This document shows, one piece after another, positions 1-64,000 of a stretch of 64,000 nt of DNA; position 1 is the stretch's first letter, and every line of letters begins with the position of its first letter. The stretch lies in NCBI RefSeq assembly GCF_916618755.1, contig NZ_CAKAKB010000001.1:806001-870000 (forward strand), in the 5' to 3' direction. The notes below the pieces were generated by a model. That model searched no databases and had not been told where the DNA came from. It saw nothing but the letters and a program-made list of their open reading frames with translations. The position numbers and the translations under genes are program-made. Origin of the DNA: Actinotalea sp. Marseille-Q4924 (GTDB lineage: Bacteria > Actinomycetota > Actinomycetes > Actinomycetales > Cellulomonadaceae).

Positions 1-726
1 CTCCACGATGGTGTCCTGCACGGTCACCGTGCGGGCCTCGGTGTCCACGTGCCGGGGTCGTAGCGCGACGAGCTCGCCCCATCGCAGGCCGGTCTCGATG
101 GCCGTCATGACCATGACCGTGAAGCGCGGCGGGATCTGCGCCAGCAGCCGGGTGTACTCATCCGGGGTGAGGGTGCGGGTCCTGGTGGTGATCACCTTCG
201 GAAGGTCGGTCGCCGCGCAGGGGTTGAAGGGGATGATCCGGTCGGCCACGGCTCGGGCGAAGATCGAGTGCAGCATCACGTGGTACTTGACGATGGACCG
301 CGCGGACAGGCCCTTGCGTCGCTTGTCGGCGATCGTCGTGGGTTTGGCCGCCTGGTTGACCCACTCCTGGACCAGGGCAGGCATGATCCGCGCCATTGGG
401 TAGTCCCCGAAGAAGGGGACGAAGTGGATGCGCAGGTTCGAGGCGTACGCGGCGTAGGTGGTGACCTCCAGGTGGCGCGAGGGCAGCCACACGTTCTGGG
501 CATACTCCTTGAAGGTGATGCGTCCGGCCCGTGGGTCGATCCACGTCCCCTCGGCGAGCGCGATCTCGGCGCGGACAGCGGCCTGCATGGCGGCCTTGTC
601 GGTGCTGAAAGTCCCGACGGTGCGCTTGGCTCCTGAGGCGTCGCGGTAGCGGCCCTGGTACCGCTTCTTGCCGTCCTCGGCCCGCCGCACGGTCACCCAC
701 GCCATCTCGACCACCCCGGCCGACAT
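1..726 (-). CDS. Tyrosine site-specific integrase, 3' end beyond window
   Basis: Phage/ICE-type tyrosine recombinase that would integrate and excise the element lying to the left. The 242 visible codons begin with a short basic Arm-type N-terminal domain (VTVRRAEDGKKRYQGRYRD, about residues 10-30). A SAM-like core-binding domain follows (about 65-165). The catalytic domain starts near residue 195, and the motif TGLRWGEL contains the first catalytic Arg. The remaining catalytic residues (HxxR, Tyr) lie beyond position 1, so activity cannot be judged. The start is ATG at 726; an in-frame ATG at 705 (MAWVTVRR) is an alternative. The gene begins about 140 bp from a tRNA-derived attachment site and points away from it, which is the usual layout at an element edge. 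Confidence 0.9.
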   Translation of the reverse strand, partial: MSAGVVEMAWVTVRRAEDGKKRYQGRYRDASGAKRTVGTFSTDKAAMQAAVRAEIALAEGTWIDPRAGRITFKEYAQNVWLPSRHLEVTTYAAYASNLRIHFVPFFGDYPMARIMPALVQEWVNQAAKPTTIADKRRKGLSARSIVKYHVMLHSIFARAVADRIIPFNPCAATDLPKVITTRTRTLTPDEYTRLLAQIPPRFTVMVMTAIETGLRWGELVALRPRHVDTEARTVTVQDTIVE

Positions 727-810
727 GTGGGCCCAATGTGGGCAGACGCCGCCGGGCACTGGCGAACAGCGGCGAACGCCGGCGTACGCGAAACCCATGC
801 TGATGTGGGT
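725..810. repeat. Short direct repeats between integrase and attachment site
   Basis: ATGTGGGC occurs at 725-732 and 736-743, and ATGTGGGT at 803-810. GGCGAAC occurs twice, at 761-767 and 771-777. All lie between the integrase start and the tRNA-derived core (the first copy overlaps the proposed start codon). Arm-type integrase or excisionase binding sites are usually short direct repeats in this position, so that role is inferred; only the repeats themselves are seen. Confidence 0.4.
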
Positions 811-863
811 AGATGCATGCATTGAGCCTACTCAGGCGTCGTCCCCTGGCAAGAGGGCCTGCA

Positions 864-906
864 CTCATAACCCAGAGGTCGCAGGTTCAAATCCTGCCCC
901 CGCTAC
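864..906 (+). other. Attachment site: 3' part of an initiator tRNA (CAU) gene
   Basis: This is the 3' portion of a tRNA. It has an anticodon loop CTCATAA with anticodon CAT at 866-868, the 3' anticodon strand CCC typical of initiator tRNA, a perfect T stem (GCAGG/CCTGC at 881-885 and 891-895) and the 3' acceptor strand ending CCCCGCTAC, with no encoded CCA. The bases before 864 neither complete the anticodon stem nor provide an acceptor 5' strand, so this is not a working tRNA. A duplicated tRNA 3' end beside an integrase is the classic product of integration into a tRNA gene. The intact tRNA should lie to the left, at the far end of the element. Confidence 0.85.
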
Positions 907-1223
907 TCATGACGAAGGCCCGGACCTGATGGTCCGGGCCTTCGTCGTCGGGCACGGAGCCGCGCGCCCCGCGGTCCGTCGTCCCCAGGCGACCTGCCGG
1001 CGCTGGACGAGCAGAGCCGCCACGGCCGCTGTGGGGACCGTGGGGATGTCGTGCCGTGCTTCTCGTCGAACCGGACACGTCCCGTGCCTGCGACGAACAC
1101 CTCACCGTCGGGATCAGGTGATGGGAGTGTGCCTCGGGTGTGTGGCTGGCCACGTACCGGGGCGCCGGAGTGTGGTGCTCGCACCGATGCCTGCGGTGAC
1201 GGTCACGTCAGACCGTGGAGGGC
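907..1223. other. Intergenic stretch before the lipoprotein operon
   Basis: Apart from the hairpin at 911-946 I see no gene here. The open frames in it lack a Shine-Dalgarno sequence and any recognisable domain. The promoter of the downstream operon must lie here, but no convincing -35/-10 pair stands out. Confidence 0.5.
911..946 (+). terminator. Hairpin terminator orphaned from its tRNA
   Basis: There is a perfect 16-bp inverted repeat (911-926 with 931-946) around the loop TGAT, 5 bp after the tRNA fragment. No T-run follows. It probably terminated the original tRNA-fMet transcript and was separated from the intact gene by the integrated element. Confidence 0.75.
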
Positions 1224-2768
1224 ATGAACACGACTCACTTCACCCGCTTGTCGGCCATGTCCGTCGTCTCCGCGATGCTCGTCGCGGGCTGCTCGGGCGG
1301 GGACGACCTCGAGCCCGCGCAGGCGAGCACATCACCTGCCGCCCCTGCGGAGCTACGCCTCGCCTTCACGAGCGGACTTGCTGACGCGCACGTCGAGGCC
1401 CTGCAGGACGCGATCGCGACGCAGGAGGACTCCGGGCTCTCGATGACCGTCGACCAGTCCGCGGACGTCCAGCACACCCGCGACGGCGAGCAGCGGATCG
1501 TCCAGGCGGTCGCCGACGGCACCATCGACCTGGCGGTGGTCGGTGCGCGGGTGTTCAGTCAGCTGGGCGCGCACGACCTCGACGCGCTCGTCGCCCCGAT
1601 GGTGCTGACCAGCGTCGAAGCCCAGGAGGCGGTCTGGTCGACGGACCTCGTGGACCGGATGCTCGACGGTCTGGGGTCGGTCGGCGTCACCGGTCTCGCC
1701 GCGTTCCCTGGCCCGGTGCGACGCCCTGTCGCCGCGGGTGAACCGCTGATCGGCCGGGCCGACTTCGAGGACGTCCCGTTCTTCGTCTGGGACGGGGACG
1801 TCAGCGAGCTGACCGTCGAGGCGCTCGGAGCCACGGCCGTGGAGGTCACACCCGAGGAGCGCAACGCCGGCATCGAGGACGGGACGATCCACGCCTTCGA
1901 CAACACGCTGCTGTTCATGGCGGACAAGACGGACTGGGCCACCCGGGCGATGTCGTTGAACGTCGGGCTCTGGCCGTCCGTCAGCGTGCTGGTCGCCAAC
2001 CCCGACACCCTCGCGGGTCTGAGCGCCGAGCAGCGCACGGCGCTCCTGGATGTCGTCGAAGCCACCAGCTCGACAGCGTTCGACCGGCTGCCCGACGAGC
2101 AGGAGCTCGTCGACCAGGCCTGTGCCAACGGCTTCACCTTCGGTCTCGCCCCGGCGGAGGAGCTGGCCCACATCAGGGCCGCGGTCGAGCCAGTCCACGA
2201 ACGTCTCCGCGCCGACGACACGGTCGCTCTGTACCTCGACGAGATCGAGGCCCTGACCCGTGACGTCGAGACCGAGCTGCCCACCGTGCCCGACGGCTGC
2301 GACGGCACGACAGGGCCCGGTGGTGACACGGCGGAGCCGGGTGCGGCCCCGGCCGGGGCACCGACGGAGCTCGACGGGACCTACGCGATCACCTGGACGG
2401 TCGAGGACCTGACCGAGGCCCTGGGCGGGGAGGACAACCCCACCGCTGAGCAGGACGCACGCAACAACGCGGGCACCATCCAGCTGACCTTCGACCGCGG
2501 GCGTTACGACCTGGTCTACACGGCACTCGGCGACTCCTGCCCCGGCACGTTCATCGTGGACGGCGACCGCGTCGTCCTCACCGCCACCACCGTGCCGAGC
2601 GAGTGGGACTGCGGGGACGGGCTGGGGCAGACGGTGGCGGACGCAGCATGGCGCCTGGCCGACGGCGACCTGACGTTGTCGGACTGGGAGCTCTCGCCGA
2701 CGCCCGACGTCGGGTGGTTCACGCGCGCCCTGCTCGGGACCAAGCCGCTCGAGCGGCTGGAGGAGTAG
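1224..2768 (+). CDS. TRAP-type substrate-binding lipoprotein with extra C-terminal domain (1)
   Basis: Predicted surface-anchored ligand-binding protein of the DctP type. A lipoprotein signal peptide ends at the lipobox LVAGC (Cys23). The DctP-like domain covers about residues 38-350. After a Gly/Ala/Pro linker, about 130 C-terminal residues form a separate beta-rich domain starting near LDGTYAITWT, with two Cys (in SCPGTF and DCGDG) that could form a disulfide. No DctQ/DctM transporter genes are nearby; sensor kinases follow instead, so a sensing role is inferred. ATG 1224 is preferred because it gives a clean signal peptide. GTG 1215 is in frame but has no ribosome site, and the GGAGG before 1224 is unusually close. 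It is a paralogue of the next gene. Confidence 0.82.
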   Translation: MNTTHFTRLSAMSVVSAMLVAGCSGGDDLEPAQASTSPAAPAELRLAFTSGLADAHVEALQDAIATQEDSGLSMTVDQSADVQHTRDGEQRIVQAVADGTIDLAVVGARVFSQLGAHDLDALVAPMVLTSVEAQEAVWSTDLVDRMLDGLGSVGVTGLAAFPGPVRRPVAAGEPLIGRADFEDVPFFVWDGDVSELTVEALGATAVEVTPEERNAGIEDGTIHAFDNTLLFMADKTDWATRAMSLNVGLWPSVSVLVANPDTLAGLSAEQRTALLDVVEATSSTAFDRLPDEQELVDQACANGFTFGLAPAEELAHIRAAVEPVHERLRADDTVALYLDEIEALTRDVETELPTVPDGCDGTTGPGGDTAEPGAAPAGAPTELDGTYAITWTVEDLTEALGGEDNPTAEQDARNNAGTIQLTFDRGRYDLVYTALGDSCPGTFIVDGDRVVLTATTVPSEWDCGDGLGQTVADAAWRLADGDLTLSDWELSPTPDVGWFTRALLGTKPLERLEE

Positions 2769-2805
2769 CCTCGTGGTCACTTCCGCGTGCCCGAGAGAGG
2801 TCACC

Positions 2806-4311
2806 GTGCCGGGCGGAGCATCGCGGTCGCTCGGCCCCGTGGTCGTGGGGCTGGCGACCACACTCCTCGCAGCCGGGTGTGGTGCGCCCGGCGGCATCTC
2901 CCAGGCCGGCTTCGCCGCGCCGAGCGTCCGTCTCACGCTCGGGGTCGCGGATCCGCCCGGGTTCTACTCCTGGACCCTCGCCGAGGAGTTCGCCCGGCGG
3001 GTGGCGTCGGAGACCGACGGCGCGATCGAGATCGAGGTGACGCAGGGCGACGAGATCAGGGGCTGGAACCAGGCCCTGGCCCGGCGCGCGGTCGACGGCG
3101 ACCTGGACCTCACCCTGCTTCCCGCCCAGACCTGGGACGTGCTCGACGTCCCATCGCTGACGGCGCTCTACGTCCCCTTCCTCGTGCGCGACGAGGAGCA
3201 CCTCGACGCTCTCGCGACCGGCGACGTGGCCGACGAGCTCCTGGCCGGACTCGACGGGAGCGGCGTCACCGGTCTCGGGCTCCTGCCCGGCGGCATGCGG
3301 CACTTCTTCGCGGATGGTGCGCCGCCCGTCGTCCCGGACGATCTCGACGGGGTGGGTGTGCGGTCCGCCCTGTCGACGACGGTCTGGTCGATGATCGAGG
3401 CCTTCGGAGGTTCTCCGGACGACCCGAACGGGGCCGAGGTCGGCGAGGAGCTGAGAGCCGGCCGCGTCACCGTCCTCGACAGCATGTTCGCGCTGGCGGA
3501 CGGCCCCCTCGGGGCGCCGGCCGCGGCCGGCGACGTGGCGCCCTACCCCCTGGCCTTCACGCTGGTCGTCAACGACGGACGCCTCCAGCGGTTGCCGGTC
3601 GGACATCGGCAAGCCCTGCGGGACGCCGCGGTGGACACGACGGCCTGGGCCGCGAGCACCCGCCCGTCGGAGGCCCAGGAGGCGCAGGAGCTGTGCGAGC
3701 GGGCCCCCCGGGCAAAGGTCGTGCTGGCCGGCCCCGACGCGGTCCGGTCCTGGAAGGACGCGGCCGCAGACGTCGTCGGCGGGCTGCGGGCGGACCCGGC
3801 CGTGGACGCCCTCGCCGAACGCATCGACGCCCTCGCCGACCGGACCGAGCCGGCACCGGCGGTGCGGCCGTGCCACGGCGCCGAGGTCGACGCGGACGGC
3901 GACGCCGGGTCCTCGACGGACGGACAGAGCGCCAACATCCCGGTCGACTTCCCCGAAGGTGTCTACCGGAAGGAGATCACCGCCGAGGAGCTGATCGACG
4001 TCGGGGTCACCGCCGCGGATGCGCACGCCCACGCGGGCGTCTGGATGATGGTGATCCGCGACGGACGGTACGGACCCGAGGACGACCAGGAATGTCCCGG
4101 CAGCACCTACGACGTCGTCGACGGACGCATCGTGGTCACCCTCGGTCCGGAAGGACCGGGCTGCGGCGAAGCAGCGGGGCAGGTGCTGTACTCGGCGGGC
4201 TGGCGTCTCGACGGCGACCAGCTCATGCTCACCGATGTGCGGTCGGGCCATGGCAGCGACCTGCTCATCACGGGCATCTTCGGCTCGACTGCCTGGACCC
4301 GGCTCGAGTGA
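2806..4311 (+). CDS. TRAP-type substrate-binding lipoprotein with extra C-terminal domain (2)
   Basis: Second DctP-like lipoprotein. The signal peptide ends at the lipobox LLAAGC (Cys25). The ligand-binding domain (about 40-350) opens with VRLTLGVADPPGF and includes the family-like IEIEVTQGDEIRGW. A C-terminal domain of about 125 residues matches the one in the upstream protein, with Cys in ECPGST and GCGEAA. GTG 2806 is chosen because AGAGAGG lies 6 bp upstream and the signal peptide starts there; GTG 2773 is a longer in-frame option. The stop overlaps the start of the kinase gene by 4 bp, so the two are co-translated. With no membrane transporter partners present, it probably presents a ligand to the following kinases. 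Confidence 0.82.
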   Translation: MPGGASRSLGPVVVGLATTLLAAGCGAPGGISQAGFAAPSVRLTLGVADPPGFYSWTLAEEFARRVASETDGAIEIEVTQGDEIRGWNQALARRAVDGDLDLTLLPAQTWDVLDVPSLTALYVPFLVRDEEHLDALATGDVADELLAGLDGSGVTGLGLLPGGMRHFFADGAPPVVPDDLDGVGVRSALSTTVWSMIEAFGGSPDDPNGAEVGEELRAGRVTVLDSMFALADGPLGAPAAAGDVAPYPLAFTLVVNDGRLQRLPVGHRQALRDAAVDTTAWAASTRPSEAQEAQELCERAPRAKVVLAGPDAVRSWKDAAADVVGGLRADPAVDALAERIDALADRTEPAPAVRPCHGAEVDADGDAGSSTDGQSANIPVDFPEGVYRKEITAEELIDVGVTAADAHAHAGVWMMVIRDGRYGPEDDQECPGSTYDVVDGRIVVTLGPEGPGCGEAAGQVLYSAGWRLDGDQLMLTDVRSGHGSDLLITGIFGSTAWTRLE

Positions 4312-5660
4312 ACGACCTGGTCGCCCTCGCCGTCGGCGCTGCGTGGATCGCGGCGCTCGTCGTCGGGCGCGGCCGTCGCACGTTCGCGGTGCTCGCCGGG
4401 CTCGCCGCTCTCGCGTGGTTTGCGAGCCTGGCACTGCCGGTGGCCGTGCTCTGGCACCGCGGGCCCCTGGTCCACGTCCTCCTCGCCGGTGGGACCTGGC
4501 TGCCCCGCTCTCGGACGGCCCGCTCCGTCGTCGCCGCCGGCTATGCCGCGGCACTGACGCCGTGGCCGTGGGCCCGGCCATGGCTTGCCACGACGCTGGC
4601 CCTGGGGATCCTCCTCGCAGCGGCCGTCGAGCGTCGTCGACGCCGGGAGTCACCCGGGGCGAGCCCCTGGCGCGCCGCAACCGCCCTGGCATCCCTGTCC
4701 TTCGCGGCACCGCCGCTGCTCGCGTCAGCCGGCCTGTCGCGGAGCTGGGCCGTCCCCGTGCTGCTCGGATACGCCCTGACCCAGGCGCTCGTCATCGCCC
4801 TGCTCGTGGCGGCGGTCCGCCCCGGGTCGCCGCCGTGGGCAACGGACATCGCCGTCGAGCTCGGCGAGGCACCGCACGAGCGACTGCTGCAGGCGCTCGC
4901 GACGACCAGCAGGGACCCACGGACCGTCCTCGAGCAGGCGGAGATCGCGCGCGCGGCGGCTGACGAGCTGCACCGTCGGCTGGCGAGGCGTCAGGAGCGG
5001 CTCGCGGCGACCCTGGTGGAGATCGAAGGGTCGCGGCGTCGTCTCGAACGTGTGGACGCGCAGGAGCGTGGTGCGATCCGACGCGCCCTCGACGAGGTCG
5101 CGGTCGTCAGGCTGGAGAACGCCGTGAGTCAGCTGGAGGCGTTGGCCGGCGACGCCTCGACCTCGTCCGCGAGCACCGACCCTGTCGTCCGCGCGCTGCA
5201 CCACCTGCGCCTCGCCATCGCCGAGATCGACGGGCTGGGTGCAGGACTGGCACCCGAGGCGCTGGCCGCGGGGCTCGGCACCGCGCTCGCGCGCCTCGTC
5301 GCGGCGACGCCGGCCGAGGTGTCCCTGGAGGTGCCCGACGGGACGTCGTGGGACGCGGTGCCGCCGCGGGTCGCTGCCTGCGTGTACTACGTCGCGGCGG
5401 AGGCCCTCGCCAACGTGGTGAAGCACGCCGAGGCACGTGCGGTGCGGGTGCGTCTGCGCGTCGACGACCCGGTCGACGGTGTCGTGGAGATGGTTGTCAG
5501 CGACGACGGCACGGGCCTGCTCGGCACGCCGGGCGCCGGCCTTACCGGCCTGCGGGACCGGGCCAGGGAGGTCGGCGGTCGCGTGGAGATCGACTCGCGC
5601 CCAGGTCGGGGGACGAGGGTCAGCCTCACGGTGCCCGTCCGAGAGGCGGTACGGACGTGA
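4308..5660 (+). CDS. Membrane histidine-kinase-like protein lacking the phospho-accepting His
   Basis: 450-residue NarL-family sensor-kinase homologue. About six hydrophobic segments occupy residues 1-170, then a helical linker rich in Arg/Glu. The dimerisation region reads QERGAIRRALDEVAVVRL. The usual motif here is ERxRIARDLHDGxxQRL, so the acceptor His is replaced by Asp262 and the following Asp by Glu. The C-terminal ATPase domain is intact: N box EALANVVKHA (Asn369), DDGTGL near residue 400, GLTGLRDRAREVGG and a final GRGTRVSLTVP. It should bind ATP but cannot autophosphorylate in the usual way. It overlaps the genes on both sides by 4 bp. The next gene encodes a kinase with the reciprocal defect. 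Confidence 0.88.
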   Translation: MNDLVALAVGAAWIAALVVGRGRRTFAVLAGLAALAWFASLALPVAVLWHRGPLVHVLLAGGTWLPRSRTARSVVAAGYAAALTPWPWARPWLATTLALGILLAAAVERRRRRESPGASPWRAATALASLSFAAPPLLASAGLSRSWAVPVLLGYALTQALVIALLVAAVRPGSPPWATDIAVELGEAPHERLLQALATTSRDPRTVLEQAEIARAAADELHRRLARRQERLAATLVEIEGSRRRLERVDAQERGAIRRALDEVAVVRLENAVSQLEALAGDASTSSASTDPVVRALHHLRLAIAEIDGLGAGLAPEALAAGLGTALARLVAATPAEVSLEVPDGTSWDAVPPRVAACVYYVAAEALANVVKHAEARAVRVRLRVDDPVDGVVEMVVSDDGTGLLGTPGAGLTGLRDRAREVGGRVEIDSRPGRGTRVSLTVPVREAVRT

Positions 5661-7429
5661 CTCGGACCGTCCCGCCCGACTGGGTGACCGTGGTCGTCGC
5701 GGTGCTGGCGACCGTCCTGACGATCTCAGTGGCGGCGTTCACCCTGCAGCTGATCCCTGATGACCTCGCCGGGAGCCCTGCTTCCCTGGAATGGCTCTCC
5801 TCCGGGGGCCAGCGAGCCGCGTTCCTGACCGCCCTCGTCAGCCTCTCCTGCGCGGCGTTGATGGCAACGGTGGCCGGCGGCCGCGCGGCCTCGCCCGACG
5901 TGGCACTCGCCACGACGGTCGCGGCGGTGGGCTGGGCTTCCCTGGCCCCGGCGCTGTGGGCGACCACGCCGTGGGTGCGCGGCGCCGGCCTCGCGCTCAC
6001 GAGCCTGCTGCCCGCTGCCCTGCTGCACCTCGCGCTGGCCAGCCGCGCCCAACAGGCGACTGCTGCGGTGGAGCAGCGCACGAGGCTCACCGCGACCGTC
6101 GCCTACCTGGTGCTCGGTGCGTCGGGACTGCTGACAGCTCTCTCGCGAGACCCCTTCTCGGACGTCGGTTGTCTCGTCCGGTGCGAATCGGTGACCCCTG
6201 TCCTCGACGCGCCTCGGCTGGCTCACGCCTCCGGCGTCGCACTCCTCGTGCTGATGGGGTCGGTCGCCGCGAGCGCCTCTGCGGTGGCATCGGTGGACGC
6301 GCGGGCGGATCGCCTCCCATCCCGGGTGACGCAGCTGGTGCTCGCCCTGACCGCTGCCGTCGAGGCCGCATGGGCCTGGTGGCCGGGCTCACGGGTGGTC
6401 GGAGGTCCGCTTCCTCGGGACTCCGCGCACCTGCTGGTGACGCGCGCCGGGGCCCTTGCGCTTCTCGCGGGATGCCTGACCGCCGGGGTGCTGCTCCGCC
6501 TGAGGCGGCGCGCGGCACTGCGGCGCCTTGCACGGGAGATCACGGAGGTGACGCCGCCGACGACGGTGAGCGAGGTCGTCGCCGCCCGCCTGGGCGACCC
6601 GCGAGCGCGTCTGGACTACTTCGTCGCAGGCGACGAGGTCTGGGTCGACGAGGACGGTCGACCCTCGGAGCCGCCGCAGGACGATCCCGCGCGACGGAGC
6701 GCGTTGCTCCGTCGCGGGGGTGACGTGGTGGCGCGGCTGACCACGGCCGGCCCGCGGTCGCGCGCCGGGGACCTGCAGGACGCACTAGGTCCTGCCGCAC
6801 TCCTCGCGCTCGAGGCCGAGCGGACCCGTGCCGAGCAGATGCTCCGACTCGGCCACCTGACGGAGAGCCGCCGGAGCACCGTCCGGACGGCGGACCTCGC
6901 GCGCCGACGGGCCGAGCGCGACCTGCACGACGGCGCGCAGCACCTGCTGCTCGCCGCTTCCTTCGCACTCCAGGAGGCGCTCCGGCTCGCGCGCTCGGCG
7001 GGTCGCCCCGACCGCGCGGAGCGGTTGGCGACCGTCGCCTCCGAGGTGTCGGAGGCCGCCCGGGAGATACGGGACGTCGCCCACGGGATCTACCCGGTGC
7101 TGCTCGGCGACTCCGGACTGGTGCCGGCGCTCGAGGGGCTCGCGCGGGAGAGCGAGGGCGTCGTGACCCTGGACGCCACGCCTGTGCCCCGCGTGGACCC
7201 CTCGGTCGAGCTGACGGCGTACCTCGTCGCTGCGGCGGCGGTCCGTGCTGCCGGGGCCGGGCAGGTCCGACTGGCCGTCAGCCATGACGACGACACCCTC
7301 CGGCTGACCGTCGTCGGCGTGCCGCTCGACGACCACGACGTGCGCCCGCTGGTCGATCGCTCAGGAGCACTGGGCGGCACCATGGAGGGCATGGAGGCCA
7401 CCTGGCACCTGGAGCTCCCGTGCGCGTAG
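5657..7429 (+). CDS. Membrane histidine-kinase-like protein with His but degenerate ATPase domain
   Basis: 590-residue protein. About eight transmembrane segments (residues 10-290) are followed by a GAF-sized linker (about 300-390). The dimerisation domain has a canonical acceptor motif, [17 protein letters not shown] (His424). The C-terminal region aligns with the HATPase fold but lacks its key residues. The N box has become [13 protein letters not shown], with no Glu or Asn. The DxGxG motif has become [10 protein letters not shown], and the GTGLxG lid is missing; only [10 protein letters not shown] resembles the family. It should therefore accept phosphate but not bind ATP. It starts at GTG in a 4-bp overlap with the preceding ATPase-competent gene and overlaps the response regulator by 10 bp. 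Confidence 0.88.
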
Positions 7430-8079
7430 TCGTGGCCGAGGACAGCCTGCTGACACGGGAGGGCATCGTGCACGTCCTGGCACGGGCGGGCAACGAGGTC
7501 ACCGCTCAGGTCGGTGACGCCGAGGCGCTGCTCGCGGCGGTGGCCGTCGATGCTCCCGACCTCGTGATCGTGGATGTCCGGATGCCACCCACGCACACGA
7601 CCGAAGGCATCGAGGCCGCACGCGCGATCCTGGGTGCACATCCCGGCGTCGCGGTGCTGGTCCTCTCGCAGTACATCGAGCCCGGGTACGCCCTCACGCT
7701 CCTCCAGGAGCGTCCCGACGGCGTGGGATACCTGCTCAAGGAGCGGATCTCCGACGCGGCCGTCCTCGTCGACGCCGTGCACCGGCTCACCGAGGGCGAG
7801 TCCCTCGTCGACCCCACCATCGTCCGGACCCTCATGCGGCGGCAGCGGGACCCAGGACCGCTCGCCGGGCTGTCGGAGCGCGAGGTCGAGGTGCTCGCCC
7901 TCGTCGCGGAGGGTCTCTCGAACAAGGCCATTGCCGAGCGGCTGTTCATCACCGAACGGACCGTCGAGGCCCACCTCACACGGATCCTCCCCAAGCTCGG
8001 TCTGCGGGCCGGACCCGATGTGCACCGTCGGGTGCTCGCGGCGCTCGCCTTCGTCAAGGGCTCCCGACCGGCGGAGTGA
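7420..8079 (+). CDS. NarL/LuxR-family response regulator
   Basis: 219-residue DNA-binding response regulator. The receiver domain has acidic residues Glu7/Asp8, phospho-acceptor Asp52 in VIVDVRMPP and the switch Lys in YLLKERIS. The LuxR helix-turn-helix lies near residues 148-205 ([15 protein letters not shown], then [19 protein letters not shown]). It is the last gene of the lipoprotein-kinase operon and overlaps the His-bearing kinase by 10 bp, so it is the expected phosphate acceptor of the split kinase pair. Its DNA targets are not visible. Confidence 0.93.
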
Positions 8080-8247
8080 CCTGCGGGCCCGGCCTCGGTT
8101 CGCGGGCACGGTGAGTCGAGCACGTGCTGGGGAACCCCGATGACTCAGGAACCATGGCCACGAAGCACTGCTCCGACCGGTCCCTCGCGGCAGCGCCTCC
8201 GGAGACCGATGGGATCACCCCCAGGCGCTGGACGGCCACGGCCGCGG

Positions 8248-8390
8248 TCATGCGTGCCGCTGCCACCAGAGGGCTACGGCGGTCCGGTTGGAGCAACCCG
8301 TCACGGCGAAGGTGCCCTCGAGGTGCTTGCGTACGGTGCGAGGCGTGATGCCCGACCGGGTGGCGATCCCCCTTCGGTCAGGTCCTCAAG
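8248..8390 (-). pseudogene. Remnant of a LuxR-type helix-turn-helix
   Basis: On the minus strand a short frame reads ATRSGITPRTVRKHLEGTF followed by AVTGCSNRTAVAL and a stop at 8248-8250. This is the recognition-helix half of a LuxR HTH. The first half is reduced to fragments (EDLTEGG) with an internal deletion, and no receiver or ATPase domain is found upstream. It is a relic and not related in frame to the intact regulator next to it. Confidence 0.6.
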
Positions 8391-8464
8391 CCCCTCGCCC
8401 GCGGGACGGAAGAGTGGTGCTCCTGACCGCCCCGAGGCGCCGGCGGTGCTCCGCCGTCGCGCCA

Positions 8465-8496
8465 GAGCCCGGTCGTCCCTCAGGGCGACCGGGCTC
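8465..8496 (-). terminator. Hairpin downstream of the permease-arcC-fdrA operon
   Basis: An 11-bp perfect inverted repeat (GAGCCCGGTCG at 8465-8475, CGACCGGGCTC at 8486-8496) with a 10-nt loop lies 28 bp after the last stop codon of the minus-strand operon. There is no clear T-run. Confidence 0.6.
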
Positions 8497-8523
8497 CGTG
8501 CGATCAGGGGCGACGCGCGTCCG

Positions 8524-10497
8524 TCAGTGCGCGGAGGGCGCGACCGTGGCGCGGTACTGCCGCCAGCCGCCGTGCTCGGTGATCTCCGGGTGCTGCTCGG
8601 CCAGCTCGCGCCGGTAGAGGATCCCGGGCACCAGCCGGCCGTCGGCCAGCTCGACGGCGCCCCGGTACAGCCCCGGCGGCTCGCCCTCGATGACCTTGAG
8701 CAGGACCTCCGCGGGCACCTGGTACAGCTCGCCCTGGATGGCGGCCCCCTCCTCGTCGTCGCCGACGCGGTACATCCCCGGGTGCACGTCGCCGATCGTG
8801 TGCACGCGGTAGCGCGGCGCCGTCGTCGTCTCCTCCACGAGCTCGGCCCCGGAGAGGTTGCCGTGCAGCTCGAGACCACGCATCAGCGTGCCGTTGACGA
8901 AGAGCAGCTCGTCGTCCAGCGCCTCGTCCTTCTCGTGCCGCAGCCGCCAGCCGAACGCGGCGAGCAGGGCGGCGAGGAAGAGGTAGCCGAGGGTGACGCC
9001 CGGTGAGGCGTTGACGCCGACCTCGACCGCGTTGATGAGACCGAAGAAGGACAGGACGGCGGCGATGCCGGCGGTGATGGCCGCGGCGTACAGCCGGCGG
9101 TCGATGACGAAGCAGGCGATCGCTCCGAGCAGGATGCCGACCAGCACCGCGCCCTGGCCCAGCAGCAGCAGGCCGTCGTAGACGACGCCGTTGGCGACCA
9201 GCGTCTCCGTGCCGACCTCCCCGGCGTTCGTCCCGGCGGCGGCGAGCGCGTTGTTGATGAGGCCGGTCGCCCACTCGGCGAGGCTGGGGATGATGGCCAG
9301 CACGATCGCCGGCGCGTACCGCCGGGCGTTGACGTTGAACGCCTGCGCCCCGATGACCAGACCGATGTACAGCAGGACCGGGACGAGGGCCTGCATCGGG
9401 AAGATCGCCAGGAACGTGCCGACCAGACCCGTGAAGCACACGACGGCGACGATGACGCCGGTGGCCAGGGAGTACCCGACCCGGCCGCCCACGGCCTTCC
9501 AGCCCGGGTGGCCGATGTACACCGCGGGCGGGAACGGCGAGCCGAGGAAGGAACCGACGACGGCGCCGAGGCCGTCCGCGGTCAGGACCTGACGGGTGGA
9601 GTACCGGTCACCGGCGGCGGCCGCCGACTCGACGTTCGTCATGCCCTCCGTGAAGTTGTAGATGCCGAGGGGGATGGCCGACGCGAGCAGAGGCGCGATG
9701 TCCTGCAGGCCTGTGACGACGTCCGTCGTCGGGAAGGGCAGGCGCAGGGCGAGGTCGCTGAGCGACTGGGCGACGGCGCTGGGCTCGAGGATTCCGGACC
9801 AGCCGGCCGCGACGGCGACCCAGGCGATGGCGGTCGAGACGATGACGGCGATGAGGCCGACCGGCGCGTCGAAGGGCATCCGGCGCCCGCCGAGCCACCC
9901 GACGAGGATGAAGCCGAAGGCCACCAGGGCGATCCAGGGCGCCTGCCACATCTGGGCGGCGGGACTCATGGAGATGAAGGTGATCGAGATGCCAGCGAGG
10001 GCGCCGAGCAGCGCGGCGCGCGGCGTCCAGCGCCGGATCCACGGTCCGAAGACGGCGCCGAGCAGGACGATGCAGCCGATGATGAACGCCCAGGCCAGGC
10101 CGGCGCGCCACGCGGCGATCGCGTCCTGCGTCTGCAGGTAGACCGGCAGCATGACGACGAAGACGACGATGAACGTGTGCGGCACGCTGGGGCCGTAGGG
10201 CAGGGCCGTCACGTCGGTGCGGTTCTCGCGGCGCGCCAGACGGCGGGCCAGGACGGCGTACCAGATGTTGCCCAGCGGGAGCGCGATGCCGAGAGCGGGC
10301 AGGATGCGGCCGTAGACCGTGTCGGACGGGATCTGCACGACGACCAGGCACAGGCCGGTCAGGACGATGACGTTGAGCAGGACGTTGGTGCCGAGGCCGA
10401 AGAGGCCGTTCCAGTCGCCCTTGGTCCACCACGCGAGGCGGACCTGCGGCCCCGTGGACCCGGTGGCGGCGGGTGCCGCCGGTGCTGCAGTGCTCAC
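8524..10497 (-). CDS. NCS2-type permease fused to an allophanate-hydrolase C-terminal-like domain
   Basis: 657 residues. Residues about 20-530 form a polytopic transporter of the nucleobase/xanthine-uracil type. It contains a long run of hydrophobic segments and signature-like stretches such as TDVTALPYGPSVPHTF and YNFTEGMTNVESAAAAGD. The last 125 residues (from LLFVNGTLMRGLELHG) resemble the C-terminal domain of allophanate hydrolase (AtzF), including TTAPRYRVHTI, HPGMYRV, a PAEVL segment and a final ITEHGGWRQYRA. The sequence is continuous, with no frameshift. The start is GTG 10497, overlapping the hydrolase stop by 4 bp. The cargo is probably a ureide-like or nucleobase-like compound used by the operon. 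The tail could bind or process the substrate on the cytoplasmic side; that is inference. Confidence 0.85.
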   Translation of the reverse strand: MSTAAPAAPAATGSTGPQVRLAWWTKGDWNGLFGLGTNVLLNVIVLTGLCLVVVQIPSDTVYGRILPALGIALPLGNIWYAVLARRLARRENRTDVTALPYGPSVPHTFIVVFVVMLPVYLQTQDAIAAWRAGLAWAFIIGCIVLLGAVFGPWIRRWTPRAALLGALAGISITFISMSPAAQMWQAPWIALVAFGFILVGWLGGRRMPFDAPVGLIAVIVSTAIAWVAVAAGWSGILEPSAVAQSLSDLALRLPFPTTDVVTGLQDIAPLLASAIPLGIYNFTEGMTNVESAAAAGDRYSTRQVLTADGLGAVVGSFLGSPFPPAVYIGHPGWKAVGGRVGYSLATGVIVAVVCFTGLVGTFLAIFPMQALVPVLLYIGLVIGAQAFNVNARRYAPAIVLAIIPSLAEWATGLINNALAAAGTNAGEVGTETLVANGVVYDGLLLLGQGAVLVGILLGAIACFVIDRRLYAAAITAGIAAVLSFFGLINAVEVGVNASPGVTLGYLFLAALLAAFGWRLRHEKDEALDDELLFVNGTLMRGLELHGNLSGAELVEETTTAPRYRVHTIGDVHPGMYRVGDDEEGAAIQGELYQVPAEVLLKVIEGEPPGLYRGAVELADGRLVPGILYRRELAEQHPEITEHGGWRQYRATVAPSAH

Positions 10498-11210
10498 TGC
10501 CCGACCTCCTCGTCGGTGGTGGTCGCCGCGGCCGTGCCGGCCGTGGCGGTGGGGACGGCGTCGAGCAGGGCGTCGGACGTGCCGACCCACCCGACGATCC
10601 CGCCCTGGGCCGAGAACATGGCCAGGGCGGACTGGTGGAACTCCGGGAAGTACGACCCGGTGCAGTCGGCGAGGATCAGCGACTCGAAGCCGCGGTCGTT
10701 CGCCTCGCGGACGGTCGACTGGACGCAGACCTCCGTGGTGACGCCCGTGACGACGAGGCTGGTGATCCCGCGGGCCCGCAGGATGGTCTCGAGGTCGGTG
10801 GCGTAGAACGAGCCCTTCCCCGGCTTGTCGAGGACGACCTCGCCCTCGACCGGTGCGAGCTCCGGCACGATGCCGTGCCCGGCGGAGCCCCGGACCAGGA
10901 GGCGGCCCATCGGACCCTCCTCGCCGATGCGCAGGGTCGGGTTGCCCCGGTCCCGCTTGGCGGCGAACAGGTCGGTCAGGTCCGGGCGATGACCCTCGCG
11001 GGTGTGGATGACGGGCCACCCCTGCCTGCGGAACAGGTCGAGGACGCGGCCGGTGGGCTCGATCGTGCTGCGCAGCCGCGACACGTCGTTCCCGAGGGAC
11101 TCCCCGAAACCGCCGGCCTCCATGAAGTCGCGCTGGAAGTCGATGCACAGCAGCGCGACGTGGTCGGGGTCGAACGCGAACGGGAAGGGATCGGCGGGCA
11201 CGGTGATCAT
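10494..11210 (-). CDS. Isochorismatase-like cysteine hydrolase (amidase)
   Basis: 238-residue cytoplasmic hydrolase of the cysteine-hydrolase family, which cleaves small amides and carbamoyl compounds (nicotinamide, N-carbamoylsarcosine, biuret, ureidoacrylate). The triad is visible: Asp24 in CIDFQRDF, Lys129 in LDKPGKGSFY, and Cys162 in GVTTEVCVQ with the preceding cis-peptide motif. The ATG at 11210 is preceded by AGGAG. It lies between arcC and the permease in an operon for carbamoyl transfer. Oxamate or another amide product of that pathway is a reasonable substrate, but the sequence alone does not say which. Confidence 0.85.
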   Translation of the reverse strand: MITVPADPFPFAFDPDHVALLCIDFQRDFMEAGGFGESLGNDVSRLRSTIEPTGRVLDLFRRQGWPVIHTREGHRPDLTDLFAAKRDRGNPTLRIGEEGPMGRLLVRGSAGHGIVPELAPVEGEVVLDKPGKGSFYATDLETILRARGITSLVVTGVTTEVCVQSTVREANDRGFESLILADCTGSYFPEFHQSALAMFSAQGGIVGWVGTSDALLDAVPTATAGTAAATTTDEEVGQ

Positions 11211-11227
11211 CGGTTCTCCTGGTGTCC

Positions 11228-12223
11228 TCATCGTGAGGCTCCTGCTGATGCGGCGGAACCCTGACGGTCCCGGACGGTGAGGTGCGTCCCGGCCCGGCCC
11301 TCCAGCGCGTCGCGCAGGCGGGGCAGGGACGTGATGACGGCGTGACGGCCGCCGCCGGTGACGAACTGCAGCGCGGACTCGACCTTCGGCCCCATCGACC
11401 CCGCCGGGAACTGCCCGGCGTCGAGGTGCGCACGCAGCTCCTCGGGGTCGACGTCGCGCAGGGCGCGCTGGTCGGGGGTGCCGAACCCGACGTAGACCTC
11501 GTCGACCCCGGTGACCAGCACCAGCGTCTCCACACCGGCGGACGCCGCGAGCAGCGCGGAGGCGCGGTCCTTGTCGATCACCGCGTCGACGCTGTGCCAC
11601 GCGTCGTCCTGCCGGACGACCGGGATCCCGCCGCCGCCCGCGGCGATGACGACGGCGCCCGCGAGCATGAGCGAACGGATCTGCTCGGACTCGACGATGA
11701 GGCGCGGACGCGGGCTCGGGACGACGCGGCGGAACGTGCCGGGGGAGGTCTCGGTGACCGCCCAGCCCTCCTCGGCCTCGCGCAGGCGCGCCGTCTCGGC
11801 CGTCATGGTCGACCCGATGGGCTTGGTCGGCCGGGCGAACGCCGGGTCGTCGGCGTCCACCTCGGCGTGCGTGAGGACCGCGATCGCGCGCGCGGCGAGG
11901 CCCCGGCGCTCGAGCTCGGTGTTCATCGCGACCGCGAGGATGTGGCCGATGCCGCCCTGCGAGTCGGCGACCGCCAGCCACAGCGGCAGCTCCGGCAGGC
12001 CCTCCAGGGTCGCCTCGGGGGCCACGAGCTCGCCGCGGCGCAGGATGAACCCGACCTGCGGGCCGTTGCCGTGCGTGACCAGGATCGTCCAGCCGTCGGC
12101 GACGAGGTCGGCGACCTGCTCGGCGAAGTGGGCGGCCCGTTCCTGCTGCCTGACCACGGAGCCCGGCTCGCCGTCCAGCACGAGGGCGTTGCCGCCGATG
12201 GCGACCAGGGCGGTGCGGCTCAT
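11228..12223 (-). CDS. arcC: Carbamate kinase
   Basis: 331 residues. Converts carbamoyl phosphate + ADP to ATP + carbamate in the catabolic direction. Amino-acid-kinase fold motifs are all present: ALVAIGGNAL at the N-terminus, VTHGNGPQVGF, IAAGGGGIPVV, DKDRASALLA and VLVTGVDEVYV, then GSMGPKVESALQF. The start ATG at 12223 overlaps the end of the DUF1116 gene by 4 bp. In this operon it would harvest the carbamoyl phosphate made by the FdrA/DUF1116/DUF2877 proteins. No arginine deiminase genes are nearby, so this is not an arginine-pathway copy. Confidence 0.95.
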   Translation of the reverse strand: MSRTALVAIGGNALVLDGEPGSVVRQQERAAHFAEQVADLVADGWTILVTHGNGPQVGFILRRGELVAPEATLEGLPELPLWLAVADSQGGIGHILAVAMNTELERRGLAARAIAVLTHAEVDADDPAFARPTKPIGSTMTAETARLREAEEGWAVTETSPGTFRRVVPSPRPRLIVESEQIRSLMLAGAVVIAAGGGGIPVVRQDDAWHSVDAVIDKDRASALLAASAGVETLVLVTGVDEVYVGFGTPDQRALRDVDPEELRAHLDAGQFPAGSMGPKVESALQFVTGGGRHAVITSLPRLRDALEGRAGTHLTVRDRQGSAASAGASR

Positions 12224-13596
12224 CGCCCGGCCCTCGCCTCGTGCAGCGCCCGGACCGCCAGGAGGAAGACCTCCGACGGGGCGGTGACGATGCCGGCGCC
12301 GATCTGGCCCACGCCGGCCTCCTTGTGCGCGATGCCGGTGTTGATCACCGGGAGCACGCCGGTGTCCAGCACCTTGAGGACGTCGATGCCGCTGGGCGTC
12401 CCGGCGAAGTTCAGCGGGGGCAGCGGGAACGCGGGGTGCGGCCCGGTCGTGATGCGCCGCATCGAGCGGGTGGTCTCCAGGGCGTCGTCGGGCGTGCCGC
12501 CGACGAACTGGGTGATCGCCGGGGAGGCGGCCATGGCGAACCCGCCGATGCCGAGCGTCTCGGTGATGGCGGAGTCGCCGAGGTCGGGGTTGGCGTCCTC
12601 GATCCCGTACCCGGGGAAGAACAGGCCGTCCGCCGGTCCGACCGGGGCGGTGAACCAGCGCTCGCCCGTGCCGGCGACCCGCAGCCCGAACTCCACGCCG
12701 TTGCGCGCCATCGCGGTGACGACCGTGGAGTGCTCCACGCCGACCGCCGCGTCCATGGCCAGCTTCGCGTTGGCCATGGAGAGGTTGAGCGCGAAGTGGT
12801 CGTTGCCCGCGAGGAACCGCAGGACCTCGACCCCTCGCGCCTCCTGGGCGATGAACGGCGCGAGCCTGCGGCTCAGCAGGCTGGTGGCGGCCATGTTGCG
12901 GTTGTGGCCCTCGTCGCCCATCGCCAGCGCCTGGCCGATGAGCGAGGTGACGTCGAGCGGTCCGGCGGCCTGGACGGCCGCGTCGAGCACCGGGCCGAGC
13001 ACGTCGCGCATCCAGCGCAGCCGGTCGACGACCTCGGCGTCGAACGCCCCGAAGCGCAGCACCTTGCCGAGGCCCTCGTTGAGGGTGGCGTAGGCGCGGC
13101 GGTCGCCGTCCTCGACGACGAGGACAGGCATCGACGGGGCGATCACGCCCGCCATCGGGCCGACGGCGCCGTGGTGGTGGCAGGGGTCGATGGCGATCTG
13201 CCCGCTGTCGAGCAGGCGCTCCGCCTCCTCGGGGGTGTCGGCCCAGCCCTCGAAGAGGGTGGCCCCGACGAGCGCACCGCGGACGGGGCCGCACATCCGT
13301 GCCATCTCCAACGGCGGGCCGGCGTGCAGGAGGGTGCGACCCTCCCCGATGCCTGGGACGACGTCGCGCGCGGGGCGGACGCGGACGAGCTGGGGCCGCA
13401 CCGCGTGGATGGCCGCCATGGCACGGCGGTTCGCCGCACGGGTGACGTCGTCGTCGAGGGCGACGGCGAGACGGGCCGCCTCGGCGTCGCCGAAGGCCGG
13501 CGGGCGCCAGTCGAGCTGGACGACGTCCTCGGGCGGGACGCCCTCGACGATGACGGGCAGCCCGACGTTGAGGACCCGGACACCTCCGGTGATCAT
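12220..13596 (-). CDS. DUF1116 protein (YlbE/AllG-like transcarbamoylase subunit)
   Basis: 458 residues, full length for DUF1116. Family-like stretches include VLNVGLPVIVEGV and VVQLDWRPPA at the N-terminus, DPCHHHGAVGPMAG, GDEGHNRNMAA, and GIAHKEAGVGQIGAG at the C-terminus. In Escherichia coli the DUF1116 protein YlbE sits with FdrA, the DUF2877 protein YlbF and a carbamate kinase in the allantoin locus, where the three are linked to oxamate/oxalurate transcarbamoylase activity. The same four families occur here in one operon. The ATG at 13596 is preceded by GGAAGGAG and overlaps the fdrA stop by 4 bp. Confidence 0.88.
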   Translation of the reverse strand: MITGGVRVLNVGLPVIVEGVPPEDVVQLDWRPPAFGDAEAARLAVALDDDVTRAANRRAMAAIHAVRPQLVRVRPARDVVPGIGEGRTLLHAGPPLEMARMCGPVRGALVGATLFEGWADTPEEAERLLDSGQIAIDPCHHHGAVGPMAGVIAPSMPVLVVEDGDRRAYATLNEGLGKVLRFGAFDAEVVDRLRWMRDVLGPVLDAAVQAAGPLDVTSLIGQALAMGDEGHNRNMAATSLLSRRLAPFIAQEARGVEVLRFLAGNDHFALNLSMANAKLAMDAAVGVEHSTVVTAMARNGVEFGLRVAGTGERWFTAPVGPADGLFFPGYGIEDANPDLGDSAITETLGIGGFAMAASPAITQFVGGTPDDALETTRSMRRITTGPHPAFPLPPLNFAGTPSGIDVLKVLDTGVLPVINTGIAHKEAGVGQIGAGIVTAPSEVFLLAVRALHEARAGR

Positions 13597-15068
13597 GCGA
13601 GCTCCTTCCGGGTGGCGACGGCGACGGCCGTGCGGGCCGCCGCGGCGTTGGAGGGGTGGACGAGGACGCCGGCGCTCGCCAGGGTGCGGCGCGCGTGGGC
13701 GATGTCCTGGGGGTCGGCGTCCGTGCCGCAGACCGAGCCGAGGACCAGCAGGTCCCGGCCGTCCGCGCGGGCGACGGCCATGGCCTCGGCGACCGCTTCG
13801 GCCAGCGGGGTGGCAGGGTCCGTCGCGGCGCCGTACCCGAGGACCAGGTCCACGAGGAGGATGCCGATCTCCGGGCGGCCCCCGGCCTGGACGACCTGCT
13901 CGGAGCGGCCGGAGGGGTCGATCATCGGGTGGGGCCGGCCGGCCGTGTACTCGTCGTCGCCGAGGTCGAGGACCTCCGCGGGCACCCCCGCGTGCCGCAG
14001 GACGACCTTCGCCTCCGACGCCAGCGTGCCGCCCGTGTACAGGCCGAGCACGCCGCGCGCCGCCGGCAGCGCGGACGCGTCGGGGACGGCGACGTCCTCG
14101 CCGAGCTGCAGCGTGGCGCCCGCGAGCTCCGCGGCGGCGCGGGCTCCGCCCTCGAGCGTGCCGCGGACCGGTACGGCACCATCCCGGTCGTCCTCGCCGA
14201 GCAGGCACGCGACGGCGGGCTTCCCGAGGCCCGTCAGGCGCTCGAGCAGCCGCTCGGCGACCTCGGCCGCCGGTGGCTTCGACACGACGACGACGACCTG
14301 GGTCGCCTCGTCCTCGGCGAGCAGGTCGAGCGCGAGGTGCGTCATCGTGCCGCCGACGGCGGAGGACAGGTCGCGCCCGCCGACCCCGACCAGCTGGGAC
14401 ACGCCCGTGCCGGCGCGGTGCAGCAGGCACGACACCTCCTGCGCCCCGGTGCCGGAGGCGGCCACGATCCCCACCGGCCCACGGCGGACGGCGTTGGCGA
14501 ACCCGAGCGGCACCCCCTCCAGGATCGCGGTGCCGCAGTCCGGCCCCATGAGCAGCAGGCGCTGCTCGGCGGCGAGGGCCTTGAGCCGCACCTCGTCCTC
14601 CAGCGGGACGTTGTCGGAGAAGCAGAAGACGTGCAGACCGGCACGCAGCGCCTGCTCCACGACGACCGGCGCGTACGTGCCGGGCGTCGAGACGGTCGCC
14701 ACGGTCGCCCGGTCACCGACGGCGAGGCCTTCATGGATGGTCTGCGGCGCGGGGGCCTCGTGGGAGCTGCGTGCGGACTCGACGGCGGTCAGGCCGGCCT
14801 CGGCAGCGTCGAGCGCGGCTGCGACCGTCTCCTCGTCGACACCGCGGACGACGACGACGAGGTCGTCGGGCGCGGGCGCGAGGTCGTCCGGCCGCATGCC
14901 GGAGCGCTCGAGGATCGTGAGGTTGCCGGGCGTGCCCATGACGGCACCGACGCGCTCGACGCCGTCGCGCTTCTCGACCGTGGAGGCGAGGGCCATGAGA
15001 GTCACGGAGTCGCGGTAGAGGCGGGGGAAGACGCGCGCGGCCAGCGTCTCGGTCGTGGTCGTGCTCAT
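13593..15068 (-). CDS. fdrA: FdrA-family acyl-CoA-synthetase-like protein (AllF-like)
   Basis: 491 residues with the succinyl-CoA-synthetase-like architecture of FdrA. The N-terminal region has RLYRDSVTLMALAS and MGTPGNLTIL. A CoA-binding-like region has MGPDCGTAILEGVPLGFAN and ASGTGAQEVSCLLHRAG, and the C-terminal ligase-like lobe begins near ARGVLGLYTGGTLASEA. Together with the DUF1116 and DUF2877 proteins it is the proposed transcarbamoylase producing carbamoyl phosphate for arcC. The start ATG at 15068 has GGAGGAG upstream and overlaps the DUF2877 stop by 4 bp. Confidence 0.93.
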   Translation of the reverse strand: MSTTTTETLAARVFPRLYRDSVTLMALASTVEKRDGVERVGAVMGTPGNLTILERSGMRPDDLAPAPDDLVVVVRGVDEETVAAALDAAEAGLTAVESARSSHEAPAPQTIHEGLAVGDRATVATVSTPGTYAPVVVEQALRAGLHVFCFSDNVPLEDEVRLKALAAEQRLLLMGPDCGTAILEGVPLGFANAVRRGPVGIVAASGTGAQEVSCLLHRAGTGVSQLVGVGGRDLSSAVGGTMTHLALDLLAEDEATQVVVVVSKPPAAEVAERLLERLTGLGKPAVACLLGEDDRDGAVPVRGTLEGGARAAAELAGATLQLGEDVAVPDASALPAARGVLGLYTGGTLASEAKVVLRHAGVPAEVLDLGDDEYTAGRPHPMIDPSGRSEQVVQAGGRPEIGILLVDLVLGYGAATDPATPLAEAVAEAMAVARADGRDLLVLGSVCGTDADPQDIAHARRTLASAGVLVHPSNAAAARTAVAVATRKELA

Positions 15069-15973
15069 GCACTCCTCCTGAGGGGGACGAAGGGGGACGG
15101 GGTCGCGGCGCGCGGGCGCAGGGCGCTGTGCGCGGGCGCGAGGGAGCCGGCGGCGACGCCGGCGGCGAGGTCCAGGCCCGAGGTGGCGCCCCACGTGCGG
15201 GCAGCGTCGACGGCGGTCGGGACGAGGCTGCGGTCGCCGACCGCCGCGAGCAGGTGGTGGACGCGCTCGGCGACCTCGCCCCGCAGGGCCGCGACGAGGT
15301 CGTGCCGGGAGACGCTGGTGGTGCGGTCCAGGAGGTGGGGGAGCGCCTGCCGCACGGGCGCCGCCGCCGAACGTGCGGCGCCGTCGGCCCGGCGGTCCAG
15401 TCCCGCGAGGACACCCACGACGACGTCGTCCCCGCTCGGGGTCGAGCCGGGGCCGACGCCGACGAGGCGCTCGAGGAGGTCATGCACCGCCGCGCCGTCG
15501 CCGGCAGCGGCGGCCCGGACCAGGGCACGGGCGCAGCGCCGGAGCGGGAACGGGTCCATGGGGCCGTGGTCGGGGCGGGCTGGACGGGCGCTCGCGCCGT
15601 CGCCGACCGTCCGGCTCAACGCTGCGTCCGCGAGAGCGCGAGCGGCGACGACGTCGACGGCGCCGGGCCGGACGGAGAGGTCCGTCGCCGCGGTCGCAGC
15701 GAGGACCCCCTGCCACGAGCGCAGGTCCAGCACGGCACGCTGCCGCGCCGCGGTGGCGAGGGCGGCGAACTCCCGGTCGTCGGGGAGGCACCACCCGCCG
15801 GGGACGAGGCCGTGGGCCGACGAGGTCACGGGGAGGAGGTCGCCCGTGGTGGTCCGCAGGAGGACGGCGGACTGTCCGACATGGACGGTGGTGAGTGCGG
15901 CCACCAGCGCTGCGCCGGGCATGGGCGACGCCACGCGGAGAGCGCGAGGGCTGTCGATCTGCTGCGTCGCCAT
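15065..15973 (-). CDS. DUF2877 protein (YlbF/AllH-like)
   Basis: 302 residues and first gene of the operon. The family hallmark VGVGPGSTPSGDDVVVG is present near residue 175; the Gly after the second Gly is usually Leu. The rest is Ala/Arg-rich and helical. Its E. coli counterpart YlbF is the third component associated with FdrA and YlbE. The ATG at 15973 has no Shine-Dalgarno sequence. Instead a TANNNT -10 hexamer lies 6 bp upstream, so the operon mRNA is probably leaderless. Confidence 0.85.
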   Translation of the reverse strand: MATQQIDSPRALRVASPMPGAALVAALTTVHVGQSAVLLRTTTGDLLPVTSSAHGLVPGGWCLPDDREFAALATAARQRAVLDLRSWQGVLAATAATDLSVRPGAVDVVAARALADAALSRTVGDGASARPARPDHGPMDPFPLRRCARALVRAAAAGDGAAVHDLLERLVGVGPGSTPSGDDVVVGVLAGLDRRADGAARSAAAPVRQALPHLLDRTTSVSRHDLVAALRGEVAERVHHLLAAVGDRSLVPTAVDAARTWGATSGLDLAAGVAAGSLAPAHSALRPRAATPSPFVPLRRSA

Positions 15974-16069
15974 ACTGGGACCGTACGGACGGTCAGGGTT
16001 CCCGCGCTGCGTCCGGATCGGACCGCGTTCGGCGAGGTGATCGTCCGAAAGGGACAAGGGAGGACCTGC
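15974..16069. promoter_or_regulatory. Divergent control region of the PucR gene and the fdrA-arcC operon
   Basis: The minus strand shows TACGGT (15985-15980) ending 6 bp before the ATG at 15973, which fits a leaderless start. An inverted repeat GACCGT-ACGG-ACGGTC at 15979-15994 covers this -10 box and is a good candidate operator for the divergent PucR-family regulator. On the plus strand the ribosome site AAGGGAGG (16056-16063) serves the GTG at 16070. Confidence 0.5.
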
Positions 16070-17569
16070 GTGGCGATGGTGACGGTGCGCGAGATCATGA
16101 CGCTCGCGCCGCTGCACGGGACCTACGTCCTGGCTGGTGCCTCAGGGCTGGACCGGGTGGTCACCGGCGTCAACGTCATGGAGGTGCCGGACATCGAGGA
16201 GTACGTCAAGGAGGGCGAGCTCCTCCTGACGACCGCGTACCCCGTCCGGGACCGGCCGGAGCGCCTCGTCGAGCTCCTCCCCGTGCTGCGCGCCCGGGGG
16301 TTGGCCGGTCTGGCCATCAAGCCGCTCCGCTACCTCGAGCGACTGCCGGACCGCCTCGCGCAGCAGGCGGACGCCCTGGGTTTCCCCGTGCTGATCGTCC
16401 CCGACGGCACCTCGTTCAACGAGGTGATCGGGTCCGTCCTCGCGGTCGTCCTCGCCGAGTACGGCGCGGAACCCGCGCGCACGGAGGCCATCCGGGAACG
16501 CCTCACCGGCATCGCGCTGTCCGGCGGCGGCCTGGAGGAGATCGCCCGGACGCTCGCCGGCGCGCTGGACCGCTCCGTGACCATCGTCGACGACGACGCC
16601 GTCGTCCTGGGTGGCCGGCCTCGCGCCACCGTCGAGGTCGGGCCTCCGGACGCCGACCACGGGCGCTGGGAGTTCCCCATCACCGTCGCCGGGGTCCCGC
16701 GCGGCCGTGTGCTCGTCGGCGGTGAGGAGGAACCGACCCTCGGGCAGCGGCGCCTCATCCGGCAGGCGTGCTTCGCCGCCGGCATGCACATCGCCCAGGC
16801 GCTCGCGAGCATCGAGCTGGACCGGCGCCTCGGCGTCGTCTTCCTCGAGGAGCTCGTCACCGGGACGCGCCTGGACGCCGCCGCCCTGCGTCGCCGGGCC
16901 CGCCTGTTCGGCTGGGACCTGGACGGCGGCACCACCGTGCTGGTCGCCGCCTGCACCACCGAACCGCTCGAGGCCGGGCTGCAGGCGACGGCTCGGCGGG
17001 TTCTCGGTCCACGAGCGGTGGCGTGGCTGCGTGGTACCCAGGTGATCGCGCTGGCGCCGACCGCGGCGGCGGGCACGACGGGGACCACCCGGGAGGAGGC
17101 TCTCGCGCGGGCGCTCGAGGCCACGGGCGCCGGTCGGACGGTCGTCGCGTCCGGGGCGCCCGCGCGGGAGCTGACCGACCTGCCGGCGGGGCACGCGACC
17201 GCGCAGGAGGCGCTCCGGATCGCCCACGTCACCCACCGCACGGCCGTGCGGTACCCAGACCTCGCCTTCGAGCGGCTCGTCCTCAGCCTGCCGCGCGCCG
17301 AGCTGGAGGCGTTCGTCGAGGACCAGATCGGGCCCCTGGTCCGTCACGACGAGCAGGCCGACGGCGAGCTGTGCCGCACGCTCGAGGAGGTGCTCGGGCT
17401 GGGCAACGCGGCGGAGGCCGCACGCCGTCTGTTCGTGCACTACAACACGATGAAGCACCGGCTCCAGCGGATCGGCGACCTGCTCGGGGCCGACCTGCGA
17501 GAACCGCGCACGCGCCTGGCCCTCGCGCTCGCGCTGGAGGCGCGGCGTCTGGTCGCTGCCGCACGCTGA
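16070..17569 (+). CDS. PucR-family transcriptional regulator
   Basis: 499 residues. The N-terminal PucR domain (about 8-125) opens with REIMTLAPLHGTYVLAG and has GVNVMEVPDIEEYVKEGELL. The centre is GGDEF-like in size and position but carries no cyclase motif. The C-terminal PucR-type HTH (about 425-490) contains ARRLFVHYNTMKHRLQRIGDL. Relatives control purine, allantoin and other nitrogen catabolism. It is divergent from the DUF2877-to-permease operon, so it probably controls that operon in response to a substrate or intermediate. GTG 16070 fits the GGGAGG spacing better than ATG 16076. Confidence 0.92.
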   Translation: MAMVTVREIMTLAPLHGTYVLAGASGLDRVVTGVNVMEVPDIEEYVKEGELLLTTAYPVRDRPERLVELLPVLRARGLAGLAIKPLRYLERLPDRLAQQADALGFPVLIVPDGTSFNEVIGSVLAVVLAEYGAEPARTEAIRERLTGIALSGGGLEEIARTLAGALDRSVTIVDDDAVVLGGRPRATVEVGPPDADHGRWEFPITVAGVPRGRVLVGGEEEPTLGQRRLIRQACFAAGMHIAQALASIELDRRLGVVFLEELVTGTRLDAAALRRRARLFGWDLDGGTTVLVAACTTEPLEAGLQATARRVLGPRAVAWLRGTQVIALAPTAAAGTTGTTREEALARALEATGAGRTVVASGAPARELTDLPAGHATAQEALRIAHVTHRTAVRYPDLAFERLVLSLPRAELEAFVEDQIGPLVRHDEQADGELCRTLEEVLGLGNAAEAARRLFVHYNTMKHRLQRIGDLLGADLREPRTRLALALALEARRLVAAAR

Positions 17570-17649
17570 CGCTCGCGGTCGACGGTCGGCGAACCTCGGT
17601 TGGTGTCCGCGGAAGCCGGGCGACGTCCCGTCGCGGATCATCGTGACAC

Positions 17650-17679
17650 TTGACATCTGATCAAATGTCAGACGATGCT
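17650..17679 (+). promoter_or_regulatory. Promoter with overlapping palindromic operator for the catabolic operon
   Basis: TTGACA at 17650-17655 is a consensus -35. GATGCT at 17674-17679 is an acceptable actinobacterial -10 at 18-bp spacing. An inverted repeat TGACAT-8-ATGTCA (17651-17670) with TGATCA at its centre spans the -35 and spacer. It is AT-rich against the background and lies about 120 bp upstream of the importer lipoprotein gene. The GntR-type repressor in the operon (20535-21248) is the obvious candidate to bind it. Confidence 0.55.
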
Positions 17680-17795
17680 GACAGTGAACGTGATGGCGGT
17701 CACCCGCCGCCAAGCAGGAGCCCAGTCCAACCGGCTGGTGCCGGTCAGTGCCGACCGGTCTGCCGGTTCGTCGACGAACCAGCGAGAGGTGTGCA

Positions 17796-18878
17796 GTGAA
17801 CACACGGAAGAACGCAGCGATCTCCTCCCTCGTCATGGCGGGTGCCCTGGTGCTCGCGGCGTGCGGGGCCGGCGGCGACGCCGATCCGGCGCCCGGAGCG
17901 GCGGAGGAGGACCAGACGGAGGACGCAGCAGGCGACGCGCCGACGTCCGAGGAGACGGAGGAGGCCGTCGAGTACGAGCCCGCCTCGGTCACCTACCTGA
18001 CATCGTTCAGCACGTTCGGCCGCGACGCCTACGCCTACGTCGCCCAGGAGAAGGGCTTCTTCGAGGAGGTCAACCTCGACGTGACGATCGAGCCGGGCAC
18101 GGGATCGGTGGACGTCATGAAGCTCATCGCCGGCGGCCAGGCCGAATTCGGCGCCGCCGACTTCTCCGCCACAGTCGTGACGGTCGCCAACGAGCAGCTC
18201 CCGGTCACCACCGTCGGCGTGACCCACCAGCGTTCGCTGGCGGCGATCGTCTCCCTCGACGGGTACGGCATCTCCGAGCCGACGGACCTGGAGGGGAAGA
18301 AGATCGGCGATCAGCCCGGGTCGACGAACCAGGTCATCTTCCCGACCTACGCGGAGGCGGCCGGCATCGACGCCGGTGCCGTCGAGTTCGTGCCGTCCGC
18401 GCCGCCCTCCCTGCCGCAGCTGCTCGTGAGCAACCAGGTGGACGCGATCGGCCAGTTCGTGGTCGGCGAGCCGCTCATCGCCGCCGCCGCGCAGGGCAAG
18501 GGGGTCGTGGTGCTCCCCTACGGCGACGTGCTCCCCGATCTCTACGGCAACGTGATCCTCACCTCCGACGAGCTCGCGGAGTCCGACCCCGAGCTGGTCG
18601 AGCGCTTCATCGGGGCGCTGATGAAGGGCCTGGAGTACTCGATCGAGAACCCCGAGGAGACCGGCGAGATCCTGCAGAAGGCGCAGCCGACGCAGAACGC
18701 CGACGTCGCCGCGGCGGAGGTGGAGATCATGGCCGAGTACGTCCGGGGTGACGCCGAGACGATCGGGTCCATCGAGCCGGAGCGCGTCGAGAAGATCATC
18801 GAGATCATGGCGGACGCGTTGACCGGCGACGTGACGCCCGAGGACCTCGTCTCGTTCGACCTGGTGCCCGGCTCGTGA
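17796..18878 (+). CDS. ABC importer substrate-binding lipoprotein (NMT1/SsuA type)
   Basis: 360 residues. The lipoprotein signal ends at LVLAAC (Cys23), followed by an acidic linker of about 40 residues. The NMT1-like binding domain covers about 65-340, with YLTSFSTFGRDAYAYVAQEK, IAGGQAEFGAADF and GKKIGDQPGSTNQV. This family delivers sulfonates, thiamine precursors, aromatic acids and similar small molecules. GTG 17796 is chosen for the GAGAGG upstream. It is the first gene of a long operon whose enzymes suggest a cyclic nitrogen-containing substrate, but the ligand is unknown. Confidence 0.9.
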   Translation: MNTRKNAAISSLVMAGALVLAACGAGGDADPAPGAAEEDQTEDAAGDAPTSEETEEAVEYEPASVTYLTSFSTFGRDAYAYVAQEKGFFEEVNLDVTIEPGTGSVDVMKLIAGGQAEFGAADFSATVVTVANEQLPVTTVGVTHQRSLAAIVSLDGYGISEPTDLEGKKIGDQPGSTNQVIFPTYAEAAGIDAGAVEFVPSAPPSLPQLLVSNQVDAIGQFVVGEPLIAAAAQGKGVVVLPYGDVLPDLYGNVILTSDELAESDPELVERFIGALMKGLEYSIENPEETGEILQKAQPTQNADVAAAEVEIMAEYVRGDAETIGSIEPERVEKIIEIMADALTGDVTPEDLVSFDLVPGS

Positions 18879-19654
18879 CCGGCGACATGATCACGGTGGC
18901 CGGCGTCTCCCAGGTCTTCGAGACGGCCCGCGGCCAGGTGCACGCGCTCGAGGACATCGACCTCACGGTGCGGGAGAACGAGTTCGTCACACTCGTCGGG
19001 CGGTCCGGGTGCGGCAAGTCGACCCTGCTGCGGATCATCTCGGGGCTCATCGCGCCGACGGAGGGCGCGGTCCACGTCGGGGATGAGGTGGTCACCCGTC
19101 CGCGGCGGGACGTCAGTGTCATGTTCCAGCGCCCCGCCCTGCTCCCCTGGCGGAACGTCCTGAAGAACGTCCTGCTGCCGCTCGAGATGCTGGGACTGGA
19201 CAAGCGGCAGTACCTGGACCGTGCCCACGGGTTGCTCGAGCTCGCCGGGATGGCCGGCTTCGAGGAGAAGCTGCCCCACGAGCTGTCCGGCGGCATGCAG
19301 CAGCGCGTCTCCTTGGTCCGCTCCCTCATCCAGCAGCCCAAGGTGCTGCTCATGGACGAGCCGTTCTCCGCCCTCGACGCCCTGACGCGTGAGGAGCTCT
19401 CCGTGGAGCTCCAGCGGATCGTCGCCGAGGAGAGCACGACCATCGTCTTCGTGACGCACTCCATCGACGAGGCCGTTCTCCTCGCCGACCGGGTCGTGGT
19501 CCTGAGCCCGCGTCCGGGCCGGCTGCAGAAGATCGTCGACGTCCCGATCCCGCGCCCCCGGACCCTCGGCCGCAACGCGCACGCTGACCAGGTCTCGCAC
19601 ATCAGCGCGGAGCTGCACGACCTCCTCCAGCCCGGGCCGAGGGCGGCGGCGTGA
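18875..19654 (+). CDS. ABC importer ATP-binding protein (SsuB/TauB type)
   Basis: 259 residues. The motifs are Walker A GRSGCGKST, Q-loop MFQRPALLPWRNV, signature LSGGMQQRVSL, Walker B VLLMDEPFSALD and the H-loop VTHSIDEAV. The GTG start overlaps the binding-protein stop by 4 bp. It energises uptake through the adjacent permease. Confidence 0.95.
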   Translation: MTGDMITVAGVSQVFETARGQVHALEDIDLTVRENEFVTLVGRSGCGKSTLLRIISGLIAPTEGAVHVGDEVVTRPRRDVSVMFQRPALLPWRNVLKNVLLPLEMLGLDKRQYLDRAHGLLELAGMAGFEEKLPHELSGGMQQRVSLVRSLIQQPKVLLMDEPFSALDALTREELSVELQRIVAEESTTIVFVTHSIDEAVLLADRVVVLSPRPGRLQKIVDVPIPRPRTLGRNAHADQVSHISAELHDLLQPGPRAAA

Positions 19655-19725
19655 CGGCGCTCGGCACCCGGCGGCGCAGCACCGCCCACCCCCCCGTCAG
19701 CGACACCGATCAGAAGGAGGCCACG

Positions 19726-20538
19726 ATGGTGGCACCGGTGACCGAAGCGGTCGCACCTTCGCTGCGGCGCAGCCGTCGCGGCACCGGCCGCGCCCGCGCG
19801 ATCGGGCTGCCCGTCCTGGCGCTGGTGATCATCATCGTGCTGTGGTGGGCCGCGACGAGAGTGCTCGCGATCCCGTCGTACCTCGTGCCCGGGCCGGACC
19901 TGGTCGTCGCGAAGCTCGCGGAGTTCGCCGGCTACCTGAGCACGCAGACCCTGGTGACCCTCAGGGAGACGGTGATCGGGTTCGCCCTGGCGATCCTCAT
20001 CGGCGTCCCGGTCGCGATGGCCATCGCCCGGTTCAGGACCCTCGAGCAGATGCTCTACCCGCTGCTCCTCGCGGTGAACGCGGTCCCCAAGGTGGCGATC
20101 GCGCCGATCCTCGTCGTGTGGATGGGCTTCGGCCTGACCCCGAAGGTCGTCATGGTCGTCCTGCTCTGCTTCTTCCCGATCGTGCTGTCGACGGTCGCCG
20201 GCCTGCGTTCCACCCCGGCCGAGCTCGTCGAGCTGTCGCGTTCGCTCGACGCGGGCGAGCTCAAGGAGTTCGTCAAGGTCAGGTTCCCGTGGGCGCTGCC
20301 CCAGATCTTCGTCGGGCTCAAGACGGCGATCTCGCTCGCCGTCATCGGCGCGGTGATCGCGGAGTTCGTGGGGTCGTCCGCCGGCCTCGGCTACGTCATC
20401 GTCCAGTCCGGCGCCAGCGCGGACACCGCCTTGGCCTTCGCGGCCATCTCCCTGCTGGCCCTCATCAGCATCGTCCTCTTCTACGCGATCGAGCTCGTCG
20501 AGAAGCTGCTGCTGCCGTGGGCGGAGGAGAACCGGTGA
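19726..20538 (+). CDS. ABC importer permease (SsuC/TauC type)
   Basis: 270 residues with about six transmembrane segments, the first after a basic N-terminus (residues about 28-48). The BPD_transp_1 coupling region contains ELSRSLDAGELKEFVKV and FPWALPQIFVGL, equivalent to the EAA loop. ATG 19726 is preferred because AAGGAGG lies 5 bp upstream. A GTG at 19651 overlapping the ATPase stop would add 25 unconserved-looking residues. Confidence 0.93.
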   Translation: MVAPVTEAVAPSLRRSRRGTGRARAIGLPVLALVIIIVLWWAATRVLAIPSYLVPGPDLVVAKLAEFAGYLSTQTLVTLRETVIGFALAILIGVPVAMAIARFRTLEQMLYPLLLAVNAVPKVAIAPILVVWMGFGLTPKVVMVVLLCFFPIVLSTVAGLRSTPAELVELSRSLDAGELKEFVKVRFPWALPQIFVGLKTAISLAVIGAVIAEFVGSSAGLGYVIVQSGASADTALAFAAISLLALISIVLFYAIELVEKLLLPWAEENR

Positions 20539-21248
20539 ACGGCTCGAACGGCGGTCCGACGATGTTCCAGCTCTCCCCGGAGAACAGCCAGGGCGTGCAG
20601 CGCACGCTGGCCGAGCAGGTCGCCAGCGAGCTTCACCGCCTCATCCTCCGCGGCGTGCTCCCGGCAGGGTCCCACCTGAGGATCCAGGAGCTCGCGGAGC
20701 GCTTCGACACGAGCTCGATGCCCGTGCGGGAGGCGCTGCGCAAGCTCGCCGCCCTCGGACTGGTCGACCTCGTCCCGCATCGGGGTGCCCGGGTACGGGA
20801 GCTGTCGGTGGACGACCTCGAGGATACGTACCGCGCCCGTCTGGCCCTGGAGACCCTTGTCGTCGCGGAGGCGGCGGCGACGTTCACCGAGGAGCAGGCG
20901 GCCATGGCCCAGGAGGCGCTGGCGCGGCACGAGACGCACCTCGCGCGCGGCGAGAACGACGAGGCACGCCGGGCGCACACCGAGTTCCACTTCCTGCTGT
21001 ACCAGGCCGCCGGCTCGAAGTGGCTGCTGCGTGCGATCGAGCCGGGCTGGCAGAACAGCGAGCGCTACCGGTTCTCCCACCAGCACGAGGACGCCTACAG
21101 CGACCGGAGCCACGAGGAGCACGTCGAGCTGCTCAACGCCTGCCGCGCCCGCGACCCGCGCCGGGCGGAGGAGGCCATGCGGGTCCACCTCGAAGGGGCG
21201 ATGAGCCGGATGCGCGCGGCCATGACCGAGAGCGGGGCAGAGCGGTGA
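20535..21248 (+). CDS. GntR-family (FadR/FCD type) repressor
   Basis: 237 residues. The winged HTH lies near residues 25-90 (LAEQVASELHRLILRGVL, then LRIQELAERFDTSSMPVREAL). The helical FCD ligand domain occupies 100-230, with His residues in HTEFHFLLYQ and SHEEHVELL that could bind a metal. GTG 20535 overlaps the permease stop by 4 bp; ATG 20562 is an internal alternative. Its position inside the operon suggests autoregulation through the palindrome at 17651-17670. Confidence 0.92.
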   Translation: MNGSNGGPTMFQLSPENSQGVQRTLAEQVASELHRLILRGVLPAGSHLRIQELAERFDTSSMPVREALRKLAALGLVDLVPHRGARVRELSVDDLEDTYRARLALETLVVAEAAATFTEEQAAMAQEALARHETHLARGENDEARRAHTEFHFLLYQAAGSKWLLRAIEPGWQNSERYRFSHQHEDAYSDRSHEEHVELLNACRARDPRRAEEAMRVHLEGAMSRMRAAMTESGAER

Positions 21249-22312
21249 GCGCCGAGACGCAGGTCGTGGTCGCCGAGCGATGGCTCTCCGAGTCGGTACG
21301 ACGCGTCTTCGAGGCGGAGGGCTTCAGCCCCGCCGCGGCGGGCCGTGTCGCCGACGTGCTCGTGGGCGCGGACCTGGCCGGCGTGACGTCGCACGGGACG
21401 ATGCTCGTCCCCATGTACGTCGACCGGCTCCGGACCGGCTCGGTGTCACGTCGCGAGGAGGGCGAGGTCGTGCACCGGCACGGTGCTGTGGCGGTCCTCG
21501 ACGCCCACCACGCGCTGGGGCAGCTCACGGGTCACCAGGCGATGGCGCTGGCGATCGAGTCCGCAGGCGAGCACGGGCTGGGCATGACGGTCGTGCGCCA
21601 CGCGTTCCACTTCGGCCGCGCCTCCTCGTACGCGGAGCAGGCCGCTGCCGCCGGCTGCATCGGCATCGCGATGTCGAACACCCGGCCGCTCATGCCCGCC
21701 CCGGGCGGCGCCGAGCCCGTCGTGGGGAACAACCCTCTGGCGATCGTCGCCCCCACGCCGGCCGGTCCGGTGGCTCTGGACATGGCCCTGTCGGAAGCGG
21801 CCCTGGGCAAGATCCGCCTGGCTGAGGCGGCGGGCACGCCGATCCCGGAGACCTGGGCCACGGACGCTGCCGGCAACCCGACCACGGACGCCGCCGAGGC
21901 CGTCGCCGGCATGCTCCTGCCGACCGGTGGGCCCAAGGGCTTCGGCCTCGCCCTCATGGTCGACGTGCTCACCGGCGTCCTGTCCGGCGGTGCATCGGGC
22001 GCGGGCGTCCGCGGCCTGTACGCGGACATGTCCGTACCGAACGACTGCGCCCACATGTTCCTCGCGATCCACGTCGGGCACTTCGGCGACGCCGCGGGGT
22101 TCGACCAGCGGGTCGGAGCTCTCATGGACTTCGTCGTCGGCTCCCGCCCTCGGGACGGCGTCCCCTCGGTGGTGCTCCCGGGGCAGCGCGAGAGCGAGCG
22201 GGCGCAGCAGCAGCGAGCCGAGGGCGTCGTGCTGCCACGTGCGGTGCTGGAGGCCCTGCGGGCGACGGCGGACGAGGTGGGGGCCTCGCTGCCGGAGGGG
22301 GCGGCGGCATGA
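21245..22312 (+). CDS. Ldh2/AllD-family NAD(P)-dependent dehydrogenase
   Basis: 355 residues of the Ldh2 (malate/L-lactate dehydrogenase-like) family, which includes ureidoglycolate dehydrogenase AllD and 2,3-diketogulonate reductase. Visible family motifs are LAGVTSHGTMLVPMYVDRL (the His is catalytic), VVRHAFHFGRASSYAEQAA, SNTRPLMPAPGG, VVGNNPLAIVAP and GGPKGFGLALMVDVLTGVL. GTG 21245 overlaps the gntR stop by 4 bp. It probably oxidises or reduces a 2-hydroxy/2-oxo acid intermediate. An AllD-like role would link it to the oxalurate cluster next door, but sequence alone cannot fix the substrate. Confidence 0.87.
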   Translation: MSAETQVVVAERWLSESVRRVFEAEGFSPAAAGRVADVLVGADLAGVTSHGTMLVPMYVDRLRTGSVSRREEGEVVHRHGAVAVLDAHHALGQLTGHQAMALAIESAGEHGLGMTVVRHAFHFGRASSYAEQAAAAGCIGIAMSNTRPLMPAPGGAEPVVGNNPLAIVAPTPAGPVALDMALSEAALGKIRLAEAAGTPIPETWATDAAGNPTTDAAEAVAGMLLPTGGPKGFGLALMVDVLTGVLSGGASGAGVRGLYADMSVPNDCAHMFLAIHVGHFGDAAGFDQRVGALMDFVVGSRPRDGVPSVVLPGQRESERAQQQRAEGVVLPRAVLEALRATADEVGASLPEGAAA

Positions 22313-23025
22313 GGGCGACGTTCGACGCGACGGGCGACGTCGTCGTCGTCACCGGGGGAGGAGCGGGCATCGGGGCCGCCCTGGCCTCTGCGGTCGCCCA
22401 GGCGGGTGGGACAGCGGTCGTCCTCGACGTCGCGCCGGGACCGGCACGGGACGGCGTCGACGCGGTCGAGGTGGACGTGGCCGACCGGGACGCCGTGCTC
22501 GCCGCGGTGGGCGACGTCGTTGAGCGCCACGGTGCCGTGACGGGGCTGGTGGCCGGCGCCGCGGTCCAGCCGCGTACCGCGGTGGCGGACATGGACCCCG
22601 AGGAGTGGCACCGCGTCCGCGCGGTCAATCTCGACGGGGTCGTCTGGGCCTGTCAGGCGGTCCTGCCCAGCATGATCGCCCGGCGGGACGGGTCCATCGT
22701 CCTCTTCAGCTCGGGCCTTGCCCACATGGGACGTGCCGAGGCGTCGGCCTACGCCGCGACCAAGGGCGCGATGGTGCCGTTCGCCAAGTCCCTGGCTGCC
22801 GAGGTCCTCGACCACCGCGTCCGGGTCAACGTCCTGTTCCCCGGCGTGGTCGACACCGACCAGTTCCGCCGCGCGAACCCGGGCAGCGAGCGCGAGCACT
22901 GGCTGCGCTCGACCGGGATCGGCACGCCCGACGACGTCGTCGGGCCGCTCCTCTACCTCTTGTCCGGGGCCGCGACCATGACCGGCTCGACGCTCTCCCG
23001 CGACCGCGCGTTCCCCAAGGAGTGA
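22309..23025 (+). CDS. Short-chain dehydrogenase/reductase
   Basis: 238 residues. Rossmann motif TGGGAGIGAALA near residue 15, an AGAA-type segment, catalytic Ser in VLFSSGLAHM and the YxxxK motif in SAYAATKGA. The C-terminus reads GSTLSRDRAFPKE, where most relatives have a GG after the Asp, a small departure in the substrate loop. ATG 22309 overlaps the previous stop by 4 bp. It likely handles an alcohol/ketone step of the pathway. Confidence 0.9.
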   Translation: MRATFDATGDVVVVTGGGAGIGAALASAVAQAGGTAVVLDVAPGPARDGVDAVEVDVADRDAVLAAVGDVVERHGAVTGLVAGAAVQPRTAVADMDPEEWHRVRAVNLDGVVWACQAVLPSMIARRDGSIVLFSSGLAHMGRAEASAYAATKGAMVPFAKSLAAEVLDHRVRVNVLFPGVVDTDQFRRANPGSEREHWLRSTGIGTPDDVVGPLLYLLSGAATMTGSTLSRDRAFPKE

Positions 23026-23027
23026 CG

Positions 23028-24653
23028 GTGACCGTCAGCACGCCCCTTCAGCACGTCGCCAGCGCGACGTCCGACCTGCCGGTGGTCGTCGTCGGCGCCG
23101 GGCCCGTCGGACTGGTCACGGCGCTCGGTCTCGTCCACCACGGCGTGCCCGTCGTCGTGCTCGAGGAGGACGACCGGCTCTCCCTGGACACCAAGGCGGG
23201 GACCGTGCTCACCCGGACGCTGGAGGTGCTGGACCGCTACGAGGCGTCGGCGCCAGTGCTGGCGGCGTCGCTGCGGATCGACGAGATCGGCGAGATCGAC
23301 CGTCCCACGGGACGGGCCGGGATGAGTGTCAGGACCCACGTCCTGACCGAGGAGACCCGGTTCCCGTTCGTCGTCAACATCCCGCAGAACTCCTTCGAGG
23401 CGGTGCTGGAGGACGCGCTCAAGCAGCGGTCCCCGCAGGTGCTGCACATGCAGCACCGCGTCACCGGCTTCACGCAGCACCCGGACCACGTGACGCTGTC
23501 GATCAGCACGCCCGAGGGCGAGCGGACGATGGACGCGCGCTACGTGCTGGGCTGCGACGGCGGCCGCTCTCCGTTGCGGACGGCCCTCGGCATCACCGTG
23601 GAGGGCCGCACGCTCGAGGAGCGGTACATGCTCGTCGACCTCAAGGCCGACCTGGACGTCGACAACCCGCGGGACTACCCCTACCTGGCCTACTTCGCCG
23701 ACCCGCAGGAGTGGATGATCCTCGTCCGCCAGCCGCACTGCTGGCGGTTCCTCTTCCCGCTCAAGGAAGGGGCGCCCGAGCCGGGTCCGGACGAGCTGCG
23801 CGACAAGGCCCTGCACTTCATCGGCGACGTGCGCGACGTCGAGGTGCTCGGCTCCAACATCTACGCGGTCCACCAGCGGGTGGCGAACCGCTGGGCCGAC
23901 GGCCGGATCTTCCTCATGGGCGACGCCGCGCACCTCATCACGCCGATGTGGGCCCTCGGTCTCAACACCGGCGTGCTCGACGCCTCCAACCTGCCGTGGC
24001 GGCTCGCGTGGGTGGTGCGGGGCTGGGGCTCACCGGCACTCCTGGACGCCTACGAGAACGAGCAGTCCAGCGTGGCGATCAAGGGCTCCGGGCAGATGGC
24101 AGAGGCGGCCCGACAGGCCATGGGGTCCGGCGGTGCGCCGGCTGTCGCGGCCGACCAGGCCGACTGGGGCTGGGCGATGACCCGCACGCTCCTCGGGGTC
24201 CGGCTCGACGTGGAGGGCACGGGCGAGTGGACGATGGTGCAGACCGGCGACGAGCCGGGTGCCGTGCGCGCCGGGGACCGCGCGCCCGACCTGCCGCTCT
24301 TCGACCCGGCCGGGGGGCGTACCCACCTGCACGAGCTGGTGCGTGACAGCTTCGTCGCGCTCCACTTCACCGACTCCCGTCGTCGGCCCGCGCTGCCGGA
24401 CGACACCCTGCCGGGCCTGCGGCACGTCGTCGTCAGCCGATGGGACGCACCGCACGACTCGGGCCTGCGGGACCGGTCGTTCTTCGACCCCGGCGACCGT
24501 GTGCGTCGCCGCCTCGGGCTCGAGGAGGACGCCGTCGTCCTGCTCCGCCCGGACGCCCACGTGGCTGCGGTGCTGCCGTGGCCCACCGAGGGGTTGAAAG
24601 CGGCGGACGTGTACCGCCGCATCACCCACCCCGACGCCGACCAGGAGGACTGA
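23028..24653 (+). CDS. FAD-dependent aromatic-type monooxygenase
   Basis: 541 residues of the PheA/TfdB-like class A flavoprotein hydroxylases. Motifs in order are the dinucleotide fold VVVGAGPVGLVTALGL (about 15-30), the DG motif GCDGGRSPLRTALGI, the GD motif MGDAAHLITPMWALGLNTG, and a C-terminal thioredoxin-like domain of about 130 residues starting near GDRAPDLPLFDPAGG. GTG 23028 is chosen because AAGGAG lies 5 bp upstream; GTG 23022 is also in frame. It would hydroxylate an activated aromatic or N-heterocyclic ring using NAD(P)H and oxygen. Confidence 0.92.
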   Translation: MTVSTPLQHVASATSDLPVVVVGAGPVGLVTALGLVHHGVPVVVLEEDDRLSLDTKAGTVLTRTLEVLDRYEASAPVLAASLRIDEIGEIDRPTGRAGMSVRTHVLTEETRFPFVVNIPQNSFEAVLEDALKQRSPQVLHMQHRVTGFTQHPDHVTLSISTPEGERTMDARYVLGCDGGRSPLRTALGITVEGRTLEERYMLVDLKADLDVDNPRDYPYLAYFADPQEWMILVRQPHCWRFLFPLKEGAPEPGPDELRDKALHFIGDVRDVEVLGSNIYAVHQRVANRWADGRIFLMGDAAHLITPMWALGLNTGVLDASNLPWRLAWVVRGWGSPALLDAYENEQSSVAIKGSGQMAEAARQAMGSGGAPAVAADQADWGWAMTRTLLGVRLDVEGTGEWTMVQTGDEPGAVRAGDRAPDLPLFDPAGGRTHLHELVRDSFVALHFTDSRRRPALPDDTLPGLRHVVVSRWDAPHDSGLRDRSFFDPGDRVRRRLGLEEDAVVLLRPDAHVAAVLPWPTEGLKAADVYRRITHPDADQED

Positions 24654-24656
24654 AGG

Positions 24657-25328
24657 ATGCAAGGAGACGTCGTCGCTGCGCCGGACGGGACCGAGGTGGT
24701 CCTCGTCGGCGTCGGCAGCTCGGTCGTGCTCGACAGCCCGCGGGTGCGGGTCTGGGACGTGCACCTGCCGCCGCACGGGCGCCACCCCTGGCACCTCCAC
24801 CACAACCCGTACGTCGTCCTCTCGATCGACGGGTCGACGGGCCGGATGGACTGGCTCGACGGCAGCGAGCCGCGGCACATCCGCGAGTACACCGGTGGCG
24901 CGGTCTTCCGCCCGGTCTCGCCGGTGCACCGGCTCACCGAGACGGGCGGCAAGCGCTACCGGAACCGGCTGGTCGAGCTGAAGGACCTCGGCGAGAACCT
25001 CGCCGAGGTGGTGGACGTCGGCCGCGGCGCCCAGAGCGAGGAGGGCGTGCTGCCGGACGGCACGGCGCCCCTGCCCGACGGACGCCGGCCCGTGCTGCGC
25101 ACCGACTACGTCACCGTCTGGACGGTCAGCGCAGACCCCGGCACCGAGCAGAAGCTCGACCTCGACCACGTGCCGCACGTCGTGGCCCGCATCGACGCGG
25201 ACCTGGAGGACGACGAGCTCGCGGAGTCCGTCACCGAGCACCCCGGTGGACCGCTGACGCTCGAGAACACCGATGAGGAGCCGCGGACGTGGTTCGTCGT
25301 CGCGCTGGACTACCTGGAGGACCGATGA
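24657..25328 (+). CDS. Cupin-fold protein (1)
   Basis: 223 residues. A cupin metal-site-like stretch lies near residue 45 (HGRHPWHLHHNPYVVLSID), with a second His in SPVHRLTE near 92. The C-terminal half (residues about 130-220) looks like a second cupin-like unit, beginning near LRTDYVTVWTVSADP and including KLDLDHVPHVV. It could be a ring-cleaving dioxygenase or an isomerase; there is no close family name I can support. It starts 3 bp after the monooxygenase stop. Confidence 0.75.
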   Translation: MQGDVVAAPDGTEVVLVGVGSSVVLDSPRVRVWDVHLPPHGRHPWHLHHNPYVVLSIDGSTGRMDWLDGSEPRHIREYTGGAVFRPVSPVHRLTETGGKRYRNRLVELKDLGENLAEVVDVGRGAQSEEGVLPDGTAPLPDGRRPVLRTDYVTVWTVSADPGTEQKLDLDHVPHVVARIDADLEDDELAESVTEHPGGPLTLENTDEEPRTWFVVALDYLEDR

Positions 25329-25885
25329 GCGCCGGCCTGGAGACCGCCTACGACGCAGACGCGCCCCTTGTCCCTCGGCCCCCCCGGCCCGAGGCGGTCG
25401 GTGACGCCGAATGGATCGCAAACCTGTCCGAGCCGGCGCGCTACGGCGGCGAGGGCCCGGACCGCTCGCGCGAGGAGCGTGCGACGACGTCCGACGGCGC
25501 GGCGGCGCACCGGTTCCGCGAGATCCTCCTCGAGACCCAGGATCTGCAGTGGGTGGACAAGACCCTCGCCGGACTCAGCCACAAGACCCTGTGGCGCAAC
25601 GAGGACACCGGCGCCTCCATCACCCTCGTCCGCTTCATGGCGGGCAGCGGGATCCCGGACCGCCACTCGCACGCGTCGAACCAGTTCATGTTCTGCCTGT
25701 CCGGCCGGTACACCTATCTCCCCACCGCGGTCACCCTGACGGCGGGCTCCTTCTACTGGAACCCTCGGGGCTCGCTCCACGGGCCGACGCTCGCGGAGGA
25801 GGAGACGGTGCTGCTCGAGGTCTACGACGGCCCGCACTACCCGACCCAGCCGAGCTGGTACACGAACCCGGACGACGCGCGCTGA
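25325..25885 (+). CDS. Cupin-fold protein (2), possible dioxygenase
   Basis: 186 residues with a single cupin barrel near 80-165. Metal-ligand candidates are His/Glu-like residues in GIPDRHSHASNQFMFCLSG and His in NPRGSLHGPT. The first 60 residues are a charged extension. ATG 25325 overlaps the previous cupin stop by 4 bp. The pairing of two cupins directly after an FAD hydroxylase suggests ring opening, with one or both acting on the hydroxylated product. Confidence 0.77.
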   Translation: MSAGLETAYDADAPLVPRPPRPEAVGDAEWIANLSEPARYGGEGPDRSREERATTSDGAAAHRFREILLETQDLQWVDKTLAGLSHKTLWRNEDTGASITLVRFMAGSGIPDRHSHASNQFMFCLSGRYTYLPTAVTLTAGSFYWNPRGSLHGPTLAEEETVLLEVYDGPHYPTQPSWYTNPDDAR

Positions 25886-25966
25886 CCCGCGCCACCACGC
25901 CCAGGGGAGACACCTCCCCGCACCGAGCGCGCCCAGCGGGTGCGCACGAGACTCAGGAGACACACC

Positions 25967-26371
25967 ATGACCGTCCACGAGATCCGCAGCGACCGCCTTG
26001 CCGTCCCCAACGGCCACTTCTCCCAGGCCACTTGGACGCCGGCGGCGGGGCGACTGGTGTTCATCTCGGGCATGACGGCTCGCAACAAGGAGGGCGGGGT
26101 CACGGGCGTCGGCGACGTCAGTGCGCAGACCCACCAGGTCTGCCAGAACCTCCAGGCGGCTGTGGAGGAGGCGGGCGGCACGCTCGCGGACATCGCGCGG
26201 CTCGACGTGTACGTGCGCAACATGGAGGACTTCGGCGCCATCCATGCCGTGCGCGAGCAGTACTTCACCGGGGTCGCGCCCGCCTCGACGATGGTCGAGG
26301 TCTCCAAGTTCGTGAACAAGGACTACCTCATCGAGATCAATGCCATCGCCGTGCTGGAGGGGCAGCCGTGA
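25967..26371 (+). CDS. RidA-family enamine/imine deaminase
   Basis: 134 residues, normal length for the trimeric RidA/YjgF fold. Typical segments are GRLVFISGMTARNKEGG, HQVCQNLQAAVEEAGGTLAD, a DVYV strand and the C-terminal ASTMVEVSKFVNKDYLIEI with the usual acidic residue. ATG 25967 has CAGGAGA upstream. RidA members inside catabolic operons often hydrolyse an imine formed after ring cleavage of amino-aromatics, which supports a nitrogen-bearing substrate here. Confidence 0.9.
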   Translation: MTVHEIRSDRLAVPNGHFSQATWTPAAGRLVFISGMTARNKEGGVTGVGDVSAQTHQVCQNLQAAVEEAGGTLADIARLDVYVRNMEDFGAIHAVREQYFTGVAPASTMVEVSKFVNKDYLIEINAIAVLEGQP

Positions 26372-27288
26372 GGATCGGCCGCGCGCGCGTGGACCAGGGG
26401 ACGCGCACCGTGGTCGTCCTGGGTGACGGTGGTCCCGGTGCGGAGGCGGCCGTCCTCCCCGACGGTGCGCCCACCCCGGACGACGTCGTCCGGGAGCCGT
26501 CCGCCCGGGGGGTCGTCGAGGGCCTCGTGATCGCCGCGCCGCGCGCAGCGGTGGAGGACCTTCCGCTGCTCCTCCCGCTGAGCCGGTTCAATCGCGACAT
26601 CCTCTGCACCGGGTGGAACTACTGGGACCACTTCGAGGAGTCGGCGGGCAAGCGGGAGGGCCAGGACCCCGCGGAGCGGCCCAGTCACCCGACGTTCTTC
26701 ACCAAGGGCCCGCTCACAGCGATCGGTCCCCGCGACCCCATAGCGTTCGACCCGCACCTGTCGGCGAAGTGGGACTACGAGGCCGAGGTGGCGCTCGTCA
26801 TCGGCCGTGCCGGACGGTCGATCCCCGAGGACCGTGCGTTCGACCACGTCGCGGGCTACCTGGTGGCGAACGACGTCTCGCAGCGTGACCTCCAGCGGGC
26901 ACACGGGGGGCAGTGGCTCAAGGGCAAGAGCATCGACGGCACCATGCCGCTCGGTCCCTGGGTCACGACGGCCGACGACGTGCCGGACGTGCAGGACCTC
27001 CAGATCCGGTTCGAGCTCAACGGGCACGAGCTGCAGTCCGCGCGGACCCGGCAGATGGCGTTCAGCGTCGCCCAGATCGTCGCCGAGCTCAGCGCCGGGA
27101 TGACGCTCCTCCCGGGCGACGTCGTCCTCACCGGTACCCCGAGCGGGATCGGCAACGCGCGGGAACCGCAGGTCTTCCTGGCGGAGGGGGACGAGCTCGT
27201 CACACGCGTCGAGGGACTCGGCGAGCTCCGCAACACCATGGTGCTGACGGACCTCGCCGGGTACTCGCCGCGCGCCGATCACCGCTGA
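26368..27288 (+). CDS. Fumarylacetoacetate-hydrolase-family protein
   Basis: 306 residues. The family fold shows metal ligands in WDYEAEVALVIGR (Glu-x-Glu) and the Asp of VANDVSQRDLQ. Active-site segments are GKSIDGTMPLGPWV and a final GDVVLTGTPSGIG. GTG 26368 overlaps the ridA stop by 4 bp. Members hydrolyse or decarboxylate 2-oxo-enoic acids and related ring-cleavage products; hydratase or decarboxylase roles are possible alternatives. Confidence 0.9.
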   Translation: MRIGRARVDQGTRTVVVLGDGGPGAEAAVLPDGAPTPDDVVREPSARGVVEGLVIAAPRAAVEDLPLLLPLSRFNRDILCTGWNYWDHFEESAGKREGQDPAERPSHPTFFTKGPLTAIGPRDPIAFDPHLSAKWDYEAEVALVIGRAGRSIPEDRAFDHVAGYLVANDVSQRDLQRAHGGQWLKGKSIDGTMPLGPWVTTADDVPDVQDLQIRFELNGHELQSARTRQMAFSVAQIVAELSAGMTLLPGDVVLTGTPSGIGNAREPQVFLAEGDELVTRVEGLGELRNTMVLTDLAGYSPRADHR

Positions 27289-27301
27289 CCCAGGAGGACC
27301 C

Positions 27302-28261
27302 GTGCGAACGGACGTGCACACGCACCTCGTCCCGCCCATCCCGGCCGCCGTCCTCGCCTCCGTGGGCCTGGATGCCCGCGACGGCGCGGTCGCGGCCGGG
27401 GACCACGTCGTCGGCCCCCGCGACCTCTACCGCCCGGAACGGCTCGTGGAGTGGCTGCGGGGCGCAGGCCTCGACCGGGCACTGGTGTCCGTGCCGCCAC
27501 CGCTGTACCGCCAGCACGACGATCCTCGGGTGGCGGCAGCATGGGTGCGCGCGGTCAACGACGCGCTCCTGGACGTGACGGCGGCGCACGAGGCACTCGT
27601 CCCGCTGGGACACCTTCCGCTCGAGCACCCCGCTGTGGCCCTGGCCGAGGCCGAGCGGTTGATGAGCGACGGCTGGGCAGGTCTGTCCGGCTGCGCGGGT
27701 GGGCGTTCCGTATCGCTCGCCGACGACGCCTTCGAGCCGCTGTGGACGCTGCTCACCACGAGGGACCGCCCGCTCCTCCTCCATCCCGGTGCGACGCCCG
27801 ACATGCGGATGCGCGACTTCTACCTGGAGAACCTCCTCGGGAACCCCGTCGAGACGGGGCTCGCCGTGGCGCAGCTCCTGCTCGGCGGTGTGCTCGACCG
27901 GCACCCGAGTCTGCGGATCGGCCTGGTCCACTGCGGCGGAGTTGCTCCTGCACTCGTCGGTCGGTGGCAGCGCGGGGTCGACACCGCCCGGCCGGGCATC
28001 GATCGCCCGTCCGCCGACCTCGCCTCGGAGGCCCGACGCCTCTGGGTGGACGCCCTCGCTCACGACCCGTCCGCGGTGGACCTTGCGATCGCCGTCGTGG
28101 GGGAGGAGCACGTCCTCGTGGGCAGTGACTGGCCGTTCCCCATGGGCAGCGCCGACCCGATCGGTCTCGTCTCGCACCGTGGGCCCGACGCCGTGCGACG
28201 CATGAGCACGGACAACGCGGCCCGTTTCCTCGGAGAGGACGCACCGAAGCGGGATGGGTGA
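27302..28261 (+). CDS. Amidohydrolase-2 family protein (ACMSD-like)
   Basis: 319 residues. TIM-barrel metal-dependent hydrolase/decarboxylase with DVHTHLVPP at the N-terminus (HxH), LLLHPGATPD in the middle and GSDWPFPMGSADP near the C-terminus (metal Asp). This branch includes 2-amino-3-carboxymuconate semialdehyde decarboxylase and other enzymes acting on ring-cleavage products. The GTG at 27302 has AGGAGG upstream. It fits the late steps of the pathway. Confidence 0.87.
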   Translation: MRTDVHTHLVPPIPAAVLASVGLDARDGAVAAGDHVVGPRDLYRPERLVEWLRGAGLDRALVSVPPPLYRQHDDPRVAAAWVRAVNDALLDVTAAHEALVPLGHLPLEHPAVALAEAERLMSDGWAGLSGCAGGRSVSLADDAFEPLWTLLTTRDRPLLLHPGATPDMRMRDFYLENLLGNPVETGLAVAQLLLGGVLDRHPSLRIGLVHCGGVAPALVGRWQRGVDTARPGIDRPSADLASEARRLWVDALAHDPSAVDLAIAVVGEEHVLVGSDWPFPMGSADPIGLVSHRGPDAVRRMSTDNAARFLGEDAPKRDG

Positions 28262-28382
28262 CCGGAGCCCCGAGCACGCCCGTCCACGCCTGTGGCGGCA
28301 TGGCGTCAGCCCTGCGATGGTGGGTGAGCGGGCTCGGCATCTCGGCGACCCGTCGAGGTGGCTCGCCAGGACTGGAGTGATC

Positions 28383-28952
28383 ATGAGCGGGTACAAGGTC
28401 GCGTACTTCGTCGGCAGCCTCTCGTCCACCTCGATCAACCGCACGCTGAGCCGTGCGCTGATCAAGCTGGCCCCGGACGACCTCGAGTTCACCGAGGTCC
28501 CGATCGGCAACCTGCCGCTCTACAGCCCGGACTTCGACAGCAGCTACCCGCCGGAGGCCCAGGCGCTCAAGGACGCGCTCGCCGCCTCCGACGCGGTCCT
28601 CTTCGTGACGCCGGAGTACAACCGGTCGATCCCCGGAGCGCTGAAGAACGCCATCGACTGGGCCTCGCGCCCGTGGGGACAGAACTCCTTCGACCACATG
28701 CCCGCCGCGGTCATCGGCGCCTCGATCGGACAGATCGGGACCGCCGTCGCGCAGCAGAGCCTGCGAGGTGTGCTGAGCTTCTGCAACGCTCGGCAGATGA
28801 CTGCGCCGGAGGCCTATATCTACTTCCGGCCGGAGGTCTACGACGAGTCCGGTGAGGTCACCGACGAGGAGACCGCCGGGTTCCTGCGCACCTTCATGGA
28901 GGAGTTCCGGATCCACGTCGAGCGCGTCCTGACGGTGATCCCTCGGACCTGA
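28383..28952 (+). CDS. NADPH-dependent FMN reductase
   Basis: 189-residue flavodoxin-like reductase. The FMN phosphate loop is GSLSSTSINRTL and the family motif TPEYNRSIPGALKNAIDW is intact. It follows the amidohydrolase gene after 120 bp of leader in which I see no gene. It may supply reduced flavin or act as a quinone/azo reductase. It is the last gene of the operon on this strand. Confidence 0.9.
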   Translation: MSGYKVAYFVGSLSSTSINRTLSRALIKLAPDDLEFTEVPIGNLPLYSPDFDSSYPPEAQALKDALAASDAVLFVTPEYNRSIPGALKNAIDWASRPWGQNSFDHMPAAVIGASIGQIGTAVAQQSLRGVLSFCNARQMTAPEAYIYFRPEVYDESGEVTDEETAGFLRTFMEEFRIHVERVLTVIPRT

Positions 28953-28979
28953 GCACGGGGACGCACCGCCCCGCGTCTC

Positions 28980-29016
28980 CCCGGCGAGCCGGCTCTCGTC
29001 GGCTCAGGATGCCGGG
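28980..29016. terminator. Possible two-tier hairpin between converging genes
   Basis: CCCGGC and GAGCCG (28980-28991) can pair with CGGCTC (29000-29005) and GCCGGG (29011-29016), with a 5-nt bulge. It overlaps the end of the minus-strand membrane gene, so its role as a bidirectional terminator is uncertain. Confidence 0.35.
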
Positions 29017-29498
29017 TGCACCCCGTGGGCGGGCGCGCGGACGTGCCGGCGCAGCGCGTCCACCATGCTGTGGTCGTACGTGTGGCGGGACAGCACGGCC
29101 AATGCGCCGGCGAGGACGACGTTGGGCAGGGTCCACAGTCCCAGCGGGGTGATGACGAGCAGGAACGCGGCGCCGGCGAGCAGTCCGAGCCGCGCCGCAC
29201 CGCGCCGACCGAGCATCAGGACGCCGACGGCGATCTCGCCGGCCCCGGCGAGGATGCCGACCGCTGCGGGAGCTGCGGCGACCACGTTCTCGAAGAACCA
29301 GGCGTAGGCCGGCAGCAGCGGGTCGTTCACCCCGAGACCGACGAACTGCTCGGGTGCTGCGACGCTCAGCACCCAGTTGACGCCGACGCCCATGACGATG
29401 AAGAACACGCCGACGACGTACCTCGTCCCCTGGGGACGGATGAGCGCTGCCGCGAGCACGAGGAGGCAGAGCACGAGCCAGGGCACCAGCTGCGACAT
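29004..29498 (-). CDS. Small integral membrane protein, DoxX-like size
   Basis: 164 residues with about four hydrophobic segments (starting LVPWLVLCLLVLAAAL, then RYVVGVFFIVMGVGVNWVL). The loop after the second segment carries FENVVAAAPAAVG. No enzymatic motif is seen. The ATG at 29498 has GGGAG upstream. It is a single gene converging on the catabolic operon. Function unknown. Confidence 0.7.
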   Translation of the reverse strand: MSQLVPWLVLCLLVLAAALIRPQGTRYVVGVFFIVMGVGVNWVLSVAAPEQFVGLGVNDPLLPAYAWFFENVVAAAPAAVGILAGAGEIAVGVLMLGRRGAARLGLLAGAAFLLVITPLGLWTLPNVVLAGALAVLSRHTYDHSMVDALRRHVRAPAHGVHPAS

Positions 29499-29690
29499 GA
29501 GAGCTCCCGAGGCGGTCGGTGCCTCCCAGCGTGGCCGCGGCCGGCGCGCCGTCGCGAGGGCCGAATGTCCCGGGAGTCGCTCGACGTCCCGACGTCGCCG
29601 AGCCGGCGGACGTCTGTCGGCCCCCGAAGCCGGACGGGACGAGCATGCCTCCGGTTAGGGTCGATCGACACACCTGCGGAAGGGACTGCC

Positions 29691-30365
29691 ATGCCCACGA
29701 TCGCGATCATCGGCGCAGGACCTGGCCTGGGCGCCGCGGTGGCTCGGAGGTTCGGTGCCGAGGGGTTCTCGGTCGCACTGATCTCGCGGGACCAGGCGAA
29801 GCTCGACGAGATGGCGGCCGGGCTGCAGGACGCCGGCCTCGTCGCGCGCGGGTACGCGGCCGACGTCCGGGACCCGGCGGCCCTCGAGACCGCGCTCCGG
29901 CGCGCCGCGGACGAGCTGGGCCCGATCTCCGTGCTGCAGTACAGCCCGCTGCCGGCGCGGGAGTACCTCAAGCCGGTGCTCGACCTGACGCCCGAGCTGG
30001 CCCTGGACGCGCTGCAGTTCTCGGCGCTGGGGCTGATCCACGCCGTGCGCTCGGTGCTGCCGGCGATGCGGACGGCGGGGGAGGGCACCATCGTCCTCGT
30101 CAACGGCGGGACCTCGGTGAAGGCGCGCAGCGACTTCGCCGGCACCTCGGTCGCGTTCCCTGCCGAGAGTGCGTACGGCGAGATGCTCCACGACGCGCTG
30201 GACGGCGAGGGCATCCGCGTCGGTCAGCTCGTCATCCCGGGTGCCATCCCGAAGCTGAGGCTCGAGCGCGGGCTCGACGACGTCGCGGAGCGCATCTGGC
30301 GGATCCACACCACCCGCGGGCCGTTCCGGGAGATGCTCATCCCGCTGGACGAGGGCCGGGAGTAG
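29691..30365 (+). CDS. SDR-type oxidoreductase without the usual catalytic Tyr-Lys motif
   Basis: 224 residues. The nucleotide-binding motif IIGAGPGLGAAVARRFG is clear. The body follows the SDR pattern (LISRDQAKLDEMA, IVLVNGGTSVKARSDF), but the usual YxxxK is replaced by a region reading FPAESAYGEMLHDAL, so catalysis may be altered. TAGGGT at 29656-29661 is a plausible -10, and GGAAGGG precedes the ATG at 29691. It stands alone between two minus-strand genes. Confidence 0.82.
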   Translation: MPTIAIIGAGPGLGAAVARRFGAEGFSVALISRDQAKLDEMAAGLQDAGLVARGYAADVRDPAALETALRRAADELGPISVLQYSPLPAREYLKPVLDLTPELALDALQFSALGLIHAVRSVLPAMRTAGEGTIVLVNGGTSVKARSDFAGTSVAFPAESAYGEMLHDALDGEGIRVGQLVIPGAIPKLRLERGLDDVAERIWRIHTTRGPFREMLIPLDEGRE

Positions 30366-30401
30366 TCCGGGGGGCTCGGGGTCGGCGGGCAGGGCGGCGT
30401 C

Positions 30402-31445
30402 CTACGTCCCGCGCAGCTCCAGGCGGTCGTGGCTCTCGCGCACCAGCGCACCGCCGCCCGCGCCGACCCGCAGGGCGACGGAGCCGCGCAGGTAACCCAG
30501 CGTGGTCACGGCGAGGCCGAGGACCAGGGCGGCGGCGCCCTGGAGGTGACGGGACCGCGCACTGTGGGCCGGCCGCACCGCGGCGGTGAGCTCCCGGATC
30601 AGCCCCGAGGGGATCACTCGGGACGCGTAGCGTCGCTCGGTGTCCAGAGCCTGCTCCTGCCCCTGCAGGACGGCGACAGCGGCCTTGGACAGGCCCTCGG
30701 CGAAGCACCGGCGCCGCAGGTAGGCCCACGTCAGCCGGTCCACGCTCACGCTGTGGTGGACGACGGCGCGTGGCTCGAAGACGATCGAGTGGCCCGGGTA
30801 CGCGTTGCGTGCCCGGATGCACAGCTCCGTCTCCTCACAGCCCAGGGGAGTCCGGCCCACGCGTCCCAGGCTCTCCGCGAACCCGCCGACGCGGGCGAGC
30901 ACGGACCGGCGGAACGACATGTTGCAGCCCATGAGGTTCCGCACGGGGGCCGCGGCCTCGGGCTGCCCCCGGTACGTGCACCCCACCACCCAGTCCAGCT
31001 CGCCGCGGGTCGCCCCCGGCGGGCACGGCAGGGTGACGGGTCGGCCCTGCCCCGGCGGCCACTCGGGCACGGCGGAGCCTCCCACCGCCAGGACGGCGTC
31101 GTCGTCGTAGTGCGCCAGCAGGCGGCCGAGCCAGCCCGGCTCGGCTGCGGCGTCGTCGTCGAGAAACACCACGACGTCGCTGGACACCGCGAGCAGTGCG
31201 GTGTTCCTGGCGCCGGACAGCCCCTTCCTCCGCGAGTTCTCCACGACCTCCAGCACCGGCAGGCCCGGCCGCAGCTCCTCCATCGCACGACGCCAGAGGT
31301 CGGGGTTGTGGTCGACGACCAGCAGGAGCTCGTCAGGTGCCGGCTCCTGGGTCGCGGCCGTCCGGAGGGCTGCGGACATCTCGTCCCACCGGTCGTTCGT
31401 GTACGCGCAGACCACGACCGCCGCAGTCATCCTGCTCGGCACCAT
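30402..31445 (-). CDS. Family-2 glycosyltransferase
   Basis: 347 residues. GT-A motifs: VVVCAYTNDRWDEM at the N-terminus, the DxD-like VVFLDDDAAAEPGWL, NLMGCNMSFRRSVL, and the ED-type CEETELCIRARNAYPGH. The last 70 residues include hydrophobic stretches (GAAALVLGLAVTTLGYL) suggesting membrane association. ATG 31445 has GGAGGAG upstream. It probably transfers a sugar to a surface polysaccharide or lipid-linked precursor. Confidence 0.9.
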   Translation of the reverse strand: MVPSRMTAAVVVCAYTNDRWDEMSAALRTAATQEPAPDELLLVVDHNPDLWRRAMEELRPGLPVLEVVENSRRKGLSGARNTALLAVSSDVVVFLDDDAAAEPGWLGRLLAHYDDDAVLAVGGSAVPEWPPGQGRPVTLPCPPGATRGELDWVVGCTYRGQPEAAAPVRNLMGCNMSFRRSVLARVGGFAESLGRVGRTPLGCEETELCIRARNAYPGHSIVFEPRAVVHHSVSVDRLTWAYLRRRCFAEGLSKAAVAVLQGQEQALDTERRYASRVIPSGLIRELTAAVRPAHSARSRHLQGAAALVLGLAVTTLGYLRGSVALRVGAGGGALVRESHDRLELRGT

Positions 31446-32147
31446 CGCTCCTCCTGGGCAAGACGTCCCGTGGCAGTCCCCGACCGTGTCCGCCACGACG
31501 CGGAGCGACAGCGTTCACCCTGCGGCTCGGGCACAGGAGAGCTCGACCGTCCTGCTCCGTCCGATTACAGGGACACCGAGGAGCGATGACAAGGCCCATG
31601 AGGGTGACGATCAGCCGCGGCTCACCGCGATCAGGGCGACGGGAGCTCGCTCACGTTCGGCGCGCCGGCTGCTCAGAGCGGAGTGCGCTGCCGCCTCCGC
31701 TGGCGACCGGTATGCCACTCGTAGTCGAGGTCTGACTGGATACGGCGCGTGGCGCCCGCGGCGGTGAGGCCGAAGCGCGGTCGGGGGAGCGCTGCTGAGG
31801 ACGCGCGCCAACCGAGCGCGAGCCGCTCCACCGTGATCACCGGTCGGCCTGTCGAGGCCTCGACAGTAGGTCCCCTGCTCACAGCACCTCCCGGGCGCTC
31901 CTCGTGACCTGTCGGACGTCGCGGACACCTGCCGCGCGGAGCGGAGAACCTCGCCCGCCGCGCGCAGTTTGCTCTCGAACGGTACAGCGCTCCGGGCAGC
32001 GTCGCCCGCGGACACGCGCATGGGCCAAGCGAGTGATGTCTGATGTGCCCCTTGTGTCCGAGTTGTCCGGATACATACCATGACAAGATCCTGTCGCTCC
32101 GCACCGGGGTGACGTCGGCAATGGCGCCAGTGCTCGGGGGTACTCCG
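31446..32147. other. Long intergenic region between divergent glycosyltransferase genes
   Basis: It contains one possible small minus-strand gene (31673-31882). The part near 32040-32100 is less GC-rich (TTGTGT at 32052, TACCAT at 32076) and may hold the promoter for the gene at 32148. Otherwise nothing is recognised. Confidence 0.5.
31673..31882 (-). CDS. Candidate small basic protein, unknown
   Basis: A 69-codon frame starting at GTG 31882 with a good ribosome site (GGGAGG, 4 bp upstream). The product is Arg-rich and ends with LDYEWHTGRQRRRQR before TPL. It has no domain I recognise. Codon third positions are GC-biased only in part. It is supported only by the ribosome site and its position in an otherwise empty region. 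Confidence 0.3.
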   Translation of the reverse strand: MSRGPTVEASTGRPVITVERLALGWRASSAALPRPRFGLTAAGATRRIQSDLDYEWHTGRQRRRQRTPL

Positions 32148-32978
32148 ATGGTCCGTGCGTGTGGGAATGTGCTGAAATCGGTTTCCGTGGTGATTCCTAC
32201 ACGGAACGAGAGTCGCAACATCGGCTGGGTCCTGGACAGGCTTCCTGACTTCATCGACGAAGTCATCCTCGTCGACGGCGGCTCGGTGGACGACACGGTG
32301 GAGGTCGCGCTGCGTCATCGGCCCGACATCATCGTGGCTCACCAGGCGCGCCGCGGGAAGGGCAACGCGCTCGCTCGAGGCTTCGAGCTCGCGACCAGCG
32401 ACCTCATCGTGATGATCGACGCGGACGGGTCGATGGCGCCCGCGGAGATCGAGGCCTTCGTGGACGCGCTGCTCGCGGGCGCCGACTACGCGAAGGGGTC
32501 GCGATTCACCGCCGGTGGCGGGAGTGACGACATCACCGTGCTGCGACGGGCCGGCAACAGGTTCCTCAACGGACTGACCAACGCCCTTTTCGGGAGCGAC
32601 TACTCCGATCTGTGCTACGGCTACAACGCCTTCTCGCGGGAGTGTGTAGCGGCATTCGCCCTCCCGGATGCGACGACCCCCGGAGAGGCCGTCTGGGGCG
32701 ACGGCTTCGAGATCGAGACGATGATCAACATTCGGGTGGTCCTGGCAGGTGCCCGGGTCGTCGAGGTCCCGTCCTACGAGGCCGAGCGTCGGTTCGGCGA
32801 GAGCAACCTCAACACGTTCCGTGACGGTGTACGGGTGCTGCGGACGATCTTCGACGAGCGGTTCGGCCCGCAGCGGGCAGGCTCGCTCCGGCCCGTCCCG
32901 CAGCCGGCCGCCACGCAGCCGTCCATGCTGGACCTCGCCCCGCCGTTCGCGTCGATGCCGACGCCCGAACCGGCATAG
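32148..32978 (+). CDS. Family-2 glycosyltransferase, polyprenyl-phosphate type
   Basis: 276 residues. Motifs VSVVIPTRNESRNIGWVLD, ILVDGGSVDDTVEVA, the metal-binding MIDADGSMAP, and WGDGFEIETMINIRVV resemble dolichol/polyprenyl-phosphate sugar transferases without a membrane tail. The Pro-rich C-terminus (about 35 residues) is likely disordered. ATG 32148 is preferred (GGGGG 8 bp upstream), but ATG 32121 is in frame. A strong terminator hairpin follows, so it is probably monocistronic. Confidence 0.88.
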   Translation: MVRACGNVLKSVSVVIPTRNESRNIGWVLDRLPDFIDEVILVDGGSVDDTVEVALRHRPDIIVAHQARRGKGNALARGFELATSDLIVMIDADGSMAPAEIEAFVDALLAGADYAKGSRFTAGGGSDDITVLRRAGNRFLNGLTNALFGSDYSDLCYGYNAFSRECVAAFALPDATTPGEAVWGDGFEIETMINIRVVLAGARVVEVPSYEAERRFGESNLNTFRDGVRVLRTIFDERFGPQRAGSLRPVPQPAATQPSMLDLAPPFASMPTPEPA

Positions 32979-33026
32979 CCCCACCGCAGGCCCGCGTCGC
33001 TGCCGCGCCAGACGGCGCGGCTCGAG

Positions 33027-33086
33027 AGACCCCCGTCGGTCCAGGCAGCAGCTCCCCAGGGAGCTCGCCTCGACCGACGGGGGTCT
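33027..33086 (+). terminator. Nested hairpin terminator after glycosyltransferase gene
   Basis: AGACCCCCGTCGGTC (33027-33041) pairs perfectly with GACCGACGGGGGTCT (33072-33086). Inside the loop, AGCTCCC (33050-33056) pairs with GGGAGCT (33059-33065). A short T-containing tract follows. Confidence 0.75.
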
Positions 33087-33450
33087 TCCGCGTGCGCCCT
33101 CGGCGAGGCCCCTGCTTGGCGCTCGCCGGCGCCTTCCCCGCTCCGCTCCGCACGACGTCCAGCCGGCACCCCCGTCCTGCCCGCCACCCTCCCTCCTGTC
33201 CGCCAGTCGCACCGTGCGAGAAGGACGGGAGGTGGCGGACCGGACGAGGGGCGTGGGTGTGAGCCGCGTCAGCCGCCCGGGTCCCAGGAGGGTGTCCCCG
33301 CGGGCCGTCGTCGGACTGCGGCGGCCCCCCGCGGCAGCGGTACCAGGAGGCCGCCAACCAGGGCGCGGAGGGTCAGCCCGACTGCCGCCAGCCACCGCCC
33401 CGGTGCGGCGGGGCGCAGCAGGCCGAGGAGCAGCTGCACGCCGCCTGATC

Positions 33451-33506
33451 CGCCACTCTGCGTCCGATCCGCATGCTGTGCCATGCGGGTCGGACGCAGA
33501 GTGGCG
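33451..33506 (-). terminator. Long hairpin downstream of the secreted protein gene
   Basis: A 25-bp inverted repeat with 24 matches (33451-33475 with 33482-33506) around a 6-nt loop; the one mismatch can form a G-U pair in RNA. It lies 61 bp beyond the stop codon of the minus-strand gene. Confidence 0.75.
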
Positions 33507-33567
33507 ACTTGGACGGGTGTGGGGGCCGACCGTTGCCCCGTCGAGGCCCGGGCCCGTCCGTCGCGCC

Positions 33568-36500
33568 TCAGGGGATGGTGGCTCGGACGTTGTCGGCGGT
33601 GAGGGCGAATGCCTGCTTCGCCGTCTCGTTGCCGATCTGGAGCGCCCCCACGCTTCCCATCGCGCTGGCGCTCACGGAGTGGATGGTCACGCCGTCGAGC
33701 TGGACCTGGATCGTCGCGCTGCCCGTGCCGGCGCCCGTGACGGCCACGGTCAGGTGCGACCACCGGTTGAGCGGGAGCGTGCCGCTGGTCAGGACGTTCG
33801 CCGACCCGTCCGAGACGTAGACCCTGTTCGACGCCAGGTTCTGACGGAACACGCTGAGCACGCGTCTGCCGGACGGGTCGAAGAGGCGGAGCAGCGGCAC
33901 GTTGGCGCCGCTCAGGCCTTCCTTCGTCACGGTGACGTCCAGGTCGACGGTCAGGTCGGCGGTCGACTCGAACGTCTTCCGGATGTAGGCCAGCGACCCG
34001 GTGTTGACCGTCGCACTCAGGGAGGCGCCGGCCGTGCCGTTGAGGCCGCCCGTCGCCAGGACCGCAGCGGTCCCGTCGCCACCGAGCCGCACGGTGGACC
34101 ACTTCCCGAAAGCCCCCGACTCGAAGTCGTCGTCGATCGGTCCGGACGGTGGGGGCGGAGGTGTCGCAGTGACGAAGCTCCATGTCACCGCGGCAGCCAG
34201 CGGGTTGCCGACCAGGTCGGTGGCAGCGGTGCTGACGGCCGCCGTGTAGGCGGTGCCGCCTGCGAGCGTCCCGGAGGGCGTCAGCGTGACGGTCCTGGAG
34301 GCTGCGTCGTAGGTGATGGCGCCGGGCACCGCACCGCTCGGCCCGGTCAGGGTGACCGCCCCGGCCAGGGACGCCTCGTCCATGGCCTCGCTGAACGTCG
34401 CGGTGACGACCGTGCCCGTGACCGGGACGCCGGTGGCGTCCGGCTGCGGGCTCTGGGCGGTGACGGCGGGGGCGGTGAGGTCCACGTCCCAGGAGCGGCT
34501 CGCCGGTGACGCGTCGGTGTTCCCGGCGGCGTCGGTGGCGGTGGCGGTGAGCGTGTGCTCGCCCTCGGCCAGCGAGGCGTAGGTGACCGGCGAGGTGCAC
34601 GGCGCCGCCGCGGCCCCGTCCAGGCTGCACGTGAAGGTGGACCCGTCCTCCGAGGCGGCGAGCTCGAACGTGGCCTCGGTGGTGCGCACCGTCCCGGACG
34701 GACCGCCGGTGATCGAGGTGTCCGGCGGCGTGGTGTCGACCACCGTGGCGGTGGTGAAGGTCCAGCTCACCGCAGCGGCCAGCGGGTTGCCGGCCAGGTC
34801 CGTGGCGGACGTGCTGACGGCCGCGGTGTACGTCGTGCTGCCGACGAGGTCGGCACCGGGCGTCAGCGTCGCGGTCCTGGAGCCGGCGTCGTAGGTGAGG
34901 GTTCCGGGCACCGCACCGCTCGGCCCGGTCAGGGTGACGGCCTGGGCCAGCGACGCCTCGTTCATCGGTTCGCTGAACGTGGCCGTCACCGGCTCGTCCA
35001 CCGCCACGGCCGCCGCGCCGTCCTGCGGGCTGCGCGCCGTCACCGCCGGTGCGGTCGAGTCGGCGGGGTAGCTCACCACCAGCTGCGGCCGGTTCGTCGC
35101 GGCCTCACGCGCGCTGGCGACCGTCCCGTCCCCGCTGTCGGCGACGAGCGCGAAGCTGTGCAGTCCGGGTGTCGTGACCGCGCGGGTGACGTCGTACTCC
35201 ACCCAGGTGTTCGTCTTGAGCGTGCCCTTGTTGTCCAGCGCGGTCGTGGAACGGGCCGGCTTGGTGCTCCACGTGATCCCCGACTCCGTCCACGACTGGT
35301 CCGGCACGGAGTGGATCGCGGGCCCGTTCGTGGAGCCGTTCGTCACGAACAGACGGAGCTTCGCACTCGTCACGGTGGGGGCGTTCGCCGGCACGTCGAA
35401 CTGCAGGTAGCTCTCCTCCTGCGGGGAGGCGTCGGCGAGCAGCTGCGTCGCGGTGCCGAAGTTCCTGCTCGGGGACCTCGACTGGACGTTGGCGTCCGCC
35501 GCGGGGGAGACGGTGACCGGAAGGGTGAGGTCCACGGTCCAGGACCCGGTGGCCGGTGTGGGGTCGGTCCCGGCGGCGCTGATGGCACGCACCTGGAACT
35601 GGTGAGCTCCCGCGCCGACGCCCGAGTACGTCTTCGGCGAGGTGCACGGGGCGAAGGGGAGGCCGTCCAGCGCGCACTCGAAGGTGGCACCGCCGTAGGT
35701 GGCCGTGAAGGTGAACTCGGCCGTCGTGCTCCCGACGGTCCCGGCCGGCCCGGACAGCAGGGTGGTGTCGGGCACTGTGCTCGCCCCGGCGAGGTCCAGC
35801 TTGTTGTGCAGGTACATGTGGGAGCCGTCGTCCCCGGCGAGGACCACCAGGCCGGTCGCGCTGCTCAGCGTCTGCTTGGTCGACGTCGGGTTGTTGATCG
35901 CCGTGTCCAGGGAGGAGCTGATGAACGGGGCGCCGAGGCCGTTCGCGAAGGGGTTGCCGTTGGCCAGCGCCTGGAAGCTGACCTTCTTGTGGTAGACGAC
36001 GCCACCGCTGCAGCACGGCGCGGCGGCGAGGACGTGCGCGTCGTCGTTCTCGTCGTCGAGCAGGACGATCGCCCGCGTGTGGTTCTCCCCGGCGCGGCCG
36101 TAGACGTTGTCGCGGTCCCACGTGCCGTCGGGCTGCCGCACGAGCAGCACGACGAGCGGGTCCGTGCTGTTGTTGAGCGACGTCTTGACCGCGGCGAAGA
36201 TGCGACCCTCCGCGTCGCTCTGGAGCGACTTGATGTTCATGTGGTCGTCCGCGTTCTCGTCCGAGGGCACGCCGCCGTACGCGAGCTCCCTGGTCCACGA
36301 CGCGGCCGAGTCGTCGGTGCCGTCCCGGTGGATGGCGAACCAGTAGCTGTTGCCGGACGGGCTGCTCGCGTTCTGGTTGCCCCAGAGGACGCCGATCTTG
36401 CCGCCGAAGGAGACCAGGGTGGAGCTGTCGCCGTCGGGCTCCGCCTTGACGTCGTTCGCGCCGGGCACCGGCAGCACGTACGGCGTGACCCACGAGGTGT

Positions 36501-37101
36501 CAGCAGTCGTGCTGTGCGTGACGTACACCGATGAGCCCCTGACCCACGTGGCCCACAGGCGGCCCGTCGAGTCCTGGTCGATGACGATCGAGTCCATGCC
36601 GCCCGTCACGAGCGTGACCGGGTATCCGGGGTCCCGGGAGAACTGGCCGTTGGTGAGGGTGTACCGGGTGATCTGGGGGCTGTCGCCGCTGGAGCTCGAG
36701 CTCTGGCCCGCCGCGGCCACGTAGAGGTGGGTCCCCGTCCACAGCGTGTCGATCTTTACGTGCGGCCGCGCGTCCACGAGCACCCCGGTGTCGCTCCAGG
36801 TCTGCGTCGCCCAGTCGAGGCGGTAGATGTGGAAGTCCGTCGCGCTGCTGTTGTACAGCGCACCCCACCACGACCCGCCCGCGAACCACAGCTTGCTCTG
36901 GGCCTTCTCCGCCGTCGGGGCGGACGTGCCGGAGCCGTACGAGAAGTCCCGGTAGCCGACGTCGGCGGCGGCGCTCGCGGGGGTGGTGGCGACGACGGGC
37001 AGCGTCGCGCTGCCGGCGAGCGACAGCAGGATGACGAGCAGGCGGGCGACGACGCGGCGGCCGCGGCTCGACCCGGCGGTGGGGGATGCGTCCAGTGGCA
37101 T
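33568..37101 (-). CDS. Large secreted multidomain protein (propeller-like, CBM96-like, Ig-like, LamG-like)
   Basis: 1177 residues. A signal peptide of about 45 residues ends near ATTPASAAA. Residues about 50-420 resemble a sialidase/BNR-type beta-propeller (repeated W-x-S/T loops, CCSGG). Two Ig-like repeats with a conserved Cys pair follow the pattern PDTxxxxGPxGTVxxTxAxF (about 435-510 and 765-840). A CBM96-like domain carrying VSPAADANVQSRSP and a YLQFDVP strand lies near 520-690. Two SbsA-type Ig domains contain VTATFSEPMNEASLA and TATFSEAMDEASLA. A C-terminal LamG-like domain starts near DDDFESGAFGKW. No sortase signal or membrane anchor is seen. It is probably an extracellular polysaccharide-binding or polysaccharide-processing protein. 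ATG 37101 is chosen because the signal peptide starts there. Confidence 0.85.
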   Translation of the reverse strand: MPLDASPTAGSSRGRRVVARLLVILLSLAGSATLPVVATTPASAAADVGYRDFSYGSGTSAPTAEKAQSKLWFAGGSWWGALYNSSATDFHIYRLDWATQTWSDTGVLVDARPHVKIDTLWTGTHLYVAAAGQSSSSSGDSPQITRYTLTNGQFSRDPGYPVTLVTGGMDSIVIDQDSTGRLWATWVRGSSVYVTHSTTADTSWVTPYVLPVPGANDVKAEPDGDSSTLVSFGGKIGVLWGNQNASSPSGNSYWFAIHRDGTDDSAASWTRELAYGGVPSDENADDHMNIKSLQSDAEGRIFAAVKTSLNNSTDPLVVLLVRQPDGTWDRDNVYGRAGENHTRAIVLLDDENDDAHVLAAAPCCSGGVVYHKKVSFQALANGNPFANGLGAPFISSSLDTAINNPTSTKQTLSSATGLVVLAGDDGSHMYLHNKLDLAGASTVPDTTLLSGPAGTVGSTTAEFTFTATYGGATFECALDGLPFAPCTSPKTYSGVGAGAHQFQVRAISAAGTDPTPATGSWTVDLTLPVTVSPAADANVQSRSPSRNFGTATQLLADASPQEESYLQFDVPANAPTVTSAKLRLFVTNGSTNGPAIHSVPDQSWTESGITWSTKPARSTTALDNKGTLKTNTWVEYDVTRAVTTPGLHSFALVADSGDGTVASAREAATNRPQLVVSYPADSTAPAVTARSPQDGAAAVAVDEPVTATFSEPMNEASLAQAVTLTGPSGAVPGTLTYDAGSRTATLTPGADLVGSTTYTAAVSTSATDLAGNPLAAAVSWTFTTATVVDTTPPDTSITGGPSGTVRTTEATFELAASEDGSTFTCSLDGAAAAPCTSPVTYASLAEGEHTLTATATDAAGNTDASPASRSWDVDLTAPAVTAQSPQPDATGVPVTGTVVTATFSEAMDEASLAGAVTLTGPSGAVPGAITYDAASRTVTLTPSGTLAGGTAYTAAVSTAATDLVGNPLAAAVTWSFVTATPPPPPSGPIDDDFESGAFGKWSTVRLGGDGTAAVLATGGLNGTAGASLSATVNTGSLAYIRKTFESTADLTVDLDVTVTKEGLSGANVPLLRLFDPSGRRVLSVFRQNLASNRVYVSDGSANVLTSGTLPLNRWSHLTVAVTGAGTGSATIQVQLDGVTIHSVSASAMGSVGALQIGNETAKQAFALTADNVRATIP

Positions 37102-37454
37102 GGTGGTCCTCGGGTCCGGGAGAACGAGCGGGCCAGCCCTTCGGCGCGTGGTCGACGCCGAAACGCCTGAGCCCGCGGGTCCTCGAGGTCCGAGCCTATA
37201 TTTCGGACAGAACGGGCGGAAGCGTCCATTTGGGGCATTTCTCGCCGTGCGCCCCGCGATGCGCCCACGGCCTGCAGACACCGGCCTGGCGTCGTTCGGC
37301 CGGACGGGTGGCCCCCGTGGGCGCGGGACGGTCCCCGCCGCACGCGGGGTCACCGGGCGTTCGCGATGGCCTTACACATGGGACGGCTGCGGGACACAAT
37401 GAACGGGCTCGGCCACCGTCGGCCGGACGAGGCCGGACGCGACACGGAGGAGCC
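37102..37454. other. Divergent intergenic region
   Basis: Upstream of the secreted-protein gene (minus strand) there is a TATAGG -10-like box at 37200-37195, within one of the few AT-rich patches of the window. The plus-strand promoter is listed separately. No gene is seen. Confidence 0.45.
37372..37400 (+). promoter_or_regulatory. Promoter of the glycosyltransferase-flippase operon
   Basis: TTACAC (37372-37377) and CACAAT (37395-37400) are separated by exactly 17 bp, about 55 bp upstream of the ATG at 37455. The fit to a vegetative promoter is good for such a GC-rich genome. Confidence 0.5.
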
Positions 37455-38303
37455 ATGACCGCCCCCTTGCCGAGTGCCGCCGGTGGGCCGTCCGCTGGAC
37501 GCCTCTGCGACGACCTCACCGTCGTCGTCCCCGTGCGGAACGCGAAGGACCTGGTGGACGAGTGCCTCCGGTCCGTCCTCGCCTGCCGCCCGGCCGCCGT
37601 CGTCGTCGTCGACGGACTGTCCACCGACGGGACGCTCGAGAGGTTGCAGGACTACCCCGTGACGGTCCTCTCCGACGAGGGTCGCGGCCTGCCGGCGGCT
37701 CGGCTCCTCGGCGCGCAGGCCGCTACGACGCGTCTGGTGGCGCTCGTGGATGCCGACGTCGTGCTCCCGGACGCCGACACGCTCGAGGACCTCGCGACGG
37801 AGTTCGTCGAAGGGGGCTACACCGCGCTGCAGGCCGGCCAGGAGAGCGTCTCCGGCCCCGGCTACTGGGGCCAGGCGTTGGTGCACCACCACCGCACGGG
37901 GCGGAGCCGCTACTGGTTCGGGCTCGTGTGCACGATCTTCGAGCGGGAGGTCCTGCTCCACCACGGCTTCGACCCCGACTTCGCCTCCGGCGAGGACATC
38001 GAGCTGCGGTGGCGCCTGGAGGCGGCCGGGGCCCGGATCGGCGTGTCGAGGCGGACCTCCGTGCAGCACCGGTACGCCGGCGACGACTTCGCGTTCGCCC
38101 GGGACCAGTTCCTCATGGACGGACGCGGACTCGGCCGGATGGTGCGGCAGCAGGGCTGGCGGGGGGCCGGTCTCGTGGCCCTCCCCGCCGCGGCGGCGGT
38201 CCGAGGGATCGCCCTGGCGCTCGCCGGTCGCCAGATGAGGTTCGTCCCCTACTACGTGTGCTTCGCCGTCTACAACTACTGGGGCATGGTGCGACTGCGT
38301 TGA
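37455..38303 (+). CDS. Family-2 glycosyltransferase
   Basis: 282 residues. GT-A motifs TVVVPVRNAKDLVDECL, VVVVDGLSTDGTLERL, the metal-binding LVDADVVLPDAD and FASGEDIELRWRLEAAG are present. The C-terminal 70 residues are amphipathic and hydrophobic. The ATG has GGAGGAG upstream. It heads an operon in which each gene overlaps the next by 4 bp through 42355. It probably adds a sugar to the lipid-linked repeat unit. Confidence 0.92.
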   Translation: MTAPLPSAAGGPSAGRLCDDLTVVVPVRNAKDLVDECLRSVLACRPAAVVVVDGLSTDGTLERLQDYPVTVLSDEGRGLPAARLLGAQAATTRLVALVDADVVLPDADTLEDLATEFVEGGYTALQAGQESVSGPGYWGQALVHHHRTGRSRYWFGLVCTIFEREVLLHHGFDPDFASGEDIELRWRLEAAGARIGVSRRTSVQHRYAGDDFAFARDQFLMDGRGLGRMVRQQGWRGAGLVALPAAAAVRGIALALAGRQMRFVPYYVCFAVYNYWGMVRLR

Positions 38304-39622
38304 CGACGACGCGGGCTTCGGCACGGGGCCGACGGCGCCGAGGGGGAGGGTTCCTCGCCACCAGCCTCGGTCTCGTCACGGGCCGGTTCGCCTCCATGGC
38401 CACGGGGTTCCTGTTCTGGCTGCTCGCGGCACGAGCCGCCGAGGCGCCCGCGGTCGGGCTGGCCGCGGGCGCCGTGTCGTTGATGATGCTCGGCACCCAG
38501 TTCGCCGTCGCCGGAACCGGATCGTCGTTCGTCCTCCGGCACGCCTCCCACACCGCCCAGCGTGCCCGTCTCCTGGACGCGGCGATCACCGTCGTGCTGC
38601 TGGCGAGCGCCGCCGTCTCCGCCGTCACCCTCGGGCTGGTGGCGGCCGTGTCGGACCAGCTGCGCCCGATCGCGACGGAGCCGCTCTTCGCCGTCCTGTT
38701 CGTGGTGATGACCACCCTGGGAACGCTCGGCATCCTGCTCGACCACGTCTCCGTGGCCCTCGACCGCGGCGGAGAGGTGCTCGTCCGCAACACGATCGGT
38801 GGCCTGGTCACGGCTGTGCCCCTCGCGGTGGCCCTGGTGGTGGGATGGCGGCCGGGACCGGAGGCGCTGTTCGGCTGCTGGGTGCTCGGTGCCGCACTGG
38901 CGTGCGGCATCGGCGCGCTGCAGCTCCACCGACGACTCGACCGCTACACCTACCACCCGGGCCTGCCGCGTCCGCTCACCGGGGAGCTGCTGCGCACCGG
39001 CCTGGCGAACCAGTCCCTCACTCTCGTCGAGCGCACGCCGAACCTCCTGCTGCCGGCGGTGGTCACCGAGGTCCTCTCCCCGGCGCTCAACGCCTCCTGG
39101 TACGTGGCATGGATGATGGCCTGGGCGGTGCTGATCATCCCGGTCTCGTTCGGGCTGACCCTGATGGCCCAGGTCGCCAGGGAGCCGGCGGCCATGCGCG
39201 CCGGTCTGCGTCGGGGCGTGCGGACCGGCCTGGTCCTCGGCGTCGGCGCTGCGGTCGCGGTCGCCCTGGTCGGTCCGCTCGTGCTCCGGCTCATGGGCGA
39301 GGTGTACGCCGACGCCGGCACGGCCCCGCTGCGATGGCTGCTCCTCGGGGTCGTCCCGGTCCTGGTGATCCAGGCGTACTACGCCATCTGCCGCGCGGTC
39401 TCGCGGGTCAGGGAGGCCGTGGCGGCGGGGTCGCTCACCGCGGTGGCGACGCTCGTCGGGGCTGCCCTGGCCGGGGCCGAGCACGGTCTGGTGGGCATCG
39501 CCGTCGCCTGGCTCGCCGTGCAGGTGGTCGCGTCGGTGTGGGCCGGGTTCCGGCTCCGGGCGCTGATGCCGGCGAGCCGCCCCGTGGCGGAGCCCGACGT
39601 CGCCGCGGGGCGGGGCGCATGA
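38300..39622 (+). CDS. Polysaccharide flippase-like membrane protein (Wzx/MATE type)
   Basis: 440 residues with about 12 hydrophobic segments after a very basic N-terminus, the usual topology of lipid-linked oligosaccharide flippases. Charged positions between helices (for example TGLANQSLTLVERTPNLLLP) match the family style. It starts at TTG 38300 overlapping the previous stop by 4 bp. No ATG or GTG in frame would keep the first membrane segment, so TTG is the best start. It likely exports the repeat unit made by the neighbouring transferase. Confidence 0.82.
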   Translation: MTTTRASARGRRRRGGGFLATSLGLVTGRFASMATGFLFWLLAARAAEAPAVGLAAGAVSLMMLGTQFAVAGTGSSFVLRHASHTAQRARLLDAAITVVLLASAAVSAVTLGLVAAVSDQLRPIATEPLFAVLFVVMTTLGTLGILLDHVSVALDRGGEVLVRNTIGGLVTAVPLAVALVVGWRPGPEALFGCWVLGAALACGIGALQLHRRLDRYTYHPGLPRPLTGELLRTGLANQSLTLVERTPNLLLPAVVTEVLSPALNASWYVAWMMAWAVLIIPVSFGLTLMAQVAREPAAMRAGLRRGVRTGLVLGVGAAVAVALVGPLVLRLMGEVYADAGTAPLRWLLLGVVPVLVIQAYYAICRAVSRVREAVAAGSLTAVATLVGAALAGAEHGLVGIAVAWLAVQVVASVWAGFRLRALMPASRPVAEPDVAAGRGA

Positions 39623-41784
39623 GGCCCGCCGACGCCGCACGTGTCGCCGCTCCCGTGCGGCGTCCGGACGCTCCGGGGACGCCTCCCCGTCGACCAGGGC
39701 ACGTCCTCCGCCGTCGCCCACCCCGGACGTGGCAGCGGTGGCGTCCCGCCGCGACGTTGTGGCCGGCGCTCCCGCTGGTCGTCGGGTCGGCGGTGTGGCT
39801 CGCATCGATCGGCAGCGTCTCGCTCGCCGACGTCGGGGACGTCGGGCTCCTGCCGGTCCTGCCCGCCGGGTACTGGGTCGCCCTGGCGCTGCTGCTGGTC
39901 GGGACGAGCGCTGCGGTCTGGCGCCCGACGCTGCACGAGGGGTGGGTCGCGGCCCACGTCGTCGCGCTGGTCGTCGTGCTCTACGGCGCCGCCGCAGCCG
40001 TCTCGCCGTACCCCCGGGGGACCGTCCCGTGGCGACACGTCGGGATCGCCGCGTACATCGGGGCGACCGGCGAGGTCGACCCGCAGGTGGACGCGTACTT
40101 CAACTGGCCCGGCTACTTCGCCCTGCTGGCGTCGTACACCGGCATGGCCGGCCTGGACGACGCCGCAGCGTTGATGAAGTGGGCGCCGGTCGTCAACAAC
40201 CTGCTCTTCCTCGCACCGCTCCTCGTCATCGCCCGCGTGCTGACCCAGGACCGGCGCGCCGCGTGGTGCGCGTGCGTCCTGTTCGTCCTGGGCAACTGGG
40301 TGGACCAGGACTACCTGGCACCTCAGGCGACGGGCTTCTTCCTCTACCTCTGCGTCCTCGCGCTGCTGCTCACCGTGCTCCGCACGCCGGAGCGCGTCCC
40401 GCCGCTGCTGATGCGCCTCGTCCCGCGACGGTGGCGACGCCTCCAGCCCGATCCCACGGGCGGCGGGGCGGGACAGCCGGTCGCCGGGACGGAGCACGGG
40501 GCGCGCGGGCGCGCCGTGGTCGCCGTCGTCATCATCACGACAGCCGTGACCGCCAGCCACCAGCTCACCCCCTTCGCCCTGCTGTTCGCACTGGTCGCGC
40601 TCGCGGTCACGGGGGCGACCGGCGTCCGGGGGCTGCCGTCGGTGGCAGCGCTCATCACGGCCGCGTGGCTCGCCCTGCCGGCCGCGACGTACATGCAGGG
40701 CAACTTCGAGGTCCTGCTCGATCAGGTCGGGGACCTGACGGGCGCGACGCAGGGGAACCTCGTCGAGCGGGTGCAGGGGAGTCCTGGGCACCTCCTCGTG
40801 GTCAACGCCCGCCTGCTCTTCAGTGCCGCGCTGTGGGGTCTGGGTGCGGTGGCAGCGCTCCGGGTCTGGCGTCGGGGTGGCCCGTACGTCACGACCATGG
40901 CCCTCGCCGTGGCGCCCGGTCTGCTCTTCCCGCTCCAGAGCTACGGCGGGGAGATGCTGCTGCGCATCTTCCTGTTCTCCCTGCCCTTCACGTGCATGCT
41001 CATCGCAGCGGCGCTCGTGCCCCGTGCTCGGCGGAGCCCGACCACGACGGCCACGACGGCCAAGGCGGTGAGGGGCGCCAAGCGGGCCCATGGCGCCAAG
41101 GCGGCGAAGACCGCCCGGACGGCACCGGGGACCAAGGGAGCCGCGACCGCCACGGGGACCACGGGAGCCACGACCGCCACGGGGGCCAAGGGAGCCGCGA
41201 CCGCCAAGGGGGCCAAGCGAGCCGCGACGGCCAAGGGGGCCAAGGCCAGGCCCAGGGCACGGCCCACGACGCCCCCGACGGCGCCCCCGGCCCGCTCGCT
41301 GCGGGGCGCAGCCGTGCTGTTCCTCGTCGCCACACTCGTGCTGGCGCCGGCGTCCGTCCTCGTGCGGTACGGCAACCAGCGGATCGACCAGCGCAGCGCC
41401 GCGGAGGTGCTCGCCGTCCGCGCGCTCTACGAGCGTGCCCCCGAGGGATCGGTGCTCGTGGCGGGCAACGAGAACACCCCGTGGCGTGGCGAGGAGTACG
41501 CGGACCACCGGCACCTCACGCTCACGCGACTCATCAGGAACGGCGACGTGGCGGACGTCCGCGGACTGCAGGGGCTCATCCACGGCACGCTGACGCGGTC
41601 CCGTCCCACGGGGCTGCTGATCCTGACCCGCCAGAACCGCGACTACGAGGAGCTCCTCGGTCGGCAGGTCCCGTGGACGCTGGCGGAGCTCGAGACCTCC
41701 CTGCGCGCGGACGAGCGCTTCCGCGTCGTCTTCGAGAACGAGGACGCCGTCATCCTGGCTCCTGTCGCGGGGGCGGAGTCATGA
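39619..41784 (+). CDS. Polytopic membrane protein of the polysaccharide operon (polymerase or GT-C candidate)
   Basis: 721 residues. A basic N-terminus of about 55 residues precedes about 10-12 hydrophobic segments (for example ALPLVVGSAVWLASIG, GWVAAHVVALVVVLYG). Periplasmic-type loops carry acidic and aromatic residues (QVDAYFNWPGYFALL, NWVDQDYLAPQATGF). A Lys/Ala/Gly/Thr-rich cytoplasmic loop of about 85 residues is built from 27-bp tandem repeats. After the last helix there is a soluble domain of about 130 residues starting near VLVRYGNQRIDQRSAAEVL. No clear GT-C DxD is seen. In its operon a Wzy-like polymerase or sugar transferase is expected, and this is the best candidate. The ATG overlaps the flippase stop. 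Confidence 0.72.
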   Translation: MRPADAARVAAPVRRPDAPGTPPRRPGHVLRRRPPRTWQRWRPAATLWPALPLVVGSAVWLASIGSVSLADVGDVGLLPVLPAGYWVALALLLVGTSAAVWRPTLHEGWVAAHVVALVVVLYGAAAAVSPYPRGTVPWRHVGIAAYIGATGEVDPQVDAYFNWPGYFALLASYTGMAGLDDAAALMKWAPVVNNLLFLAPLLVIARVLTQDRRAAWCACVLFVLGNWVDQDYLAPQATGFFLYLCVLALLLTVLRTPERVPPLLMRLVPRRWRRLQPDPTGGGAGQPVAGTEHGARGRAVVAVVIITTAVTASHQLTPFALLFALVALAVTGATGVRGLPSVAALITAAWLALPAATYMQGNFEVLLDQVGDLTGATQGNLVERVQGSPGHLLVVNARLLFSAALWGLGAVAALRVWRRGGPYVTTMALAVAPGLLFPLQSYGGEMLLRIFLFSLPFTCMLIAAALVPRARRSPTTTATTAKAVRGAKRAHGAKAAKTARTAPGTKGAATATGTTGATTATGAKGAATAKGAKRAATAKGAKARPRARPTTPPTAPPARSLRGAAVLFLVATLVLAPASVLVRYGNQRIDQRSAAEVLAVRALYERAPEGSVLVAGNENTPWRGEEYADHRHLTLTRLIRNGDVADVRGLQGLIHGTLTRSRPTGLLILTRQNRDYEELLGRQVPWTLAELETSLRADERFRVVFENEDAVILAPVAGAES
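41131..41238 (+). repeat. 27-bp minisatellite, four units, inside the membrane protein gene
   Basis: Units start at 41131, 41158, 41185 and 41212 and encode TKGAATATG, TTGATTATG, AKGAATAKG and AKRAATAKG. The repeat length is a multiple of three, so unit gain or loss keeps the frame. Flanking codons (GAKRAHGAKAAKTART) are degenerate versions of the same pattern. Confidence 0.85.
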
Positions 41785-42125
41785 CCCGGGCGGAGCGCCG
41801 GACCCTCTGGGTCGTGGGCCTCACCGCCGCCGCCGTCCTCGTCCGGCTGCTCGAGGCCGGTCCGCCCGTGCAGCCGGTCGTCATCGCCGCCTTCCTCCTC
41901 GTCGTGCCCGGTGCATCCCTGGTCGGGGGCGCGCCCGGTTGGTCCTGGCTGCTGTGGGCCACGGCCGTCGTCGCGTGCAGCGTGTCCTTGGTCACCCTCG
42001 TCGCCACGGGCCTGCTGTACGCCGGCTGGTGGTCCCCCGATCGGGTGCTCGCCGTGCTCGTGGTCGGGTCCTTGATCAGTGCCGCGTCGCACCACCTGAG
42101 CCGCCGACGAGCGGTCGAGCCGTGA
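41781..42125 (+). CDS. Small integral membrane protein
   Basis: 114 residues with three hydrophobic segments (WVVGLTAAAVLVRLLEAG, VVIAAFLLVVPGASLVGG, LLWATAVVACSVSLVTLVA) plus a weaker fourth. The ATG overlaps the previous stop by 4 bp and the stop overlaps the next gene, so it belongs to the polysaccharide operon. Function unknown. Confidence 0.75.
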   Translation: MTRAERRTLWVVGLTAAAVLVRLLEAGPPVQPVVIAAFLLVVPGASLVGGAPGWSWLLWATAVVACSVSLVTLVATGLLYAGWWSPDRVLAVLVVGSLISAASHHLSRRRAVEP

Positions 42126-42355
42126 GGGACGACGGCGTGGTCCCCGCGCTCAGCGTCCTCCTGGCGCCCGTCGCGACCGTCCTGCTGGGCGTCGCCGTGG
42201 TGCTCGTGATCGTGCTGGTCGTGGTCAGGGAGGTGCTCCGGCTCCACCGGGACCCCCACGAGCAGGTCACCGTGATCCTGACCCGAGCGGTGCGCGCCCT
42301 CCTCGTCGCCGTCATCGTCCTGGTGGCGCTCCGCCTGTTCCTGATCATGCTCTAG
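42122..42355 (+). CDS. Small two-helix membrane protein
   Basis: 77 residues with two transmembrane segments (LLGVAVVLVIVLVVV and LLVAVIVLVALRLFLIML) joined by a short charged loop (REVLRLHRDPHEQ). GTG 42122 overlaps the previous stop by 4 bp. It is the last gene of the operon. No family recognised. Confidence 0.7.
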   Translation: MRDDGVVPALSVLLAPVATVLLGVAVVLVIVLVVVREVLRLHRDPHEQVTVILTRAVRALLVAVIVLVALRLFLIML

Positions 42356-42500
42356 CGGTGCCGCGGTCATCGGTGCGGGCCTGCTCGACCGCACCTGGAC
42401 GGCCCCGTCGGGGACAGGAGCGACCACCGGTCCCTAGGCTCTGTGCCGGCGGACGCTGCTGCGCCGTCGCTGCACCGGGCGAGGGCATGGAGACCAGGAC

Positions 42501-43094
42501 ATGACCGCTGGGAACGACGGGGCGTCGGGTCGGGACCCGTCCCGTGACCTGCACGGGTGCGAGCGGATCCTGGTCCTCGGCCGGACCGGCTCGGGGAAGA
42601 CGACGCTCGCGCGCCGGCTGTCCGCGTCCCTCGGCGTCCCGCACGTGGAGCTCGACGCGCTGTTCTTCGGTGCCGACTTCAGCACGGTGCCGCTGCCCGT
42701 CCTCCGCGAGCGGACGAGCGCCGTCATCGCGGGGGAGCGCTGGGTCATCGACGGCAACAAGCGGGCCACGCGGGACCTCGTCTGGCCACGCGCAGACACG
42801 GTGGTCTGGCTCGACTACCCGCTGGTCGTGACCGCGTGGAGGCTCGGCAAGCGGGGGCTCCGCCGGGCCTCCGCGCTGACGGAGCAGGCGGCCGCCGGGG
42901 GAGCCACGTCGTCGCTGCCCAAGCAGCTCGTCCGAGGTGCACGGGGCGTGCTGACGGCTCTCCGGTCGCACCGTGGGCAGCGGCGCACGTACCTCCGGAT
43001 GTTCGCCGAGCCGGAGCACCGGCACCTCGCTGTGGTGCGGCTGCGGTCGCCGCGGGCCACGCAGCGGTGGTACGACCGTGTGAGCTCTGCGTGA
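42501..43094 (+). CDS. Adenylate-kinase-like P-loop protein (FlaR/topology-modulation type)
   Basis: 197 residues. The P-loop is VLGRTGSGKTTLARRLS near residue 26, followed by the family-typical GVPHVELDALFFGADF, RWVIDGNKRATRDLVWPRAD and VVWLDYPLVV. These proteins are predicted small-molecule kinases of unknown substrate. TAGGCT at 42435-42440 is a likely -10 for an mRNA with a leader of about 60 nt. It stands apart from the operon before it (145-bp gap). Confidence 0.85.
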   Translation: MTAGNDGASGRDPSRDLHGCERILVLGRTGSGKTTLARRLSASLGVPHVELDALFFGADFSTVPLPVLRERTSAVIAGERWVIDGNKRATRDLVWPRADTVVWLDYPLVVTAWRLGKRGLRRASALTEQAAAGGATSSLPKQLVRGARGVLTALRSHRGQRRTYLRMFAEPEHRHLAVVRLRSPRATQRWYDRVSSA

Positions 43095-43119
43095 GGCGCG
43101 GGCCGCCCGGCCGGCGGCC

Positions 43120-44130
43120 CTAGCCGCGGACCCCCAGGCCCTCTGCCAGGGCGGTGACCGCCACGGTCGCGGGCCAGTGGTCCGGCACGGCCCACCGCTG
43201 GACCGGCACGCCGTTCAGTCCGGCACGCAGGATGTCCCGCTCGACGAGCTCCACGGCCCGCAGCTCCGCGTCCCAGGACGCGTCCGTGACCCGGCGGAGC
43301 CGCACCCGCTGCTGCTCCAGGATCTCCTGTGCCGTCCCGACCGCCTCGGGGGTGCTCAGCGGCCCGACGGTGACGTCCGGGACCGCGCCGTCTCGTTCGA
43401 CGACGAGGACCCGCACCGCGGGGACCGGTCCGGCGACGGGCGCCGCGCCGAGGTCGCCCCAGGCCAGGGGCAGCGACGGTGCGACGGCGCCGCGGGAGGC
43501 CTTCTGCAGCCAGCCGAGGCCCGTCAGGGCGGCGCGACGGCGAGCCGGGAGCGCGGCCACGGCCCGCGGGGCGGTGAGGCGCAGGTCCGGGTAGACCCGA
43601 AGCCGGCGCGGCCACGGACGGACGGCGCCCGCACGGTCGACGAGGACCTGGTCGTCACCCAGCGCACCGTGCCCGGTGACGAGGGCACGCGCCACCACGG
43701 ACGTCTTGCCGGAGCGCGAGCGCCCCAGGACGACGACGGCGCCGTCGTCGTCGGCGAGGGCTGCGGCGGGGAGCAGGACGAGGCCCGCGCGCGCCGCCGC
43801 CACGGAGACGAGCGGCTCGACGACGAAGCCCTGCACGAGCGACAGCGCGAACCGCCGGGGACGGCCGGTGATCGAGACGCGTGCCGTGATGGGGCGTGCG
43901 TCGGGGGCGTCGACGTCGACCGCCCATCGGACGGTCTTGTGGCGGTCGGCGCGGAGCGTCGGAGGAAGGGAGCGCACGAACCGGACGTCGACCAGCACCT
44001 CGACGTCCGGCGCGGCGACGCGTCTCGCGCCGCCGTACTCGGCTGCGAAGTGGTCGCGGGCCGAGCGGGCGCCGGTCACACCGAGGCGGAGCCCCTCGGC
44101 CGCCTGGTAGACGTCCACCTCGGCCGTCAC
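43120..44130 (-). CDS. HPr-kinase-like P-loop protein (1)
   Basis: 336 residues. The C-terminal half carries a P-loop, VVVLGRSRSGKTSVVARALV (about residue 135), followed by GALGDDQVLVD, the HprK/P-like arrangement in which an Asp pair follows the P-loop. The N-terminal half (about 1-125) is unlike HprK. No PTS or HPr gene is nearby and the capture-loop signature is not obvious, so true HPr phosphorylation is doubtful. GTG 44130 overlaps the upstream paralogue by 4 bp. Confidence 0.72.
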   Translation of the reverse strand: MTAEVDVYQAAEGLRLGVTGARSARDHFAAEYGGARRVAAPDVEVLVDVRFVRSLPPTLRADRHKTVRWAVDVDAPDARPITARVSITGRPRRFALSLVQGFVVEPLVSVAAARAGLVLLPAAALADDDGAVVVLGRSRSGKTSVVARALVTGHGALGDDQVLVDRAGAVRPWPRRLRVYPDLRLTAPRAVAALPARRRAALTGLGWLQKASRGAVAPSLPLAWGDLGAAPVAGPVPAVRVLVVERDGAVPDVTVGPLSTPEAVGTAQEILEQQRVRLRRVTDASWDAELRAVELVERDILRAGLNGVPVQRWAVPDHWPATVAVTALAEGLGVRG

Positions 44131-45266
44131 CGCAGCGCCGCCACGGCCTCGGCGACACGCCGCGGGTCACCGGGGAACGGGCACGTGACCCGGAGCACAC
44201 GGACGCCGCCGTCCAGCAGCGCGGTCAGGAACGACTCCTCCTCGGCGACGGCCGCGTCACGGGCGCCGGCCCGTCCGGGCAGGCCCGCGTAGGCCCCTCG
44301 CTCCTGCAGGTCGTAGTACGTGCGTCGCTCGTAGGCCGCCGTCCGTGCGAGCCGCTGGGCGGCCCACTCCGGCGGCGCCTCCTCCGCCCGGACCCGGTCG
44401 TCAGCGCCCGTCAGCAGGACGACGAGCGTGCTCAGCCGGGACCGGCGGCCCGGGTCGTCCGACTGCCCGTACACGGTCCGCAGCTCCGAGGGCGACAGCC
44501 CCGCCCGGTCCCCGAGCTCCACCGCGTGCGCGGCGAGGCCCGAGCCCCGCGCCAGCACACGCACGCCCCGTGCCCGGTCGAGCGCCGGCAGGGCCGTGAC
44601 CCGGGCGGCCCGGGCGGCGCCGAGACGCAGGCGGGCGCGGGGCGGCAGGGAGGCGCGCAGCGTGGGCAACGCGGGCAGGACCCAGCCGCGGACCCCGACG
44701 CCGACGGGGAAGGCGGAGACCTGCCCGTCGACGCCCGCCACCGTCCACTTGTCGCTCAGGAAGTGCGCGCCCGCCTCGACCATCGCCAGTGCGACCTCGG
44801 TCTTGCCCGTCTCGGACCAGCCGCTGATCACGGTCGCCTCACCGGCGTCGTCCACCGCCGCACCGTGCAGGGCCACCGACCCGGTGGCCCGCAGGGCCTG
44901 GTGCGCGGCCGGGCGGACGAGCTCTCTCCAGCACGACCGCACGGCGAGCCCGGGCTCGAGGTGCAGGTGGACCGGCGTGGTGCGCGGTGCCGGTACCTGG
45001 ATCCAGTGCCCGCCGTACCGCGCGAGCAGCCGGCCGTCCCGGTCGACGGCCGTCGTGAGCCGGTCCTTGGCCGGTCCCTGCACCTCGACGAGCTCGGGTC
45101 GGGCCAGGCGGCCGAGCAGGAGGTCGGGCTCCGAGCCGTTCGGCGGACCGGGCTCGAAGGGGTCGAGCTCCGCCGTGACCGCACGCTGCTGCGCCGGGTC
45201 GAGGCCCTCGGACCGCACGTGCAGGCGGCCGGCGAGGTCCCACGAGGCGCTGGGTCCGCTCTGCAT
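44127..45266 (-). CDS. HPr-kinase-like P-loop protein (2)
   Basis: 379 residues, same layout as the next gene in the operon. A divergent N-terminal half is followed by a P-loop, ATVISGWSETGKTEVALAMV, and GAHFLSDKWTVAG. The last 100 residues are helical, with a conserved-looking RRTYYDLQERGAYAG. The upstream TACGCT at 45278-45273 ends 6 bp before the ATG, so the transcript may be leaderless. Similar stand-alone HprK-like proteins occur near surface-polymer and peptide-modification genes. The role here is unknown. Confidence 0.72.
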   Translation of the reverse strand: MQSGPSASWDLAGRLHVRSEGLDPAQQRAVTAELDPFEPGPPNGSEPDLLLGRLARPELVEVQGPAKDRLTTAVDRDGRLLARYGGHWIQVPAPRTTPVHLHLEPGLAVRSCWRELVRPAAHQALRATGSVALHGAAVDDAGEATVISGWSETGKTEVALAMVEAGAHFLSDKWTVAGVDGQVSAFPVGVGVRGWVLPALPTLRASLPPRARLRLGAARAARVTALPALDRARGVRVLARGSGLAAHAVELGDRAGLSPSELRTVYGQSDDPGRRSRLSTLVVLLTGADDRVRAEEAPPEWAAQRLARTAAYERRTYYDLQERGAYAGLPGRAGARDAAVAEEESFLTALLDGGVRVLRVTCPFPGDPRRVAEAVAALR

Positions 45267-45272
45267 CCTCGG

Positions 45273-45320
45273 AGCGTAGCCGTCGACGGTGCCGGACGAT
45301 CCGGTGCCGTTCCGTAGCCT
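45273..45320. promoter_or_regulatory. Divergent -10 boxes between the HprK-like operon and nagA
   Basis: The minus strand has TACGCT at 45278-45273, 6 bp before its ATG. The plus strand has TAGCCT at 45315-45320, giving a leader of about 30 nt before the GTG at 45354. The -35 elements are not clear on either strand. Confidence 0.45.
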
Positions 45321-45353
45321 GTCGGCGACGTCCCCGCCGCTCCCGGAGGTCCC

Positions 45354-46556
45354 GTGCCGATCACCGTGGTCTCAGGTCGGCTCGTGCTGCCGACGGGCGT
45401 GCTGCCCGCGGGCGCCGTCGTCGTCGACGGGGAGAGGATCGCCTGGGTAGGGCCGGCGGCGGACCTGCCAGACGCCTTCCGCGTCGCACCGGTGCTCGCG
45501 GCCCCGCCAGGCGGTCACGTCCTGCCCGGCCTGGTCGACCTCCACTGCCACGGCGGGGGAGGGGCGTCGTTCCCCGACGCGGTGGACGCCGAGGAGGCGC
45601 TCGTCGCGGTCCGCGAGCACCGGCGGCACGGGACGACGACGATGCTCGCGTCCCTCGTGACCGCGGCGCCGGCGGACCTGCTGCGGCAGGTCGCACTGCT
45701 GTCCGGGCTGGCTGAGGACGGTGACATCGCCGGCATCCACCTCGAGGGCCCGTTCCTCTCGGTCGCGCGGTGCGGTGCTCAGGACCCCGCCCTGATCCTG
45801 CCGCCGGACGCGGTGCTCACCCGCGCCCTCCTCGAGGCCGGTGGCGGTCACGTGTGCACCATGACGCTCGCCCCGGAGGAGCGCGGTGCGCTGGGCGCCG
45901 ACGGCGTCGCGGCAGCCCTGGTCCGCGGCGGCGCGCTGCCCTCGTGGGGTCACACCGACGCCGACCCCGCCGCCGCCGCCCGCGCGCTCGCGGAGTCCCT
46001 CCGGCTCCTCGGCGACCCGGCGGACGCCGGCCGGCGACCCACCGTGACGCACCTCTTCAACGCCATGCGCCCGTGGATGCACCGTGATCCCGGCCCGGCG
46101 GGCGAGCTCCTCGTCGCGGCGCGGGAGGGACGCGCGGTCGTCGAGCTCGTCGGTGACGGCACCCACGTGGACCCCGCGGTGGTCCGCGAGGTGGCGCGAT
46201 TGGTGGGCCGGGACGGCGTCGCGCTCGTCACCGATGCGACGGCGGCGGCCGGCATGCCCGACGGCGCCTACCGGCTCGGCTCGCGCGACGTCGTCGTCAC
46301 GGGCGGCGTCGCGCGCCTGGCCGGGGGAGGAGCGATCGCCGGAGGTACCGCGCACCTGCTCGACGTCGTTCGCGTGACGGTGGCGGCGGGAGTGCCGCTC
46401 GCGGACGCGGTGCACATGGCGTCCGCGGTGCCCGCGGCCGTGCTGGGCCTCGGCGACCGTGGGGCCCTCGCGGCTGGTGCCCGCGCCGACGTCGTGCTCA
46501 CCGACGCGGACCTGCGTCCGGTCGTCGTGCTCCGGGGCGGCGCGCCCCAGCGCTGA
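45354..46556 (+). CDS. nagA: N-acetylglucosamine-6-phosphate deacetylase
   Basis: 400 residues. Removes acetate from GlcNAc-6-phosphate in amino-sugar recycling. Motifs in order: VLPGLVDLHCHGGGGASF, GIHLEGPFLS, WGHTDADPAAA, THLFNAMRPWMHRDPG, VELVGDGTHVDPAVV and VTDATAAAGMPDGAYRLG. The catalytic Asp lies in that last motif. The GTG has CGGAGG upstream. No nagB or transport gene is adjacent, so it is an isolated copy here. Confidence 0.94.
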   Translation: MPITVVSGRLVLPTGVLPAGAVVVDGERIAWVGPAADLPDAFRVAPVLAAPPGGHVLPGLVDLHCHGGGGASFPDAVDAEEALVAVREHRRHGTTTMLASLVTAAPADLLRQVALLSGLAEDGDIAGIHLEGPFLSVARCGAQDPALILPPDAVLTRALLEAGGGHVCTMTLAPEERGALGADGVAAALVRGGALPSWGHTDADPAAAARALAESLRLLGDPADAGRRPTVTHLFNAMRPWMHRDPGPAGELLVAAREGRAVVELVGDGTHVDPAVVREVARLVGRDGVALVTDATAAAGMPDGAYRLGSRDVVVTGGVARLAGGGAIAGGTAHLLDVVRVTVAAGVPLADAVHMASAVPAAVLGLGDRGALAAGARADVVLTDADLRPVVVLRGGAPQR

Positions 46557-46593
46557 GGGCCGTCGCGGGCTGCCGGCCCCACCGAGCGGCGCC

Positions 46594-46599
46594 TAGGCT
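46594..46599 (+). promoter_or_regulatory. -10 box for leaderless alpha/beta hydrolase mRNA
   Basis: TAGGCT ends 8 bp before the GTG at 46608, which lacks a Shine-Dalgarno sequence. This spacing places the transcription start at or next to the start codon. Confidence 0.5.
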
Positions 46600-46607
46600 C
46601 GGTGCCC

Positions 46608-47423
46608 GTGACCACCGTGAGCTCGACCGCCGTCGGCGAGACCGGCGTCCCCGTGGTGTTCCTCCACGGGCTGTTCGGCCAGGGCCGCAACTTCGCGCAG
46701 ATCGCCAAGGACCTGCAGCCCGAGGCGCGGTCGCTGCTCGTCGACCTGCCGAACCACGGCCGCTCCGCGTGGACGGAGCGGTTCGACTACGTCGAGATCG
46801 CCGACCTCGTCGCCGAGCACCTCGCGGCCGGCTTCGCCGCCGACGGGCCCGTGCACGTCGTCGGTCACTCCATGGGCGGCAAGGTCGCCATGGTCCTCGC
46901 GCTGCGCCACCCCCACCTGGTCGACCGGCTCGTCGTCGTCGACATCGCGCCCGCGTCGGGCGGCTCCCTGGGGGAGTTCGAGCACCTGCTCGACAGCCTC
47001 GTCGCCCTCGACCTCTCGACGATCACGCGACGTGGCGACGCCGACGAGCAGCTCGCCGAGCGGGTCGACGACGCCCGCGTCCGCGGCTTCCTCCTGCAGA
47101 ACCTGCGTCCCGACGGCGACGGCTTCCGGTGGCGCGCCAACCTGGGCCTCCTGCGCCGCGAGCTGCCGGCCATCGGTGGCTTCCCGGATGTCGGTGACGC
47201 CACCTTCGACCACCCGGTGCTGTGGGTCGCCGGTGAGCGGTCGCCGTACGTGCGCGACGAGCACGGGTCGGTCATGCGCGCGCTGTTCCCGCGCACCACC
47301 CTGGTGACGGTGCGCGGTGCGGGTCACTGGGTCCACTCGGAGCAGCCGGAGGTCTTCGTCTCCGCGCTGCGCACGTTCCTCCTCGCGGACGCAGCGCGCC
47401 CGGCGGCGACGCCCGACGCGTAG
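46608..47423 (+). CDS. Alpha/beta hydrolase
   Basis: 271 residues. The oxyanion region is VVFLHGLFGQGRNFAQIA, the nucleophile elbow VVGHSMGGKVAMVLALRHP (catalytic Ser in GHSMGG) and the catalytic His in GAGHWVHSEQPE. It resembles YbfF-like esterases. GTG 46608 is preferred over GTG 46602 because of the -10 spacing. A small gene lies on the opposite strand just after it. Confidence 0.9.
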   Translation: MTTVSSTAVGETGVPVVFLHGLFGQGRNFAQIAKDLQPEARSLLVDLPNHGRSAWTERFDYVEIADLVAEHLAAGFAADGPVHVVGHSMGGKVAMVLALRHPHLVDRLVVVDIAPASGGSLGEFEHLLDSLVALDLSTITRRGDADEQLAERVDDARVRGFLLQNLRPDGDGFRWRANLGLLRRELPAIGGFPDVGDATFDHPVLWVAGERSPYVRDEHGSVMRALFPRTTLVTVRGAGHWVHSEQPEVFVSALRTFLLADAARPAATPDA

Positions 47424-47428
47424 GTGGC

Positions 47429-47623
47429 TCAGCCGCCGTCCGCGGCGCGTGATACCGCCACCGCCAGAGCCGCCCCGGCGGCGACGACGCCGAGGACGGC
47501 CACGACGATCATGGCGACCCGGACCGGGCCGGGTCCGACGACGACGGCGCCGACGCCCGCGAGGACGGAGGCCAGGGCCGTGACGACCACGGCCAGAGCA
47601 GCACGGACGGGTCCAGGTCTCAC
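47429..47623 (-). CDS. Small two-helix membrane protein
   Basis: 64 residues, almost entirely two hydrophobic helices (AALAVVVTALASVLAGVGA and VAMIVVAVLGVVAAGAALAV) joined by VVGPGPVR. GTG 47623 has AGGGGGAG 5 bp upstream, which decides the start. It lies between the alpha/beta hydrolase and the cyclase-type regulator. Function unknown. Confidence 0.6.
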   Translation of the reverse strand: MRPGPVRAALAVVVTALASVLAGVGAVVVGPGPVRVAMIVVAVLGVVAAGAALAVAVSRAADGG

Positions 47624-47698
47624 GGCGCTCCCCCTGAGCGATGACGGACGGTCGAGCGGGCCGACGTCCACGCACCGCGTCGGCCGGCGCCGCCCACG

Positions 47699-50356
47699 CT
47701 AGTCGGCCACCGCCTCGCGCAGCGCCGCCTCCACGCCCCAGTCCCGGCCCGTGTCGACGTCGCGCTGCCACGCGTCCGCCGGGGTGATGTCGCGGACGGA
47801 GTCGATCGCGGCCCCGACCCAGGCCGCGTCGACCGGCGCCATCGGCAGGTCGGCCTCCTCGCGCAGGTGGGTCGAGGCGCCGAGCAGTCGCGCGGCCCGG
47901 ACGGCCTCCCCGCGCCGCGCCGCCACGACGGCGAACAGGGTGAGCACGTCGACGGTGATCTCCAGGTCGTTGAGCGCCACGGCGCTCGCGGCGTGCTCGC
48001 GCAGGTGGGCGTGGGCCTCGGCGGTCCGGCCGGCCCGCAGGAGGGAGCCCACGAGGTTCACGTGGTCGGCCCCGAGCCCCCACGCGTCCTGCAGCTCCGT
48101 GTCCAGCTCGAGGCACCGGCGCAGGAGCGCGATCGCCTCGTCGTGCCGGCCGTCGTCCGCGGCGAGGAGGGCCAGGTTCGACACGGCGTTCACCTCGTTG
48201 CGCGGGTCGCCTGCCGTGCGCGCCGCCGCGACCGCCTCCTCGGCGACCGCCGTCGCGAGCCGCGGCTCGTCCAGCGCCCGGTGCGCCATGGCGAGGCTGT
48301 TGAGCTCCTTGGAGACCAGCGCGGGGTCGCCGGTGGTCCGGGCGTGCTCCAGGCACACCGTGAGCATGTCCCGGGCGCGCTCGGCGTGACCCTGCTGGAG
48401 CACCAGGACGCCGAGCCCGTGCAGCGCCGTCATGACCTGCGGCGTCCGGCGGGTCCCCGCCGCGTCGACGGCGGTCTGCAGCCAGCGGCGGCCCTCCGCC
48501 TGGTAGCCGCAGCCGTACCAGAACCACGCGAGGTGCTGCACGAGCCGCAGGCCGAGCGCGAGGCGACCCTCGTCGTCGTCCGTCACCGTGGCCGTCCCGG
48601 GCCCGAACGCCCACGTCAGCACCGAACGGAGGTCGTCCAGGTCCGCCTCGATCCGGTCGCGGGCGGCGAGGTGGTGCTCGCCGCGCAGACCCTCCGCGGC
48701 CGCCCTGGCCAGTCCGACGAAGTGCTCCGCGTGACGGCGGTGCGCCGCCTCGAGCTCGCCCGCGGCCGCGAGGCGCTCGCGCGCGTACCGGCGGATCGTC
48801 TGGAGCATCCGCGCCCGCGGCTCGCCGTCGGGCCCGTCCCGCACCGTGAGCAGGCTGACGTCTGCCAGCCTGCCGACGACGTCCACGGCGTCCGCCGCGT
48901 CGCCGCCGTCGCCGACGACGGCGGCCACCGCGGCGAGGTCCACCGCGCCCACGCAGACGCCGAGGCGGCGGAAGGCGCGCGCGAGGTCCTCGTCGAGCAG
49001 GTCGTGGCTCCAGTCCAGCGCGGCCCGCAACGTCTGCTGGCGGTCCGGCGCGTCGACCGCCGCGCCGGAGGGCCCCGGCGGGTCCAGGCTCCGGTCCAGC
49101 CGGGCCCTCAGCGCGGCGGGGCCCAGGAGCCGCGTACGGGCCGCCACGAGCTCGATCGCCAGGGGCAGCCCGTCCAGCCGGCGGCAGACCTCGACGACGT
49201 CGTCCCGGTTCTCGTCCGTCAGCGCGAAGCCGGGCCGCACGAGCCGGGCACGCTCGACGAAGAGCCGCACCGCGTCGGACTCGTGGCCGTCGGTCGCGGC
49301 AGGAGTCGTGGGCAGGGGAGGGACCGGCACCTCGCGCTCCGCCGCGAGGTGCAGCGGACGGCGCGACGTGGTGAGCACCCGCACGCCGGTCCCGGCGCCG
49401 AGGAGGGCGCGGACGACCCACGGCGCGTCGGGCAGCTGCTCGAGGTTGTCGAGGACGAGCAGCACCTCCTGGTCGGCGAGGTGCTCCAGGAACGCGGGCG
49501 GCGGCTTGGACTCGCCCGGCACCCCCATGGCGTCCGCGACCGTCGTCCACAGGACGTCGGAGGTCCGCGCCTGCGCCAGCGGCACGAAGTAGACCCCGTC
49601 GCGGTAGTGCTCGTCGACGCGGGCGGCGACGGCGAGCGCCAGACGGGTCTTGCCCGTGCCGGCAGGACCGGTGAGGGTCACGAGCCGCACGTCCGGTGCG
49701 GTCAGCAGGGCAGCCAACGTGCCGAGCTCCTCGGTCCGCCCGACGAGCGAGGTCGCGGGCGTGGGCAGGGTGGACGGGGAGCCGAGGCTCTTGAGGCGGG
49801 GGAACGTCGCCGGCAGCCCGTCGACGCACAGCTGGTGCACGTGCACCGGCTCGGGCAGGTCCTTGAGGCGGTGCGGACCGAGATCCGTGAACCGCACGCC
49901 CGGTACCGGATGGGCGGCGACGAGGGCGCGGGTCGCGTCAGTGACCACCGACTGCCCGCCGTGCGCGCTCGCCGCCACGCGCGCGGCGCGGTGGACGTCC
50001 ATGCCGACGTACCCGTCCTCGTGCCGGCTCGGCTCGCCGGTGTGCAGACCCATGCGGACCCGCACCGTCTCGCCGTCGGGCCAGTCGGCGCCCGCCAGCT
50101 CGAGCTGGGCGTCCCGCACCGCGCAGACGGCGTCCCGCGCGGAGGGGAAGACGACGAAGAAGCTGTCACCCTCCGTGCCGAGCTCGTGACCGCCCCAGCG
50201 GGAGACCGCCGACCGCACCAGCCGGCGTTGCGTGGACACCACGTCGGCGTACCGCGCGCCGAGGCGGGCGAGCAGACGGGTCGAGCTCTCGACGTCCGTG
50301 AAGAGGAGCGTGACGGTCCCCGTGGGCAGGTCCGTACCCGTGGGCGACGTCCTCAT
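47699..50356 (-). CDS. Cyclase-domain/AAA-type ATPase/TPR regulator
   Basis: 885 residues. The N-terminal class III nucleotide-cyclase domain (about 12-165) has metal Asp21 in LLFTDVESSTRLL and Asp64 in GTEGDSFFVVF. The usual Asn of the NxxxR motif is His (VGMDVHRAARVA), so activity is uncertain. The STAND-type ATPase has Walker A TLTGPAGTGKTRLALAVA and Walker B VLLVLDNLEQLPDAP. A winged-helix/effector region follows, and helical TPR-type repeats extend from about 560 to the end. It lacks the DNA-binding domain of AfsR relatives. It is probably a signal-integrating ATPase. Confidence 0.9.
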   Translation of the reverse strand: MRTSPTGTDLPTGTVTLLFTDVESSTRLLARLGARYADVVSTQRRLVRSAVSRWGGHELGTEGDSFFVVFPSARDAVCAVRDAQLELAGADWPDGETVRVRMGLHTGEPSRHEDGYVGMDVHRAARVAASAHGGQSVVTDATRALVAAHPVPGVRFTDLGPHRLKDLPEPVHVHQLCVDGLPATFPRLKSLGSPSTLPTPATSLVGRTEELGTLAALLTAPDVRLVTLTGPAGTGKTRLALAVAARVDEHYRDGVYFVPLAQARTSDVLWTTVADAMGVPGESKPPPAFLEHLADQEVLLVLDNLEQLPDAPWVVRALLGAGTGVRVLTTSRRPLHLAAEREVPVPPLPTTPAATDGHESDAVRLFVERARLVRPGFALTDENRDDVVEVCRRLDGLPLAIELVAARTRLLGPAALRARLDRSLDPPGPSGAAVDAPDRQQTLRAALDWSHDLLDEDLARAFRRLGVCVGAVDLAAVAAVVGDGGDAADAVDVVGRLADVSLLTVRDGPDGEPRARMLQTIRRYARERLAAAGELEAAHRRHAEHFVGLARAAAEGLRGEHHLAARDRIEADLDDLRSVLTWAFGPGTATVTDDDEGRLALGLRLVQHLAWFWYGCGYQAEGRRWLQTAVDAAGTRRTPQVMTALHGLGVLVLQQGHAERARDMLTVCLEHARTTGDPALVSKELNSLAMAHRALDEPRLATAVAEEAVAAARTAGDPRNEVNAVSNLALLAADDGRHDEAIALLRRCLELDTELQDAWGLGADHVNLVGSLLRAGRTAEAHAHLREHAASAVALNDLEITVDVLTLFAVVAARRGEAVRAARLLGASTHLREEADLPMAPVDAAWVGAAIDSVRDITPADAWQRDVDTGRDWGVEAALREAVAD

Positions 50357-50460
50357 CGCGGGTGCCCCGTTCGCAGCAGGGACGACAGGTCCCCGTCATT
50401 CAACACGACGGTCGGCGGCAGCGGGAAGGGTCCCGGCGGTCGACCGCCGGACGTCCACCC

Positions 50461-50489
50461 TGGTCAACGCGTCGCGACGCCCCTAGCCT
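50461..50489 (+). promoter_or_regulatory. Promoter of the 59-residue protein gene
   Basis: TGGTCA (50461-50466) and TAGCCT (50484-50489) are separated by 17 bp, about 70 bp upstream of the ATG at 50560. Confidence 0.45.
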
Positions 50490-50559
50490 GGCCGTGCGGC
50501 TCCCACCGGCGGACCGGCGGGGGCAGCACCCGCCGTCCCGTGCGCAGAGAGGCGCCGTC

Positions 50560-50739
50560 ATGAAGGTCACGATCAGCTCCGACGACAAGCTCGACCGCGT
50601 CATCGCCGTCGTGGAGGCGCTCTACGGCGTGCGGCTCGAGCAGGTCGAGGGCGGTGGCGGCGCTCCCGCGCCGGCCCAGGACCAGACGCACCTGCCCGAC
50701 GAGGGTGGCCAGGGCGCGTCGAAGCCGCGGCACGGCTGA
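50560..50739 (+). CDS. Small acidic-to-neutral protein, unknown
   Basis: 59 residues: an N-terminal half with regular alpha/beta character (MKVTISSDDKLDRVIAVVEA, then LYGVRLEQVEG) and a Gly/Ala/Pro/Gln-rich tail. GAGAGG lies 8 bp upstream of the ATG, and a promoter-like pair is present. It is divergent from the cyclase-type regulator and convergent with the ABC genes. The frame and ribosome site support it as a real gene. No family recognised. Confidence 0.65.
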   Translation: MKVTISSDDKLDRVIAVVEALYGVRLEQVEGGGGAPAPAQDQTHLPDEGGQGASKPRHG

Positions 50740-50761
50740 CCGCCCCGCACGACCGGCGCAC

Positions 50762-50809
50762 GACCGGCGCGCCACCTGCGCGTGCCGGACCCGCCGCGAC
50801 GCGCCGGTC
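50762..50809. terminator. Possible bidirectional hairpin between converging genes
   Basis: GACCGGCGCG (50762-50771) pairs with CGCGCCGGTC (50800-50809), 10 bp with a 28-nt loop. A second copy of GACCGGCGCA lies at 50751-50760. It overlaps the stop codon of the minus-strand gene. Confidence 0.4.
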
Positions 50810-51496
50810 AGGTCAGGCGACCGGAGTGCAGCTCCAGCACCCGGTCGGCGCGCTCCGCGATGAGCGGGTCGTGCGTGGTGACGACCGCGGCGGTGCTCCC
50901 GGTGCGCACCAGCGCGACGAGCACCTCCATGACGGCGACGGCGGTCTCGGAGTCCAGCTGCGCCGTCGGCTCGTCCGCCAGCAGCAGGGTGGGCCGCGTC
51001 ACGAGGGCCCGGGCCACCGCGACGCGCTGCTGCTGCCCGCCCGACAGCTCGCCCGGGCGCTGGCGCGCGTGGGGCGTGAGGCCGACGGCGTCCAGCGCCG
51101 CGGCGACCCGCCCCGAGCGCTCCGCAGCACCCACACCCCGCAGCCGCAGCGGCACCTCGACGTTCTCGGCCGCGGAGAGCACCGGCAGCAGGCCGAACGA
51201 CTGGAAGACGTACGCGACCCGCTCGCGCCGCAGCCGCAGGAGCTCGCGCTCGGGCAGGGCGCTCACCTCGGTGTCCCCGAGCCGGACGGTCCCGGCGTCG
51301 AGCGGTTCGAGACCGCCGAGGGCGTGCAGCAGCGTCGTCTTGCCCGAGCCCGACCGGCCCCGCACGACGACGAGCTCGCCCGGCCGCGCCACCAGGTCGA
51401 CGCCGCGCAGCGCGTGGACGGCGCGCGGGCCCGTGCCGTAGGTCCGGACCAGCCCGGTGGCGTGCAGCTGCTGGGCGGTGACGGGAGGTGCGTCCG

Positions 51497-51500
<4 letters not shown>
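50808..51500 (-). CDS. ABC transporter ATPase (LolD/MacB type)
   Basis: 230 residues. Walker A VRGRSGSGKTTLLHALGG, Q-loop YVFQSFGLLPVL, signature LSGGQQQRVAVARAL, Walker B LLLADEPTAQLD and H-loop VTTHDPLI are all intact. It overlaps the next ATPase gene by 4 bp. With two FtsX-type permeases in the same operon, it powers a mechanotransmission-type exporter, probably for lipoprotein, peptide or antibiotic handling. Confidence 0.94.
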
Positions 51501-52407
<907 letters not shown>

Positions 52408-52411
<4 letters not shown>

Positions 52412-55032
52412 CCTCCCGCTCCCTCCCGCAGCACCCGGACCGGGGACACGCGCTGTGCGCCGGCCACTGCGAGGAGGGCCCCGACGGCGACGACGACGGC
52501 GAGCCCGGCGCCCGCCGCCAGGAGCAGGCCGGGGTCCGCGACGACGGGCGGGTGCTGCGCGGCGCCGGTGAACGGGCGCAGGTCGGCGACACGCAGGACG
52601 GCCGACGGCAGCACAGCCCCCGCGGCAGCGCCCGCCAGTCCGGCGACGACGACGGGCCCGAGGACCTCCGCGAGGACGAGGCGCCGGTGCACGGGCGTCG
52701 GTGCGCCGAGCGTCGCGAGCATCGCGGCGGTCCGGCCACGCGCGGGGGCGTCGGCCACGAGGAGCAGGGCGAGGACGGCGGCGACCAGCGCGAGGCTGCC
52801 GCCGGCGACGAGCAGCATCGCGGTGCGGACGCCGCTGACCAGCCCGCTGTCGGTGATGCTCGCCGACGCCTGCTCCAGCGTGGTCGCCGTGAGCCGGGCG
52901 CCCGTCGCCGCGACGATCGCCCCGGCGACCCCGTCCGGGTCGGCGTCGCGGTCCAGCCGCACCAGCAGGCGGTCGACGGGCGGCCGCCCCCCGGCGTCGG
53001 CCCACGTGGCGGCGTCCACCACGACCCACCGCGTCCCGGAGCTCACGCCCGGCACGCCGTCGGCGAGGCGCGCGTCCACGGGCAGCGGACCGGCGGGCGC
53101 GTCGACGGTCACGCCTCCGGTGGGCACGCCCGGGGCGACCAGCGCGACGTCCGAGCCCGTCCCCGGCCCGGCCGGGGCCCCGCCGGGCAGGTCCCGCTGC
53201 ACGGCCGCCAGCGCGTCCCCGTCCACGACCCGCACGTCCACGGTGGTGCGGGTGCGGTCGCGGTGGAGCGTGACCGTCCTCGCGTCGGCGACGGTCGCGA
53301 CGGCGGCCACGCCGGGCACGGCCGCTGCCGCCGCCACCTGCTCCTCGTCCAGCCCCCGGCCGCCGGCCGAGAAGGCGAGGTCCAGGCGCAGGTCCGCGCC
53401 GACGAGCTGCACGGCGCTGCGCTCGGTGGCCCGCGTCATCGTGGCCACGGCGGTGACGGCCAGGCCGGCCGTGGACACGCCGAGCGTCAGCGCGAGGACC
53501 GGGACGAGCCCCGCGGCGGGTGCGCGCGCCGCTCGGGCGACGCCGAGGAACGTCCCGAGGTCCCGCCGCCCCGCCTCGCGCAGGGCCAGTCCCGCGAGCC
53601 ACCGGTAGGCGCGGCGCGCGACCAGCGCCGCGGACATCCCGACGGCGATGGGCAGGACGGTCACCAGCGGGTCGGTCCCGGACGTGGCGGTGAGCGCGAC
53701 GACCGTCGCGGCGGGCACCAAAAGCTCGGCGAGCCACGCGCGACGGAGCGGCCGACGGCGGCGCCCGGCGTGCACGCGTGCCGCGACGGCCACCATGAGG
53801 ACGACGGCGGCCGGCACCAGGGCCCCCGGCAGCACCAGGTCGGCCGGCTCCGTGCGCCCCGGGACGGCCAGCGCGAGCCCGAGACCGACGGCGGCTCCCG
53901 GCGCCACCGCGACGAGCGCCTGGACGCCGACGAGGGCGGCGAGCCGCGACGACGACGCCCCTCGCGCGCGCAGCAGCAGCAGGGCCGCGCGGCGGCGGTC
54001 CACGGCGAGGTCGGCGACGAGCCAGAGCACTCCGGCGGCCACGCCGATGAGACCTGCCACCAGCGTGCCGAGGAGGGTCGTCACGGTGCGCTCGCGGCCT
54101 GCTGCGGCGTCGAGCACCGGCAGCAGGTCGGAGCGGAGGCCCGAGGCGGCGCGGATGCCGTCCATCTGCGCTGCGAGGGTCCGGGGCTCGATCTCGCCGA
54201 CCGCCCTCGGGTCCACCGGGTACCAGGCGTCGAGCTGGACGCCGCGCGGCACCATGAGGGCGCCCAGGGCCGCCGGGTCGACGTGGCCGACGGCGTGCAC
54301 GGTCCACCCGGCGCTGTCGTCCCGGTCGACGGCGGGCTCGAGCACGCCGGGCAGGTGCTCCCACACGGGCGACGCCGCATCCGCGGCCTCCACCAGCCCG
54401 GACAGGTGGAGCTCGAACGGCGCGTTCACCGGGTCGCGCGACGTGCGGGTCTCGCCCACCTCCCAGCCCATCCAGCGGGCCGTCTCCCCGGTGAGCACGA
54501 CGTCGACGCGGAGCAGGGGTCCCCCGCCACCGCCCGCGCCCGACCCCCCGCCGGCGTCGAGCCACCCGCGGACGTCCGGCGAACGCGGCGGCTCGCCCTC
54601 GACCAGGCGCAGGTCGTCCCCGCGCGGTCCCACGGACAGCGCGACGGTCATGAACGAGACCCCGGTGGAGCGCGGGCCGAGGTCCACGAAGAACGGCGCC
54701 CGGGTGATCTGGTGCTGGGGCTCGCGCAGGACGGCGGCGAGCGCTGGACCGGCGGGGGCCACCTGCGCGGTGACCCAGCGGTCGGCGGCCTCCATCTCGG
54801 CGAGCGGGTCGTCGAGCGCCGCCACGTGGGTGAGCCGCTGCGGCACCGTGAGCGTGAGGTCCCGCTGCGTCGTGGGCAGCGCCTCCGCGCGGCTGACGAG
54901 ATCCTCCCGCAGGAGCCGGTCGAGGGCGCGCGGCCAGCCGACGGTCAGCGCGACGAGGCCCGCGACCACGAGCGCGAGGAGCACCAGGGACCACGCGTCG
55001 CCGGAGAGCTGCCGGCGGAGCACGCGGATCAT
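52408..55032 (-). CDS. FtsX-family ABC permease (1)
   Basis: 874 residues with two FtsX modules. The first transmembrane helix (WSLVLLALVVAGLVALTVG) is followed by an extracytoplasmic domain of about 300 residues. A central helix bundle has the coupling motif LLLLRARGASSSRLAALVG. A second periplasmic-type domain (about 560-740) precedes the last three helices with MLATLGAPTPVHRRLVLAEV. ATG 55032 overlaps the next permease stop by 4 bp. It would pair with the other permease and two ATPases. Confidence 0.92.
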
Positions 55033-58000
55033 GCGGGCCCCTCGGCGAGCGGCGAGGCCGTCCGCGCCCGCCGCGCCGTGTCGCGGGCGCCCAGCGCGAC
55101 GACGACCGCGAGCGCGACCGCCGTCGTGCCCAGCCACACGACGAGGGCACCGTGGTCCAGGCTCGGCTCCACCGCCAGGGGCAGGGCACCCGTGTCGAGC
55201 GCGTCGACGAGGGGCCCCGCCACCAGCGCCGTGAGGGCCCACCCGCCGCCCGCTCCGACGACCGCGGCGGGCACGAGCACCCGCACCTGCTCGGACACGC
55301 GCAGCGCCGCCTGGCCGCGGCCGGGCAGGCCCAGCCCGCGCAGCGCCCCGACCTCCGCGCGGCGCTCGCGGGCGGCCGCGCGCGCCGCGGCGAGCACCCC
55401 TGCCGCGGCGAGGACCACCGTGGCCCAGGTCGCCAGCCGGAACGCGGCCAGCGCCGGCTCGAGGAGGGGCGTCGGCCGGGGCGCGCCCCGCTCCACCCGC
55501 GCTGCCGTGCCCGCCGAGTCCAGGGCTGCCGGGATGCCGGCGTCCGTCGGCCCGGCCGTGGGCCACGCCCAGACCTCGTCCGGCGAAGCGACCGTCGCGC
55601 CGGTCCGCAGCTGCGCGGCCGACCAGGCGTCGGCGTCGGCCAGCAGCGCCACGGGGTCCGTGGAGCCGGGCACGACCGCCACGACGTCGGCGACCGTGAC
55701 GTCGATGCGATGGCCCGGAACGGCGAGGGTCGTCGTGTCCCCTGGCGCCAGGGACAGCGCCCTCGCCAGGGCGCGGCTCGCCACGACCGGCAGCGCCTCC
55801 GGCCGGACGGCGCCCACCCGCACGACGGTGCCCGCGGCGTCGGCGGGGACGTCGACGGCCACGCCGTCCGCGTCGGCGGTCGCGGCGAGCGGCACGGAGG
55901 TGCGGCCGACGAGCACGCCCTGCCAGCCGTCGGGCACCGCCGGGCCGTCGTCGGTCGCGAGCCCCGTGACGGCCACGCGGTGGCCGCCCGGCTCTGTGAC
56001 GACCACGTCCACGGCGGCGACGGCGGAGGCGCCGTCGGGCAGCGGCCCCACCCAGGTCCCCGCGGCGGTCTGCGGGACGAGCTCGACGCGGACGAGGCCT
56101 CCGGGGGCCGTCCGGACCCACGCCGCGACGGCGTCCGCGCCGGTGTCGGTGCCCGTGCCGCCGGTGACCGTCACCGTCGCCCGGACGTCCGCGGCGTCCG
56201 GCGGCACCGGCAGCATCGCGTCGACGGCCGGGGCGGCGGGTGGCGCCCCGGACGCCGGACCGGCGGTGCCGGGCAGCAGCGGCCAGGCGTCCTGCGGGAG
56301 CGAGACCAGCGTGGCGCCCACGGTGCCCAGCGTGACCGCGCGGGAGTGCGCAGGCACGACGGTGGCGCCGGGGTCGGCGGTGGAGGCGGTGGCCAGGGCG
56401 GACGTGAGCGCGTCGGGGTCCTCGAGGACGACGCGCACGTCGGCGCCCGTCTCGACGCGCGACCTCAGGTCCTGCAGGCTCGCCCAGGTGCCGAGGACCC
56501 CGGACACCACGACGGCCGCGGCGACCGCCAGGGCCGCCGACGACGCGGTCGCGGCGTGCGCGGCCGGTCGCCGCCCGACCTGCTGGGCGGCGAGCACGCC
56601 GAGTCCGGTGCGCCCGGCGGCCCAGCGTCCGCTCGTCCGTGCCACGAGGGGCACCAGGCACGCCGCCAGGAGCGCGACGGCCAGCAGGGCCAGGGGGACC
56701 GCTGCTCCGGCGAGCGGTTCGGGCGCGGCCCGGCCGCCGACGGTGCGCACCGGGGAGCCGAGCGACAGCAGCCGCCACAGGGCGAGGCCTGCCGCGGCGA
56801 ACGCCAGGGTGGTCGCCGCGGCCAGCGCCGAGCCCCGCAGCGGCCGGTCCGCCCGGGTGGTCCGGGGCGAGCGCACGACCAGCCACGTGGCGAGGGCGAG
56901 CGCGACGGTGACGGCGGCGGCCACCCCCGCGAGGGCACCGAGGCCCAGGTCGACGGGGACGCGGCCGGTGCCGCGGAGCGCGACCGCCGCGACACCGGCG
57001 CCGAGCGCCGCACCCACCACGCCGACGACGGCGCCCTCGCTCGCCGCCGCGCCGACCGCGCGGGCACGGGACGCCCCGCGCGAGCGCAGCAGCACGAGCT
57101 CGCCCCGCCTGACCCCGGTGAGCAGACCGGCCAGCTGTCCCAGCACGACGAGGCCCACGAGCACCGCGAGCATCGTGGCGGGCAGCGAGAGCGCCCGCAC
57201 CGTGCTCAGCGTCCGGTCCACCCCGGCGAGCGTGGCGTCGAGCCCGTCCGTGGCCAGGACCCCGAGCTCGTCGACCGCGTCGTCGGCCTTGAGCCCGGCG
57301 AGCGAGGCGTCCAGCGCGGTCCGCAGCTCCGGCACCCGGTCGGGGGCGAGCGCCTCGGGGTCCGGCACGACGGTCCAGTGGACGCGGACCGTCGCGGGCA
57401 CGCGGTCCAGCACCGCCTCGTCGACCCACACGGCCCCGTCCGCCTCCCCGAACCAGCGCGGGTCCTCCGCGTCGACGGGTCGCCACACCGCGGCGACCAC
57501 GACCTCGAGGGGCGTGGCGCGGGGGTTCTCCCCGGTGAGGAGCAGCCGGTCCCCGGGGTCGACCCCCAGCGCGGCGGCCGTGGCCCCGGACACGGTGCCA
57601 GGTACGGCGCCGTCAGCGCCGTCAGCGCCGTCAGCGCCGTCCGTGTCGGCCGTGTCGGCCGTGTCGGGCAGCGCGCCGGCCACCGTCTCCACCTGCGCGG
57701 CGAGGTCCGGCTGGGCAGCGACCACCACCTCCGTGCCGTCGGCGACGGTCACCGGGGTGGACCGCGCGCTGCGCTGGACGACGACGGGGACGTCGGACAG
57801 CGTGCGGTCCAGCACCTGCTCCGCTGCAGCGACCTGCGCGGCGGGGTCCTGCCCGGACCGCGGCGTCGCGAGCTGCACGGCCGCGCCCGTCGGGCCCGCG
57901 TCGCGCAGCGCCGCGGCGAGCCCCGCCTGCGCGGACAGGGCGACGAAGCCGAGCACGGCGACGAGGGTCGCGCTGACCAGCGCGGCCAGCAGGCCCACGA

Positions 58001-58058
58001 GGGCCAGCAGTCCGCTCTGGTCGCGCGCACGACGGCGCAGCAGGCGGGCGAACGTCAC
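55029..58058 (-). CDS. FtsX-family ABC permease (2)
   Basis: 1009 residues, same two-module layout. The first helix is in LLALVGLLAALVSATLVAVL, with coupling segments LVLLRSRGASRARAVGAAAS and the C-terminal VGALRGLGLPGRGQAALRVS. Near residue 135-150 a run of Ala-Asp-Thr and Gly-Ala-Asp triplets comes from 9-bp DNA repeats. GTG 58058 is preferred (GAGGA 7 bp upstream, MTFARLLRRR-type start); GTG 58094 would add 12 residues. It is the first gene of the four-gene exporter operon. Confidence 0.9.
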   Translation of the reverse strand: MTFARLLRRRARDQSGLLALVGLLAALVSATLVAVLGFVALSAQAGLAAALRDAGPTGAAVQLATPRSGQDPAAQVAAAEQVLDRTLSDVPVVVQRSARSTPVTVADGTEVVVAAQPDLAAQVETVAGALPDTADTADTDGADGADGADGAVPGTVSGATAAALGVDPGDRLLLTGENPRATPLEVVVAAVWRPVDAEDPRWFGEADGAVWVDEAVLDRVPATVRVHWTVVPDPEALAPDRVPELRTALDASLAGLKADDAVDELGVLATDGLDATLAGVDRTLSTVRALSLPATMLAVLVGLVVLGQLAGLLTGVRRGELVLLRSRGASRARAVGAAASEGAVVGVVGAALGAGVAAVALRGTGRVPVDLGLGALAGVAAAVTVALALATWLVVRSPRTTRADRPLRGSALAAATTLAFAAAGLALWRLLSLGSPVRTVGGRAAPEPLAGAAVPLALLAVALLAACLVPLVARTSGRWAAGRTGLGVLAAQQVGRRPAAHAATASSAALAVAAAVVVSGVLGTWASLQDLRSRVETGADVRVVLEDPDALTSALATASTADPGATVVPAHSRAVTLGTVGATLVSLPQDAWPLLPGTAGPASGAPPAAPAVDAMLPVPPDAADVRATVTVTGGTGTDTGADAVAAWVRTAPGGLVRVELVPQTAAGTWVGPLPDGASAVAAVDVVVTEPGGHRVAVTGLATDDGPAVPDGWQGVLVGRTSVPLAATADADGVAVDVPADAAGTVVRVGAVRPEALPVVASRALARALSLAPGDTTTLAVPGHRIDVTVADVVAVVPGSTDPVALLADADAWSAAQLRTGATVASPDEVWAWPTAGPTDAGIPAALDSAGTAARVERGAPRPTPLLEPALAAFRLATWATVVLAAAGVLAAARAAARERRAEVGALRGLGLPGRGQAALRVSEQVRVLVPAAVVGAGGGWALTALVAGPLVDALDTGALPLAVEPSLDHGALVVWLGTTAVALAVVVALGARDTARRARTASPLAEGPA
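57609..57668 (-). repeat. Two adjoining 9-bp tandem repeat runs inside the permease gene
   Basis: On the plus strand GCCGTCAGC is repeated at 57609, 57618 and 57627, with a partial copy at 57636. CGTGTCGGC follows at 57642 and 57651, with a near copy at 57660. Both runs keep the reading frame and encode Ala-Asp-Thr and Gly-Ala-Asp triplets in an extracytoplasmic loop. Confidence 0.8.
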
Positions 58059-58217
58059 GGGAGCGTCCTCGGTCCGGCGGGATGGCGGGGCCACCGCGGG
58101 ATCCGTGGTGACCGCTCCGGCGACCGTAGTGCCCCCGCGGCCGGGTGGGGAGCACCGGCTCCCGAGGCCCGGCCGTCGTGCCCGGTCGACGGCCGGGAGG
58201 CCGCGGACTGCGGGACG

Positions 58218-58820
58218 TCAGGCGCTCAGCGGGTAGGCCTCGTCCACGTCCAGGTAGACGACGCTGAGGTGCTCCCGCCGGGCCAGCCCTGCCAGCTCCT
58301 CGTGGCCGGGCACCCGCTCCTCCGCGAGCCGCAGCCCGAGCCGTCGCGCGGACGCCCGCGGGGCCTCCTCGTCGAGGAGTGCCTCGTACACCTCGGCGAC
58401 GGTGTCCGGGTCCTCGACGAGCTCCGCCCGTGCGGCTCGTCGCACGCCCTTGAGGGTGACCTCGACCTCGGGCCGACCGCGGAGGTTGAGGCGCCAGGGC
58501 GAGTCGGTGACGACCGCGAGGCGCCCGTCGCCGACCGGGTGGTACCCCACCGGGACGTCGTAGACCGCTCCGGTCCGGCGGCCGGTCACGTGCAGCACCA
58601 GCAGCGCGTCGCCGGCCCCGCCCATCCGCCGGGGGGACGCGAGCATCCAGCGGACGACCGGGTTGCTCATCCGGATCATCGCGCGCGGGGGGTGCGCCAC
58701 CTCGACCGCCGGTCGGGTGCCGGGGCCGTGCTGCGGCCGTGCGCGCAGCCGTCGCACGACGGCGGCGAGCGCCACCCCGGTGCCGACGACGAGAGCTGCT
58801 GTGCGGAGCCGAGGGGTCAT
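58218..58820 (-). CDS. F420H2-type (DUF385/nitroreductase family) oxidoreductase
   Basis: 200 residues. A hydrophobic N-terminal segment (AALVVGTGVALAAVV) may anchor it. The split-barrel domain typical of deazaflavin-dependent nitroreductases follows, with LLVLHVTGRRTGAVYDVPVG and WRLNLRGRPEVEVTLKG. The ATG has AGGAGG upstream. The family is characteristic of actinobacteria. Substrate unknown. Confidence 0.87.
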   Translation of the reverse strand: MTPRLRTAALVVGTGVALAAVVRRLRARPQHGPGTRPAVEVAHPPRAMIRMSNPVVRWMLASPRRMGGAGDALLVLHVTGRRTGAVYDVPVGYHPVGDGRLAVVTDSPWRLNLRGRPEVEVTLKGVRRAARAELVEDPDTVAEVYEALLDEEAPRASARRLGLRLAEERVPGHEELAGLARREHLSVVYLDVDEAYPLSA

Positions 58821-58847
58821 GGCTTCCTCCTGGAGGGGGCGGTGCGG

Positions 58848-59516
58848 TCAGTGGCTTCCCGGGACGACGAGGCCTGCCTCGTACGCCAGCATCACCAGCT
58901 GGGCGCGGTCCCGGGCGTCGAGCTTCATGAGCAGGTTGCTGACGTGCGTCTTCACGGTCCCGTAGCTGACCACGAGGCGCTCCGCGAGCTCGGCGTTGGA
59001 GAGGCCGGCCGCGACGAGCCGCAGCACCTCCACCTCCCGCTCGGTGAGCTGGTCGAACCCCGCGGGCCGGCCGGCCGGTGGCGCCGGGGCGCGGCGGACG
59101 AACTCCTCGACGAGGCGCCGCGTCGCTCCCGGCGAGAGCAGCGCGTCGCCGGCGGCGACGACGCGGATGGCGTGCAGCAGGTCCTCCGGTGCCGTGTCCT
59201 TGGGCAGGAAGCCGCTCGCACCGGCGCGCATCGCGGCGAAGACGTGCTCGTCGAGGTCGAACGTCGTGAGCACGAGGACGCGGGTGCCCGCCGTCTCCGG
59301 GTCGACCGCGAGCTGCCGCGTGGCGGTCAGGCCGTCGGTGCGCGGCATCCGGATGTCCATGAGCATGACGTCGGGGTGCTCGCGCCGGGCCAGGGCGACC
59401 GCCGCGGTGCCGTCGGCTGCCTCGCCGACCACGTCGATGTCGGGCTCGCTGCGCAGCAGCACGGACAGGCCGCGGCGGACGAGCGCCTCGTCGTCGACCA
59501 CGGCCACCCGGATCAT
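58848..59516 (-). CDS. NarL-family response regulator
   Basis: 222 residues. Receiver with Asp8/Asp9, phospho-acceptor Asp54 in MLMDIRMPRTDG and Lys in GFLPKDTAPEDL. The LuxR HTH is at about 150-210 (LTEREVEVLRLVAAG, NAELAERLVVSYGTVKTHV). ATG 59516 overlaps the kinase stop by 4 bp. It is the partner of the upstream kinase and probably controls the divergent operon starting at 60874. Confidence 0.95.
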   Translation of the reverse strand: MIRVAVVDDEALVRRGLSVLLRSEPDIDVVGEAADGTAAVALARREHPDVMLMDIRMPRTDGLTATRQLAVDPETAGTRVLVLTTFDLDEHVFAAMRAGASGFLPKDTAPEDLLHAIRVVAAGDALLSPGATRRLVEEFVRRAPAPPAGRPAGFDQLTEREVEVLRLVAAGLSNAELAERLVVSYGTVKTHVSNLLMKLDARDRAQLVMLAYEAGLVVPGSH

Positions 59517-60685
59517 CGGCCCCGCCCTTCCTCGCGCGGCAGGGTGGCGTGCACGCGGTAGCCGCCACCGTCCCGAGGCCCCGCCTCGAGCGTGCCGCCC
59601 CAGATCGCGACCCGTTCCCGCATCCCCAGCTGGCCGTGGCCCCTGCCGTCGCCGTCCTCGGCCGGCCGCGCCACGGGCGGACCGTCGTCGGTCACCTCGA
59701 CGTCGAGGGAGTCCGGGCCGTGGGTGATCGTGACGGTGGTGGCGGCGCCGCCGGCGTGGCGCACCACGTTCGTCAGCGACTCCTGCACCAGGCGGTAGGC
59801 GGTCAGGCCGAGCGCCCCCGGGACCGGGCCCGGCGAGCCCACCACCCGCAGCTCCACGGGCACCCCGGCCGCACGCAGCTCCTCGACGAGGTCGTCGACG
59901 TCGTCCAGCCCCGGCTGCGGCCGGTAGCCCTCGCTGTCCGTGCGCAGGGCGCCGAGGATGCGCCGGACCTCGCCGAGCGCCGTCCGGCTGGTCTGCGAGA
60001 CGGCGACGAGGGAGGCGCGCGCCTCGGCCGGGTCGTCGTCGATGACGTGCGCGCCCACCTGCGCCTGGAGCGCGATGACGCCGAGCGAGTGCCCGACGAC
60101 GTCGTGGAGCTCCTGGGCGATGCGCAGCCGCTCGTCGCTGATGGCCCGGCGCGCCTCCTCGGCGCGGGCGCGCTCGGCGAGCTCGGCCCGGTCCGCGAGG
60201 AGCGCCGTGGTGCGACGGCGGTCCTGCATGCTGCGGCCGAGCGCGATGGCACCCGCGAAGAGGGCGGCGTTGGTCGCCATCTCGCCGAACTCGGCCTTCT
60301 CGGGGGCCACGACCACGAGGAGGGCCAGCAGCCCGACGACGTACACGGCCGCGAGGACCGTCTGGCGCACGCTGCGCCACGCCGCGACGGTGTACGCCGC
60401 CAGGAAGAGTCCCGAGCCGATGACCGCCGAGGTGTAGCCCTGCGCGAGGACGGCGAGCACGGCGGCCGAGGCGACCACGAGCACCGGCAGGGGGGCCAGG
60501 CGCCGCAGCGCGTACGGGGCGGCGCCGGCCGCGACGAGCAGCAGGTACGTCCGGTCCGGCGGACGCGTCGGGTCGCCGACGGCGGCGGAGACGGCCGCGC
60601 CGGTGAACAGCAGCGCGGCGAGCACGGCGTCGAGCAGCCAGGGGCGCTCGGTGTCGAGCCGGCGCAGCCGCTCCCACGTCTCCAC
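59513..60685 (-). CDS. Sensor histidine kinase (NarL family, DesK-like)
   Basis: 390 residues with about five transmembrane segments (residues 15-165), a coiled linker, a canonical acceptor motif DERLRIAQELHDVVGHSL, and a complete ATPase domain: YRLVQESLTNVVRHAGG, VTDDGPPVARP and GQLGMRERVAIWGG. Unlike the pair at 4308-7429, all catalytic elements are in one protein. The GTG at 60685 has TACCGT 6 bp upstream and is probably translated from a leaderless mRNA. Confidence 0.94.
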   Translation of the reverse strand: METWERLRRLDTERPWLLDAVLAALLFTGAAVSAAVGDPTRPPDRTYLLLVAAGAAPYALRRLAPLPVLVVASAAVLAVLAQGYTSAVIGSGLFLAAYTVAAWRSVRQTVLAAVYVVGLLALLVVVAPEKAEFGEMATNAALFAGAIALGRSMQDRRRTTALLADRAELAERARAEEARRAISDERLRIAQELHDVVGHSLGVIALQAQVGAHVIDDDPAEARASLVAVSQTSRTALGEVRRILGALRTDSEGYRPQPGLDDVDDLVEELRAAGVPVELRVVGSPGPVPGALGLTAYRLVQESLTNVVRHAGGAATTVTITHGPDSLDVEVTDDGPPVARPAEDGDGRGHGQLGMRERVAIWGGTLEAGPRDGGGYRVHATLPREEGRGR

Positions 60686-60691
60686 GCCTCG

Positions 60692-60697
60692 ACGGTA
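60692..60697 (-). promoter_or_regulatory. -10 box for leaderless kinase mRNA
   Basis: TACCGT on the minus strand ends 6 bp before the GTG start of the kinase gene, the same spacing seen upstream of 15973 and 45266. Confidence 0.45.
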
Positions 60698-60873
60698 GCC
60701 AGCCGGGGGGCGCCCAGGCATCGGTCGCAGGACCCAGGGCGGGCTCTGCCTGGCGGCCGACGCGCGCGCGCCGACCCGGCTCCGCTGCTCGCCGAGGTCT
60801 GGCCCCCCGGCCGACGACGGCGGCCCCGGCGATCGCGAGGCTGGTGGTGTTCCCACCCACGAAGGAGCCCACC

Positions 60874-61464
60874 ATGACGATCACCGGGCGACGTCCCCTG
60901 AACCGGACGGCGCGGCGCGGGTACGTGGCCGCCGCCGTCCTCGCCGTCGTCGGCGTGCTCGGCGCCGGCACCTGGGCCGGCGCGGCCCTGCTCGACCGGC
61001 TCGACGCCCCGACCGGCTTCTCCCGGGCCGTGCCCGGCGACGCGGTGGAGCTCTCCGCCGGTCGCCACGTCCTCTACGTCGAGGGCACCGCTCCCGCGGC
61101 GCTCGGCGGCGTCCGCGTGACGGGTCCCGACGGGGTCGTCCTGGACCTCCGACCTGTCGGCGACGTGCGCTACGACGTCCCCGCCGGCGTGGCCGAGGGC
61201 CGCGACGACGTCGTCGGGACGGCGGTCGGGGAGCTCCGTGCGACCGAGCCGGGCCCCTACACCCTCGACACGGACGGGTCGGTGCCCGACGGCGTGCGCC
61301 TCGCGGTCGGGGAGGACGTCGCACGCGCGGCCCTGCGGGCCGTCGTGCCCCCTGGCGCCCTCGCCGTCGTGACGGTGGTGGGTGCGATCGCCCTGGCGGC
61401 GCGCACGGCGAGCCGCACCGCAGACCCCAGCACCACCACCAGCAGGCCGGAGGCCGGACGATGA
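60874..61464 (+). CDS. Membrane-anchored protein, unknown
   Basis: 196 residues. A basic N-terminus precedes one transmembrane helix (YVAAAVLAVVGVLGAGTWAG), an extracytoplasmic beta-rich domain of about 115 residues and a second helix near the C-terminus (GALAVVTVVGAIALAA). The ATG has AAGGAG upstream. It is the first gene of an operon with a membrane hydrolase and an FtsX permease, divergent from a two-component system. It may be a sensor or accessory subunit. No family recognised. Confidence 0.72.
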   Translation: MTITGRRPLNRTARRGYVAAAVLAVVGVLGAGTWAGAALLDRLDAPTGFSRAVPGDAVELSAGRHVLYVEGTAPAALGGVRVTGPDGVVLDLRPVGDVRYDVPAGVAEGRDDVVGTAVGELRATEPGPYTLDTDGSVPDGVRLAVGEDVARAALRAVVPPGALAVVTVVGAIALAARTASRTADPSTTTSRPEAGR

Positions 61465-63050
61465 GCAGCACCTGGAGAGCACCTCTCGCCGGGACGACGT
61501 CGCGCACGGCGGTCGTGCCCCGCCGGGTGACGGTCGTGGCTGCCGCCGCCGTCGTCGTCGCGGCGGGCCTCGGCCTCGGCCTCGTCATGCCGCGCGGACC
61601 GATGACCACCGGCCAGTCCCTCGCCGCGGTGACCGTGGCGGTCGTCGTCGGGCTCGTCGCCGGCGTGCTGGTGCGCAGCCGCTGGGCGGCGCTCGGGGGT
61701 CCGGTGCTGCTCGCCGGCGTCCTCGAGCTGGTCCGCCTCGGCGAGGAGGGGCCGACCGTGGACGCCCTGCGGTTCGACAGCCTCTACGCGCTCATGGTGA
61801 TGATCGCGGGCCGCGGGTTCGACGGTCTCGTCATCCTGCTCCCGATGGCCGTCGCCGCCCTCTGGGGCGCCGCGCTGGCCCGACGCGCGGCCCGGACGCC
61901 GCCGGTCGGCCCGCCGGACGCAGACCCGGCCGTCCGGCCGAGCGGCAGGCGTCGCACCGCCCGGGTGCTGCCCCGCGCGGGGCTCGCGTCGGGCACCGCG
62001 GTCGTCGCCCTCCTGGTCGCCGGGCTCGCGCGTCCCGCGAGCACCGAGCCGGTCGTCGGGCCCGACGGCGAACCGATCGCCGGGAGCATCGCCGAGCTCG
62101 TCACGCTGCCGATCGGCGGTCACGACCAGGGCGTGATGATCCGCGGCGCCGACACCGACGCCCCCGTCCTGCTCTTCCTCGAGGGCGGACCGGGCGGCAC
62201 GGCGCTGGGCTCCATGCGGTACGCCGGCCAGGGGCTCGAGCAGTCCTTCGTCGTGGCCACGTGGGACCAGCGGGGCACCGGCCGGTCCGCGGACCAGCGG
62301 GCGCCCCAGTCGACCCTCACCGTCGACCGGCTCGTCGACGACGCGATCGAGGTCGCCGAGCACCTGTGCGACCGGTTCGACGAGGACGGCGTGTACGTCG
62401 TCGGCAGCAGCTGGGGCAGCACCCTCGGCGTCCTGGTCGCGCAGGAACGCCCCGACCTCGTGCGGGCCTACGTGGGCGTCGGCCAGATGGTCAGCCAGGC
62501 GCGCACGGACGAGATCATGTACGCGGACACCCTCGCGTGGGCCAGGGAAGCCGGCGACGCCGCCATGGCGGCGCGGCTCGAGGAGGTGGGACCCCCGCCC
62601 TACGAGGACGCGCTCACCTACCCGGTCATGCTGACCGGTGACCCGCGGTGGCAGCAGTACCCCACCGGCGACGACCACGACGGGCGGGCCGGCTACCCGC
62701 AGAACCTCTTCGTCGCCGAGTACTCGTTGACCGAGCAGCTCCGCTCCGCCGCGGGCCTCGCGGACACCTTCGCGCTGCTCTACCCGCAGCTGCAGGGCAT
62801 CGACTTCCGCGAGCAGGTGCCGCGGCTCGACGTCCCGGTGCACGTCGTCCTGGGCGCCTACGAGGCGCCCGGACGCGCCGACCTCGCCCGCGAGTGGCTC
62901 GCGGACCTGGACGCCCCGGCGGTCCACGTCGAGACGTGGGACCGGTCCGGTCACACGCCGCACCTCGACGAGCCCGCCCGCTTCGCCGCCTTCATGGCGG
63001 ACGTGCACGACCGGAGCGCCGGGGCCTCCCCGGTCGCCGCGGATCGGTGA
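61461..63050 (+). CDS. Membrane alpha/beta hydrolase (proline-iminopeptidase-like)
   Basis: 529 residues. The first 200 hold about five transmembrane segments. Residues about 225-520 form an alpha/beta hydrolase of the S33 type: the HGG-like VLLFLEGGPGGTALG, the TWDQRGTGRSADQ motif, nucleophile VVGSSWGSTLGVL (Ser in SSWGS) and C-terminal His in DRSGHTPHLDEP. ATG overlaps the previous stop and the stop overlaps the permease start. It probably acts on a peptide or ester at the membrane together with the FtsX transporter. Confidence 0.88.
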   Translation: MSSTWRAPLAGTTSRTAVVPRRVTVVAAAAVVVAAGLGLGLVMPRGPMTTGQSLAAVTVAVVVGLVAGVLVRSRWAALGGPVLLAGVLELVRLGEEGPTVDALRFDSLYALMVMIAGRGFDGLVILLPMAVAALWGAALARRAARTPPVGPPDADPAVRPSGRRRTARVLPRAGLASGTAVVALLVAGLARPASTEPVVGPDGEPIAGSIAELVTLPIGGHDQGVMIRGADTDAPVLLFLEGGPGGTALGSMRYAGQGLEQSFVVATWDQRGTGRSADQRAPQSTLTVDRLVDDAIEVAEHLCDRFDEDGVYVVGSSWGSTLGVLVAQERPDLVRAYVGVGQMVSQARTDEIMYADTLAWAREAGDAAMAARLEEVGPPPYEDALTYPVMLTGDPRWQQYPTGDDHDGRAGYPQNLFVAEYSLTEQLRSAAGLADTFALLYPQLQGIDFREQVPRLDVPVHVVLGAYEAPGRADLAREWLADLDAPAVHVETWDRSGHTPHLDEPARFAAFMADVHDRSAGASPVAADR

Positions 63051-64000
63051 GCACCGTGTACACCCGCATGATCGTCCGTGACGTCCGCCGCAACCGGGCC
63101 GTCACCGTCGTGCTCGTCGTCCTCATGGGGCTCTCGGTGCTCCTCGCGGCCGCCAGCGCCGGCACCCTGGCCCGGCTCGTCGGCGCCTCCACGAGCCTCC
63201 TGGCCCAGGCCCGGGCGCCGCACGTCGCGCAGCTCCAGGCCGGGCCGTACGACCCGGCGCAGGTGGACGCCTGGACCGCGACGCGGCCCGAGGTGGAGCA
63301 CCACCAGGCCATGCTGCTGCTGGGGATCGACGGAGCGAGCCTCTTCTTCGACGGCGAGCCGCAGACGACGAGCATCCAGCAGAACTCCCTCGTCGTCCCG
63401 AACCAGGAGCGGGACCTGCTCCTGGACCTCGACGACCAGCCGATCACGGAGGTCGAGCGCGGCACGGTCGTGCTCCCGGTCATCTACGAGGTCGAGCAGG
63501 GTCTCGAGGTGGGTGCCCCGGTCGTCATCACCGCGCCGGACGGGTTCCGCGCCGAGCTGGCGATCGCCGGGTTCGCCCGGGACTCGATCATGAACCCCGC
63601 GATCACGAGCTCCAAGCGGCTCGCGGTGGCCGCGTCGGACCTCGAGGAGATCCGCGCGCACACCGGCGAGGAGGAGCACCTCGTCGAGTTCTGGCTCCAC
63701 GACCCCGGTACCCAGATCGCCGGGTTCTCGAAGGCCTACCTGGAGTCGGACATGCCCCAGGCCGGGCAGATGGTCGACTCCGCGACCTTCCAGATGTTCA
63801 TGATGGTCGGCGACGGCATGGTCGCCGCCGTGGTCGTCCTCGTCGCGGTCCTGCTGCTCGTCGTCGCGCTCCTGTGCCTGCGGTTCTCGTTCCTCACGGC
63901 CGCCGAGCAGGACTACCGCGAGATCGGTGTGCTCAAGGCGATCGGCGTCCCGCGCCGCGGTGTCCGGCGCCTCTACCTCACGAAGTACACGGCGCTGGCG
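63047..64000 (+). CDS. FtsX-family ABC permease, 3' end beyond window
   Basis: 318 visible codons. N-terminal helix VTVVLVVLMGLSVLLAAASA, an extracytoplasmic MacB-like domain (about 55-245), then a helix (VAAVVVLVAVLLLVVALLCL) and the coupling motif IGVLKAIGVPRRGVRRLYL. The frame is open to the window edge. GTG 63047 overlaps the hydrolase stop by 4 bp. An ATPase gene is expected just downstream. Confidence 0.88.
   Translation, partial: MSTVYTRMIVRDVRRNRAVTVVLVVLMGLSVLLAAASAGTLARLVGASTSLLAQARAPHVAQLQAGPYDPAQVDAWTATRPEVEHHQAMLLLGIDGASLFFDGEPQTTSIQQNSLVVPNQERDLLLDLDDQPITEVERGTVVLPVIYEVEQGLEVGAPVVITAPDGFRAELAIAGFARDSIMNPAITSSKRLAVAASDLEEIRAHTGEEEHLVEFWLHDPGTQIAGFSKAYLESDMPQAGQMVDSATFQMFMMVGDGMVAAVVVLVAVLLLVVALLCLRFSFLTAAEQDYREIGVLKAIGVPRRGVRRLYLTKYTALA

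Follow-up and report, generated by a model that had tools for sequence, protein, structure and literature searches.

The window analysed here is a stretch of 64,000 nucleotides from Actinotalea sp. Marseille-Q4924, whose + strand carries an apparent operon of five genes encoding two lipoproteins, two membrane sensor kinases (HK1 and HK2) and a NarL-type regulator. Lipoprotein 1 (1215..2768, 517 aa) has the lipobox LVAGC and a DctP domain (Pfam PF03480, E 2.1e-13, and alignment) with a C-terminal extension, and the likewise DctP-like lipoprotein 2 (2773..4311, 512 aa; PF03480, E 1.1e-19, and alignment) has the lipobox LAAGC and an arginine at position 197. HK1 (4308..5660, 450 aa) has a GTG start and HK2 (5657..7429) is 590 aa long. 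The NarL/LuxR-type response regulator (7420..8079; PF00072 and PF00196, and alignment) has an intact receiver Asp52, and its output part is a LuxR-type DNA-binding domain by Pfam; the receiver aspartate is intact in all 13 aligned regulators. Lipoprotein 2 overlaps HK1 by 4 bp, HK1 overlaps HK2 by 4 bp, and HK2 overlaps the regulator by 10 bp, the last two as a first-pass annotation had proposed and as the sequence confirms.

The two kinases have complementary defects. HK1 combines an intact ATP-binding catalytic domain with a dead acceptor site: codon 262 (5091..5093) is GAC, placing an aspartate at the acceptor histidine position within IRRALDEV (sequence and alignment), and the HATPase_c match over residues 360-445 (5385..5642; alignment and Pfam) retains N369, D399-x-G401-x-G403, G409/G411 and G435-T436. 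HK2 is the reverse. Its HisKA_3 dimerisation/acceptor domain (residues 416-481, 6902..7099; PF07730, PDB relative DesK) contains the predicted phospho-acceptor histidine at codon 424 (6926..6928, CAC) within RDLHDGAQ, as read from sequence and alignment, and its degenerate catalytic domain (7154..7426) is without the N-box Asn, DxGxG, GxG and GT by alignment and has no HATPase_c match. The first-pass annotation had described HK1 as an intact ATP-binding domain carrying Asp262 in place of histidine, and HK2 as a His424 acceptor that had lost its ATPase motifs; coordinates, residues and motifs bear out both descriptions, and Pfam profiles agree, with HK1 of the window matching HATPase_c without HisKA_3 and HK2 matching HisKA_3 without HATPase_c. 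Each protein thus has one of the two domains, and the complete HisKA_3 (NarL-type) architecture is absent from either. A sequencing error at codon 262 is not a sufficient cause, because the change from LHDG to LDEV also alters the next two residues and the histidine is likewise missing from 10 of 13 HK1 orthologues, so that one wrong base would not account for it.

A PDB sequence search placed DevS, DosT and DesK among the sequences near the HK1 catalytic domain and DesK/YocF entries only near the HK2 acceptor domain, and, for HK2, returned no match to any catalytic domain with an E value of 0.01 or lower. The CheA P1-P5 architecture was considered and set aside: at Pfam E values up to 1, HK2 matches only HisKA_3 and HK1 only HATPase-type models, and neither protein has an HPt or CheA-specific domain.

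Relatives of the pair were sought in several sets of genomes, and the loci found are referred to here by L numbers. A scan of genome contigs with HK1 returned five relatives, two of them in pairs and both from Actinomycetota (L009, a Nitriliruptoraceae MAG, and L013, a Streptosporangiaceae genome). In the window's family, where 221 genomes were searched, two contained pairs (G150, with L044, and G210, with L045 and L046). HK2 profile searches covered 396 genomes from the order, 396 from the phylum and 325 from the class, with smaller groups around matches, and added both-kinase loci L047, L049, L050, L052, L064, L076, L087 and L088, together with three loci that have HK2 only (L048, L051 and L093). 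In all, HK1 and HK2 occur together at no fewer than 14 loci, made up of the window, the two Actinomycetota records L009 and L013, and 11 loci in eight genomes of the window's phylum, and HK2s number at least 17; these are lower bounds because few candidates were scored per genome, namely seven in the family search and three or four in the profile searches. The module is patchy: among the seven candidates scored in each of 18 further genomes of the window's genus, none matched as strongly as the pairs, the best (E 1.2e-20) covering residues 251-445 only. Proteins were classed as HK1, HK2 or single kinase by a profile score ratio of 1.6, not by motif, and the 43 single kinases are next-best matches and not a random set. 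Each fetched stretch ran from about 7 kb upstream to 2.5 kb downstream of its match, less at contig ends, and L103, a repeat fetch of the L048 contig, was left out of every tally.

The complementary decay recurs in these orthologues. A joint alignment of all 14 HK1s shows, where the acceptor belongs, Asp in two, Ala in two, Gln in three, Arg in three, Gly in one and His in three (L013, L049 and L076), so that the histidine is lost in 11 of 14, and the N-box Asn, DxGxG, GxG and GT are retained in all 14. In the same alignment, His-Asp-Gly is retained in 17/17 HK2s and the N-box Asn is lost in all 16 that could be assessed, the HK2 of L076 being truncated; the HK2 G motifs are lost or survive as remnants, among them a DDG in the four HK2s of L048-L051. 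In the window, as at 10 of the 13 other loci, no protein has both the acceptor histidine and the ATP pocket, and the HK1s of L013, L049 and L076 carry both. Among the 43 related single kinases, by comparison, the histidine is present in 42 (Asp in L081) and the N-box Asn in 40 of the 42 assessable, L070 and L071 being without it and L082 cut off. According to the profiles, no HK1, DctP gene or regulator is present at the L070 or L071 locus, whose kinases have degenerate catalytic domains, or beside L081, and these were rejected as further split pairs. When 12 of the 14 HK1s and 12 of the 17 HK2s were submitted to Pfam (E up to 0.001), HATPase_c matched 12/12 HK1s and 0/12 HK2s, and HisKA_3 matched 1/12 HK1s and 10/12 HK2s. 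Because these domain matches mirror each other across the window proteins and their orthologues, the reciprocal pattern is more than chance.

Sequence conservation follows the same division. Over 13 loci (the 14 less L076, with its truncated HK2) and 39 single kinases, from which L070, L071, L081 and L082 were left out, slightly raising the means for singles, mean identity in the acceptor helix was 0.426 for HK1, 0.625 for HK2 and 0.617 for singles, and in the catalytic domain 0.478, 0.295 and 0.484, respectively. In the G1-G2 region, identity is down to 0.231 in HK2 versus 0.581 in singles. HK1 was the more conserved of the two in the catalytic domain in 78 of 78 locus pairs and in the acceptor helix in none, the pairs not being independent. 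HK1 and HK2 each keep the conservation of a single kinase in one domain and lose it in the other. Just ahead of the acceptor helix (0.359 vs 0.416) and in the second helix (0.386 vs 0.468), HK1 is likewise a little below HK2 in conservation, and some of the divergence of its acceptor domain may therefore be general.

The kinases are linked in 14 loci, as would be expected of a split kinase whose partners are encoded together with one regulator. The regulator is present in 11 of these 14, and a contig edge lies beside HK2 in L049, HK1 in L087 and HK2 in L088. HK1 and HK2 are contiguous in four loci (the window, L009, L044 and L088), and in the other ten one or more DctP genes lie between them. 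HK2 is divergent from HK1 in L064 and L087; the L064 regulator gene comes after HK1 instead of HK2, and in L087 no regulator was found within 2.4 kb after HK2. The first-pass annotation had spoken of co-translated neighbours, which holds for the window with its 4-bp overlap and fails as a general rule for the family, given contiguity in only 4/14 loci.

In a tree of 71 kinases, from which L051, the HK2 of L076 and L082 were left out, the HK1s form one clade (100/100) and the HK2s another (100/99), both among single complete HisKA_3 kinases. On this tree HK1 and HK2 are two paralogous kinases; that they arose by the breaking of a single gene is rejected on these grounds and because each has a membrane part of its own. 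Three main subgroups match between the HK1 and HK2 trees: L052/L064/L087/L088, L049/L050, and the window with L009, L013 and L044-L047, the branching order of the last being poorly resolved and different for HK1 and HK2. One genome, G684, carries two complete modules (L050 and L052) whose HK1 and HK2 fall in matching subgroups, and, judging from these placements, species history alone is no explanation for the match. The two complete modules of G210 (L045 and L046) lie in one subgroup, with HK1 and HK2 orders that differ with weak support, and are uninformative. Distances among HK1s and among HK2s are correlated over 13 loci (r = 0.88; none of 20,000 permutations as high), in part because the loci share their descent. 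The longest branches are those of the window's own two kinases (1.76 and 1.51), making the window copy the least typical.

The order of the losses can be read from the same trees. Every HK2 that could be assessed shares the catalytic loss, which is therefore most simply ancestral. Each of the three subgroups includes one HK1 that retains the histidine, which gives five losses on the best tree (four to six in 200 bootstraps) if it was never regained. On the tree, then, the HK1 histidine was lost about five times, after the HK2 ATP pocket. Such repeated loss, with HK2 already without a catalytic domain, is expected if phosphoryl groups flow from the ATP of HK1 to the histidine of HK2 and the HK1 histidine is spare.

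The first-pass annotation had also paired the kinases with DctP lipoproteins, and this association is real: DctP genes occur at 13 of the 14 HK1-bearing loci, the exception (L088) being on a 5-kb contig, and at none of the 43 single-kinase loci that were fetched. Several of these 43 run into contig edges, and, the fetched stretches being limited, a distant DctP gene could be missed. The TRAP permease DctM had no match in eight of the nine genomes searched, the window's included, three of these eight being less than 90% complete; it is present in G334, and the same search matches 7 of 14 control genomes. The only two DctP matches in the window genome are lipoproteins 1 and 2. With DctM missing and DctP matches confined to these two genes, the lipoproteins are unlikely to serve ordinary TRAP transport, in which DctP works with DctM, and are probably co-receptors. 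Position 197 of lipoprotein 2 corresponds to a carboxylate-binding position of TRAP binding proteins. Its arginine is kept in 9 of 25 aligned DctP rows, lipoprotein 2 included, and is absent from lipoprotein 1, so a carboxylate ligand is a weak suggestion. In a survey of solute-binding proteins, DctP is predicted to bind dicarboxylates, and ligand-loaded binding proteins are described as able to stimulate receptors, sensor kinases among them (PMC9602780). The pair suggests a sensory role of DctP proteins outside transport.

It is likely, on this comparative evidence, that HK1 and HK2 form one histidine kinase, most probably a heterodimer, that feeds the regulator and has the DctP lipoproteins as ligand sensors. 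HK1 would bind ATP and phosphorylate His424 of HK2 in trans, most likely inside an HK1-HK2 heterodimer joined via the dimerisation helices, and HK2 would then pass the phosphoryl group to Asp52 of the adjacent NarL-type regulator. Extracellular binding of a small ligand by the DctP lipoproteins would probably set HK1-HK2 pairing. HK2 also keeps the Asp-x-x-x-Gln/His residues, the phosphatase residues of the HisKA_3 class (at the second position, read from the joint alignment, Gln in 15 of 17, His in one and Ala in one), so that HK2 without HK1 should act as a phosphatase and with HK1 as a kinase. A Q191A form of ChrS is called phosphatase deficient in Corynebacterium glutamicum (PMC9491836). 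The direction from the HK1 ATPase to the HK2 histidine is well supported by the motif pattern. The first-pass annotation had gone further and called the trans kinase obligatory. The direction and the recurrent reciprocal decay stand, but the obligatory character is less absolute: reciprocal loss among orthologues is complete in the 16 assessable HK2s and reaches 11 of 14 on the HK1 side. Because the HK1s of L013, L049 and L076 keep their histidine, they could autophosphorylate, and at those loci the split is not obligatory. An intact histidine in orthologues of HK1 was among the refuting conditions named in the first-pass annotation, which these three loci thus satisfy in part.

Other arrangements would leave similar traces. 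HK1 might phosphorylate HK2 in trans from separate homodimers or within a higher-order cluster, a variant that overlaps the heterodimer reading and that we regard as unlikely, though to be taken seriously: the sequences fit either geometry, and CheA3 and CheA4 act by transient P4-P1 contact within a cluster (PMC3591291). The HK1 dimerisation-helix framework is kept despite loss of the histidine, as would be expected for pairing with HK2, but homodimerisation would keep it too. HK1 could instead be a pseudokinase that modulates HK2 while another kinase of the cell phosphorylates it, for which there are eight other HisKA_3 matches in the window genome and a parallel in C. glutamicum, where ChrA was cross-phosphorylated by HrrS with a ChrS pseudokinase present (PMC9491836). 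That is improbable, as a pure modulator would not need the full ATP motif set present in all 14 HK1s, conserved as in active-looking singles, and the two kinases are inherited together.

The two remaining explanations concern HK2 and are both very improbable. One holds that HK2 autophosphorylates with ATP bound in some unusual manner, the HK1 loss being incidental; the C-terminal half of its catalytic domain (DRVGALGG) is partly kept and L048-L051 have the DDG remnant, but this must be set against the absent N-box Asn and the collapse of identity around G1-G2 relative to singles. According to the other, kinase function is dying and HK2 is a phosphatase only, with the regulator charged by other donors. 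The conserved phosphatase position would suit it, yet a dying kinase would lose the ATP motifs that HK1s of divergent lineages all retain. A pair of two active kinases of the AbrC type, described below, is made unlikely in the window by the motifs.

Division of kinase function between proteins has precedents. In Mycobacterium tuberculosis, also of the Actinomycetota, Rv0600c, Rv0601c and TcrA comprise a two-gene kinase and a regulator, the kinase being split into a catalytic and an acceptor protein. In CheA3/CheA4 of Rhodobacter sphaeroides, neither protein autophosphorylates alone; one partner has the ATPase and the other the acceptor histidine and a phosphatase, the same division as is proposed for HK1 and HK2, and modelling predicts switch-like output (PMC3591291). 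Those proteins, however, are of the CheA type (HPt/P1) with whole domains absent (PMC3591291), whereas HK1 and HK2 are full-length HisKA_3-type kinases with membrane parts, domains decayed in place and lipoprotein partners. The Fas locus of group A Streptococcus likewise has two sensor kinases and one regulator, FasB, FasC and FasA, and FasC is proposed by its authors to be a pseudokinase whose His246 is phosphorylated by the kinase domain of FasB within a heterodimer (PMC12675982; 2025). Its regulator is ComE-like and FasB retains two histidines in its DHp domain, with no DctP partner described in the available portion of the report (PMC12675982); in the pairs studied here, by contrast, the catalytic partner has itself lost the acceptor histidine in 11 of 14. 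Among these systems, FasB/FasC is the nearest paired-kinase precedent. Hik36/Hik43 of Synechocystis is also described as a split histidine kinase with one regulator, but is a cheA homologue divided in two genes and not two paralogous kinases (PMC7656254). AbrC1/AbrC2/AbrC3 of Streptomyces coelicolor is actinobacterial and has two kinases beside one regulator, but the cytoplasmic part of each kinase is reported to autophosphorylate on its own histidine, so function is not split (PMC4428217). Native ChrS and HrrS of C. glutamicum are paralogues that heterodimerise in two-hybrid assays, and an evolved ChrS is without a working catalytic domain; that form is a laboratory-evolved frameshift, however, and the truncated ChrS is described as giving no significant heterodimer signal and its histidine as not needed (PMC9491836).

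Split or paired kinases are therefore already known, and a NarL-type pair with mutual decay and DctP partners would be a new variation. As the first-pass annotation had supposed, no described pair of this form was found in the literature searched, from which subscription papers were mostly absent. Since histidine kinases are typically homodimers, a conserved pair with repeated complementary loss is a natural experiment on dividing two-component signalling. HK1 and HK2 would offer ready-made separation-of-function pairs, the HK1s with and without histidine would serve as intermediates for the order of events, and the system would allow a test of the CheA3/CheA4 proposal that splitting kinase and phosphatase yields switch-like responses. 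More tentatively, and with slightly more doubt than belief, the modules may be a widespread receptor class in Actinomycetota, the window's phylum, in which transporterless TRAP-type binding proteins control how half-dead paralogous kinases pair, the acceptor alone being a phosphatase and the pair a kinase, with a switch-like response; the HK2 loss would have come first as a ratchet, followed by the roughly five losses of the HK1 histidine.

Two further sequence patterns distinguish the groups. By pattern count, an HRG-x-L motif is present in 13/14 HK1s, 0/17 HK2s and 0/43 singles, and a C-x(2,3)-C pattern in 16/17 HK2 reading frames, 8/43 singles and 1/14 HK1s. In HK2 of the window this is Cys172-x3-Cys176 (6170..6184, + strand), and both cysteines are invariant in 12/12 aligned HK2s.

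The acceptor histidine has also been lost independently of the HK1 clade, whose members keep the ATP pocket and have mostly lost that residue. A kinase encoded on the minus strand of a 5.7 kb contig (L081:3268-5238) aligns with Asp at the acceptor position and an intact catalytic domain, and the kinase tree places it outside this clade. Alignment also revealed two single HisKA_3-type kinases, from two genomes of the same genus, that retain the acceptor His and have a degenerate catalytic domain (L070:2515-4557 and L071:6986-8785). With the profiles used, no HK1-, DctP- or regulator-like genes were found around either kinase in the fetched loci, and these proteins possibly represent another split or pseudokinase family, unlinked in its arrangement.

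At one locus encoding both kinases, the reading frame of HK2, the partner that keeps the acceptor His and has lost the ATP pocket, stops directly past the acceptor domain, ahead of the regulator (L076:5077-6450). This early end reflects either an assembly error or the genuine loss of the entire degenerate catalytic domain. The HK2 of the window (Cys589; window:7415-7429) is among the 13 of 17 HK2s with Pro-Cys at the end. This terminus and the C-x3-C motif (Cys172/Cys176) together hint at redox or disulphide chemistry, yet Pro-Cys also closes 21 of 43 single kinases.

Five genes resembling DctP, the TRAP-type binding protein, lie in a row at L101:1-9633, the first incomplete at the contig end, and adjoin a regulator similar to that of the window. 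Their genome (G871) also encodes an HK2; a search of this 74% complete genome for DctM, the TRAP permease, returned no match.

In the HK1s of the window and of L044, L045 and L046, loci from the window's family, the stretch between the membrane part and the acceptor helix is shortened or gone. The other HK1s in the alignment shown retain this stretch, which looks GAF-like.
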